A DNA stretch of 38,907 bases from Bacteroides sp. (GTDB taxonomy: Bacteria; Bacteroidota; Bacteroidia; Bacteroidales; Bacteroidaceae), in assembly GCA_015060705.1 (NCBI GenBank), contig SUXY01000026.1, positions 2,440-41,346 of the forward strand. The letters are read 5' to 3'. The notes beneath the pieces were generated by a model, which saw only the letters and a list, made by a program, of their open reading frames with translations, searched no databases and had not been told where the DNA came from. Shown piece after piece: positions 1 to 38,907 of the stretch. Made by a program: the position numbers and the translations under genes. Within the stretch, counting starts at the first letter, position 1; each line of letters begins with the position of its first letter.

Positions 1-756
1 ATGGATAAAAATATAAGCTTTACACTGAAAGTTTGGCGTCAGAGAGGTCCGAAGGAAAAAGGTCATTTCCAGACCATCCCTGTAAAGGATATGCCAGGCG
101 ATACTTCATTCCTCGAAATGTTGGACATCGTGAATGAAGAATTGATTAACAAGGGTGAAGAACCTATCGTATTCGACCACGACTGTCGTGAAGGTATCTG
201 CGGTATGTGTTCATTGTACATCAACGGTCATCCTCACGGCCCTGCAACAGGTGCTACTACTTGTCAGATTTACATTCGTCGTTTTAAGGATGGCGATACA
301 ATTACTGTTGAACCATGGCGTTCGGCTGGTTTCCCAGTTATCCGCGACTTGATGGTAGACCGTGGTGCTTATGACAAGATCATGCAGGCTGGTGGTTACG
401 TATCAGTAAACACAGGTGGTATTCCTGATGCTAACGCAATTCCTATTCCAAAGCCAATCGCTGACGAAGCTATGGATGCTGCTGCATGTATCGGTTGTGG
501 TGCTTGTGCTGCTGCTTGTAAGAACGGTTCGGCTATGTTGTTCGTTTCTGCTAAGGTAAGCCAGTTGGCTTTGTTGCCACAAGGTAAGGTAGAAGCAGCT
601 CGCCGTGCAAAGGCTATGTTGGCTAAGATGGATGAATTGGGCTTTGGTAACTGTACAAACACTCGCGCTTGCGAAGCAGAATGTCCGAAGTGTATTTCTA
701 TCAGCAACATTGCTCGCTTGAACCGCGAATTCATTTGCGCTAAGTTGGCTGACTAA
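1..756 (+). CDS. frdB: Succinate dehydrogenase/fumarate reductase iron-sulfur subunit
   Basis: Electron-transfer subunit of complex II, passing electrons between the quinone-reactive membrane anchor and the flavoprotein. In anaerobic Bacteroidales it normally works as fumarate reductase at the inner face of the membrane. Three cysteine clusters are visible in 251 aa: C62, C67, C70 and C88 for the [2Fe-2S] centre, C163-x2-C166-x2-C169-x3-C173, and C218-x5-C224-x3-C228-x2-C231 for the [4Fe-4S] and [3Fe-4S] centres. The 17-residue gap between C70 and C88 is longer than the 11 of E. coli FrdB. The gene begins at the first base of the window, so the flavoprotein and cytochrome b genes that usually precede it would lie outside. 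A terminator follows 22 bases after the stop. Length is normal. Whether it runs as FrdB or SdhB cannot be told from sequence. Confidence 0.95.
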
Positions 757-777
757 TCGATAGAAAGTCATGATAGT

Positions 778-817
778 AAAGGTGGATGTGTTTTCGGACA
801 CATCCACCTTATTTTGT
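778..817 (+). terminator. Intrinsic terminator after frdB
   Basis: A perfect 12-bp stem, AAGGTGGATGTG (779-790) pairing with CACATCCACCTT (799-810), closes on an 8-nt loop and is followed by ATTTTGT. It lies 22 bases after the frdB stop, so it should end the fumarate reductase operon. Confidence 0.85.
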
Positions 818-899
818 AATGTGGAGATGACAATTAAGGGGTATCTAATAAAGCTTTTTGCTAAAAAGATTAAAAAGTAAGTAACTTATTGCTCTAAAA

Positions 900-931
900 T
901 TTGGAGAATATAAAGTCAAACTGTATATTTG
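900..931 (+). promoter_or_regulatory. Bacteroidota housekeeping promoter, no ORF downstream
   Basis: The -33 box TTTG (900-903) and the -7 box TATATTTG (924-931) are separated by 20 bp, matching the Bacteroidota consensus. Transcription should start near 936-939. The only thing before the next terminator (977-1001) is a non-coding stretch of about 40 bp. Confidence 0.75.
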
Positions 932-936
932 CATCA

Positions 937-1001
937 TGTTTTTCATAGTATTAGATTTTTAAGGTTAACAAAGGTTGGAGCAAGGCGTTGCTCCTTTTTT
1001 T
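937..1001 (+). ncRNA. Candidate small RNA or short terminated leader
   Basis: A transcript from the 900-931 promoter would be about 60-65 nt and would end at the intrinsic terminator GGAGCAA (977-983), loop GGCG, TTGCTCC (988-994), T-run 995-1001. No start codon with a reading frame of useful length lies inside. It could be a free small RNA or an attenuated leader in front of the GH29 gene, but that gene has its own -7 box downstream of the terminator, which favours a separate RNA. I do not recognise it as 6S, tmRNA, RNase P or a known riboswitch. It is inferred from a promoter plus a terminator only. Confidence 0.45.
977..1001 (+). terminator. Intrinsic terminator of candidate small RNA
   Basis: A 7-bp GC-rich stem GGAGCAA/TTGCTCC with a 4-nt loop, followed by seven T residues. 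This is a canonical rho-independent terminator with no coding sequence directly upstream. Confidence 0.8.
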
Positions 1002-1023
1002 ATGCCCTTATTTAGGAGATTCT

Positions 1024-1055
1024 ATTTTTATTTTGAACATATCTCTTTATCTTTG
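1024..1055 (+). promoter_or_regulatory. Promoter of the GH29 gene
   Basis: TATCTTTG (1048-1055) matches the -7 consensus TAnnTTTG. The -33 position, about 20 bp upstream, holds only a T-rich TTTT (1025-1028), so this half is weak. The leader would be about 20 nt before the ATG at 1081. Confidence 0.5.
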
Positions 1056-1080
1056 TGAACATAACTAATCTATAAGCTAT

Positions 1081-2964
1081 ATGAAATATACGAACCTTTT
1101 GTTGGTTGGAATGGCTATGGCCATGTTTTCTGCTTGTGAGCCTGCAGTAAAGGCTCCCGAGGCGATTCTTCCGGTACCGGAACAGAAACAGATTGATTGG
1201 CAGAAAATGGAAACTTATGCTTTTGTGCATTTCGGTTTGAATACATTTAATGACCGCGAGTGGGGGTATGGTGATTCTGATCCTGCGACCTTCAATCCAG
1301 CAAAGTTGGATTGTGAACAATGGGTGAAAACATTCGTTGCTGCCGGCATGAAGGGAGTAATCTTTACCGCCAAACATCACGACGGTTTCTGCTTGTGGCC
1401 TACTCAGTTGACAGAGTATTGTATCCGTAATACGCCTTATAAGGATGGTAAAGGTGATATCGTAGGGGAATTGGCGGCTGCCTGTAAGAAATATGGTATC
1501 AAGTTTGCGGTTTATCTTTCTCCATGGGACAGACATCAGGCGAACTATGCTTCTCCGGAATATGTGGATTATTTTCACAAACAACTCCGTGAATTGATGA
1601 CTAACTATGGTGAAGTGTTCGAAGTATGGTTTGACGGTGCCAATGGTGGTGACGGATGGTATGGCGGTGCTAAGGATTCGCGTACCATTGACCGTAAGAA
1701 CTATTATAACTACCCGAAGATTTATGAAATGTTGGATGAGCTTCAGCCACAGGCGATTGTCTTCTCGGATGGTGGCCCTGGATGCCGTTGGGTAGGTAAT
1801 GAGAATGGTTTTGCAGGTGCAACCAATTGGTCGTTCTTACGTGCTGGTGAGGTGTTTCCAGGCTATGCTAAGTATCGTGAATTGCAATACGGTCATGCAG
1901 ATGGTAACCAATGGGTAGCCGCAGAATGTGACGTTTCCATTCGTCCGGGATGGTTCTATCATCCGGAAGAAGATGGTCGAGTAAAGACAGTGGACCAATT
2001 GACTGACCTTTATTATCGTAGTGTAGGACATAACGCGACTTTGTTGCTCAACTTCCCGGTAGATCGAAATGGTTTGGTACATCCGGTGGATTCAGCGAAT
2101 GCTGTAGATTTCTATAAGAATGTCCAGAAGCAGTTGGCTAATAACTTGTTGGCTGGTATTGCTCCAACGGTATCGGATGAACGTGGTGGTGCATATCAGG
2201 CGAAGGCAGTAACAGATGGTAATTACGATACTTATTGGGCTACTAACGACGGTGTCGTATTGGCTACCATTGAATTTGCTTTACCACAAGCAACTAAGGT
2301 GAATCGCATGTTGTTGCAGGAATATATCCCATTGGGACAGCGTGTGAAATCGTTTACCGTAGAATATAACAACGGTGCTGAATGGCTTCCTGTGAAGTTG
2401 AATGAAGAAACCACCACTATTGGTTATAAGCGTCTGCTTCGTTTCGAAACTGTAGAAACCGACAAGATTCGCATAGTTATCAACGATGCCCGTGCTTGTT
2501 TGACTATCAATAATATCGAAGCATACTATGCCGGTGAAACAGGCGATGTATCATTTGAGCAGAAAACCGAAGAAATGAAGAGTTATCGTTATACCTTGCA
2601 GGGAGTAGCCGAAGAGGAAATGAAGAAGGCTTGTGATAAAGATGCGAATACTACTTGTTTCGTGGAAGGTGACAAGTTGATTATTGACTTGGGTGGTGAA
2701 CGGACCATTACTTCTTTCCATTATTTGCCGGACCAAAGTGAATACAACAAGGGCTTGATTTCAAGTTATGAAATTGCTGTGGGTATGGCAGAAGGTGCCA
2801 TCAATCAGGTGGTGAAGCAAGGTGAATTCTCGAATATCAAGCATAATCCGATTCTACAGTCGGTCTATTTCACTCCTATCAATGCCCGTTACATTTCGTT
2901 GAAGCCGACGAAGATGGTCAATGAAGGTGAACAGATGGGATTTGCAGAGATTGCGATTCGATAA
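1081..2964 (+). CDS. GH29 alpha-L-fucosidase lipoprotein with two C-terminal F5/8C-like domains
   Basis: Predicted retaining alpha-L-fucosidase that releases terminal fucose from host glycans. A short signal ends in the lipobox FSAC with Cys19, so it should be lipid-anchored in the envelope. The GH29 TIM barrel spans roughly residues 35-345: AKHHDGF at 97-103 is the conserved substrate-binding segment and VWFDGA at 182-187 carries the likely nucleophile Asp185. Residues about 361-485 and 502-627 look like two galactose-binding/discoidin-type (F5/8C) domains, which usually bind sugar. No SusC/SusD pair adjoins it, so it is a stand-alone enzyme. The next gene is convergent, behind a REP-like palindrome. 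Linkage preference (alpha-1,3/1,4 in GH29 subfamily B, or broad in A) cannot be settled by eye. Confidence 0.9.
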   Translation: MKYTNLLLVGMAMAMFSACEPAVKAPEAILPVPEQKQIDWQKMETYAFVHFGLNTFNDREWGYGDSDPATFNPAKLDCEQWVKTFVAAGMKGVIFTAKHHDGFCLWPTQLTEYCIRNTPYKDGKGDIVGELAAACKKYGIKFAVYLSPWDRHQANYASPEYVDYFHKQLRELMTNYGEVFEVWFDGANGGDGWYGGAKDSRTIDRKNYYNYPKIYEMLDELQPQAIVFSDGGPGCRWVGNENGFAGATNWSFLRAGEVFPGYAKYRELQYGHADGNQWVAAECDVSIRPGWFYHPEEDGRVKTVDQLTDLYYRSVGHNATLLLNFPVDRNGLVHPVDSANAVDFYKNVQKQLANNLLAGIAPTVSDERGGAYQAKAVTDGNYDTYWATNDGVVLATIEFALPQATKVNRMLLQEYIPLGQRVKSFTVEYNNGAEWLPVKLNEETTTIGYKRLLRFETVETDKIRIVINDARACLTINNIEAYYAGETGDVSFEQKTEEMKSYRYTLQGVAEEEMKKACDKDANTTCFVEGDKLIIDLGGERTITSFHYLPDQSEYNKGLISSYEIAVGMAEGAINQVVKQGEFSNIKHNPILQSVYFTPINARYISLKPTKMVNEGEQMGFAEIAIR

Positions 2965-2977
2965 TTACTTTTCTTGA

Positions 2978-3071
2978 ATTGTCATTCAGAGCGAAGCGAA
3001 GAATCTCGGAGGCATAAACGTTGATGTTTCCGAGATTCTTCACTACACTACGTTTCGTTCTGAATGACAAT
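2978..3071. repeat. REP/BIME-like imperfect palindrome
   Basis: Outer arms of 13 bp (2978-2990 ATTGTCATTCAGA, and 3059-3071) and inner arms of 13 bp (2998-3010 GAAGAATCTCGGA, and 3029-3041) are perfectly inverted. An intervening GCGAAGCG/CGTTTCGT pair has wobble matches. The GTCATTCAGAGCGAAGCGAAG core resembles REP-type elements that I recall as dispersed in many genomes, usually mobilised by RAYT (TnpA-REP) transposases. It sits between two convergent genes and could also act as a bidirectional terminator. Confidence 0.7.
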
Positions 3072-3077
3072 GCAAAT

Positions 3078-4190
3078 TTAGATTAATTTATAAACTCCTC
3101 CAGCCAATGCACGAACCACTCCTTTCATTTCCAATTCAAAGAGGAGGGCGCTCATTTGATTGATGGGGATATTGGCTTCCACTACCAGCAGATTGATTTG
3201 AATTCCTTCCGGATGTGGTTCCAATAAACAAATGATTTTCTTTTCTTCTTCATTTAATTCAGGGAATAATTCCCGTTGTACGGTTTTTCTCGCTTGATTG
3301 GGAGCCATATTCCAGCCCATAGCATCTACAAAATCCTCAGCTGATAGAATGAGAGAGGCACGATTGTTTCTAATCAGTTCATTGCAACCTTTGGAATAGG
3401 TATCAGTCGTTCTTCCCGGGAATGCAAAGCAGTCCCGATGATAACTTTCTGCCAATTCTGCGGTAATCAAGGCTCCTCCTTTAGCTGCTGATTCAATTAC
3501 GATGGTAGCATCGCTCATTCCTGCTACGATTCGGTTACGCTTCACGAAGTTCTGTCGGTCAGGATTGGTCCCACTCATGAACTCAGTCAGCAATCCACCT
3601 TGGTCCATCATGCTGACAGCTGTTTTACGGTGAGCTGCTGGATAGATACGGTCCAATCCGTGTGCCAATACACCGATGGTAGAAAAACCGTGTTGTAGGG
3701 CCGCTTTATGGGCTTGAATGTCGATACCATAAGCCAGTCCACTTACAATGAGTACATCCGGGCATAAATTAGCCAAATCACTTACAAAAGACTGACATAC
3801 TTCTTCACCGTAGGCTGTTGCGTGGCGGGTTCCTACCATACTAACGATTCGCAAAGCATTGAGAGAGGCATTTCCTCGATAAAACAAGGCCAGTGGTGCA
3901 TCTTCACACTCCCGGAGTCGGGAAGGATAGGCTGGGTCGTTCAGTGTGATGCATTGTATTTGATTCTTTTCCGCAAATTGTAACTCTTGTTCGGCACGTT
4001 TGAAAGCTTCGGGACAATCCAAGGCTTTCACTAGCTTATTGGAAACTTCGGGCACTAACTCCTTCAGCTCTTTTCGGTTCTGAAAGATGGCAGAGGCGCT
4101 CCCCAAAGTTCGCATCAGACTGCATGCACCCATCAGCCCTAACCCGGGAATACGGGTCAAGGCCAAGGTATAAATTTGTTCGTCCTGCAT
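3078..4190 (-). CDS. dprA: DNA processing protein DprA
   Basis: DprA/Smf binds incoming single-stranded DNA and loads RecA during natural transformation. The 370-aa protein has a helix-hairpin-helix-like N-terminus (TRIPGLG around 12-18), a Rossmann-like core with VGTRHATAYG near 119-128 and the family signature SGLAYGID at 150-157, then LAHGLDRIYPAAH at 175-187. A C-terminal winged helix at about 310-368 is typical of Bacteroidota DprA. It is translationally coupled to the thioesterase gene upstream: that gene's TAA and this ATG overlap by one base (TAATG). No other competence gene is in the window. Many Bacteroidales carry dprA without known competence. Confidence 0.95.
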   Translation of the reverse strand: MQDEQIYTLALTRIPGLGLMGACSLMRTLGSASAIFQNRKELKELVPEVSNKLVKALDCPEAFKRAEQELQFAEKNQIQCITLNDPAYPSRLRECEDAPLALFYRGNASLNALRIVSMVGTRHATAYGEEVCQSFVSDLANLCPDVLIVSGLAYGIDIQAHKAALQHGFSTIGVLAHGLDRIYPAAHRKTAVSMMDQGGLLTEFMSGTNPDRQNFVKRNRIVAGMSDATIVIESAAKGGALITAELAESYHRDCFAFPGRTTDTYSKGCNELIRNNRASLILSAEDFVDAMGWNMAPNQARKTVQRELFPELNEEEKKIICLLEPHPEGIQINLLVVEANIPINQMSALLFELEMKGVVRALAGGVYKLI

Positions 4191-4597
4191 TATTCGTTCA
4201 AATAAGGAGCAAAAACTTGGTCGAAAATGGAGGTTCCGCTTAATCGTCCGTTAACCAAGCATACCGTTTCTACAGTTGCCTTGATGACGATTTTCATGTC
4301 GGAAGCACGGAAAATGTCTTGATAGAATACATATTTGATACCTTCCTTCTTTAGATAAAGCTTAGAGATGAACTCATCGCCGCTTTTTAAAGGGGTTTTG
4401 AAGGACATGGTAAGTCGGGCTACTACAGGATCGACGCCTTCCTCATGTAGACGGGCAAAACTCATCCCTGTAGATGTTAGAAACTCATGGCGCGTATGCT
4501 CCAAGTAATGTTGATAGTTGGCATTATTGACGATGCCTTGAAGGTCGCATTCATAATCACGTACCTTCATCTTTAGTTCATAAATGTATTTTTCCAT
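4190..4597 (-). CDS. Acyl-CoA thioesterase, hotdog fold (4HBT/YbgC-like)
   Basis: Predicted cytoplasmic thioesterase hydrolysing an acyl-CoA or acyl-ACP. The 135-aa protein from the MEKYIYEL start has the 4HBT signature YECDLQGIVNNANYQHYLEHTRHEF, where the D-x-x-G-x-x-x-x-x-x-Y-x-x-Y pattern places the catalytic Asp and the hotdog helix. The longer frame would begin at 4633, inside the neighbouring terminator. A -7 promoter box also ends only four bases before the ATG at 4597, so I use that start. The gene overlaps dprA by one base and is probably co-transcribed with it. The natural acyl substrate is unknown. Confidence 0.85.
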   Translation of the reverse strand: MEKYIYELKMKVRDYECDLQGIVNNANYQHYLEHTRHEFLTSTGMSFARLHEEGVDPVVARLTMSFKTPLKSGDEFISKLYLKKEGIKYVFYQDIFRASDMKIVIKATVETVCLVNGRLSGTSIFDQVFAPYLNE

Positions 4598-4601
4598 GCG
4601 A

Positions 4602-4609
4602 CAAAGGTA
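4602..4609 (-). promoter_or_regulatory. -7 box directly before the thioesterase start
   Basis: On the minus strand this reads TACCTTTG, a full TAnnTTTG match, and only TCGC separates it from the ATG at 4597. The transcript would start at or within a base or two of the start codon. No TTTG lies at the usual -33 spacing. Confidence 0.5.
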
Positions 4610-4623
4610 ATGAAATAAAAGCA

Positions 4624-4660
4624 AAAGCGGCACTTTCTCCGAAGAGAAAGTAGCCGCTTT
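4624..4660 (-). terminator. Terminator of the M28-SusCD operon
   Basis: AAAGCGGCACTTTCTC (4624-4639) pairs with GAGAAAGT-A-GCCGCTTT (4644-4660) with a single bulged A and a CGAA loop. On the minus strand it is followed by T-rich sequence. It lies 28 bases past the stop of the DUF1735-type gene. Confidence 0.85.
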
Positions 4661-4688
4661 CTATATAAAGAGAGAAATTTTTATCTCT

Positions 4689-5219
4689 TTATTGGATAGT
4701 AACGTAAAATACCATGGTATTGAAGTTACCGCTGATCACATAATCAGATGGTGCATTGACAATTCTGACTGGCAAACCGTACTTCTTACCTGATTCGAGA
4801 GCAGGATCAGTCAAGTTGATGTTCAGAATTTCAGTTGCACTCTGGTTGTTGAGCTTGTCACGGTCGGTCGGATCGATGTCCGAAGCCTTCTTGATGGTCA
4901 TAGTCAACGGGAAAGTCAAGTTGTAAGCCGATGCCGGAAGAAGTTCTGCACCGCTCAACAATGACTGGTCGATATCCAATGTTACAGGAATATCTTCGTC
5001 GATGTTACGCCAATCAGCAATACTATAGTTTACATACAACTTGCTGGATACAGAAGTAGAACCAGCCTTGTATGACAAGTTGAGGTAGTGATTTACGTAT
5101 GGCAATTCGATGACTGGAGTCATGTTGTCATAGTCGAACAAGTATTCATCTTCCAAACAAGAAGTTGTAGAGAATGCTGTCACTACCATGAAAAGAAATG
5201 ATAATATTTTATTTTTCAT
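4689..5219 (-). CDS. DUF1735-type lipoprotein in the SusE position
   Basis: A 176-aa lipoprotein with signal peptide and lipobox TTSC (Cys21). The rest looks like the beta-sandwich DUF1735 (BT_3987-like N-terminal) domain found downstream of SusC/SusD pairs in Bacteroidota: short strands, a conserved start such as LPYVNHYLNLSYKAG, and an ending GNFNTMVFYVTIQ. Family members sit on the cell surface and probably bind or present substrate; the precise role is not known. It is the last gene of the operon, 25 bp after susD and 28 bp before the terminator. It has no enzymatic domain and is shorter than members carrying a second (LamG or GH18) domain. Confidence 0.75.
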   Translation of the reverse strand: MKNKILSFLFMVVTAFSTTSCLEDEYLFDYDNMTPVIELPYVNHYLNLSYKAGSTSVSSKLYVNYSIADWRNIDEDIPVTLDIDQSLLSGAELLPASAYNLTFPLTMTIKKASDIDPTDRDKLNNQSATEILNINLTDPALESGKKYGLPVRIVNAPSDYVISGNFNTMVFYVTIQ

Positions 5220-5244
5220 AATGCTTTTTTCTTAAATGGTTGGT

Positions 5245-6894
5245 TTATTCGTAAGTTGGTGCACGGTCTACGTTTTCGTTCTTCAAATCCCAGAACACTA
5301 GGTCGTTGTATACATCGATTCCATCTACATAGTTTTCAGGATTCAAAGTCTTTTCTCCGTTTGGATAAAGGAAACGAGCGATGATTTTGCTACCTTCAGC
5401 AATAGAATTAGATGCATGGAGGAAATTTGGCATGTCTGTACGACGAATTTCTGACCAAGCTTCAATAGGGTCAATGCCATAAAGACCCAACCACTTTTGA
5501 GCTTGGATAGCGTGCATCTTTTCTTCGAATGTAGTCATCAAGTCCCAGTTTACAGCAGCATTGTCTTGTGCCAAGAATTCAGCAGCAGCTTCAGCTGCAG
5601 TACCAGTAATGGCAGGTCTTGACTTTTCAGCATCTGTACTCAAAGCTTCGTCTTGCAAAGCTCGTTCGTAAGTGTTGAACATGGCTGTTACAGCTTGTTC
5701 GTAGTAAGACTTAGCAGCAGCATCGCCACCGTCAATCATTCCACGGAGAGCTGCTTCAGCCAAATAGAAACCTGTCAAGCATCCCGGCATTACAATCAAA
5801 TCAACCAATGGACCATCTACCTTAGAAGAAGATCGAGCCAATACACCGAGACCAATCTTTGAAGCAAACTTACCACCTGCTGGTGCCATCATACCATAAG
5901 GAACACCGATGTAACGTTCGTTTTCCAATCCGAACAAATCGTAATTGGCACGACCATCTTCATCATTACCCATATTGGCACGTGGATCAGCGTAGACGCG
6001 AAGCAATGGATTATTGGTTTCGCGCATGAATTTCACTAGTTCTTCTGTTGGTACATAGTATTTGTGATAGCTGGTTTCTTTGTCCAAATATGTATAACCA
6101 TAGACTTCGTACAATGGATTCATCTTGTCGTCGTTCTTGTAGTAACCAGGATTGTTGGTTACATTCTCATTAATATACATGACATCGTTTACCAATGCTT
6201 TTACTTGGGCAGAAACGTCTTGTACATTTGAGATACGCATCAACATGCTCAACTTTATAGAAGCTGCATAACGCTTCCAAGCTGCGAAGTCAGCATTGAA
6301 CATGATGTCAGCTGTTTTCAATACACCGGTAGGATAGCTGGCATTAGCTATTACATCATCAAAGCATTCCATTGCTCTGTCTAATTGCTTCAAAAGGTCT
6401 GCATAGATATCAGCACCCTTATCATACTTTGGAGCCAATGCTTCACCACCTAAAGCTGCTTCAGTATAAGGAACGTTGTCGAACATGTCCACCAATTCGC
6501 GGAACATGACAACCTTTAACGTCTTGGCCATACCTTCATAACCTGCATCTCCATTTTCGATAGCATTGTTTTCAATTACCTTAATGTTGGCAAGGATTTC
6601 ATAACGTTCATCCCAGTATGTATCAAAGCTTTGGGGCATCAGCAAACCGGTCAAGAAAGTATAGGTACCTGACACATCACCGGATTTAGTCCAATGTTGT
6701 GACATGAAGTGTATGTTGGCATCATCGGCAATCCGGACAAAATTGATGTTGTTCTGAACGGATGAAAGCAACAAGTCGTTTGTTACTGTGCTTTGCAAAG
6801 CGTTGTTCGGGCTATGGTTGACGTCCAACCAGTCGTTACAGCTGCTCAGTAACAATCCGCTCAATGCGACTGTATATAATATTTTGCTTTTCAT
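5245..6894 (-). CDS. SusD/RagB-like surface nutrient-binding lipoprotein
   Basis: Surface lid protein of a SusCD importer; it captures ligand and closes over the SusC barrel. The 549-aa protein starts with a signal ending LLLSSC (Cys19), then NDWLDVNHSPN, the usual Asn/Pro-rich beginning of SusD-like_2/RagB proteins. The body is helix-rich with TPR-like segments. The C-terminus has the WSEIRRTDMPNF segment common in the family (E-x-W-x-E-x-R-R-T). It lies 18 bp after susC and 25 bp before the DUF1735-type gene. Ligand cannot be read from the sequence; the upstream peptidase suggests peptides or glycopeptides. Confidence 0.93.
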   Translation of the reverse strand: MKSKILYTVALSGLLLSSCNDWLDVNHSPNNALQSTVTNDLLLSSVQNNINFVRIADDANIHFMSQHWTKSGDVSGTYTFLTGLLMPQSFDTYWDERYEILANIKVIENNAIENGDAGYEGMAKTLKVVMFRELVDMFDNVPYTEAALGGEALAPKYDKGADIYADLLKQLDRAMECFDDVIANASYPTGVLKTADIMFNADFAAWKRYAASIKLSMLMRISNVQDVSAQVKALVNDVMYINENVTNNPGYYKNDDKMNPLYEVYGYTYLDKETSYHKYYVPTEELVKFMRETNNPLLRVYADPRANMGNDEDGRANYDLFGLENERYIGVPYGMMAPAGGKFASKIGLGVLARSSSKVDGPLVDLIVMPGCLTGFYLAEAALRGMIDGGDAAAKSYYEQAVTAMFNTYERALQDEALSTDAEKSRPAITGTAAEAAAEFLAQDNAAVNWDLMTTFEEKMHAIQAQKWLGLYGIDPIEAWSEIRRTDMPNFLHASNSIAEGSKIIARFLYPNGEKTLNPENYVDGIDVYNDLVFWDLKNENVDRAPTYE

Positions 6895-6912
6895 ATAAAT
6901 CTCCTTTTTAAT

Positions 6913-9900
6913 TTAGAATGAAAGTAAGAGGTTGAAACCATAGTTACGGGTAGCTGTAGAGCTTGTTCCGGCCATACCGCTGACGTTTCTGTTGTAAGAA
7001 GAACCAGATATATTACTGTTACCGCCTGAACCTGTATAGTCTGGGTCACCAAAGATGTTGGTCTTCGGAGTCCACATGAACAAGTTGCGTCCTACTAAGC
7101 TAACAGAAGCTCTTTGCAAGAAACCAAGTTTCTTCAAATACTTCTGAGGAACTTCGTAACCCAATGACAATTCGCGCAAACGCCATGATGCTGCGCTGAT
7201 AACTTGGTTAGCACGACCTTGCTTATATACACCATTCCAGAAGTTTACACCACCAGTATAAACTGTAATGTTAGTGTTGTCTTGATAGCTTACGTTTCCA
7301 TTGGCATCAGTTACTTCGATAACAGAGTTCGGGAATACGAAACGTTGACGTCCTGAAGTAGCTGACAAGTATGAAGAACCTGTAAACAAGGCATTGTATT
7401 CGATACCGAAGCGAGTTACGTGACCACCACGATAGTCGAATGTTGCACCCAATGAGAAGCCCTTCCATTTCATGCTAGAAGTTAAACCAAGACGTATGGT
7501 TGGGTCTGATGTACCCATAGCGGTGATATCACCAGCGGTTGGCATACCTGTGTTAGCGTTAACGATTACCTTACCCGCAGGATTACGCTTCCAGTCTGTT
7601 GCCTTTACTTGCGGGAATTTTTCACCCAAGATAGCATAACCGGCAAAGTTATCGTCCAAAATCAATTCAGTAGCATCACCAGCCAATTCAGTAACCTTTG
7701 TTTCCAAGAAAGTAGCATTGAAACCTACATTCCAACGGAAATCTTCAATCTTGATTAACGGATTCAAGCGCAAATCCAATTCAATACCCTTACCTTCCAT
7801 GGTACCGGCGTTGATATAACGAGATGTAAAACCGGTAGAAGTCGGGATACTTACAGCCACGGTTTGGTTAGTGGTCTTTTGGAAATAAGCCGCTGCTTCC
7901 AATGTGATACGGTTGCGGAAGAAACCGAATTCTGCACCTACTTCGTATTCAGTTGTAAATTCCGGTTCCAAATCCTTGGTACGGAGAGTTGTACTCAATT
8001 GGTATGCAGCCAATGTGCCGAATGGGAAGTAATCAGCAGCAGAAGCTGTATTTTCCAAGTTGTACGGGCTGAGATTTACGGTACCTACCTTAGCAGCAGA
8101 AGCACGCATCTTGAAGTGATTGAATACATCGCTCTTCAAAGCAGGGATAGCATCAGTCATTACAACAGAAGCATTGGCACTCGGATAGAAGAATGACCAA
8201 TTAGATGGGTCGAGCAGAGAAGTCCAGTCGTTACGGCCTGTCACCTGCAAGAACGCCCAATCCTTCCATGCGAAGTCGATACTACCGAATACACCAATCT
8301 TACGGGTACGGTTCTGGCTGTTTGAACCGGTCAATTCACCTACCTTATTGCTCAAATTGAACAAGTCGTCCAATGCCAATGAAGGAGCGGCTACATACTT
8401 GAATTCTGTGAAGTTGTCCTGCATAGACCAACCTACCATTGCCTTCATTTCGAAATCCTTAGTGAACTTGTGGTTAGCAAATGCCATGAAGTCCATATTG
8501 AAACGATTCTGAGTACGTGATGCAGTGTTGTATGCAGAGTTTTGGTCTGAACTTGCATAATAGATATTATCAGATGCCCAATCGCTATAATGGAATGCAT
8601 ATGTCTTACGGTCGTTGTTGTTTACACCGAGGTTCAAACCAGCACGACCAGTGAAACGTAACCAAGGAAGTACTTGCCAATCCAAGTCGATAGAACCTAC
8701 GAAACGGTCCTGACGAGTTTCGCGACGGTAAGTGTCAATAGCAAACCATGGGTTTTCATAATAGTCATTAATCCATTCGTTAGGGTTTGCACCTGTACCG
8801 TTTTCTTCACGCCAATTTTTATAGTCTGCCACATTGTAGTTGCCTGGTACATTCAGCAAATTATAGATGCCGGCATTACCATCGTTGTTTACATCGTATA
8901 CAGCATGAGTATAAGCTACCTTAGCGCTTGCACGGAAGTTCTTATAGTTACGGCTAGCATTCAAACGGACAGTCTGACGAGTGCTTTCGTCACCGCTGAT
9001 GATACCAGTTTGGTCAAGTCTTTGGTAAGACAAGTACATGCTACCACGTTCGTCGCTAGAAGAATAAGAAATGTCGTTCTGGATACCATAACCATTTTCA
9101 TAGAAGCTAGTACGACCACCATCTACATAAGCATAAGGAACTTGCAAATAATAACCATTGGCAGTACCATCGTACAACGGACTACCTGCATTAATCAACT
9201 CTCCATCGAATTCAGGGCCATATTGCTGGTTTTCATCTGAATAGTAGCTGCTTACACCAGTTACACCACAGAATGTTGGAATACCGGTTGTACCATCTGT
9301 CTGGCCTGCACCAAAACGAGTCTGGAACTTAGGCATATAAGCTGCTTCAGTCATTGTAGCAGTCAATGAGTAAGTAATGTTTGGCTTACCCTTTGCACCG
9401 GTCTTGGTAGTTACCAACAAGACACCATTGGCAGCTTCCGAACCATAAAGGGCTGCAGCTGATGCACCCTTCAATACTGAGATGTTTTCGATATCGTTCG
9501 GGTTCAATGTCTGCAAGAAGTTGATTGGAGTCTGAACACCATCCAATACCAACAAAGCAGAGTTGTCACCCTTGAAAGAACGTGCACCACGGAGGGTAAT
9601 ACGTGTTTCTTGGTCGAGGGCAGCAGAAGTAATGTTGATCTGCAAACCTGATACCTTACCACTCAAAGCGGCAGTAGCATCAGAACCTTTTGCCATGGTC
9701 AATTCTTCATTGTCTACTTTGGCAGTAGCATAACCGATGGCCTTAGCCTGGCGTTGGATACCCATCGCTGTTACCACGACTTCATCCATTACTTGTGTGT
9801 CGGCCTTCAATTGAACCTTTACGTTTCTTGCGACCTTCACTGTCTGGGTAGCCATACCCACAAACGAAACTCTCAACTGTGCAGAAGAAGGAACATCCGC

Positions 9901-10092
9901 GATCTGGAAATTACCGTCGATATCGGTGATAGCACCCTTAGTGGTACCAACGACCAATACTGAGGCTCCGATAATCGGTTCCTGATCTTCTGCCGAGACT
10001 ACATTACCTTTAACGGTAATAGTGCTTTGTGCAAATGTAGCACAAACACCGACAATAAGCATTGTTACAAATGCTAGGAACTTTCTTTTCAT
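6913..10092 (-). CDS. SusC/RagA-like TonB-dependent outer-membrane transporter
   Basis: Energised outer-membrane importer pairing with the SusD-like protein. In 1059 aa: signal peptide about 1-21 (cut near TFAQ), a carboxypeptidase-regulatory-like (CarboxypepD_reg) domain about 24-100 with IIGASVLVVGTTKGAITDIDGNF, a TonB box in the VMDEVVVTAMGI segment (101-112), a plug about 115-235 ending in ISVLKGASAAALYGSEAANGV, and a 22-strand barrel ending NYGFNLLLSF with terminal Phe. It lacks the N-terminal STN domain, so signalling through an anti-sigma factor is not expected. It follows the M28 gene by 42 bp. Large frames on the opposite strand here are shadows. Confidence 0.97.
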   Translation of the reverse strand: MKRKFLAFVTMLIVGVCATFAQSTITVKGNVVSAEDQEPIIGASVLVVGTTKGAITDIDGNFQIADVPSSAQLRVSFVGMATQTVKVARNVKVQLKADTQVMDEVVVTAMGIQRQAKAIGYATAKVDNEELTMAKGSDATAALSGKVSGLQINITSAALDQETRITLRGARSFKGDNSALLVLDGVQTPINFLQTLNPNDIENISVLKGASAAALYGSEAANGVLLVTTKTGAKGKPNITYSLTATMTEAAYMPKFQTRFGAGQTDGTTGIPTFCGVTGVSSYYSDENQQYGPEFDGELINAGSPLYDGTANGYYLQVPYAYVDGGRTSFYENGYGIQNDISYSSSDERGSMYLSYQRLDQTGIISGDESTRQTVRLNASRNYKNFRASAKVAYTHAVYDVNNDGNAGIYNLLNVPGNYNVADYKNWREENGTGANPNEWINDYYENPWFAIDTYRRETRQDRFVGSIDLDWQVLPWLRFTGRAGLNLGVNNNDRKTYAFHYSDWASDNIYYASSDQNSAYNTASRTQNRFNMDFMAFANHKFTKDFEMKAMVGWSMQDNFTEFKYVAAPSLALDDLFNLSNKVGELTGSNSQNRTRKIGVFGSIDFAWKDWAFLQVTGRNDWTSLLDPSNWSFFYPSANASVVMTDAIPALKSDVFNHFKMRASAAKVGTVNLSPYNLENTASAADYFPFGTLAAYQLSTTLRTKDLEPEFTTEYEVGAEFGFFRNRITLEAAAYFQKTTNQTVAVSIPTSTGFTSRYINAGTMEGKGIELDLRLNPLIKIEDFRWNVGFNATFLETKVTELAGDATELILDDNFAGYAILGEKFPQVKATDWKRNPAGKVIVNANTGMPTAGDITAMGTSDPTIRLGLTSSMKWKGFSLGATFDYRGGHVTRFGIEYNALFTGSSYLSATSGRQRFVFPNSVIEVTDANGNVSYQDNTNITVYTGGVNFWNGVYKQGRANQVISAASWRLRELSLGYEVPQKYLKKLGFLQRASVSLVGRNLFMWTPKTNIFGDPDYTGSGGNSNISGSSYNRNVSGMAGTSSTATRNYGFNLLLSF

Positions 10093-10134
10093 AAGAATCC
10101 TCTCTTAAATTAATAAAAAATATATAGTTCTCTC

Positions 10135-11682
10135 TTATCTTCTTACGGTAGGAGCAGGGATATTATCAGGATATCCCGGACGAACAGGAATATGTGCATC
10201 GTCCATGGCTGCATTCAAGGCAATCCATGCGGCAATAACAGCGTCGACTTTCAAATCTTCCAAGGAAAGACGTTCGTAGGTATCCATTACGGTGTGGTAA
10301 GTTCGATTGTATTCCAAATCGTCTTGAATGAATTGGAAAGCAGGCAAACCTAGGCGATTGAATGTTACATGGTCAGTTGAACCAGTCTTTCTAGGTGACA
10401 GAGTCTTGAATCCCAATGATTCCAATGGTTTTTTCCAAGCTTCAAAGAAAGGTATAGCTTGGTCGTTTTCTTCCAAATAGATACCACGGAAACGTCCGGA
10501 GCCATTATCCATATTCAAATAAAGTGCGAATTTGTCATAACCTGACAATGCTTTACGCTTCTTTGCATCGTACAAGTATTGCTCTGCATAACCTCTGGAA
10601 CCATACAGCCCTTGTTCTTCACCACCCCAAAGGGCAATGCGGATGGTACGTTTCGGTTGAATACCCAATGCCTTGATGATACGCATAGCTTCCATCATGA
10701 CGATGCAGCCAGATGCATTGTCTGCACCACCTGTACCACCATGCCAAGAGTCAAGGTGTCCACCGATAAGGATGATTTCATTTTTCAATTTTGGATCTGT
10801 GCCTGGAATTTCTGCCACAACATTGTTGATGCGTTGATTGTCTGTAAAGACGTTTTTGATGTTGAGTTCCATTTGAACCTTTTCACCCTTGGCAATCATG
10901 CGTGCCATACGGCCATGGTCTTCGATAGGAAGAACAATCTCTGGAGTAGGTTCCGGTTCACCCACCTTATATTGTACACCGCGTGAACTAGGCACATTGA
11001 AAGTTCCACCACCGCTAACGATAGCCAAAACTTTTTCTTCTTTCAAGAAAGCGCTGATAGCTTGTTGCAATTCGCGGACAGCTTGCCAATTGCCCATTGA
11101 ACGGTAACGTCTTGTAGTAGGACGTGGGTCGAGTGCCAATTCTTCCAGTTCTTCTTCAGTGAGGCGTGTAGCCAATGGAGTGAACTTCATTTCGTAAGTC
11201 TGAGTAGCCGGCATCAATGCAATCTTACCGTTTAACTGACCTTTGTACTTGTCTAAATCGGCTTTGGTTTGTACATCCAGCAATACACATTCACCGCTTA
11301 CTAGACCGTCGGTACTACCCGACCATGCTTTCGGATTGGCAGCAAAGCTACAATAATAAGGAGCAGTCATTGCAACATAATTCATTTGGTTGTCCCAACC
11401 ACCTTTGGGAAAATCATAAGCAAATTCCACTCTAGGATTGGACAAACCAAGTTCACCCAGCTTGGCAATGACCATTTTTTCTGCTCTCAATTTCAATTGT
11501 GAGGCGGCGAGGCGTGGACCGAGGTCGTCTGTCATGAATTGGGAGAGCTCTTCAATCTTAGAATTCGCAAATCCTTCGTTCTTTACTTTATAAGCAAGTT
11601 CGTTGGATAAGCATGTCTGAGCAATACTTTCTGTATGGATATATAAACATACAAAAAGCAGCAATAAAGCAACCTTTTTCAT
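10135..11682 (-). CDS. M28-family zinc metallopeptidase with PA domain
   Basis: Predicted secreted aminopeptidase or glutamate-carboxypeptidase-like enzyme. Signal peptide about 1-21 (SIAQ). A protease-associated insert lies around 125-265. The M28 core has the di-zinc ligands His309 (GGHLDSW), Asp321 (GGADNASG), Glu355/Glu356 (WGGEEQGLYGSRGY), Asp392 and His463 (YHTVMDT). The 515-aa length is normal for this type. It is the first gene of a four-gene run with SusC, SusD and a DUF1735-type lipoprotein, so it probably trims peptides before or after SusCD uptake. Its leader is about 130 nt and carries an inverted repeat (11716-11740), a possible control point. Substrate preference is not readable from sequence. 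Confidence 0.92.
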   Translation of the reverse strand: MKKVALLLLFVCLYIHTESIAQTCLSNELAYKVKNEGFANSKIEELSQFMTDDLGPRLAASQLKLRAEKMVIAKLGELGLSNPRVEFAYDFPKGGWDNQMNYVAMTAPYYCSFAANPKAWSGSTDGLVSGECVLLDVQTKADLDKYKGQLNGKIALMPATQTYEMKFTPLATRLTEEELEELALDPRPTTRRYRSMGNWQAVRELQQAISAFLKEEKVLAIVSGGGTFNVPSSRGVQYKVGEPEPTPEIVLPIEDHGRMARMIAKGEKVQMELNIKNVFTDNQRINNVVAEIPGTDPKLKNEIILIGGHLDSWHGGTGGADNASGCIVMMEAMRIIKALGIQPKRTIRIALWGGEEQGLYGSRGYAEQYLYDAKKRKALSGYDKFALYLNMDNGSGRFRGIYLEENDQAIPFFEAWKKPLESLGFKTLSPRKTGSTDHVTFNRLGLPAFQFIQDDLEYNRTYHTVMDTYERLSLEDLKVDAVIAAWIALNAAMDDAHIPVRPGYPDNIPAPTVRR

Positions 11683-11907
11683 CTTCTCTCTTAATAAAAA
11701 TAATACCTAAATATCGTATAAGTCCTTATAGGACTTGTATTAATTCATACCTTATTTTATCACTCCTTTGACCTCGTTTTTTCTGAATTCTTTATAGAAG
11801 GAGGATTCTAATGGGGCGCAAAATTAGATATTTTTATGAAAACTCATAATTTTTTTGATAAAAATGTTGAAAAAAGCAGAGAAATATATATCAAATCGTT
11901 TGAATAT
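11683..11907 (-). promoter_or_regulatory. Upstream region of the M28-SusCD operon
   Basis: A non-coding 225 bp, AT-rich stretch. On the minus strand TAATTTTG (11826-11819) is a -7 match with a weak TATG near the -33 position, giving a leader of about 130 nt. Within the leader, GTATAAGTCC (11716-11725) and GGACTTGTAT (11731-11740) form an 8-of-10 inverted repeat around TTATA. It could be an operator or a leader hairpin. No regulator gene adjoins. Confidence 0.4.
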
Positions 11908-13182
11908 TCATGATTTTTTCTTCTGCTTTAGGTATTCGTATCCAATTCGGCAATATAAACATTTCTTTTTGTCACAATATTCTTTTTTCAGTTGGATGAG
12001 TGCTTGGCTATCACCGGCATGGCTGACTTTCAGCCCACATTGGCTCCACATTCGGATGATGTGGTTGTTCTCAGGTTTTAATTCTTCGAGGAAGGAAGTG
12101 GCTCGTAGACAAAGTTGTTCTTTACCTTTATGGATACCAAATGCATATAAACAAGGTATAATGGTGTTGATGATTAATAAATCAATGGATGAATCACTGA
12201 GTGTTTTGGGATGAGAGGTCGTGTTCCCTCCAAAAACATAGTGGTTGACCCAATATTCGGAGGTTCCGCCTCGTAATAGCTTACGTATTCCGTTTAAGGT
12301 TGTCTGTTCTAATAACTGAGAGAGTAATCCATAACTTCGATGATAAAGGGATGCTAATTGAGCAATACGGATGTGTGGAAAGTTGCTGGGACGCAATCGG
12401 AGGAATCTCCAACGGGTTACATCCATTGGAGAAAGTTCAAACTTATGTGCCAGGTATTCGTATTCTCGTTTCAACTTCAAATAATATTCATCACCATCTC
12501 TATCGGAAAGGATCCCGGCTTGTCCGAAGAAAAAGGCTTCTACTTGGAAAAGATTGTCGCGATGTTTGTCTACATAGCGGAGGTTGATATGCTTCGCCCA
12601 TGTTTCAAAAGCATCGCCATTCAGACCGAAACCGAAATTTCTGGCCAAAGTCATGAAAAAAGCATCTTCCCAATGACCATTATAAAACCGTAATCTTTCG
12701 ATAAATTGGGCATTTTTCTGCCCAAACCGTTCCATTTGTAGGGCAGACATCCATGAATGTATCATAAAAGAAGAAAGGGTAGGTATGATGCGGTAACAAG
12801 GAGGGTAACTATCCGTTAGGGACAATTCTTCGAAATTGTCCCGGATGTGTCGGGGACATTCCAGCATGAATTGAGGGATAGCTTCTCCGGTACTTCTATA
12901 GACCTCGGAATCGATGTTCGAGGCTACGTGAAGGATAACATTATCATAAGCAGCATCTTGGTGATGACCATGTTTAGTCCAATCCGATGAAGATTGGTGG
13001 ATTTCAATGTTTCCTACCCAAAGTACCCCGTCTAACTTTATTTTCGCATTGAAAAAATCGGGTCCGGCATTTCGGTTGGCCAATCCCGTATCTATAATTT
13101 CCAGTTGTTGTCCCGTTGTCGTTGTCAGTTCTTTCAGCGGGAAAATCTTGTGTTTCCACACGTAATGTAGCAGTTGTTCCAT
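11908..13182 (-). CDS. DUF2851 family protein
   Basis: A conserved Bacteroidota protein of unknown function, 424 aa, with no signal peptide or membrane segment, so probably cytoplasmic. The family signature is near the N-terminus: NAGPDFFNAKIKLDG, then GNIEIHQSSSDWTKHGH and YDNVILHV. The D...E-x-H layout on predicted beta strands faintly recalls PD-(D/E)xK nucleases, but I cannot confirm that. The C-terminus has a conserved-looking cysteine cluster, C403-x4-C408-x2-C411 with C382 upstream, which could bind zinc or an iron-sulfur cluster. It is single, divergent from dapB with 82 bp between. A -7 box TATTTTTG (13213-13206, minus) lies 24 bp before its start. Confidence 0.85.
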   Translation of the reverse strand: MEQLLHYVWKHKIFPLKELTTTTGQQLEIIDTGLANRNAGPDFFNAKIKLDGVLWVGNIEIHQSSSDWTKHGHHQDAAYDNVILHVASNIDSEVYRSTGEAIPQFMLECPRHIRDNFEELSLTDSYPPCYRIIPTLSSFMIHSWMSALQMERFGQKNAQFIERLRFYNGHWEDAFFMTLARNFGFGLNGDAFETWAKHINLRYVDKHRDNLFQVEAFFFGQAGILSDRDGDEYYLKLKREYEYLAHKFELSPMDVTRWRFLRLRPSNFPHIRIAQLASLYHRSYGLLSQLLEQTTLNGIRKLLRGGTSEYWVNHYVFGGNTTSHPKTLSDSSIDLLIINTIIPCLYAFGIHKGKEQLCLRATSFLEELKPENNHIIRMWSQCGLKVSHAGDSQALIQLKKEYCDKKKCLYCRIGYEYLKQKKKS

Positions 13183-13205
13183 ATTAAAAAGGTGTAAATC
13201 TCAGA

Positions 13206-13242
13206 CAAAAATAAAGGTTTACATTGAAAAATGCTATCTTTG
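13206..13242. promoter_or_regulatory. Divergent -7 boxes between the DUF2851 gene and dapB
   Basis: The minus strand reads TATTTTTG (13213-13206) toward the DUF2851 gene and the plus strand reads TATCTTTG (13235-13242) toward dapB. Both fit TAnnTTTG; neither has a clear TTTG at -33. The dapB leader would be about 15 nt. Confidence 0.5.
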
Positions 13243-13264
13243 TGCCAAAAATATGAATTGAGCA

Positions 13265-14020
13265 ATGAAAATAGCATTAATTGGATATGGAAAGATGGGT
13301 AAGGAGATCGAAAAGATAGCTGTTGCCCGTGGACATGAAATTGTTAGTATTATCGATATTGATAACCAGCATGACTTTGAAAGTGAAGCATTCAAGAGCG
13401 CTGATGTAGCGATTGAATTTACCAATCCGATGGTGGCTTATCAGAACTATATGAAGACTTTTGCAGCAGGTGTAAAGTTGGTATCTGGTAGTACCGGTTG
13501 GTTGGAAGAACATGGAGAAGAAGTAAAGCAACTTTGTACGGAAGGGGGTAAGACTTTATTTTGGTCTTCCAATTTCAGTTTGGGAGTAGCTATCTTCTCG
13601 GCTGTCAATAAATATTTGGCAAATATCATGAATAACTTTCCTGGTTATGATGTTTCGATGGTGGAAACACATCACATTCATAAATTGGATGCTCCAAGTG
13701 GTACAGCTATTACATTGGCTGAAGGTATTCTTGAAAATTTGGAGCGTAAGAATAAATGGGTGATGGGTACATTGACAGCTCCAGATGGTTCAGTCAGTGG
13801 TACGACCGATTGTGCAGCCAATGAATTGTCGGTTAGTTCTATACGTGAAGGTGAAGTACCGGGTATCCATGCCATTCGTTATGATTCGGAAGCGGATAGC
13901 ATTACCATTACACACGATGCCAAGAATCGAAAAGGATTTGCTTTAGGAGCAGTATTGGCTGCCGAATATACAGCAAATCATGAAGGTTTTTTGGGTATGA
14001 ATGATTTATTTCAATTTTAA
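13265..14020 (+). CDS. dapB: 4-hydroxy-tetrahydrodipicolinate reductase DapB
   Basis: NAD(P)H-dependent reduction step of the diaminopimelate/lysine pathway, cytoplasmic. The 251-aa protein has an N-terminal Rossmann fold with IGYGKMG (6-12) and the C-terminal catalytic signature E-THHIHK-LDAPSGTA, where His136 and Lys140 match the E. coli H159/K163 pair. It is shorter than E. coli DapB (273 aa), as usual in Bacteroidota. It heads an operon with two lepB-type genes and a wbqC-like gene; the next ATG follows the stop codon with no gap. Supply of cell-wall precursor next to protein-export processing is a conserved housekeeping arrangement as far as I recall. Confidence 0.96.
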   Translation: MKIALIGYGKMGKEIEKIAVARGHEIVSIIDIDNQHDFESEAFKSADVAIEFTNPMVAYQNYMKTFAAGVKLVSGSTGWLEEHGEEVKQLCTEGGKTLFWSSNFSLGVAIFSAVNKYLANIMNNFPGYDVSMVETHHIHKLDAPSGTAITLAEGILENLERKNKWVMGTLTAPDGSVSGTTDCAANELSVSSIREGEVPGIHAIRYDSEADSITITHDAKNRKGFALGAVLAAEYTANHEGFLGMNDLFQF

Positions 14021-15451
14021 ATGATGAAGATACAAGCGACACGTATTCAATGGATAAAGTTTGCCGTAGTGTTGGTGCTATGGCTCATTTTCTTGCTATG
14101 GTTGAAAAGTTGGTTGGGATTGGTAGTGGTTCCATTTATTTTTGATGCCTATATCACCAAGAAGATACCTTGGACATGGTGGAAGAATTCGAAGAATGAA
14201 ACCGTTCGAAGTGTAATGAGCTGGGTGGATGCCATTGTCTTTGCTTTGGTAGCGGTTTATTTTGTGAATCTGTATTTCTTCCAGAATTATGTGATTCCTT
14301 CCTCTTCGTTGGAAAAGTCGTTGTTGGTAGGCGATTATTTGTTTGTAAGCAAGGCTAGCTATGGTCCTCGCGTTCCGCAAACTCCACTCCACATGCCGTT
14401 GACGCAACATACTTTGCCGGTTTTGAATACCAAGTCGTATTTGGAATGGCCCCAATGGGACTACAAGCGTGTAAAAGGTTTTGGCGAAGTACAACTTAAT
14501 GATATTGTGGTCTTCAACTTCCCAGCTGGTGATACCGTAGCAGTCAATGTACCGGCAGAGGATATTTATCGGTTGAGTTATCAGGCTGGGAAGGAATTGA
14601 CTAAGCCTGTAGATATGACAACCATGAATGCCGAACAGCAGCGTATGGTGTATGACCATTATTATAAGGTAGGTCGTCAATACATCAACGAAAACAAGCA
14701 GATGTTTGGTGAAGTAATCAGTCGTCCGGTAGACCGTCGTGAAAATTATGTGAAGCGTTGTGTGGGCTTGCCTGGACAAACGTTGGAAATCAAGGACCGA
14801 ATCGTTTATTTGGATGGAGTAGCCAATAAGGAACCGGACAATGTGGAATACCGTTATTTGGTGAAGGTTCACAAACCGATTTCAGATGATTTGGCACATG
14901 AATTGGGAATTAGTCAAGAGGACTTGGCTTATTACTTTGTTGATGCCAAGACCTATAATATGCCACTTACTCCTAAAACTAAGGAGGCATTATTGGGTCG
15001 GAAGGATATTGTTGTATCCATTGAAGATGTGCCGGGAGATGATGCTGGTGGTCTTTATCCGGTGAATAAGCAAACGGGATGGACAACAGACAACTATGGT
15101 CCTGTTTGGATTCCAAAGAAAGGAGAAACCATTGATTTAACTTTGGATAATTTGCCTATTTATGAACGATGCATTCATGCATACGAAGGCAATGATTTGC
15201 AAGTGAAAGAAGGTAAGATTTACATCAATGGACAAGAAACGGACAGCTATACATTCCAAATGGATTACTATTGGATGATGGGAGATAATCGTCATAATTC
15301 TGCAGACTCCCGTTTTTGGGGATTTGTACCGGAAGACCACATTGTAGGTAAACCAATTTTCATTTGGCTGTCTTTGGATCCGGATAGAGGTTGGTTGGAT
15401 GGAAAGATTCGTTGGAATCGCCTATTCACTTGCGTAGACAATATTAAGTAA
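14021..15451 (+). CDS. lepB: Signal peptidase I (active), LepB
   Basis: Membrane serine protease that removes signal peptides from exported proteins. The 476-aa protein has N-terminal membrane segments about 12-42 and 70-88, then box B IPSSSLEKS with the catalytic Ser96, box D YVKRCVGLPG with Lys245, and box E GDNRHNSADSR near the C-terminus. It is much longer than E. coli LepB (324 aa) because of inserts between boxes B and D (about 115-240) and between D and E, common in Bacteroidota. The start is ATGATG directly after the dapB stop; either ATG is possible. It is the likely general housekeeping SPase I of the three lepB-type genes here. Confidence 0.95.
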   Translation: MMKIQATRIQWIKFAVVLVLWLIFLLWLKSWLGLVVVPFIFDAYITKKIPWTWWKNSKNETVRSVMSWVDAIVFALVAVYFVNLYFFQNYVIPSSSLEKSLLVGDYLFVSKASYGPRVPQTPLHMPLTQHTLPVLNTKSYLEWPQWDYKRVKGFGEVQLNDIVVFNFPAGDTVAVNVPAEDIYRLSYQAGKELTKPVDMTTMNAEQQRMVYDHYYKVGRQYINENKQMFGEVISRPVDRRENYVKRCVGLPGQTLEIKDRIVYLDGVANKEPDNVEYRYLVKVHKPISDDLAHELGISQEDLAYYFVDAKTYNMPLTPKTKEALLGRKDIVVSIEDVPGDDAGGLYPVNKQTGWTTDNYGPVWIPKKGETIDLTLDNLPIYERCIHAYEGNDLQVKEGKIYINGQETDSYTFQMDYYWMMGDNRHNSADSRFWGFVPEDHIVGKPIFIWLSLDPDRGWLDGKIRWNRLFTCVDNIK

Positions 15452-15455
15452 AGGA

Positions 15456-16352
15456 ATGAAAATTCGAATTCCCATTTGGATAAAAGTTTTGATGACAGCA
15501 TTACTTCTTGTATTGCTGGTCAAAACTTTTGCCTTTACTTCTTGTTCTATTCCTTCAACGGGTATGGAAAACTCCTTGTATCAAGGCGAGAAGGTATTGG
15601 TAAACAAATGGAGTTACGGATTACGTCTTCCTTTTACATCTTTCCATTTCTTGGCGAGCAAGGCAAAGAGAGGGGATATTGTTCTTTTTAACAATCCGGT
15701 TCCTTCTGAACAAGAAACTCCGGTTTTTACTCGTGGGCTTTTTATTAGCCGATGTGTAGGTACACCGGGCGATACCTTGATGCTGAATAAAGAATTGATG
15801 GTTACCGGTCAGAAAGTGCTAAGTCCTGATAGCAAGCAGCTTTATACTTATCCATATCAGGTGGAGGATACTTTACAATGTGCTATGCATGAGTTAGGGA
15901 TCGAAGAAAATCTGTTGGTAGGTTATTCGGAAGGGCGATATGTGCGTAGTTTCAGTCATTATGAATTTTATTTACTGAAGCAAAAACTAGGTGCATCCTT
16001 CGAACTACATTCGGTACTTAATAATGACACGACTGAGAGCCATCCATTCGTGATTCCTGCCAAGGGAAAAGCGGTTAAAGTATATCCGTGGAATATGACT
16101 TTGCTTTGTAATACCATTTTGCGTCATGAAGGTCGTCAGTCGGCCGTGAAGAACGACACTTTATGGGTAGATGGAAAGCCCGTCAGTTCTTATACATTCA
16201 AGAAGGATTATTACTGGATGGCTTCCAATAATCCGGTAAACTTGGCCGATTCCCGTTTGTTCGGATTGGTTCCGCACGATCATTTGATAGGACGGGCATC
16301 CTATATCTGGTATTCTTCCCGAAAAGAACGAATCTTTCAATCCGTACAATGA
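15456..16352 (+). CDS. Catalytically dead LepB-like paralogue
   Basis: A 298-aa membrane protein plainly homologous to signal peptidase I: one N-terminal membrane helix (about 8-28), then box B as IPSTGM, box D as FISRCVGTPGD, and a C-terminal box E as ASNNPVNLADSRLFG. The catalytic serine position is Gly36 (PSTG where LepB has PSxS), and the catalytic lysine is Ser98 (FISRC in place of YVKRC). Box E has also lost its GDNR sequence. Hydrolysis by the Ser/Lys mechanism therefore looks impossible unless Ser34 substitutes. The frame is intact and sits 4 bases after lepB, overlapping the next gene by ATGA, so it is not decaying. A structural partner or regulator of LepB is a reasonable guess. Confidence 0.85.
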   Translation: MKIRIPIWIKVLMTALLLVLLVKTFAFTSCSIPSTGMENSLYQGEKVLVNKWSYGLRLPFTSFHFLASKAKRGDIVLFNNPVPSEQETPVFTRGLFISRCVGTPGDTLMLNKELMVTGQKVLSPDSKQLYTYPYQVEDTLQCAMHELGIEENLLVGYSEGRYVRSFSHYEFYLLKQKLGASFELHSVLNNDTTESHPFVIPAKGKAVKVYPWNMTLLCNTILRHEGRQSAVKNDTLWVDGKPVSSYTFKKDYYWMASNNPVNLADSRLFGLVPHDHLIGRASYIWYSSRKERIFQSVQ

Positions 16353-16984
16353 TGAAAACCGTTTATCTAACTTCTGCCTATTTGGCTCCTGTTGAATATT
16401 ATGCCAAACTCTATGCTGCCGACAAGGCTTACATCGAGCGATACGATAATTATGTGAAGCAAACCTATCGTAACCGTTGTGTGATTGCTGCGGCCGACGG
16501 TCCTTTGGCCTTGACCATTCCTACCGAAAAGAGTGATACCTTGAAATGTCCCATGAAGGACATCCGTATTTCCGACCATGGAAACTGGCGTCACATGCAT
16601 TGGAATGCGTTGGTTTCCAACTATCGCAACAGTCCTTTCTTTGAGTATTATGCTGACGATTTCCGCATTTTTTACGAGAAGAAGTTCCCGTTCTTATGGG
16701 ATTTCAATCAGGAAATCTGTACCTTGGTATGCGAGTTGATTGATATTCATCCACAAATGGAAGGAACTATTGAATACCGTACTTCCTTTGCAGAGAATGA
16801 ACAGGATTTTCGCGAAATCATTCATCCCAAAAAAGATTTCCGTACGGAAGATCCGGAGTTTCATGCTGAACCTTATTATCAGGTATTCAAGGATAAGTTC
16901 GGCTTCCTCCCTAATTTGAGTATTGCCGATTTGTTGTTCAATATGGGGCCGGAGAGTTTATTGGTATTGCAGAAGTGCGTGTAA
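16349..16984 (+). CDS. WbqC-like family protein
   Basis: A 211-aa cytoplasmic protein of the WbqC-like family, often found near O-antigen and surface-polysaccharide genes; the biochemical role is not settled. Visible are the N-terminal LTSAYLAPVEYYAKLYAADK segment, YVKQTYRNRCVIAAADGPLALTIPTEK, and a central WRHMHWNALVSNYRNSPFFEYY motif typical of the family. It is the fourth gene of the dapB-lepB-lepB-like operon, and its ATG overlaps the stop of the preceding gene (ATGA). No membrane segment or signal. The start could also be the second ATG three bases on. Confidence 0.85.
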   Translation: MMKTVYLTSAYLAPVEYYAKLYAADKAYIERYDNYVKQTYRNRCVIAAADGPLALTIPTEKSDTLKCPMKDIRISDHGNWRHMHWNALVSNYRNSPFFEYYADDFRIFYEKKFPFLWDFNQEICTLVCELIDIHPQMEGTIEYRTSFAENEQDFREIIHPKKDFRTEDPEFHAEPYYQVFKDKFGFLPNLSIADLLFNMGPESLLVLQKCV

Positions 16985-16996
16985 ACGGATTATTCC

Positions 16997-17004
16997 TATC
17001 TTTG
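16997..17004 (+). promoter_or_regulatory. -7 box for the Bro-N gene
   Basis: TATCTTTG matches TAnnTTTG 31 bases before the ATG at 17036. No good TTTG is found at -33. Confidence 0.45.
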
Positions 17005-17035
17005 CAAAAACGATATTACAACTAACAGAATAATT

Positions 17036-17872
17036 ATGGTAAAACAAAACGCAATTAAAGTTTTTGAAGAAAAGAAGGTTCGTACCCTTTGGGATAGCGA
17101 AACCGAAGAATGGTATTTTTCCGTAGTGGATGTTGTGGCTATATTGACAGACAGTGAAAATCCGAGACGGTATTGGAGTGACTTGAAACGGAAGCTGGCT
17201 AAAGAGGGAAGTCAGTTGTACGCAGAAATCGTACAACTGAAAATGCTTTCGTCGGACGGTAAGTATTATAAGACCGATGTAGCCACTACCCAACAACTTT
17301 TCCGCCTCATCCAATCCATTCCTTCACCTAAAGTCGAACCATTCAAACTATGGATGGCACAAGTAGCCAAGGAACGTCTTGACCAAATGCAAGACCCGGA
17401 ACTTTCCATTAAACAGGCCATGGAAGACTACAAGCGATTGGGATATTCGGACAATTGGATCAATCAACGCTTAAAGAGCATCGAAATCCGAAAGGAATTG
17501 ACCGATGAGTGGAAACGTCGAGGATTGCAGGAAGGGGTACAGTTTGCTACTTTGACCGACATTATTTATCAAAGTTGGGCGGATAAGACTGCCAAGGAAT
17601 ACAAACAGTTCAAGGGTTTGAAGAAAGAAAACCTACGAGACAATATGACTAACAAGGAACTTGTGCTTAACATGCTTGCCGAACTTTCGACCAAGGAAAT
17701 ATCGGAGGCTACTCAGCCGGAAACATTTGACTACCATAAGGATGTGGCAAAGCGAGGTGGGAATATTGCTCGTGAAGCCCGTTTGAGGTTGGAAGAAGAA
17801 ACGGGAATACCTGTTATATCTCCGCTTAGTGCAAGAGATTATTTGCAGATAGAGAATCAAGCAGAAGATTAA
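17036..17872 (+). CDS. Bro-N / DinD-like protein (phage antirepressor-type)
   Basis: 278 aa with an N-terminal Bro-N domain (about 1-110; IKVFEEKKVRTLWDSETEEWYFSVVDVV and YWSDLKRKL), the DNA-binding fold of BRO and phage antirepressors. The C-terminal part (about 120-278) matches chromosomal DinD-like proteins: RLGYSDNWINQRLKSIEIRKELTDEW, then GGNIAREARLRLEEETGIPVISPLSARDYL. E. coli DinD is SOS-induced and inhibits RecA; whether that applies here is unknown. It follows the wbqC-like gene by 51 bp with its own -7 box. Such genes often travel with phage or islands, but no integrase or phage gene is nearby. A short gene remnant and repeats follow it. Confidence 0.85.
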   Translation: MVKQNAIKVFEEKKVRTLWDSETEEWYFSVVDVVAILTDSENPRRYWSDLKRKLAKEGSQLYAEIVQLKMLSSDGKYYKTDVATTQQLFRLIQSIPSPKVEPFKLWMAQVAKERLDQMQDPELSIKQAMEDYKRLGYSDNWINQRLKSIEIRKELTDEWKRRGLQEGVQFATLTDIIYQSWADKTAKEYKQFKGLKKENLRDNMTNKELVLNMLAELSTKEISEATQPETFDYHKDVAKRGGNIAREARLRLEEETGIPVISPLSARDYLQIENQAED

Positions 17873-17877
17873 ATGAT

Positions 17878-17979
17878 GGGCTTTATATATCGGAAAACAA
17901 CCTTGCCAATCCCGAATTTGATGAAAACAAGTTGGTGTTTGCTTGCTTCAAACTGGAGGATATAAAAGGAAAAGACTAA
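17878..17979 (+). pseudogene. C-terminal remnant of an unidentified gene
   Basis: Immediately after the Bro-N gene, in another frame and without a start codon, 33 codons read LYISENNLANPEFDENKLVF and continue ACFKLEDIKGKD to a TAA at 17977. The composition (charged, alternating hydrophobics, no rare codons) is protein-like, and the 5' part of the gene is absent. It looks like the tail left by a deletion or replacement that brought in the upstream gene. I do not recognise the family. Confidence 0.4.
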
Positions 17980-18013
17980 TGGGTATAGATATACAAGCGA
18001 ATGTATAATTATC

Positions 18014-18112
18014 GTTTAAGGTAAAAGACCACCTTGTTTTTTAAAACACGATGGTCTTTTACCTTAAACGCCGCCAACCTTTTTTAAAAGACGATGGCTT
18101 TTTTCCTTAAAC
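18014..18112. repeat. Long hairpin plus degenerate third copy
   Basis: GTTTAAGGTAAAAGACCA (18014-18031) and its exact reverse complement (18052-18069) are 18-bp arms around a loop that itself holds GTTTTTTAAAAC. The right half (18037-18069) is repeated with a few changes at 18080-18112 (TTTTTTAAAAGACGATGG and on). A third half-copy next to a full hairpin suggests duplication of a small element. The hairpin could end transcription from the Bro-N gene in either direction. Confidence 0.6.
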
Positions 18113-18302
18113 TCCTTGATGTTTTGTATGAAATACGAGCACGTATAAATATTCGCTATAATGCTACCACATCTGCAACAGTGTTTTAACTGCCTGGATT
18201 GCAGAATAATTACGGTTGCAGATTCCGTGCAACAGTTCCTGGGCTGGCCAGCATTGGAAGTGATATCCAAAAACTTCGATGAAATGGTGTGTATTAGCAA
18301 TA
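18113..18302. other. Non-coding stretch with short repeats and a doubtful 55-codon frame
   Basis: Between the hairpin and the CTAAG operator I see no convincing gene. ATCTGCAAC (18171-18179) and GTTGCAGAT (18215-18223) are inverted, and TGCAACAGT occurs twice (18174 and 18229). A 55-codon frame runs 18161-18328 (MLPHLQQCFNCLDCR...) but uses CTG leucine codons unlike its neighbours and ends inside the operator repeats; it may be a decayed fragment. Confidence 0.3.
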
Positions 18303-18381
18303 CTAAGGGAAAAATAAGGAATAACTAAGACAAAACTAAGGAATTTTATTTGGTGGTTCGTTGGCGTGGGTTTTACCTTTA
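18303..18381 (+). promoter_or_regulatory. Phased CTAAG operator and promoter of the first propeller gene
   Basis: Units CTAAG (18303), ATAAG (18314), CTAAG (18325) and CTAAG (18336) stand at exact 11-bp steps. Eight bases later comes the -33 box TTTG (18349-18352), then 21 bp, then TACCTTTA (18374-18381), a 7-of-8 match to the -7 consensus. The layout, one site per helical turn ending just before -33, is that of PhoB/OmpR-type activator sites. The same layout recurs at 20577-20654. The membrane-bound winged-helix regulator at 19485-20501 is the obvious candidate to bind it. This promoter also shows that the gene must start at 18416, not earlier. Confidence 0.75.
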
Positions 18382-18415
18382 CGGCAAATCTTTAGATAAT
18401 AGTAAAATAAAATCC

Positions 18416-19513
18416 ATGAATGATAGACAATTTTTAACTTGGTTGGCAGGTTACTTTTTAGTATTGCTTACATCGGTTTGCTTGTTCTCGTGCGACTTGA
18501 ATAATGCCCATGCCGAGTCATCCCGTTCACAGGTGGATGATTATCCGTTGTTGGAAAGTGTTGAAATCCCCATCGATACGGTGCTTTTCCGTTATGCTAC
18601 TTATTTCCGGGTACAAGGTGATATAGTTGTGATTTTCGATCTTCACAATTCCGATTATTATTGTCATACCTTTATCTATCCCGATTTCAAATATATCTCG
18701 TCGTTTGGCAAACGGGGAGAAGGTCCTAATGAAATTTTGATAGCTGATAATATTCGCTGGGCAGGAGAGGAGGAAATGTGGGTATTGGACAACACCAAGA
18801 ATCGGATGACCCGTTATAGTGGTATCGCTCGTGGAAAGATGCCGAGACTGGAGGAGCATGTTAAGTTGGAAAAAACCTTGATGCGTGCTTTGGATTTTGA
18901 TGTCTATAACCAGAATCAGGTGGTGATTCCCGATTATTCGGGCGAGAAGCGATTTTCTTGGGTGGATCTTCCTTCGGGAAAGCTTCATCATAAATGGATG
19001 GATATTCCGATGGAGAACAAGACCATTCTAAAAAATAGCCCACATGCAGCAGCTGCTGGTTGGCGTAGTTTCATGGCATTTACTCCCAATAAGAAACATT
19101 TGGTAACAGTCAATCAGTTTGCCGACCGTTTAGATATTTATCAAGTTGCTGATGGGACACTTGTGACGACTATCGGTTCGGGAAATAAAGAACCTAGGTT
19201 TGAAATAACTCCCAAAGGTTATGGTATTCCAACGGGTGGTATTTGTCATTATGACGTACAAGTAACCAATCGCTATATTTATACCATTTACGACGGCCGT
19301 TCATTCAAAGAAACGCAAGGGTTAGGAAGCGGATATAAACAAGGTGGCCAGTTGTTACGTATATATACGCACAAAGGGGAATTGCTGAAAGGCTATAAAC
19401 TTGACCGTTTCATTACAGGTATTTATGTAGATGAGACAACGGGTATACTTTATGGTTTGGACGTAAATGCTGACGAACAGGTTGTCAAGTTTCCGGAGTT
19501 TCGTCTTCCTTGA
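18416..19513 (+). CDS. 6-bladed beta-propeller lipoprotein (TolB-like), first copy
   Basis: 365 aa: signal peptide with lipobox LFSC (Cys26), then a repeat-rich beta protein of the Bacteroidales 6-bladed propeller/TolB-like type. Characteristic pieces are FRVQGDIVVIFD, the loop SSFGKRGEGPNEI (family form G-x-G-P-x-E), MWVLDNTKNRMTRYS and IYTIYDG. Such lipoproteins probably sit in the outer membrane; function is not established. The frame is open to 18350, but the promoter at 18349-18381 would then be inside the gene, so the ATG at 18416 is chosen. The last 29 bases overlap the end of the convergent regulator gene. It is probably activated through the CTAAG repeats upstream. Confidence 0.8.
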   Translation: MNDRQFLTWLAGYFLVLLTSVCLFSCDLNNAHAESSRSQVDDYPLLESVEIPIDTVLFRYATYFRVQGDIVVIFDLHNSDYYCHTFIYPDFKYISSFGKRGEGPNEILIADNIRWAGEEEMWVLDNTKNRMTRYSGIARGKMPRLEEHVKLEKTLMRALDFDVYNQNQVVIPDYSGEKRFSWVDLPSGKLHHKWMDIPMENKTILKNSPHAAAAGWRSFMAFTPNKKHLVTVNQFADRLDIYQVADGTLVTTIGSGNKEPRFEITPKGYGIPTGGICHYDVQVTNRYIYTIYDGRSFKETQGLGSGYKQGGQLLRIYTHKGELLKGYKLDRFITGIYVDETTGILYGLDVNADEQVVKFPEFRLP

Positions 19514-20501
19514 TCGTTTTGGTCAGTTTGTATCCTTTGCCTCGTTCATAAAGAATTTGGTATTGTGGAAAATTCTTCAGGTCATTGCGGAGTATTGATA
19601 GATTTTGGTTTAAACGATTACCAACAACATTTGAGTCCTCTTTCTCCGGATTTTCCCAAAGAACTTTTTCTATTTGTACACGTGGAATGAATGTATCTAT
19701 ATCTTTTGCCAATAATTGAATGATAGAAAAAGTCATGGGAGTAGTTCTGAGCATTTTTCCTTGAATATAGACTTCTTTATTCTCATGGTTTATATAGATT
19801 TCTTTTTCTGCTGTTATAGTAGAATTCTTGGTTGTTTGCGTTGCAAGATTTGTTTCTAATGAATTGTCTTTCTTTTTAGAAAAATAGTAAAGTGAGGCAA
19901 TTCCTAAATTGGTTATCATAAATAAAACATAAATCCAAGGGGATGTGTATTTAAAATACATGATTAGGTTGCAATCCACCCATCCTTGTACGGCTGCCGT
20001 TTCTTTTGCGTCGATATATATTTTAGGAGAAGCAATGGTATTCTCGAAAGAGGAAAAATCTTTTTCTGTCGAGTGAGCTACATTGTTATAATGATAGATA
20101 ATCATAGTTTTACCTTCAAGGCCTGCTTTACTTAATTCCTCATGGAAAATTGCATTGAAGTCATGAGGATTAAGGGGATTGGTTTTTAGTAGCATGTATT
20201 GTTCTGTCAACTGGATAGCCTTGTATATTTCTATACTATCTTTGAATTCAAATTCTTCTAGACCTTGTTCTGTCTGTATATTGACATGAGTAACCTTTTT
20301 GTTGGAAGGGGTACCAGATGAACTGATCCGTTCTTTGTTGATTCGATTATTATAATCAATAATAATGCTTTCTTGGAAGGAATTGTCAATAACTATACAG
20401 ATATTCTTATATGCATTATATTGCATCAAAAAAAAGATTATCATATTTATAAGAATGACAATACCGAGAAATATCATTGTTATTTTTACTTTCTTTTTCA
20501 T
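19485..20501 (-). CDS. Membrane-anchored winged-helix transcription regulator (ToxR-like topology)
   Basis: 338 aa with membrane segments at about 7-27 and 188-208, a non-cytoplasmic domain of about 160 residues between them, and a C-terminal OmpR/PhoB-type winged helix at about 236-328 (LRTTPMTFSIIQLLAKD, RVQIEKVLWENP, NVVGNRLNQNLSILRNDL, GKGYKLT). No receiver domain, so it is a one-component regulator that would sense something in the periplasm and bind DNA from the membrane, as ToxR or CadC do but with two membrane passes and the DNA-binding part at the C-terminus. It lies between the two promoters that carry 11-bp-phased CTAAG repeats, the spacing used by PhoB-family proteins, and is divergent from the first NVEALA gene. 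A -7 box (TATATTTG, 20530-20523) precedes it. Ligand unknown. Confidence 0.8.
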   Translation of the reverse strand: MKKKVKITMIFLGIVILINMIIFFLMQYNAYKNICIVIDNSFQESIIIDYNNRINKERISSSGTPSNKKVTHVNIQTEQGLEEFEFKDSIEIYKAIQLTEQYMLLKTNPLNPHDFNAIFHEELSKAGLEGKTMIIYHYNNVAHSTEKDFSSFENTIASPKIYIDAKETAAVQGWVDCNLIMYFKYTSPWIYVLFMITNLGIASLYYFSKKKDNSLETNLATQTTKNSTITAEKEIYINHENKEVYIQGKMLRTTPMTFSIIQLLAKDIDTFIPRVQIEKVLWENPEKEDSNVVGNRLNQNLSILRNDLKNFPQYQILYERGKGYKLTKTIKEDETPET

Positions 20502-20522
20502 GTCTGTATATACTTATCACTG

Positions 20523-20530
20523 CAAATATA
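20523..20530 (-). promoter_or_regulatory. -7 box of the regulator gene
   Basis: TATATTTG on the minus strand, 21 bases before the start codon. The -33 position is AT-rich without a clear TTTG. The CTAAG repeats at 20577-20614 lie just upstream, so autoregulation is possible. Confidence 0.5.
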
Positions 20531-20576
20531 GCAAATAACAAACAAAATTTCTACGTTTTAAAACCTAATTGTAAAA

Positions 20577-20654
20577 ATAAGGCATATCTAAGGGTGGACT
20601 AAGATAAAACTAAGGATAGAAATTTGTGCCTGTTTGCACTTAGGGGTACATTTG
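20577..20654 (+). promoter_or_regulatory. Phased CTAAG operator and promoter of the NVEALA operon
   Basis: ATAAG (20577), CTAAG (20588), CTAAG (20599) and CTAAG (20610) are spaced by exactly 11 bp. After an 8-bp gap comes TTTG (20623-20626), then 20 bp, then TACATTTG (20647-20654): a perfect Bacteroidota promoter. CTAAGAYAAAACTAAGGA is shared with the repeat block at 18325. The transcript would begin near 20661, about 20 nt before the first NVEALA ATG. Confidence 0.8.
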
Positions 20655-20680
20655 CTCAGTGAATTTTTAATAAAAGAAGT

Positions 20681-20920
20681 ATGAAAAATTTAAGTATTGT
20701 TTGTGTCGTTGTAGTAGCTTTTTGGATTGGAAAGTGTACTCAAAAAAATGAAAAGTTTACTGATTTATTGTTTGAGAAGAATGTAGAAGCGTTGGCAGGG
20801 GTAGACGATGATAGGTATAAATATTGCTATGGTTCTGGAAAAGTAGATTGCTATGATGGAACAAAAGTAGAAAGACAGAGTACGGTATGGGGGCTCGGTG
20901 ATAATATAGAAACAGAATGA
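20681..20920 (+). CDS. NVEALA-family precursor peptide, first copy
   Basis: A 79-aa secreted peptide precursor. A hydrophobic N-terminus (about 4-17), a charged linker, the family motif NVEALAG at 34-40, then a 40-residue C-terminal part rich in Asp, Tyr and Gly with two cysteines, C49 and C57. The ALA in the motif fits the A-x-A rule of signal peptidase I, so cleavage after Ala39 would free a 40-residue peptide with one possible disulfide. NVEALA proteins are known in Bacteroidales only as a family name; I know of no function. Its stop overlaps the start of the DUF1573 gene (ATGA), and a strong promoter with phased CTAAG repeats precedes it. Confidence 0.8.
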   Translation: MKNLSIVCVVVVAFWIGKCTQKNEKFTDLLFEKNVEALAGVDDDRYKYCYGSGKVDCYDGTKVERQSTVWGLGDNIETE

Positions 20921-21783
20921 GAATATTTTATTTTCTGTTGATTCTCTCTTGCTTTTGTTCTTGTCAGGAATCGAAAGAAGAAGCAATGTCCCGTTTAGTG
21001 AAAGAATGGAAAGGGAAGGAAGTGAAGTTTCCGACTCGTTCGGTCTTTACCATTCAAGGTAAGGATACGGTGGATTTTGAGTTTGCTAATGCTGATTATA
21101 AGGTGATAACATATATCGATTCGGTAGGATGTGCCAGTTGCAAACTTCAGCTTCCTCGTTGGAAAGCATTGATGGCAGAAGTAGATTCGTTGACGGATAC
21201 TAACATTCCGTTCTTGTTCTACTTTCATCCGAAGGATATGAAGGATCTACGTTATCTGACTCGTCGGGATAATTTCATTTATCCAATTTGCTTCGATAAG
21301 GAGGATGAATTGAATCAACTGAATCATTTTCCCTCCGAGATAGCTTTGCAGACCTTCTTGTTGGATAAGGACAACAGGGTAGTTGCTTTGGGAAATCCTG
21401 TTCTCAATCCCCGGATAAAGGATTTGTATTTGGAGGTGATAAAGGGCAACAGTGAGACAACTCAGAAAGAAAATGTAACTTCTGTTTCTGTAAACCGCAT
21501 GGTTGTGGATTTTGGCAATTTCCCACAATCGGAGAAGCAAAGTGCCAGTTTCATGTTGACCAACATAGGAACCGGTCTGTTCGTGATACAGGATATCATT
21601 ACTTCTTGTGGTTGTACCAAGGTGGAGTATAGTAAAGAACCTGTTCGTCCCGGTGAAACATTGGAGGTGAAAGTGATTTACGAGGCCGAAGAAACTGGAC
21701 ATTTTGATAAAGTAGTAACGGTATATTGTAATGCTAAAAACTCACCTATAAGTTTGAGAGTGAAAGGAACTGCACTTTTATGA
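20917..21783 (+). CDS. Thioredoxin-fold plus DUF1573 lipoprotein
   Basis: 288 aa. The signal ends in a Cys-rich lipobox stretch (ILSCFCSC; C12 or C16 lipidated). Residues about 35-165 look like a thioredoxin-type fold with CASC (C72, C75) in the place of the CxxC active site, after ITYIDSVG. Residues about 185-288 are a DUF1573 immunoglobulin-like domain with the usual SCGCT (C231, C233) and PVRPGETLEVKVIYEAEETGHF. The fusion suggests a periplasmic or surface thiol-handling protein, perhaps acting on the cysteine pairs of the NVEALA peptides. That substrate is my inference. Translation is coupled to the NVEALA gene by ATGA overlap. Confidence 0.8.
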   Translation: MRIFYFLLILSCFCSCQESKEEAMSRLVKEWKGKEVKFPTRSVFTIQGKDTVDFEFANADYKVITYIDSVGCASCKLQLPRWKALMAEVDSLTDTNIPFLFYFHPKDMKDLRYLTRRDNFIYPICFDKEDELNQLNHFPSEIALQTFLLDKDNRVVALGNPVLNPRIKDLYLEVIKGNSETTQKENVTSVSVNRMVVDFGNFPQSEKQSASFMLTNIGTGLFVIQDIITSCGCTKVEYSKEPVRPGETLEVKVIYEAEETGHFDKVVTVYCNAKNSPISLRVKGTALL

Positions 21784-21940
21784 CTTTCTTTTTTCTCCCT
21801 ACTAATTCTCTCTAAAAAAGATAGGAGGTTAAACCAATGCAAAAATAAGAATTAAAAAGAAAAGGAGCAATGCGTTTGCTTGTCTGCTGAAAGGATAGAT
21901 GCAGAAACTAACTAAGTATTTAATTAAAATCGAAAGTATT
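21784..21940 (+). other. Intergenic stretch before the second NVEALA gene
   Basis: About 157 bp, A/T-rich, without a clear promoter or terminator; TTTG at 21875-21878 has no matching -7 box. A single CTAAG occurs at 21911, not phased. The second NVEALA gene may be read from the 20623 promoter. Confidence 0.35.
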
Positions 21941-22204
21941 ATGAAAAAGAATGTAATGAAGATTGCTTTTATGGCTGCATTTGCTGTAGTTGCTGGTTAT
22001 GGTGTATCTAATTCTCAACAAACAGAGGTAATGTCTGATTTGATGGCTGCTAATGTAGAAGCGTTGGCTTTGAGTGATCCGGAAGCAAATGAGAATGGAT
22101 GCGCTAGAGCAGAAGACCTTTGTTCTGTTTTAGTGATTTATTCTGATGGTACATGGGGTGAAGATTTTTTTTATGATTATACAAAAGTACCTGGTTGGCT
22201 ATAA
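21941..22204 (+). CDS. NVEALA-family precursor peptide, second copy
   Basis: An 87-aa precursor starting at the ATG at 21941; an in-frame ATG at 21899 would add 14 residues ahead of an otherwise typical KK-start signal, so it is not chosen. Hydrophobic segment about 7-22, spacer, then NVEALA at 38-43, and a 44-residue tail with C54 and C61, several acidic and aromatic residues and the ending KVPGWL. As in the first copy, ALA forms an A-x-A site and the tail has two cysteines six to seven residues apart, but the tails share little else. Different cargo behind one motif is typical of precursor families. It lies upstream of a propeller gene and a dedicated signal peptidase. Confidence 0.8.
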   Translation: MKKNVMKIAFMAAFAVVAGYGVSNSQQTEVMSDLMAANVEALALSDPEANENGCARAEDLCSVLVIYSDGTWGEDFFYDYTKVPGWL

Positions 22205-22229
22205 TTCTTGAAAGTTTTTAATTAAATAT

Positions 22230-22358
22230 TGTGTCATAATGAAATCTGCTATCAGAAAGTAATCCCATTAAGTGCAAAGCAAATAATCTGAATGATGTAT
22301 AATGTTCTTTCGCTGTACTCTTAATGATTAAAAGACAGTTATTTTTCATTATGACACA
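22230..22358. repeat. 15-bp inverted repeats bounding a 99-bp non-coding spacer
   Basis: TGTGTCATAATGAAA (22230-22244) and TTTCATTATGACACA (22344-22358) are exact inverted copies. The spacer holds no gene and no clear promoter on either strand. The structure fits a small non-autonomous element with terminal inverted repeats, an invertible segment or a large hairpin. No obvious target-site duplication is seen. Confidence 0.6.
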
Positions 22359-22379
22359 TTATCTTGTTGAAATTTTGAT

Positions 22380-23447
22380 ATGTGGAAAAAAGTATATATA
22401 AAGGTATGGATTGTGGCATTTATACTTGTAGCTTGCGAGCACAATGGAAATCCAAATTATGGTGAGGTTAAGGAATATTCATTAAAACATTCCTTTTGTG
22501 GTGAACTGATGATGACATCAGGAAGGATGCAGTTGGTTGATTCCTTTTTGGTTATTGTGTCTCATGAACAAGATAAAATCTGTTCAATATATGAGATAGG
22601 GGATGGGGATAAAGTAAAAGTAATTGCAGATTATGGTGCTATTGGTGTGGGGCCAAAAGAATTTGTACGCCCATTACTAACTGGAGCATATAGAAATGAA
22701 TTTACATTGAATGAAATCAATACACGTGAATTGGCATTACTTTCCATAGAAAAATCACAAAAGGGAATATTTGTGAAAGAAAAGTCAAGGTTGAAAGCTC
22801 CCTATAAACCTGCCAAAGGCGAGTTGGTGTTGTCTGATATTTGTTTCACGAGATTGGATGATGAACATTTTGTTTCAATTACTTCATCAGGTAATGGTTG
22901 TTTCTTTACTCTTTCTGATCGATTTCTTCAACCAATTTTACGTTTTGGTGATTCTCCAATAATGGAAGATCTTTCTCCAATCGCTTCTCGAAATCGTCTT
23001 GGAGGAAGTCTTGCAACATTTGAAGGTACGATGGTTTATGCAGCAAGTAAATTGCCTTATATGGCATCTTATAGTTGGGAGAAAGGTACAATGAAGAAAA
23101 ATTGGAGTTTTTTCTATGACGAAACAAATTATGCTGTATCCAATGGTGATTTGTTGTTTGATAGAGAAAAAGCAATAGGGCCATTGCTGGATTTGAAAGT
23201 GGATTCAGAATACATTTATGTATGTTATTTAGATCAATTGTTGGGCGAGTATGATTTCTATGATACAAAGAAATCTTGTTCGGATAAAATTTTAATATTT
23301 GATCATCAGGGTAAAAAGCATGCCGTAATTCATTTAGACTGTAGGATAAATGAAATGGTGGTCGATAGGGAAAGAGGTTTTTTATTAGCTATAACTCAAG
23401 AACCTGATATGTCATTGGTTAAATTTCAATTACCAGAGGGATTGTAA
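22380..23447 (+). CDS. 6-bladed beta-propeller lipoprotein (TolB-like), second copy
   Basis: 355 aa with a lipoprotein signal (FILVAC, Cys19) and the beta-propeller pattern of the first copy: MQLVDSFLVIVSHEQDKICSIYEI, the G-x-G-P-x-E loop as GAIGVGPKEFVRP, FVSITSSGNGCFF, YIYVCYLD and the ending FLLAITQEPDMSLVKFQLPEGL. Likely anchored in the envelope. It follows the 22230-22358 repeat element and is 2 bp upstream of the third signal peptidase gene. Base composition is more A/T-rich than neighbouring housekeeping genes. Function unknown; pairing with an NVEALA gene in both halves of the cluster suggests a receptor or scaffold for the peptide. Confidence 0.78.
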   Translation: MWKKVYIKVWIVAFILVACEHNGNPNYGEVKEYSLKHSFCGELMMTSGRMQLVDSFLVIVSHEQDKICSIYEIGDGDKVKVIADYGAIGVGPKEFVRPLLTGAYRNEFTLNEINTRELALLSIEKSQKGIFVKEKSRLKAPYKPAKGELVLSDICFTRLDDEHFVSITSSGNGCFFTLSDRFLQPILRFGDSPIMEDLSPIASRNRLGGSLATFEGTMVYAASKLPYMASYSWEKGTMKKNWSFFYDETNYAVSNGDLLFDREKAIGPLLDLKVDSEYIYVCYLDQLLGEYDFYDTKKSCSDKILIFDHQGKKHAVIHLDCRINEMVVDRERGFLLAITQEPDMSLVKFQLPEGL

Positions 23448-23449
23448 TT

Positions 23450-24316
23450 ATGTCAATAATGATGCGGAAAGATAAATGGAACAAAATATTGGAAAGAATT
23501 TGGAAAGTCTGTTTCTGGATTTCGGCTTTCTTCATTCTTTGGGTTACACTCCAAGTCACGACATGGACTTCCTTTCGCGTACCTTCCCATTCCATGTATC
23601 CTGCTTTGATGCCAGGCGATTATATTTTGGTAAACAAATGGATGATGGGAGCCCGTATTTTCGATGTTTGGGATGCGATAGATGGTAAGGAGGTGGAAAT
23701 AAGCCGGTTGCCGGGTATCAGGAAAGCGGAGCGGAACGATGTATTGGTGTTTCATTATCCTTATCCGGATAGGCACGACAGCCTTTCGATGGATATGCTG
23801 CTTTATTACGTGAAACGTTGTATCGCCTTGCCTGGGGATACGGTGGAAATTAGAAAAGGAAGTTACTGGATAAACGGAACGAGAAAAGATAGGCGATGGA
23901 CACAAAGGGGCTTAGGAATGGAACCTTCATCCGGGGATGAACGGCAGTGGAGTGCGGCATTAGGGTGGACGGTACAACAGTTGGGACCTTTATTGGTTCC
24001 AGGTCGAGGATGTCAGATAACAATGGATACGTTGGAAGTGAAGAAATATGGTCGGCTGATTGCATGGGAACAGAAGAAACCATTAACGGTCCGAAATGGA
24101 CATGTTTATTTGGGCGATAGCTTGATACAAAGCTATCGTTTCAGAGAAAACTATTATTTCATGGGTGGTGACAATTTGGATAATTCGAAAGATTCCCGTT
24201 ATTGGGGATTGGTTCCTGAAGTTTATATAGTTGGAGTAACAACGAAGATTTGGAAATCGGTTGACAAAACTACTGGGAAAATGCGTTGGAATAGGATAAT
24301 GAAAAATATAGAATGA
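23450..24316 (+). CDS. Signal peptidase I of the NVEALA cluster
   Basis: 288-aa S26 signal peptidase. One membrane helix (about 17-37), box B RVPSHSMYPALMPGD with catalytic Ser48, box D YYVKRCIALPGD with Lys122, box E MGGDNLDNSKDSRYWG. All catalytic parts are intact, unlike the dead paralogue at 15456. It is shorter than the housekeeping LepB at 14021 and lacks the big insert. The gene follows the propeller by 2 bp and overlaps the next small gene by ATGA, so it belongs to this operon. It probably cleaves the NVEALA precursors after EALA, where the A-x-A rule is met; this is inferred. The first of three possible ATGs (codons 1, 4, 5) is used. Confidence 0.88.
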   Translation: MSIMMRKDKWNKILERIWKVCFWISAFFILWVTLQVTTWTSFRVPSHSMYPALMPGDYILVNKWMMGARIFDVWDAIDGKEVEISRLPGIRKAERNDVLVFHYPYPDRHDSLSMDMLLYYVKRCIALPGDTVEIRKGSYWINGTRKDRRWTQRGLGMEPSSGDERQWSAALGWTVQQLGPLLVPGRGCQITMDTLEVKKYGRLIAWEQKKPLTVRNGHVYLGDSLIQSYRFRENYYFMGGDNLDNSKDSRYWGLVPEVYIVGVTTKIWKSVDKTTGKMRWNRIMKNIE

Positions 24317-24495
24317 TGGATGATTTGTTGAAAGAAAAGGATAGGATAAGGGAAGAATTTACTGAATTGTTGGATACGTATTACAATGGTTCCTTTTCAA
24401 AAATGATGTGTGACTATATTCGTTCTACAGGAATGACGCTGCAGGAGGTAGAAGAACTGCTGAAGGCAATGAAAAAAGAAGTGGATGCAAGTTGA
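24313..24495 (+). CDS. Small protein resembling the C-terminal tail of BlaI/MecI repressors
   Basis: 60 aa, starting ATGATG inside the stop of the signal peptidase gene. The stretch FTELLDTYYNGSFSKMMCDY, followed by TGMTLQEVEELLKAMKK, closely recalls the C-terminal dimerisation and linker region of BlaI/MecI/CopY repressors (family form YFNGS...LSxEELEEI). The winged-helix DNA-binding half is absent, and no truncated copy precedes it. It is either a free-standing dimerisation peptide that could titrate a BlaI-type repressor, or an unrelated helical protein. No blaR1 or blaI gene is in the window. Confidence 0.55.
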   Translation: MMDDLLKEKDRIREEFTELLDTYYNGSFSKMMCDYIRSTGMTLQEVEELLKAMKKEVDAS

Positions 24496-24516
24496 AACCG
24501 CATCCACTTCTTTTTT
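24476..24516. terminator. Bidirectional terminator, NVEALA operon and GH95 gene
   Basis: AAGAAGTGGATGC (24476-24488) and GCATCCACTTCTT (24500-24512) form a perfect 13-bp stem with T-runs on both strands. It includes the stop codon of the 60-aa gene and lies 5 bp past the end of the GH95 gene on the minus strand. Confidence 0.85.
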
Positions 24517-24517
24517 A

Positions 24518-26971
24518 TTATTTCTTCAATAACTTACCGTCAACGGAAGTAATGGTATATGTTTGTCCCTTCTTAGTCTTGAAACTCAAAGTCTGGTCGC
24601 CATAGCGTACTTGGCATGGTTGACCAGCATTGGAAGTGATTATCGCTTCTTGCAACTGACCGTTTGCCCAACGCAAATCCACTTCGAAGTTACCACGAGC
24701 CAACAAACCTTCTACCGAACCTTCTTCCCAAGCATCTGGAAGAGCAGGAAGCAACTGGATAAAGCCCATGTGGCTCTGGAGCAACAACTCGGTTACACCG
24801 GCTGTACCACCAAAGTTGCCGTCAATCTGGAAAGGTGGGTGAGTGTCCCAAAGATTGTCCAAAGTACCGTTCTTCAACAGATTGCCGAAGAGTTTATAAG
24901 CATGGTTACCGTCCTGCAAACGTGCCCATTGGTTAAGTTTCCAACCCATACTCCAACCGGTAGCACCGTCGCCACGATGTTCGAGTACGATGCGGGCAGC
25001 CTTGGCCAATTCCGGAGTAGTGATAGGAGAGAGGGTATGTCCCGGATGCAAGCCGAACAAGTGGTTCACGTGACGGTGTTCATCCTTCGGGTCATCTATG
25101 TCACGTGACCATTCCATTAACTGACCATAACGGCCTGTCTGGTAAGGAACAAGGTTGTCCAATACTTCCTGCCATTGCTTGCGAGCCTTGGCATCTACAC
25201 CGAGAGCCTTGGATGCATCGATGGCATTCAAGAGGATTTCACGGATAACGGCATGAACGAAGGTAGCACCTTCGTCTACCGGACCATGTTCCGGTGAAGT
25301 GGAAGGAGCAGCTGTATAACTTCCGTCCGGACGCTTCCAAAGATAGTCTACTGCAAAGATAGCACTGTTCTTGATGAGGTCGTAACCTACTTCCTTCAAG
25401 AATTGCTTGTCGCGGGTATAGTCGTAGTATTCCCATACATGGGTAGCGAGCCATGGACCTGCCATCGGGTTGAAGTTCCAGGACATATCCTGACTGCTCA
25501 ATGGGCTAGCAAAACCAAAGATATTACCCGAAATGGAAGCTGTCCAACCGCGGGCGCCAAAGTAAGACTGAGCAACCTTTTCACCCGGTTTCACAAGGGT
25601 ACGGATGAAATCGATGAGCGGCCAATTACATTCTGCCAAGTTGGTAGGACAAGCCGGCCAATAGTTCATCTGTACATTAATATTATTATGGTAGTCGACA
25701 CGCCATGGGCCATCTACACCATTTGCCCACATACCTTGTAAGTTGGCAGGCATATTGCCTGGACGGGAGCTGGCAATGAGCAAATAACGACCGTATTGAT
25801 AGTAGATTTCTTCCAACTTATAGTCTGGTTTACCCTTGCGATAGCTAGCCAAACGTTTGTAAGTTGGCAAGTCGTAGATACTTGGGTATTCCAATGTCAT
25901 CGGTGCATTCGGGTTAAGGCTAATCTTCACTCGATTGAAGAGGCTTAGGTAGTCTTCTTGATGGCGTGCCTTCAGTTCGTCATAGCTACGGGCTGTAGCG
26001 GCCTTCATCATTGCATCAGTAGTAGCTACCGGATTCACACCCACGTATGCTTTCGGATCCTTGAAGTCGGGGTCGAAGTTAATCTTGTAATCGGTGTCGG
26101 CTGTCAGGATGAAGATAACTTCATCGGCACCCTGAGCTATCAACTTCCCGTCGATGGCCTTCAAACTACCACCCTTGTGCTGAGCTTGGATGCGGAGAGC
26201 GAACTCCATGCTGTTGTTCTTCAGCTTGCCGGTGTAGAGCAAGCCCTTGTCGCCATCGGTCACAATAGTACCTTCGGCTTCCGGATTTCCCTTGTAGCTG
26301 AATGTCAGGTTTTGCTTGCCCGGTTGGTCAGCAGTGAACTTCCATACCATCGCACTGTCCGGATAAGAAGCGAAGTAAGTACGTTCGTATTTCACACCAT
26401 CTTTCTGGAAGCTTACCACGGCCAAAGCCTCGTCGATGGAAAGGATGCGCTTGTAGTCGCTCATGCCCACTTCGCTCAAGCCTGTTTCGATGTAGGCTTC
26501 ACCGAGGGTGGTATAAGAACCGAAGCGGAAAGGTTGTTCGCTATAGTCTTCGTATCCAGCAAGACCATTAAAGTTTTCACGGGTCAGTTTGGCAGCTTTC
26601 TTTAAGTCGTTGTCCACGAATGCCTGACGGATTTCGGGTAGGAGATGAGCCGATTCCTTGTTTACGTTCCAATAATAGTCAGCACCCTTGGCGGTGTTCG
26701 GGCCACCACGCCACAATGTTTTTTCGTTCAACGTAATACGTTCGGCAGCTACCGAGCCAAAGATATTGCCTCCGAAACTACCATTGCCAATAGGCAACGA
26801 ACGTTCTTCCCAATCTCGGTCGGCACTATAATTGTAGAACGAAGCCATGCCAGAGAGTGAACAAGGCTTGTCAAACCAAATGCTCAGACCTTTTGTCAAA
26901 TCAGTGGTTTGTGCCTGCAATGTGGAGGCAGCAAACAATGCGCTAATCAGATAAAGAGTTTGTTTTTTCAT
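24518..26971 (-). CDS. GH95 alpha-1,2-L-fucosidase
   Basis: Inverting alpha-L-fucosidase cleaving Fuc-alpha-1,2-Gal caps of mucin and milk glycans. 817 aa: signal peptide about 1-20 (LQAQ); N-terminal beta domain beginning WEERSLPIGNGSFGGNIFGS; (alpha/alpha)6 barrel with H428-N-N430-I-N432-V-Q-M-N-Y-W, matching the N421/N423 pair of Bifidobacterium AfcA; STSPE with the likely general acid Glu561; and QIDGNFG with Asp718, matching D766. A C-terminal beta domain follows. No lipobox, so it is periplasmic or secreted. It lies 11 bp behind an M16 peptidase gene and is probably read from that promoter. No SusC/SusD neighbours it. Confidence 0.95.
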   Translation of the reverse strand: MKKQTLYLISALFAASTLQAQTTDLTKGLSIWFDKPCSLSGMASFYNYSADRDWEERSLPIGNGSFGGNIFGSVAAERITLNEKTLWRGGPNTAKGADYYWNVNKESAHLLPEIRQAFVDNDLKKAAKLTRENFNGLAGYEDYSEQPFRFGSYTTLGEAYIETGLSEVGMSDYKRILSIDEALAVVSFQKDGVKYERTYFASYPDSAMVWKFTADQPGKQNLTFSYKGNPEAEGTIVTDGDKGLLYTGKLKNNSMEFALRIQAQHKGGSLKAIDGKLIAQGADEVIFILTADTDYKINFDPDFKDPKAYVGVNPVATTDAMMKAATARSYDELKARHQEDYLSLFNRVKISLNPNAPMTLEYPSIYDLPTYKRLASYRKGKPDYKLEEIYYQYGRYLLIASSRPGNMPANLQGMWANGVDGPWRVDYHNNINVQMNYWPACPTNLAECNWPLIDFIRTLVKPGEKVAQSYFGARGWTASISGNIFGFASPLSSQDMSWNFNPMAGPWLATHVWEYYDYTRDKQFLKEVGYDLIKNSAIFAVDYLWKRPDGSYTAAPSTSPEHGPVDEGATFVHAVIREILLNAIDASKALGVDAKARKQWQEVLDNLVPYQTGRYGQLMEWSRDIDDPKDEHRHVNHLFGLHPGHTLSPITTPELAKAARIVLEHRGDGATGWSMGWKLNQWARLQDGNHAYKLFGNLLKNGTLDNLWDTHPPFQIDGNFGGTAGVTELLLQSHMGFIQLLPALPDAWEEGSVEGLLARGNFEVDLRWANGQLQEAIITSNAGQPCQVRYGDQTLSFKTKKGQTYTITSVDGKLLKK

Positions 26972-26982
26972 ATAGTATGGTT

Positions 26983-28203
26983 TTATAAATAAAATAATGT
27001 CGATAATTGATTTTCTGCAAACATTTCATTGGATACCTCCCACAATTCTTTGGAAGTCAGTGCTTCGATACGCTGAAAGACTTCTTGTGGATCATCCATT
27101 TTGTTGTAATGCAAAAACGTTTTAGCCATTCCGAGGGCTGTACTTTCTGCATTATCTCGTGCCACTCCAATTTGTCCAATGATCTGTTTCTTGGCAGCAG
27201 CTAGTTGGGCTATACTCAAAGGTTTGTCACAAAGCTTTTTCAATTCCTTCTTAACCAAACGCATACAACGGTCTACATCATCATGTTCAGTTCCGAAATA
27301 GATGCAAAATACACCGGTATCTGTATAGGAAGTAAGGTTGGCTTCCACGTTATATACTAATCCGCTCCGTTCCCGGAGAGATACATTCAGTCGGGAGTTC
27401 ATGCCCGGACCTCCCAAAATATTGTTCAATAAGTAGAGAGCGGTTCTCTTTTCATTGTGTGCGTCATATCCCCTGCTTCCTATCATGACATGGGTTTGGT
27501 GCGTATCCCGATGCAAGGTAAGGTTTTGGGGTATATAAATGTCTGGATGTTTTCGGGTGTATGTACCGATATTTGAAGTTAAATCGGCTGTAGACTTTTC
27601 TACCAATCGTACGACTCGTTTGAAATCTACATTCCCTTGCACAAAGAAAATCATGTTCTCCGGGCGATAATATCGGGAAGTGAAACGAAGGGCATCTTCG
27701 CTTTTGAACTGATGCAACAAGTCGGGTTTTCCCAGAATATTTCTTCCTAATGGATGATTGGGAAAAAGTAATTCTTCGAAATCATCGAATATCAGTTCGG
27801 AAGGACTGTCTTCGTAGCTTTGTATTTCATCAATGATGACTTCCACCTCTTTGTCGATTTCATGTTGAGGGAAAGTGCTATGGAAGACAATATCCGATAG
27901 TAATTCCACCGCACGGGGAAAATGTTCGGCTAGGAAAGCGCTGTATACAATTGTTTCTTCCTTGTTGGTGTAAGCATTCAAATCCCCCCCCACATGTTCC
28001 ATTCGGTTAAGGATGTGCCAGGCATGTCTCTTCTTGGTCCCTTTGAATAAAAGGTGTTCCACAAAATGTGCCATGCCTTGTTCGTTGTCGGCTTCATCTC
28101 TGGTACCGGCATCGACAGCAAAGCCACAATAGGCCACCGCTGACTGGTTGGGAGCATGGATAATGCGTAATCCGTTGGGTAATGTATGTATGTTATAAGT
28201 CAT
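26983..28203 (-). CDS. M16-family zinc peptidase (PqqL/MPP-like)
   Basis: 406-aa single-half M16 protease with the inverted zinc motif H46-F-V-E49-H50 and the third ligand Glu126 (VIIDEI), the usual spacing. The second domain carries GGPGMNSRLNVSLRERSGLVYNV (about 264-286), the R/Y pair typical of active M16 enzymes. No signal peptide, so cytoplasmic, where such proteins degrade peptides. It starts divergently from the LOG-SIS-PfkB operon. Its -7 box TATTTTTG lies at 28238-28231 on the minus strand. It is followed at 11 bp by the GH95 gene, an unexpected pairing. Confidence 0.92.
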   Translation of the reverse strand: MTYNIHTLPNGLRIIHAPNQSAVAYCGFAVDAGTRDEADNEQGMAHFVEHLLFKGTKKRHAWHILNRMEHVGGDLNAYTNKEETIVYSAFLAEHFPRAVELLSDIVFHSTFPQHEIDKEVEVIIDEIQSYEDSPSELIFDDFEELLFPNHPLGRNILGKPDLLHQFKSEDALRFTSRYYRPENMIFFVQGNVDFKRVVRLVEKSTADLTSNIGTYTRKHPDIYIPQNLTLHRDTHQTHVMIGSRGYDAHNEKRTALYLLNNILGGPGMNSRLNVSLRERSGLVYNVEANLTSYTDTGVFCIYFGTEHDDVDRCMRLVKKELKKLCDKPLSIAQLAAAKKQIIGQIGVARDNAESTALGMAKTFLHYNKMDDPQEVFQRIEALTSKELWEVSNEMFAENQLSTLFYL

Positions 28204-28230
28204 TTTATTCCTACTTCATCTTCTAAAAGA

Positions 28231-28238
28231 CAAAAATA
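28231..28238 (-). promoter_or_regulatory. -7 box of the M16-GH95 pair
   Basis: TATTTTTG on the minus strand, 28 bases before the M16 start codon. The -33 element is unclear. Confidence 0.45.
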
Positions 28239-28301
28239 CAATAAAAGTCATTGTTATTCCTCAAAAAATACAGATATTTGTATGTTATATATAAAATTAA
28301 G

Positions 28302-28835
28302 ATGGAAAGGATTGGCATTTTCTGTTCGGCTGCGGATGATATTGAAACCGTATATTTTGAAAAGGCTCGAGAATTGGGTGCTTGGATGGGGCAAAACAAA
28401 AAGACGTTGGTCTATGGTGGTGCCAATATAGGACTGATGGAATGTGTAGCGCAGGCAGCAAAAAACCAGGGAGCTTTTATCATGGGAGTCGTACCGACCA
28501 AGTTGGAAGAGCGTGGAGCTGTGAGCGATTTGTTGGACGTGACTTTTCGGGTGGACAATCTGAGCGAACGGAAAGATACGATGCTCCGTGAGTCGGATAT
28601 TTTGGTAGCTTTGCCCGGTGGTGTCGGAACCTTGGATGAAGTGTTTCATGTGATGGCATCTGCCAGTATCGGTTATCATTCCAAGAAGGTCATTTTCTAT
28701 AATGTAAATGGTTTCTGGAATGAGTTGCTTGCTTTTCTGAATCGGTTGAGGGAGCAACATTTCGCGCGTCGTCCTTGGGAGAATTTCTATCTTGTGGCAA
28801 ATAACTTAGAAGAATTAATAGAACAACTTAAATAA
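28302..28835 (+). CDS. LOG-family protein (TIGR00730), Rossmann fold nucleoside 5'-monophosphate phosphoribohydrolase
   Basis: 177 aa starting at MERIGIFCSA; the longer frame from 28251 would add an implausible KKYRYLYVIYKIK extension. Family motifs: VYGGANIGLM (38-47), SERKDTML (88-95) with the Arg/Lys pair, and PGGVGTLDE (105-113). LOG proteins cleave nucleoside 5'-monophosphates to base plus ribose 5-phosphate, best known for cytokinin activation; in gut bacteria the true substrate is uncertain. First of three closely spaced genes (gaps 7 and 5 bp) with a SIS sugar-phosphate protein and a PfkB kinase, which fits a nucleoside or sugar salvage role. Confidence 0.9.
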   Translation: MERIGIFCSAADDIETVYFEKARELGAWMGQNKKTLVYGGANIGLMECVAQAAKNQGAFIMGVVPTKLEERGAVSDLLDVTFRVDNLSERKDTMLRESDILVALPGGVGTLDEVFHVMASASIGYHSKKVIFYNVNGFWNELLAFLNRLREQHFARRPWENFYLVANNLEELIEQLK

Positions 28836-28842
28836 AATCACT

Positions 28843-29445
28843 ATGAAGGATTCTATCAATGAATTGTTGAAGAAAGAAGCTCAGGCAGTGTTGAATATTC
28901 CAGTGACTGATGCTTTTGAAGAAGCTGTTAATCTGATTGTGGAACAAGTACATCAGAAGAAGGGTAAGCTGGTAACATCGGGTATGGGTAAAGCAGGTCA
29001 GATTGCCATGAACATAGCTACTACTTTCTGTTCAACAGGTATCCCTGCAGTGTTCTTGCATCCTAGTGAAGCACAACATGGAGATTTGGGCGTCGTTCAG
29101 GAAAATGATGTGATGTTGCTTATTTCTAATTCAGGCAAGACCAATGAGATTGTTGCATTGACTCAGTTGGCACATATCTTGAACCCGAATTTGAAGTATA
29201 TTGTTATTACAGGTAATCCAGATAGTCCTTTGGCGAAAGAAGCGGATATCTGTTTGGCTACCGGACATCCAGATGAAGTTTGTTTGTTGGGAATGACACC
29301 AACTACATCGACTACGGTCATGACAGTGATTGGTGATATCTTGGTGGTAGAAACCATGCGTAAGACTCAGTTTACCATCGAGGAATACAGCAAGCGTCAT
29401 CATGGAGGTTACTTGGGACAACGTTCACGCGAATTGAGTAAATAA
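28843..29445 (+). CDS. SIS-domain sugar-phosphate isomerase, KdsD/KpsF/GutQ type without CBS domains
   Basis: 200 aa that align along their whole length with the SIS domain of arabinose-5-phosphate isomerases (KdsD/KpsF): SGMGKAGQIA, FLHPSEAQHGDLG, ISNSGKTNE, the C-LGMTPTTSTT loop and RHHGGYLG near the end. The two CBS domains that follow in 320-residue KdsD are absent; the protein stops right after the SIS fold. Active-site residues appear kept (Lys in SGMGK, Glu in DEVC, His in RHHGG). It sits between the LOG and PfkB genes. Substrate may be another pentulose or hexulose phosphate, since Bacteroidales usually have a separate full-length KdsD. Confidence 0.85.
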   Translation: MKDSINELLKKEAQAVLNIPVTDAFEEAVNLIVEQVHQKKGKLVTSGMGKAGQIAMNIATTFCSTGIPAVFLHPSEAQHGDLGVVQENDVMLLISNSGKTNEIVALTQLAHILNPNLKYIVITGNPDSPLAKEADICLATGHPDEVCLLGMTPTTSTTVMTVIGDILVVETMRKTQFTIEEYSKRHHGGYLGQRSRELSK

Positions 29446-29450
29446 TTGTC

Positions 29451-30368
29451 ATGAGAAGAGTAATTGGTATTGGAGAAACAATCTTGGACATCCTGTTCAA
29501 GAACAATCAACCGACGGTAGCTGTACCAGGCGGATCGGTTTTCAATGGGTTGGTTTCCTTGGGAAGAGCTGGAGTGAATGTTACATTTATTAGTGAAGTC
29601 GGAGGAGACCGTGTAGGTGAGATTATTCTGAATTTCATGAAGGACAATGGCATTTGTACAGACAATGTCATGGTCTATCCGGAACGTAAATCACCCATCT
29701 CTTTGGCGTTTCTGAATGACAAGAATGATGCCGAATACTCTTTCTACAAAGATTATCCAACTCTTCGTTTGGATGTGGATATGCCGGAGGTCACAAGTGA
29801 AGATATTGTGATGTTTGGTTCTTTCTATGCCATTACTCCTCAGTTGCGTGACAAAGTGAAGGAATTGTTGGACAAGGCCCGTAAAGTAGGAGCAATCATT
29901 TATTACGATGTGAACTTCCGAAGCACACATGCTCACGAAGCAATCAAGTTGATGCCGACTATTTTGGAGAACTTTGAATATGCTGATATTGTCCGTGGTT
30001 CCAATGAAGACTTTGGAAATATGTTTGGTATGACGGAGGCCGATAAGGTTTACCAACATAAGGTCTCGTTCTATTGCCCTCGTTTCATTTGTACCAATGG
30101 TGGGGAAGGATTGTGCTTGCGAACCAAAAACTTGAAGAAAGATTATCCGGTTGCTCCCTTACAGACAGTAAGTACAATTGGTGCAGGCGATAATTTCAAT
30201 GCTGGCTTGGTATTCGGCTTGGTCAAGAACCGCATCCGTAAGGCCGACTTGGACGAACTGACCGAAGCCGACTGGGACAAGATTGTCGCCAGTGGCATGT
30301 CGTTCAGTAAAGAAGTCTGTACAAGCTTGGACAATTACATATCCAAGGAATTTGCTGCTTCTCTATAA
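29451..30368 (+). CDS. PfkB-family carbohydrate kinase
   Basis: 305-aa ribokinase-like kinase: N-terminal IGETILDILF, the substrate-binding GGSVFNGLVSLGRAG, and the C-terminal signature TIGAGDNFNAGLVFGL with catalytic Asp247. It phosphorylates a sugar or nucleoside; family members overlap too much to assign fructose, ribose or adenosine by eye. The operon partners (a LOG hydrolase and a SIS isomerase) point to salvage or use of a sugar phosphate. The last 34 bases overlap the end of the convergent M1 peptidase gene; both frames are intact. Confidence 0.9.
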   Translation: MRRVIGIGETILDILFKNNQPTVAVPGGSVFNGLVSLGRAGVNVTFISEVGGDRVGEIILNFMKDNGICTDNVMVYPERKSPISLAFLNDKNDAEYSFYKDYPTLRLDVDMPEVTSEDIVMFGSFYAITPQLRDKVKELLDKARKVGAIIYYDVNFRSTHAHEAIKLMPTILENFEYADIVRGSNEDFGNMFGMTEADKVYQHKVSFYCPRFICTNGGEGLCLRTKNLKKDYPVAPLQTVSTIGAGDNFNAGLVFGLVKNRIRKADLDELTEADWDKIVASGMSFSKEVCTSLDNYISKEFAASL

Positions 30369-32851
30369 AGAGGCCAAGCAGCTTGTAAGATCTTGTTCTT
30401 AAGCAAAGGGGAATATCCGGGGTGAGCTTCGAAGAAAGCTTGTACTTCCTGATATGCCTTTTTGCTTTTATGGTTTCTAAGCAAGGCACTCGCCCAATTC
30501 TTGGGGAAGAAGATGTCGCCGGTGCGTTGCACTTCCTCCAATACTTCCAGTCCCGGACGGATGTACTTCACGGCATAAGATTGTCGCAACGGATGGTTGA
30601 GATAAGCCAAGGCGCTGGCTGCCCACGGCTCGATGCGTCGGTTCTCGGCCTTCATTAATGATTGGAAGAAAGCATCCATTTGCAAGGTATCCGGAGTGAC
30701 GGCCTGCACGATGAAATCGAACTGACGGCGTCTGTCGGGATTCGTGATTCTTTCCCGTTGGGTGTTACGGAGGTTTTCATATCGTTCCGGACAATGCAAG
30801 GCCAGTTCGTAGGCCAAGGTCATATAGTCGCGCTCGTTCAGCATGGGGTGCGATTGTTCTTTCCATAACTGATAAAGCTTGTCGATGCTCTTCGGTGCTC
30901 GGGCATTGGATATCAGGCAACGGATGAGTTGGAGACGGCACGAGGCAAGCGGATGCTTTTCCGACCATTCCCATATTTCTTCTTCCCAGGATGCTTGTCC
31001 CAACTGACTGAGCGGAGTACCCAAATATCCGCAAAGGGTAGAGGCTATCAAGACATTCTTTTCGCTCTTCAGTCCGTTTATCAAGGCTTCCATCCATTCC
31101 CTGTCTGAAATCAGACGATGCTGATAGTTCTCGTAAAGCGACATGAGAAGCGATTGACGGGCGGTATCGTCCGATGTTTCTTGCCAATGTGTCAACATCC
31201 ATTCCCTGCTTTCCTCGTCGGGGATGAAGAGGCCATAGCCACGTCCGTCGGTGTTCGGCAAGATGGCTTGGGTGCCTAAAGGAACGGTAATGGCATAAGT
31301 TTCATTCGTCAGATTGACTTCCACAGAGGTACTCTCTTCTGCTCCCTGGAAGGTGATTTGGAAGCTTTGAGGCCATAACAAACCACGATTCAACGGGTCT
31401 CTCTGTCGGATTTCCAATTGTCCGCATCGGTTGGTAAAGCTGATGTGAGGCATTCCCTTCTGGTTCACCCATACATCGCTGAAGCTAGCTAAGTCTTCTT
31501 CGCTCCTGGCATCGAGGATGGCTATTAAGTCGTCCCAGGTGGCATTGCCGTAGGCATAAGTCTTCAGGTATTTCCGGATGCCTTCCTGATAGGCTTCTTC
31601 GCCCATGATTTCCACAAGCTTCTGCATCATGACGGGAGCCTTGTTGTAAATAATATTGCCATAAATCAGTCCGGCATTGCGCAGATTGTCCAACGGTTGG
31701 CGGATGGAGTTGCTTCCCGGTGTACGGTCTTCGGCCAAGGAGGCAGACGTGTAAGTCTTCATCCAGTTCAGGGAATGGTTGACATTCGGGAAGAGAGGCT
31801 CAGTGATGCAAGCCGCAAAGTAGTTGGCGAACACTTCCTTGGTCCACACATCGTTGAACCAGTCCATGGTCACATAATCGCCAAACCACATGTGAGCCGT
31901 TTCGTGAGCGATAAGCTTGGCACGTGCCAATTCCTCGTCGAGGGTAGGATGTTCGCTCAGGAACATGCGGGTATCATTATACAAGGTAGCTCCCGTGTGT
32001 TCCATGCCTCCGTATTGGAATCCCGGAAGGATGATGAAGCTATACTTGGCAAAGGGATAAGGGATGTCGGTATACTCCTCCAACCAATGCAAGGATGCGG
32101 CCACTTGTTGGAAGATGATGTCCAGTTGAGCCACCTTCTTCGCATCAGTTTCCCGGTGATAAGCCGTGAGAATGCGTTCACCATCGGCATATTCCACCTT
32201 CTTCAGCTTGCCTGCTACAAAGGAGAATAGGTAAGTGCTGAGTGGTTCAGTCGGGAGGAATGCGATGTGTTTCCGCCCGTCTATGTTTTCTTCGGATGCG
32301 ATGGATGAATTCGATACGGCTTCCCATTCAGCAGGAACTTCGAGTTGAAGGGTAAACTCTGCTTTCAAGTTAGGTTGTTCAAAACAGGGAAAGACGGTAC
32401 GTGCACGATCAGGTACCAGTAAGGTGTAAAGATATTCCTCGTTGCGATTGAGTGATTGGTCACCGGCAGTGAAACAGATATGCACCTCGTTCTTTCCTTC
32501 GATGGTAGAAGCTTCCGGCAAAACAAGATGTTCGTTCAAGAACGTATACTCCGATGGCTGACCATTGACGGACACTTCCTTTATCTTGTCAGCACTTTCG
32601 CGGAAGTCGAGGATGATTTCTTGCGGTCTCTGCAAAAGGAAACTGATACGGGCTTCTCCTTCCACCGCCTCCTGTTTCTGCTTAGGGATGGAGAAGGAGA
32701 GACCATATTTCAATTCCTTGATTTCTTGTTTGCGGAGTTGGGCAAGCTCCAAGGAGGTACCCTCTTCGTATAGCCTGTTTTTCTTTTCATGGGTTTGACA
32801 ACTGCTTAGGAGAAGAGTTGCGGCTATTGCGATGTATTTCAGTGCTTTCAT
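30335..32851 (-). CDS. M1-family zinc aminopeptidase lipoprotein
   Basis: 838 aa with lipobox LLSSC (Cys18). Gluzincin signature H316-ETA-H320 with the third ligand Glu339 and exopeptidase motif GGMEH (281-285) in place of the usual GAMEN. An N-terminal beta sandwich about 35-215 and a helical C-terminal domain follow the family plan. It is expected to trim N-terminal residues from peptides in the envelope. It has its own perfect promoter (32914-32883, minus) and overlaps the convergent PfkB gene by 34 bases. Not co-transcribed with mnmA, from which nested palindromes separate it. Confidence 0.93.
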   Translation of the reverse strand: MKALKYIAIAATLLLSSCQTHEKKNRLYEEGTSLELAQLRKQEIKELKYGLSFSIPKQKQEAVEGEARISFLLQRPQEIILDFRESADKIKEVSVNGQPSEYTFLNEHLVLPEASTIEGKNEVHICFTAGDQSLNRNEEYLYTLLVPDRARTVFPCFEQPNLKAEFTLQLEVPAEWEAVSNSSIASEENIDGRKHIAFLPTEPLSTYLFSFVAGKLKKVEYADGERILTAYHRETDAKKVAQLDIIFQQVAASLHWLEEYTDIPYPFAKYSFIILPGFQYGGMEHTGATLYNDTRMFLSEHPTLDEELARAKLIAHETAHMWFGDYVTMDWFNDVWTKEVFANYFAACITEPLFPNVNHSLNWMKTYTSASLAEDRTPGSNSIRQPLDNLRNAGLIYGNIIYNKAPVMMQKLVEIMGEEAYQEGIRKYLKTYAYGNATWDDLIAILDARSEEDLASFSDVWVNQKGMPHISFTNRCGQLEIRQRDPLNRGLLWPQSFQITFQGAEESTSVEVNLTNETYAITVPLGTQAILPNTDGRGYGLFIPDEESREWMLTHWQETSDDTARQSLLMSLYENYQHRLISDREWMEALINGLKSEKNVLIASTLCGYLGTPLSQLGQASWEEEIWEWSEKHPLASCRLQLIRCLISNARAPKSIDKLYQLWKEQSHPMLNERDYMTLAYELALHCPERYENLRNTQRERITNPDRRRQFDFIVQAVTPDTLQMDAFFQSLMKAENRRIEPWAASALAYLNHPLRQSYAVKYIRPGLEVLEEVQRTGDIFFPKNWASALLRNHKSKKAYQEVQAFFEAHPGYSPLLKNKILQAAWPLYREAANSLDM

Positions 32852-32882
32852 ATTGCGAAGATTTATGTTCCGATATCTTTCG

Positions 32883-32914
32883 CAAATGTATCATTTGTCT
32901 TTATAAGTTCCAAA
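32883..32914 (-). promoter_or_regulatory. Promoter of the M1 peptidase gene
   Basis: On the minus strand TTTG (32914-32911), 20 bp, TACATTTG (32890-32883). A full match to the Bacteroidota consensus, giving a leader of about 25 nt. Confidence 0.8.
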
Positions 32915-32931
32915 GAATGTCTAGTATTTCT

Positions 32932-33027
32932 AAAAGTTCCAACTTTTCCCACCTAGTGGAACTTTTTGTCCCACTAGGTGGGAATTCTGGTACCAGCTAG
33001 TGGGACAAATGGTTCCGCTTAATGGGA
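32932..33027. repeat. Nested short palindromes between mnmA and the M1 gene
   Basis: Three overlapping inverted repeats: AAAAGTTCCA (32932-32941) with 32957-32966; CCCACCTAGTGG (32948-32959) with 32971-32982; TTTGTCCCACTAG (32965-32977) with 32997-33009. The centre of the last holds CTGGTACCAG (32987-32996). GGTTCC...GGGACC (33011-33029) looks like a further unit. The arms are variants of one theme (TCCCACTAG/GTTCC), so several folds exclude each other. It lies just past the mnmA stop and could serve as its terminator. Confidence 0.6.
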
Positions 33028-33044
33028 CCCTCGCACAATCTGTA

Positions 33045-34172
33045 TTAGAACGGATGCTCTGTTATCACTTTAAATATCCCTCGTTGGGAAGCGATGAATG
33101 CACCACCCAATACCCGTTGACCATCATAAAAGACGGCAGATTGGCCGGGGGCAATGGCTGAGGCTTCACCCAAGAAATGAACCAGCATCTGTCCATTCTC
33201 TAGTGGAAGTGCTCGACAAGGAATCGGCTTGCTTCGATAACGGATACGAACCGTCAGGTTAGGACATTCAAGTAATTCTTGCATATCAGTTATCATGGTG
33301 TCTTCTACGAGCATATATTCGGCTTTCAAGTCATCGGCGGTACCTAGCATGACGGTGTTCTTCTCGGCATTGATGCGGAGAACGTGTGCCGGATGGCCTA
33401 AAGCAATACCCAAACCTTTGCGTTGGCCGATGGTATAATAAGGAAAGCCTTTGTGTTGGCCAATCTTCACGCCTTTGTTATCTACGAAGAAGCCCGGGCC
33501 AATCTTTGTGTCGATGTCAGGAATTTGTTGGCGGAGAAAATCGCGATAATCTCCCTCGATGAAACAGACTTCCATACTTTCTCCTCCCCTGGCTTTTGTC
33601 TCGAAGCCCTTTTCTTTCAGGTATTCACGCACCTCTTGTTTGGTGTAATTACCTAAAGGGAAGAGAAAACGTCGGAGAATTCCTTGCGGCAAGCGCCAGA
33701 GGAAATAGGACTGGTCTTTGGTCGTATCATCTCCTGCTACGATGTATTGGTTACCATTCAGTTCTTTCAAACGGCAATAGTGACCGGTGGAAATCCAGGC
33801 ACAATCGGTCTTGTCCGCCCATTCGCACAGAAGGCGCTCCTTGAACAACGGATTGCACATTACGCAAGGATTCGGCGTGCGCCCCTGCATATATTCGTCG
33901 ATGAAATACTTCACGATGACTTGCTTGAACTCTTCGCGTACATCGGCCACGTGGTGCTCGATGCCCAATCGTTCGGCCAAGGCGCGGGCTTCGAGGATGA
34001 AGTCCGGTTCTTCTTGTTCGGGAGATGAGAAGGCCGATGCCACATCCCAAGTGCGCATGGTCATACCCACCACCTCATATCCTTGCTCCTGAAGCATGAT
34101 GCATGTGGCAGAACTATCGATTCCACCACTCATGCCCACCAATACTCTTTTTTCTTTCTTCTGCTTGTTCAT
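33045..34172 (-). CDS. mnmA: tRNA-specific 2-thiouridylase MnmA
   Basis: Adds sulfur to U34 of Lys, Glu and Gln tRNAs. 375 aa: PP-loop GMSGGIDSS (13-21), NPCVMCN with catalytic Cys103, and Cys203 (EVCF) as the partner cysteine, matching E. coli C102/C199; the C-terminal beta domain ([22 protein letters not shown]) is complete. It is divergent from ruvB with 83 bp between starts. A -7 box ends 5 bases before its ATG, so the mRNA is probably leaderless or nearly so. Confidence 0.96.
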
Positions 34173-34177
34173 AGGGA

Positions 34178-34237
34178 CAAAGGTATATATTTTTTTGAAG
34201 TCTATTCCTTAATATTCCATTATCTTTGTTACCTTTG
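34178..34237. promoter_or_regulatory. Divergent promoters of mnmA and ruvB
   Basis: Minus strand TACCTTTG (34185-34178) serves mnmA and leaves only TCCCT before its ATG. Plus strand has two adjoining -7 boxes, TATCTTTG (34221-34228) and TACCTTTG (34230-34237), for ruvB. The ruvB boxes show that the start at 34256 is right; a TTG frame start at 34226 would fall inside the promoter. Confidence 0.6.
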
Positions 34238-34255
34238 TCTTTCAAGAATAGAAAT

Positions 34256-35278
34256 ATGAAAGAAGATTTTGACATTAGAGAACAACAGCTCAGCAAGAAG
34301 GAGCGCGATTTCGAGAATGCCTTGCGTCCGCTGAATTTCAGCGACTTCAACGGACAGGACAAGGTGGTCGATAATTTGCGTATCTTCGTCAAGGCGGCGC
34401 GACTTCGTGCTGAAGCCCTCGACCACGTGCTACTTCACGGTCCTCCGGGTTTGGGGAAGACCACATTGAGCAACATCATAGCGAATGAATTGGGGGTAGG
34501 ATTCAAGGTGACATCCGGCCCCGTACTCGATAAACCGGGCGACTTGGCAGGTGTATTGACCAGCTTGGAGCCGAACGATGTGCTTTTCATCGACGAAATC
34601 CATCGCTTGAGCCCCGTGGTGGAAGAATACTTGTATTCGGCTATGGAAGACTATCGCATCGACATTATGATTGATAAAGGTCCATCAGCCAGAAGTATCC
34701 AGTTGGAATTGAGCCCGTTTACCTTGGTGGGTGCAACGACCCGTAGTGGTTTGTTGACGGCTCCGCTTCGTGCCCGTTTCGGCATCAATCTTCACTTGGA
34801 ATATTACGATGATAGCATCCTCCGTCGCATTATCCAACGCTCAGCAAGCATCCTCAATGTACCTTGTGACGTGGAGGCGGCCGGTGAGATTGCATCGAGA
34901 AGCCGAGGCACTCCGCGTATTGCCAATGCTTTGCTTCGTCGTGTCCGCGACTTTGCTCAGGTGAAAGGCAACGGACGCATCGATGTGAAGATTGCCCGTT
35001 ATGCCCTCGAAGCCTTGAACATCGACCGATATGGCTTGGATGAAATCGACAACAAGATATTGACCACCATTATTGATAAGTTTAATGGTGGTCCGGTAGG
35101 CTTGACCACCATCTCCACGGCTTTGGGTGAAGACCCCGGTACGGTGGAAGAAGTCTATGAGCCGTTCTTGATTAAGGAAGGTTTCTTGAAGCGTACTCCC
35201 CGTGGTCGTGAAGTGACAGAATTGGCTTACAAGCATTTGGGACGTAGTATTTTTAAAGAACAGACATTGTTTGATTGA
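34256..35278 (+). CDS. ruvB: Holliday junction branch-migration helicase RuvB
   Basis: AAA+ motor that drives branch migration with RuvA. 340 aa from [10 protein letters not shown]: Walker A GPPGLGKT (62-69), Walker B DEIH (113-116), sensor 1 GATTRSG, arginine-finger region APLRARFG, and the C-terminal winged helix ([30 protein letters not shown]). Normal length. It is followed at once by a flippase and a DUF389 gene on the same strand. Confidence 0.97.
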
Positions 35279-35279
35279 T

Positions 35280-36719
35280 ATGGCAGGATTAAAATCACTC
35301 TTGAAAGACACCGCCATTTATGGCATTAGCAGCATCGTAGGGCGTTTCTTGAATTATTTGTTGGTGCCTATCTATGCAGCTTCCATGTCTGCGGCATCGG
35401 GTGGTTATGGGGTGGTAACCGAGGTGTATGCTTGGACCGCCTTACTGATGGTTGTCCTTACCTATGGCATGGAAACCACTTTCTTCCGTTTTGTGAACAA
35501 GGAAACGGAGAACCCGAAGAAGGTTTATTCTACCGTCTTGACGATGGTAGGTGGCACTTCCTTGCTCTTTGCGGTCTTGGGGATGGCTTTCTTGCAACCT
35601 ATAGCCTCGATGATGGGGTATGCCGACCATCCTTGGTACGTGGGTATGATGATGATTGTAGTGGCGATGGATGCTTTCCAATGCCTCCCGTTTTCGTATC
35701 TTCGGTATAAGCGGAAACCTTTGGTCTTTGCCGGCTTGAAGATGCTTTTCATCGTCTTGAACATTACCCTTAATCTTATTTATTATGTGGGGATGGGTGG
35801 AAGCGATGTGTTTTATGCCTTCTTCTTCAACCTGATCTGTACATCGATCATCATGCTCCTGCTTATCCCGCAACTGAAGTTCGGGGGAGGTTTCGATACA
35901 TCCTTGGCCAAGCGGATGCTGAAGTATGGTTATCCGATATTGATTCTCGGTATTGCCGGCATCTTGAATCAGGTGGCCGACAAGATTATCTTCCGCCATG
36001 TTTATCCGGGAGAAGACGCACAAGTGCAGCTCGGTATCTATGGGGCAGCCAGTAAGATAGCCATGATTATGGCGATGCTCACCCAAGCTTTCCGTTATGC
36101 TTACGAGCCTTTCGTGTTTGCCAAGAGCAAGGACAAGGATAGCAAGGTGATGTATGCCAATGCCATGAAGTATTTCATTATCTTTACCCTTTTGGCTTTC
36201 CTGGCGGTAGTATTCTATATCGACATCTTGAAGTACATCCTTGCACCTGACTATTGGTCGGGCTTGAAGGTCGTGCCGATTGTCATGATGGCCGAAATCT
36301 TCATGGGTGTTTATTTCAACCTTTCCTTCTGGTACAAGTTGATTGATGAAACCAAGTGGGGGGCCTATTTCTCCTTCGCTGGATGTGCGATATTGATTGC
36401 TATCAACGTAATCTTTGTGCCGATTTATGGTTATATGGCCTGCGCTTGGGCTGGTTTTGCGGGTTATGCTGTGGCGATGCTTCTTTCTTACTTTGTGGGG
36501 CAGAAGAAATATCCGATTCAGTACGATTTGAAATCGATAGGGAAGTATGTAGCAGCTGCCATTGCTTTGTACTTGGTTTCCGAAGGTCTGCCGTTCGAGA
36601 ATGTTTGGGTATTATTGGCTATCCGTACGTTCTTGTTGTTGGTGTTCGTAGGATATATCGTGAAGAATGATTTCCCGTTGAAACAGATTCCTTTTATTAA
36701 TCGTTTTATAAAGAAGTAG
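35280..36719 (+). CDS. Polysaccharide (O-antigen-type) flippase, MOP superfamily
   Basis: 479-aa integral membrane protein with about 14 hydrophobic segments and the Wzx/PST-type start LKSLLKDTAIYGISSIVGRFLNYLLVPIY. It should flip lipid-linked oligosaccharide across the inner membrane, possibly for surface polysaccharide or lipoprotein glycans. The start is the ATG one base after the ruvB stop; a TTG frame start at 35271 lies inside ruvB. No glycosyltransferase genes are close by, so its substrate is unknown. Confidence 0.88.
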   Translation: MAGLKSLLKDTAIYGISSIVGRFLNYLLVPIYAASMSAASGGYGVVTEVYAWTALLMVVLTYGMETTFFRFVNKETENPKKVYSTVLTMVGGTSLLFAVLGMAFLQPIASMMGYADHPWYVGMMMIVVAMDAFQCLPFSYLRYKRKPLVFAGLKMLFIVLNITLNLIYYVGMGGSDVFYAFFFNLICTSIIMLLLIPQLKFGGGFDTSLAKRMLKYGYPILILGIAGILNQVADKIIFRHVYPGEDAQVQLGIYGAASKIAMIMAMLTQAFRYAYEPFVFAKSKDKDSKVMYANAMKYFIIFTLLAFLAVVFYIDILKYILAPDYWSGLKVVPIVMMAEIFMGVYFNLSFWYKLIDETKWGAYFSFAGCAILIAINVIFVPIYGYMACAWAGFAGYAVAMLLSYFVGQKKYPIQYDLKSIGKYVAAAIALYLVSEGLPFENVWVLLAIRTFLLLVFVGYIVKNDFPLKQIPFINRFIKK

Positions 36720-36722
36720 TTT

Positions 36723-38096
36723 ATGGGTGAACAGAAGAATATGGGTAAAGGAATGGAAATCCTGATTAATGCAAAGAATTACGTCAAGGAGTTTTTCGAC
36801 CTTCGCAAGAGCAAGGAGAACGAAGAGTTGACGGTTGATTCCATCCGCAACGGGGTGGTTTTCAAAGGCACGAACTTGTGGGTCTTGATTTTTGCCATCT
36901 TCATTGCTTCGTTGGGATTGAATGTCAACTCTACGGCGGTCATCATCGGTGCGATGCTTATCTCTCCGTTGATGGGACCGATTATGGGTTTCGGCTTGTC
37001 GGTAGGCATCAGCGATTTCGAATTGCTGAAACAATCCTTCAAGAGCTATTTGTTGACGACCCTTATCAGTGTCATCACTTCTACCCTTTATTTTTCGTTG
37101 ACTCCGCTGAATGAAGTGCAATCGGAGTTGTTGGCTCGTACTTCGCCTACCATTTATGATGTCTTGATAGCCCTGTTTGGCGGCTTGGCAGGCATCATTG
37201 CGGTTTCCACCAAGGAGAAGGGAAATGTAATCCCGGGAGCAGCCATTGCAACGGCCTTGATGCCTCCTTTGTGTACTGCCGGTTTCGGCTTGGCCACGGG
37301 TAACATCTTCTATTTCTTGGGAGCCTTCTATCTGTATTTCATCAATTCGGTCTTCATCAGCTTGGCTACTTATCTGGGTGTCAGGTTGATGAGTTTCAAA
37401 CGGAAAGCGTTTGTTGATAAGAAGCGTGAGAAGCAAGTGCGTCGATACATTGTAGCGGTGGTGCTGGTAACCATGTGTCCGGCCTTTTACCTGACGTATG
37501 GCATTATGAAGAGTACGTTCTTCGAAGCTTCGGCCAATTCGTTCATCGCCAAGGAACTTGATTTCCAGAATACTCAGGTTATCAGTCGGGATATTTCGTA
37601 TGATGAAAATGAAATCCGTGTGGTGCTGGTAGGCGAAGAGATTTCTCAGCATGAAATTGATAGAGTTCACAATGCTTTGAAGCATTATAAGCTGGAAGAA
37701 ACGAAGCTCACCATTGTGCAAGGAATGAACAGCGACAACTTGGATATGGGGATGCTGAAAGCGCAAGTAATGGAGGATTTCTACAAGAACAGCGAAGAAC
37801 GTTTGCAGGAGCAGCGGGAGGAAATATTGCGTTTGCGTCAGGAGTTGCGGGCATATTCCACTTTCAGTGATTTGAGCTGGCAGATTGTCCCCGAGTTCCG
37901 GGTACTTTATCCTCAGGTGGAGCGTGTTTCGTTGTCACAGATGGTCTCGCATACGGTTGATTCGATGCAGACAGATACCATAACCGTAGTATTGATGAGC
38001 CTGAAGGAGGAGATGGAACCTCAGGATATGACACGGATGCAGGAATGGCTGAAAACCCGCACGGGTGCCAAGAAAATGAAGCTGGTGGTGGAATAA
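36723..38096 (+). CDS. DUF389 membrane protein with C-terminal coiled-coil region
   Basis: 457 aa. The N-terminal half (about 45-245) is the DUF389 (TIGR00341) membrane domain: STAVIIGAMLISPLMGPIMGFG and AAIATALMPPLCTAGFGLATGN are its hallmark helices. The C-terminal half is soluble, with a helix-rich segment around 345-385 (NSEERLQEQREEILRLRQEL) likely to form a coiled coil. Transported molecule or role not known. Three bases after the flippase stop, so probably one transcript from ruvB. An antisense frame of 384 codons covers it and is rejected as a shadow. Confidence 0.85.
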   Translation: MGEQKNMGKGMEILINAKNYVKEFFDLRKSKENEELTVDSIRNGVVFKGTNLWVLIFAIFIASLGLNVNSTAVIIGAMLISPLMGPIMGFGLSVGISDFELLKQSFKSYLLTTLISVITSTLYFSLTPLNEVQSELLARTSPTIYDVLIALFGGLAGIIAVSTKEKGNVIPGAAIATALMPPLCTAGFGLATGNIFYFLGAFYLYFINSVFISLATYLGVRLMSFKRKAFVDKKREKQVRRYIVAVVLVTMCPAFYLTYGIMKSTFFEASANSFIAKELDFQNTQVISRDISYDENEIRVVLVGEEISQHEIDRVHNALKHYKLEETKLTIVQGMNSDNLDMGMLKAQVMEDFYKNSEERLQEQREEILRLRQELRAYSTFSDLSWQIVPEFRVLYPQVERVSLSQMVSHTVDSMQTDTITVVLMSLKEEMEPQDMTRMQEWLKTRTGAKKMKLVVE

Positions 38097-38114
38097 TATA
38101 TAAAAAAGGAATTT

Positions 38115-38504
38115 ATGATTAAGCAAGATTATTTCCTCCGCATGATTCAGGAAATCATCACCTTGTTGGTAAATGCATTATTGAACAGACAAAAGATACG
38201 TAAGGAAAGTTGGGTGGAGTATGATGACATTACTCGTCAGATATTGGGTGTTCCTTCCGAGAATTTGAAGGACATGAGTGCTGATGAAATTATCAATCGG
38301 TATGAGGGTGATCCTGACCGAATGGGAAAGACCGAATTGGCGGCTATGACCATGCTGAAGATAGCGGATGAGATGGAGGACGAGCAGTTGGTTCTTAAAT
38401 CAAGATTGAAGCAAGAGGGTCTTGCTCTGCTGGAATATGTGCAGGCTAAAGGTGATACGTTTTCCATTCAGCGGGTGGCACTCATTGCCATGTTGAAGGG
38501 ATAA
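38115..38504 (+). CDS. Small uncharacterised protein
   Basis: 129 aa, no signal peptide or membrane helix, mostly helical and charged: MIKQDYFLRMIQEIITLLVN at the start, ILGVPSENLKDMSADEIINR in the middle. I recall similar small helical proteins in Bacteroidota and Firmicutes as domains of unknown function. It is 18 bp after the DUF389 gene and ends in a large bidirectional terminator. No function can be assigned. Confidence 0.65.
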   Translation: MIKQDYFLRMIQEIITLLVNALLNRQKIRKESWVEYDDITRQILGVPSENLKDMSADEIINRYEGDPDRMGKTELAAMTMLKIADEMEDEQLVLKSRLKQEGLALLEYVQAKGDTFSIQRVALIAMLKG

Positions 38505-38554
38505 AACTAAATAGAGGAAGTGTAATCACTTCCTCTATTTAGTTTTATCCCTTC
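38495..38554. terminator. 28-bp perfect palindromic bidirectional terminator
   Basis: Arms 38495-38522 and 38527-38554 are exact reverse complements over 28 bp with a TAAT loop. Both stop codons lie inside the arms: TAA at 38502-38504 (plus) and at 38545-38547 (minus). Each gene ends with Lys-Gly-stop read from the two arms. Confidence 0.9.
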
Positions 38555-38907
38555 TTCGGTTTCCGGCGTGCCCAACCTTCTTCTTCAAAATCAGGTTTTT
38601 CGCCTTTTAACCATTTGTTGTTCTCGGGGGCAAAGAACTGTTTCCAGTCATCTTTCTTTTTCGGTCCACGAGGCTCGGTGTAGCCACGTTCTTCCCGGCT
38701 TGGCTTCTTTTTGCCAATGGTGGCAGCTTCTTTATCAGCCTTGGTTGGCTTACGCTCTTTTTTCTTCGGGACAGAGGCCTCTGCCTTGGTTGAGCCACGT
38801 TTCTTTCCGCTTTTGTCGCTATTGCCGGTATTCTCGCCAGCGAGTTCCACGATGACCTTGCGACCTTTTATCTTCACCTTGTTCAGTGCCTTGATGACTT
38901 CGTTGGC
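38545..38907 (-). CDS. DEAD-box RNA helicase, C-terminal fragment (DbpA-like RNA-binding end and basic tail)
   Basis: Only the 3' end is in the window; the frame continues past the right edge. It opens ANEVIKALNKVKIKGRKVIV, the last strands of a DbpA/CsdA-type RRM-like RNA-binding domain, then a Lys/Ser-rich disordered tail (KKRGSTKAEASVPKKKERK, ending RRKPKKG). This fits a cold-shock/ribosome-assembly RNA helicase of Bacteroidota. The helicase core would lie to the right. Confidence 0.7.
   Translation of the reverse strand, partial: ANEVIKALNKVKIKGRKVIVELAGENTGNSDKSGKKRGSTKAEASVPKKKERKPTKADKEAATIGKKKPSREERGYTEPRGPKKKDDWKQFFAPENNKWLKGEKPDFEEEGWARRKPKKG

Follow-up and report, generated by a model that had tools for sequence, protein, structure and literature searches.

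The genes lying between 18.3 and 24.5 kb of the 38,907-nt stretch of gut Bacteroides sp. DNA analysed here (the window, to which all positions refer) raise the question of what NVEALA proteins (PF14055) do together with the genes that surround them. In silico analyses indicate that this locus is one copy of a recurring and apparently undescribed gene system of the Bacteroidales. All elements listed in a preliminary description were found, namely two NVEALA precursors, two propeller lipoproteins, a thioredoxin-like/DUF1573 lipoprotein, a signal peptidase I (SPase I) and a regulator. On the plus strand are located a founder-type propeller lipoprotein of the P1 subfamily (18416..19513; TolB_like, PF15869, 174 bits for a cut-off of 29.2), a first NVEALA precursor designated here as the founder (20681..20920; PF14055, 39.6 bits for a cut-off of 27), the thiol lipoprotein (20917..21783), a second and variable NVEALA precursor (21941..22204; 51.6 bits, same cut-off), a second propeller lipoprotein (22380..23447), the SPase I (23450..24316) and a 60-aa BlaI-like ORF (24313..24495), while the membrane regulator is encoded on the minus strand (19485..20501). 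The start/stop overlaps described at two junctions are real according to the coordinates (20917-20920 and 24313-24316), the former being an ATGA that joins the founder and thiol lipoprotein genes. The variable precursor is separated from its propeller by an inverted repeat of 29 nt (83%) with a 99-nt loop (22216..22372, no strand assigned). This second propeller scores below the PF15869 cut-off (24.7 against 29.2 bits) and is recognised as propeller-like via an iterated profile only. The NVEALA proteins and the propellers have no match in NCBIfam, the founder-type propeller has no sequence relative in the PDB at E 0.01, and a tRNA search of the whole window found none.

The gene-neighbourhood survey suggested in that description found the same set again in Phocaeicola, Bacteroides, Parabacteroides and Petrimonas, clearly against the absence of recurrence that would have refuted the hypothesis made there. 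An NVEALA gene occurs within 6 kb of the thiol gene in 77 of the best 80 of 155 relatives retrieved with a thiol-protein profile, a choice which favours closer relatives; since the regulator, thiol and SPase profiles were all built from NVEALA-adjacent genes, this co-location is partly by construction. Genes were called with a simple ORF script and home-made profiles seeded from NVEALA loci, distances from NVEALA genes to regulator and SPase matches were read by eye from listings, and 13 of the 80 contigs, which also belonged to the first set, were removed for the second-set repeats, the second-set correlation and the RND, Cys and founder counts. A six-frame search for hidden NVEALA genes in 13 loci having an SPase or a regulator but no called NVEALA gene revealed no convincing precursor. 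The source genome has 8 PF14055 matches, and up to 19 occur in a single genome of the genus.

In the NVEALA precursors, a predicted Sec signal or anchor is followed by a shared pro-block, with NVEALA at its end, and then by a Cys-containing core; in the window, this core is 40 aa for the founder and 44 aa for the variable precursor, each with 2 Cys. Across loci, the putative mature part has a median of 40 aa with Cys pairs (core counts omit 9 of 128 called NVEALA ORFs having no clear motif). An even number of Cys is found in 221 of 266 unique cores, which fits the disulfide-linked peptides proposed earlier, the disulfides themselves being a prediction. The core co-varies with the propeller encoded downstream of it (r 0.61 and 0.63 in the two sets), a correlation that was matched in 0 of 2000 permutations in each set; these permutations were performed within genomes, on related sequences and with second-set genome groups assigned by hand. 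The leader shows an r of about 0 with the same propeller, though it lies still closer. Core and propeller are thus cognate pairs by inheritance, which lends strong support to the precursor-propeller link of the preliminary description, and we infer from these comparisons that the propeller binds the peptide. Linkage alone could yield co-inheritance of adjacent genes, yet the nearer leader does not follow. Three near-identical pairs were found across different genomes (core 0.93-0.98, propeller 0.90-0.98), and 79 of 175 and 110 of 244 propellers do not directly follow a called NVEALA gene.

The local peptidase had been proposed to cut the exported precursors after EALA. This SPase I is indeed intact (TIGR02227, 105.8 bits for a cut-off of 47), belongs to the cluster clade and has kept its Ser48/Lys122 dyad, and conservation of the AxA located at -3/-1 relative to the NVEALA end reaches 98-100% in a set picked with the motif pattern, hence partly by construction. 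Cleavage by the local enzyme is nevertheless not established, as 5 of the 20 genomes of the genus with NVEALA yielded no member of its clade and as a Q-rule-like glutamine lies between hydrophobic core and pro-block in 194 of 253 precursors, at a median of 6 residues past the hydrophobic core. It forms an [ASGTC]Q pair in 141 of the 253, and Q accounts for 9.8% of linker residues as compared to 0.8% in the motif block and 2.2% in the cores. In the window, it occupies aa 21 of the founder and aa 26 of the variable precursor, whose NVEALA ends are at aa 39 and 43. Such a glutamine resembles the SPase I signature of Bacteroidetes, a phylum in which ca. 71% of the SPase I substrates obey the Q-rule (PMC10653852). 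From these sequence features, two-step processing appears at least as likely as a single EALA cut. In one version, to which we give an even chance, an ordinary SPase I would cut before the glutamine, ca. 18 residues upstream of the NVEALA end, and another periplasmic protease would later cut after EALA, the cluster SPase being a first-step paralogue; against it stand the near-invariant AxA, a textbook SPase I site, and the fact that the SPase clade tracks NVEALA genomes. A double-glycine/C39 route was also considered and rejected: AxA and not GG precedes the core, and among the matches listed and compared by eye every C39 peptidase is more than 20 kb from the NVEALA genes, the nearest on one contig being ca. 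50 kb away.

The thiol lipoprotein combines an N-terminal thioredoxin-like domain with a GCASCK motif and a DUF1573 Ig-like domain (106 bits for a cut-off of 26.1). Its model (pLDDT 90.7) aligns in the N-terminal part, by Foldseek, with the thioredoxin fold of ResA (2f9s) and of a Bacillus oxidoreductase (4nmu), at a target TM of ca. 0.7; it has no Pfam thioredoxin match and no sequence relative in the PDB at E 0.01. Like the propellers, it carries a lipoprotein signal as judged by eye. An RND gene follows the cluster SPase in 16 of 33 testable cases, including two weak ones (L058, 311 bits, another RND; L073, 113 bits, a contig-end piece). Near the best 80 of 155 thiol genes, transglutaminase-like ORFs were detected in 49 cases with a broad profile and Wzy_C proteins in 15; neither kind of gene adjoins the window copy. 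Two loci contain a radical SAM cassette with a Cys-rich peptide, the rSAM proteins having only NCBIfam matches below cut-off. The ORF overlapping the SPase gene had been described as a BlaI-tail-like protein, and it does match the C-terminal part of BlaI, albeit below the Pfam cut-off (PF03965, 18.2 against 22.6 bits, profile positions 66-114 only); a role as working regulator was discarded, as its 60 aa have no DNA-binding part. A full BlaI directly precedes an RND adaptor gene in two loci (L081 and L210, one of them in the source genome), which makes the window ORF a probable remnant of such a junction.

The regulator has a PhoB-type fold. Its OmpR/PhoB DNA-binding domain is recognised both by profile (Trans_reg_C, 26.4 bits for a cut-off of 26.2) and by fold, and the predicted layout comprises an N-terminal transmembrane (TM) helix, a periplasmic domain (ca. 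69-176), a second TM-like helix and a winged helix (ca. 233-330), with hydrophobic stretches in the long helices 2-56 and 188-222 of the predicted structure. Matches of the fold search in the PDB fell on the DNA-binding part and none on the periplasmic part; the PDB sequence search gave weak matches only, to response-regulator DNA-binding domains. Membership of the ToxR/CadC family, to which the regulator had been likened, was rejected because the winged helix is C-terminal and follows two TM-like segments. The precursor adjacent to the regulator belongs to a conserved founder class, often accompanied by its own propeller subfamily, here encoded upstream (18416-19513) and separated from the founder by the regulator gene. 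In 15 loci having regulator, founder, founder propeller and thiol protein, the founder core correlates with the sensor and DNA-binding parts of the regulator alike (partial r given the thiol protein of 0.52 and 0.51), which points to inheritance as a block and does not prove contact; the comparison was thus uninformative as to sensor-specific co-variation. Among 37 full-length regulators, 11 have no listed NVEALA gene nearby, and three of these 11 adjoin a propeller that is without NVEALA; a different membrane-type protein occupies the regulator's place in 8 of 11 loci inspected.

The common operator mentioned in the preliminary description is real: ACTAAGAYAAAACTAAGGA occurs with 0 mismatches at 18324 and 20598, and with up to 3 mismatches gives 3 matches for 0.03 expected, while a search for its 18-base core allowing up to 2 mismatches gave no further site in the 2.95-Mb assembly (88% complete). 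It is part of four TAAG-type direct repeats spaced by 11 bp upstream of the founder-type propeller (18303..18341, plus strand; starts at 18303, 18314, 18325 and 18336) and of three CTAAG repeats with the same spacing upstream of the founder NVEALA gene (20588..20615, plus strand; starts at 20588, 20599 and 20610). Both trains end at equal distance from a putative promoter of the Bacteroides type (TTTG-N21-TACCTTTA at 18349..18381 and TTTG-N20-TACATTTG at 20623..20654, both plus strand). Elsewhere, 11-bp repeats are enriched before regulator-adjacent precursors, being exact in 6 of 19 and 18 of 40 regions, and 10-bp repeats are likewise in excess; precursors not adjoining a regulator have no 11-bp excess (10 matches spread over 6 of 74 regions, against a mean of 4.8 and a maximum of 15 after shuffling). 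The founder class and these repeats support a link between regulator and precursor, but sensing of the peptide, which had also been proposed, is not established, as both regulator parts co-vary with the founder core.

The best reading of these sequence data, held tentatively and at somewhat less than an even chance, is that the peptides are exported, carry disulfides and are each matched by a binding lipoprotein, and that the founder pair probably acts as a control unit sensing the peptide. The shared part of the precursor would be a tag read by common machinery, including SPase I, probably a second cut at EALA, the thiol lipoprotein that would set the disulfides, together with a transglutaminase-fold protein, a Wzy_C protein and an RND exporter, whose genes do not adjoin the window copy. 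The mature product would be the core, bound by the propeller encoded with it. Founder precursor, founder propeller and two-TM regulator would form the control unit, in which the regulator would turn on the operon by binding the 11-bp repeats before the founder gene and the founder propeller, most likely in response to the founder peptide held by its propeller. The variable pairs would be effectors with matched binding proteins acting in immunity or as receptors.

Other explanations account for part of these observations. Antagonism without signalling, in which cores are antimicrobial peptides, propellers immunity lipoproteins and the regulator answers envelope stress or diet, would fit the hypervariable cores with cognate partners, the tandem pairs, the near-identical pairs of different genomes, the up to 19 NVEALA matches in one genome and the many propellers having no precursor directly upstream; we consider it unlikely, for the founder core does not diversify but is conserved, and its tie to the regulator and to its own propeller would be odd for a mere toxin. 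Rather improbable is a surface decoration, in which the cores do not diffuse but remain on surface propellers, where the transglutaminase-like and Wzy_C proteins attach them to glycan or protein: the frequency of these genes near thiol genes and the lipoprotein signals speak for it, but the RND genes following cluster SPases suggest release and the window copy has neither gene beside it.

Very improbable is a metallophore-like role, with peptides binding a metal or cofactor and propellers as receptors. Small Cys peptides, nearby RND genes, propeller lipoproteins and the two radical SAM cassettes would agree with it, and an iron-stimulon table lists B. thetaiotaomicron BT0662-BT0669, though at significance values of 0.11-0.44 (PMC10434189); the cores have no evident common metal motif and their even Cys counts fit disulfides. 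In that table, five genes of BT0662-BT0669 are annotated as O-antigen ligase, hypothetical, 6-bladed propeller, lepB and RND adaptor, that is, by annotation, the same kinds of genes in one stretch as in NVEALA loci, and the part considered has them as transcriptome entries only, not described as a system (PMC10434189). A full-text search of a PMC collection for the word NVEALA returned no paper, and titles and abstract openings revealed no literature on such a gene system. The string PF14055 does occur in five papers, of which four by title deal with malaria parasites and one with enzyme profiles, and it probably corresponds there to Plasmodium gene tags.

Among known systems, the exported-peptide reading recalls streptococcal blp/com, in which a conserved peptide is encoded beside the regulator, variable peptides share one leader, direct repeats spaced by a helical turn precede the controlled gene and the variable peptides have adjacent partner genes. 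All four traits have counterparts in NVEALA loci, which differ in lacking a double glycine before the core and, among the matches listed, a nearby C39 peptidase, in a regulator that is a single membrane-spanning protein with a C-terminal PhoB-type domain, in propeller lipoproteins as partners and in a Gram-negative envelope. Polymorphic toxin-immunity arrays likewise have a shared N-terminal and a variable C-terminal part, a cognate neighbour and unpaired partners; the NVEALA mature part differs by its small size and Cys pairs, contains no recognised toxin family and is partnered by a propeller lipoprotein. In ToxR/CadC, as in the NVEALA regulator, winged helix, membrane anchor and periplasmic domain are joined in one protein, but the winged helix is N-terminal and cytoplasmic, with a single TM segment.

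These data make the orphan NVEALA family testable as to where the mature peptide starts, which core pairs with which propeller, which regulator and repeats exert control and which exporter is used. If the pairs are toxin and immunity or signal and receptor, they would amount to an extensive and so far unstudied level of interaction between dominant bacteria of the gut. The system may even be a Gram-negative counterpart of a pheromone-controlled arsenal, in which a conserved founder peptide held by its own propeller would be sensed across the inner membrane by the one-piece PhoB-type regulator, which would switch on disulfide-bonded peptides released by an RND exporter, each with a matched immunity or receptor propeller; we regard this as doubtful though a serious possibility, and if true it would give Bacteroidales a new means of signalling to and competing with their kin in the gut.

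All elements that the preliminary description had named in the NVEALA cluster are present in the window, and its start/stop overlaps were borne out as ATGA at 20917-20920, between the founder (the NVEALA precursor adjoining the regulator; 20681-20920) and the thiol protein (a thioredoxin-fold/DUF1573 lipoprotein; 20917-21783), and at 24313-24316, between the SPase I (23450-24316) and a BlaI-C-terminal-like ORF (24313-24495). The common operator it had also claimed corresponds to a train of TAAG-type repeats with a spacing of exactly 11 bp that occurs at two sites, with four repeats at 18303-18341 and three at 20588-20615. Both trains stop at equal distance 5' of a promoter of the consensus TTTG-N20/21-TAnnTTTR. 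The operator pattern has 0.03 matches expected by chance in the window, and a search of the whole assembly (2.95 Mb in 118 contigs, 88% complete) with up to two mismatches detected no third site for the 18-base operator core. The two-TM regulator gene (19485-20501, reverse strand) separates the founder from the founder-type propeller (18416-19513), and both keep the same operator; this sharing across the regulator gene is, in our reading, what the "common operator" stands for. A near-perfect 28-nt hairpin with a 2-nt loop (18013-18070), possibly a terminator, lies between a Bro-N gene (17036-17872) and the operator. Between the variable precursor (21941-22204) and its propeller (22380-23447), a 29-nt inverted repeat with a 99-nt loop occurs at 22216-22372, and folding of 22205-22379 beats 200 shuffles (z -2.9). 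The stretch 936-1004 matches FopS, an sRNA family of Bacteroidetes, in Rfam.

The gene set on which the preliminary description had built its peptide system was found by the neighbourhood survey to recur around NVEALA genes elsewhere. These are present in 21/60 genomes, own included (20/36 within the genus and 1/24 elsewhere in the order), with eight matches on four contigs in the own genome, and maps display tandem NVEALA-propeller pairs, regulator, thiol protein, SPase, and transglutaminase-like and Wzy_C/TPR proteins. In a thiol-protein-anchored genome scan, restricted to the best 80 of 155 relatives and not a blind sample since 14 NVEALA-linked thiol proteins seeded the profile, genes within 6 kb of the thiol gene included NVEALA (77/80), propeller (74/80), transglutaminase-like (49/80), regulator (46/80), SPase (33/80) and Wzy_C (15/80). 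After removal of 13 previously seen contigs from these best 80, NVEALA was near 64 of the 67 remaining thiol genes. Inspection by eye of the 60 genomes placed NVEALA within 10 kb of 26/37 full-length regulator matches (>100 bits) and 16/24 matches to the clade of the window's SPase (>330 bits), much of this proximity being by construction because 22 of the regulators and 12 of the SPases were seeds from NVEALA loci. Some regulators occur without NVEALA, either alone or next to a propeller. Upstream of the thiol gene, the regulator is replaced in 8 of 11 loci inspected (L130, L134, L140, L143, L156, L163, L172 and L192) by a long membrane-type protein and a ca. 120-aa secreted-looking protein; in L130 and L172, the two tested, the former is a TPR protein by Pfam and the latter has no Pfam match. 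A contig labelled as a Lachnospiraceae MAG (L162), probably through a binning error, bears a Bacteroidales-type thiol/NVEALA/propeller locus, and a C10-family peptidase gene (L207:6827-8185) was observed two genes 5' of a thiol gene.

The regulator-adjacent precursor is a separate class, with a pattern of roughly C-x-G-x-G-x-V-x-C-(P/Y)...KV..., a simple form of which is matched by 49/62 unique regulator-adjacent precursors vs 37/226 others. The propeller at 18416-19513 likewise belongs to a score-separated subfamily (53 matches of at least 208 bits, then 169, 136 and lower), and a regulator lies within 4 kb of 40/46 unique founder-type propellers vs 94/341 other propellers. This propeller is located either directly after the founder (e.g. 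L131, L132 and L139) or across the regulator from it (e.g. L136, L159 and the window), with one of these placements at 26/50 regulator-founder places and both at none (>220 bits); it is absent from these positions at the other 24, some of which lie at contig ends or have intervening genes. Co-variation of the founder core (the part after the NVEALA end) is equal for the sensor and DNA-binding parts of the regulator.

For precursors with a propeller directly downstream, cores were compared between genomes and propellers were shuffled within genomes. Core similarity predicts propeller similarity in 77 pairs from 19 genomes (r 0.612; shuffled 0.027 +/- 0.035, 0/2000) and in an additional 99 pairs from 51 genomes (r 0.632; shuffled 0.205 +/- 0.059, 0/2000), the latter value being 0.585 once near-identical cores are removed. 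Linkage could contribute to this correlation; the leader (the part before the NVEALA end), which lies nearer the core than the propeller does, displays weak or no co-inheritance in the two sets (0.068, 37/2000, and -0.045, 1654/2000). The NVEALA end therefore marks where a shared part gives way to one inherited along with its own propeller, and we infer from these sequence comparisons that core and propeller would be in contact.

Among 266 precursors selected with a motif pattern, residues -13 to -1 form a conserved block (N 0.98 at -6, E 0.99 at -4, A 1.00 at -3, L 0.97 at -2 and A 0.98 at -1), as is E at +3 (0.85), the core beyond being variable; Cys number is even in 221/266 unique cores. 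The NVEALA end lies a median of 24 residues after the end of the hydrophobic core, a greater distance than ordinary signal-peptide cleavage would allow. A linker glutamine occurs in 194/253 precursors, a median of 6 residues past the hydrophobic core, and an [ASGTC]Q pair in 141/253. Its position is similar to that in the Q-rule of Bacteroidetes SPase I, which PMC10653852 describes as followed by about 71% of substrates. This resemblance makes a two-cut processing plausible, in which SPase I would cut before Q and a later cut would fall after EALA.

The window SPase shares 41-57% identity with 12 aligned SPases of its clade vs 29 and 25% with the two lepB genes at 14021-16352. In the second of these (15456-16352), Gly replaces the catalytic Ser and Ser the catalytic Lys; a similar second copy adjoins lepB in many genomes. 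The clade (>330 bits) occurs in 15/20 NVEALA genomes vs 1/16 others of the genus (p 3.8e-5), which indicates an NVEALA partner, yet not an obligatory one, and assembly incompleteness may explain its absence from some genomes. An RND gene lies within 7 kb downstream on the same strand for 16 (2 via weak matches) of the 33 unique clade SPases with at least 5 kb of downstream sequence. In a check of all RND matches of 8 genomes, 6 of them picked for an SPase already with an RND neighbour, a particular adaptor-RND-OMF-RND set adjoins an NVEALA or SPase cluster in 7/8; as these genomes have 6 to 18 RND matches each, proximity in a single case proves little. In the window's own genome, this set is found on another contig next to two propellers and BlaI genes (L210, 3-13413: two RND genes, OMF, adaptor-sized gene, two BlaI genes, BlaR1-type M56 peptidase and two propellers), and the annotation published in PMC10434189 has the same kinds of gene in BT0662-BT0669.

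Radical SAM cassettes (L044:4215-7174 and L112:8926-11965) were observed within or next to clusters with thiol/SPase genes; they comprise a Cys-rich precursor of 80 aa, a radical SAM protein that carries a Cys cluster at its C terminus, a propeller of the DUF4221 family and a ca. 155-aa CxxC lipoprotein, thioredoxin-like by eye. The NVEALA core of L092:3270-3593 is similar to their Cys-rich peptides.

The complete chain, in which exported disulfide peptides would be recognized by matched binding lipoproteins and the founder pair would act as a peptide-sensing control, is a tentative reading to which we give somewhat less than an even chance. The finding itself is real and stronger than the preliminary description stated, namely a conserved and modular system of peptides and propellers that has a control unit of its own.
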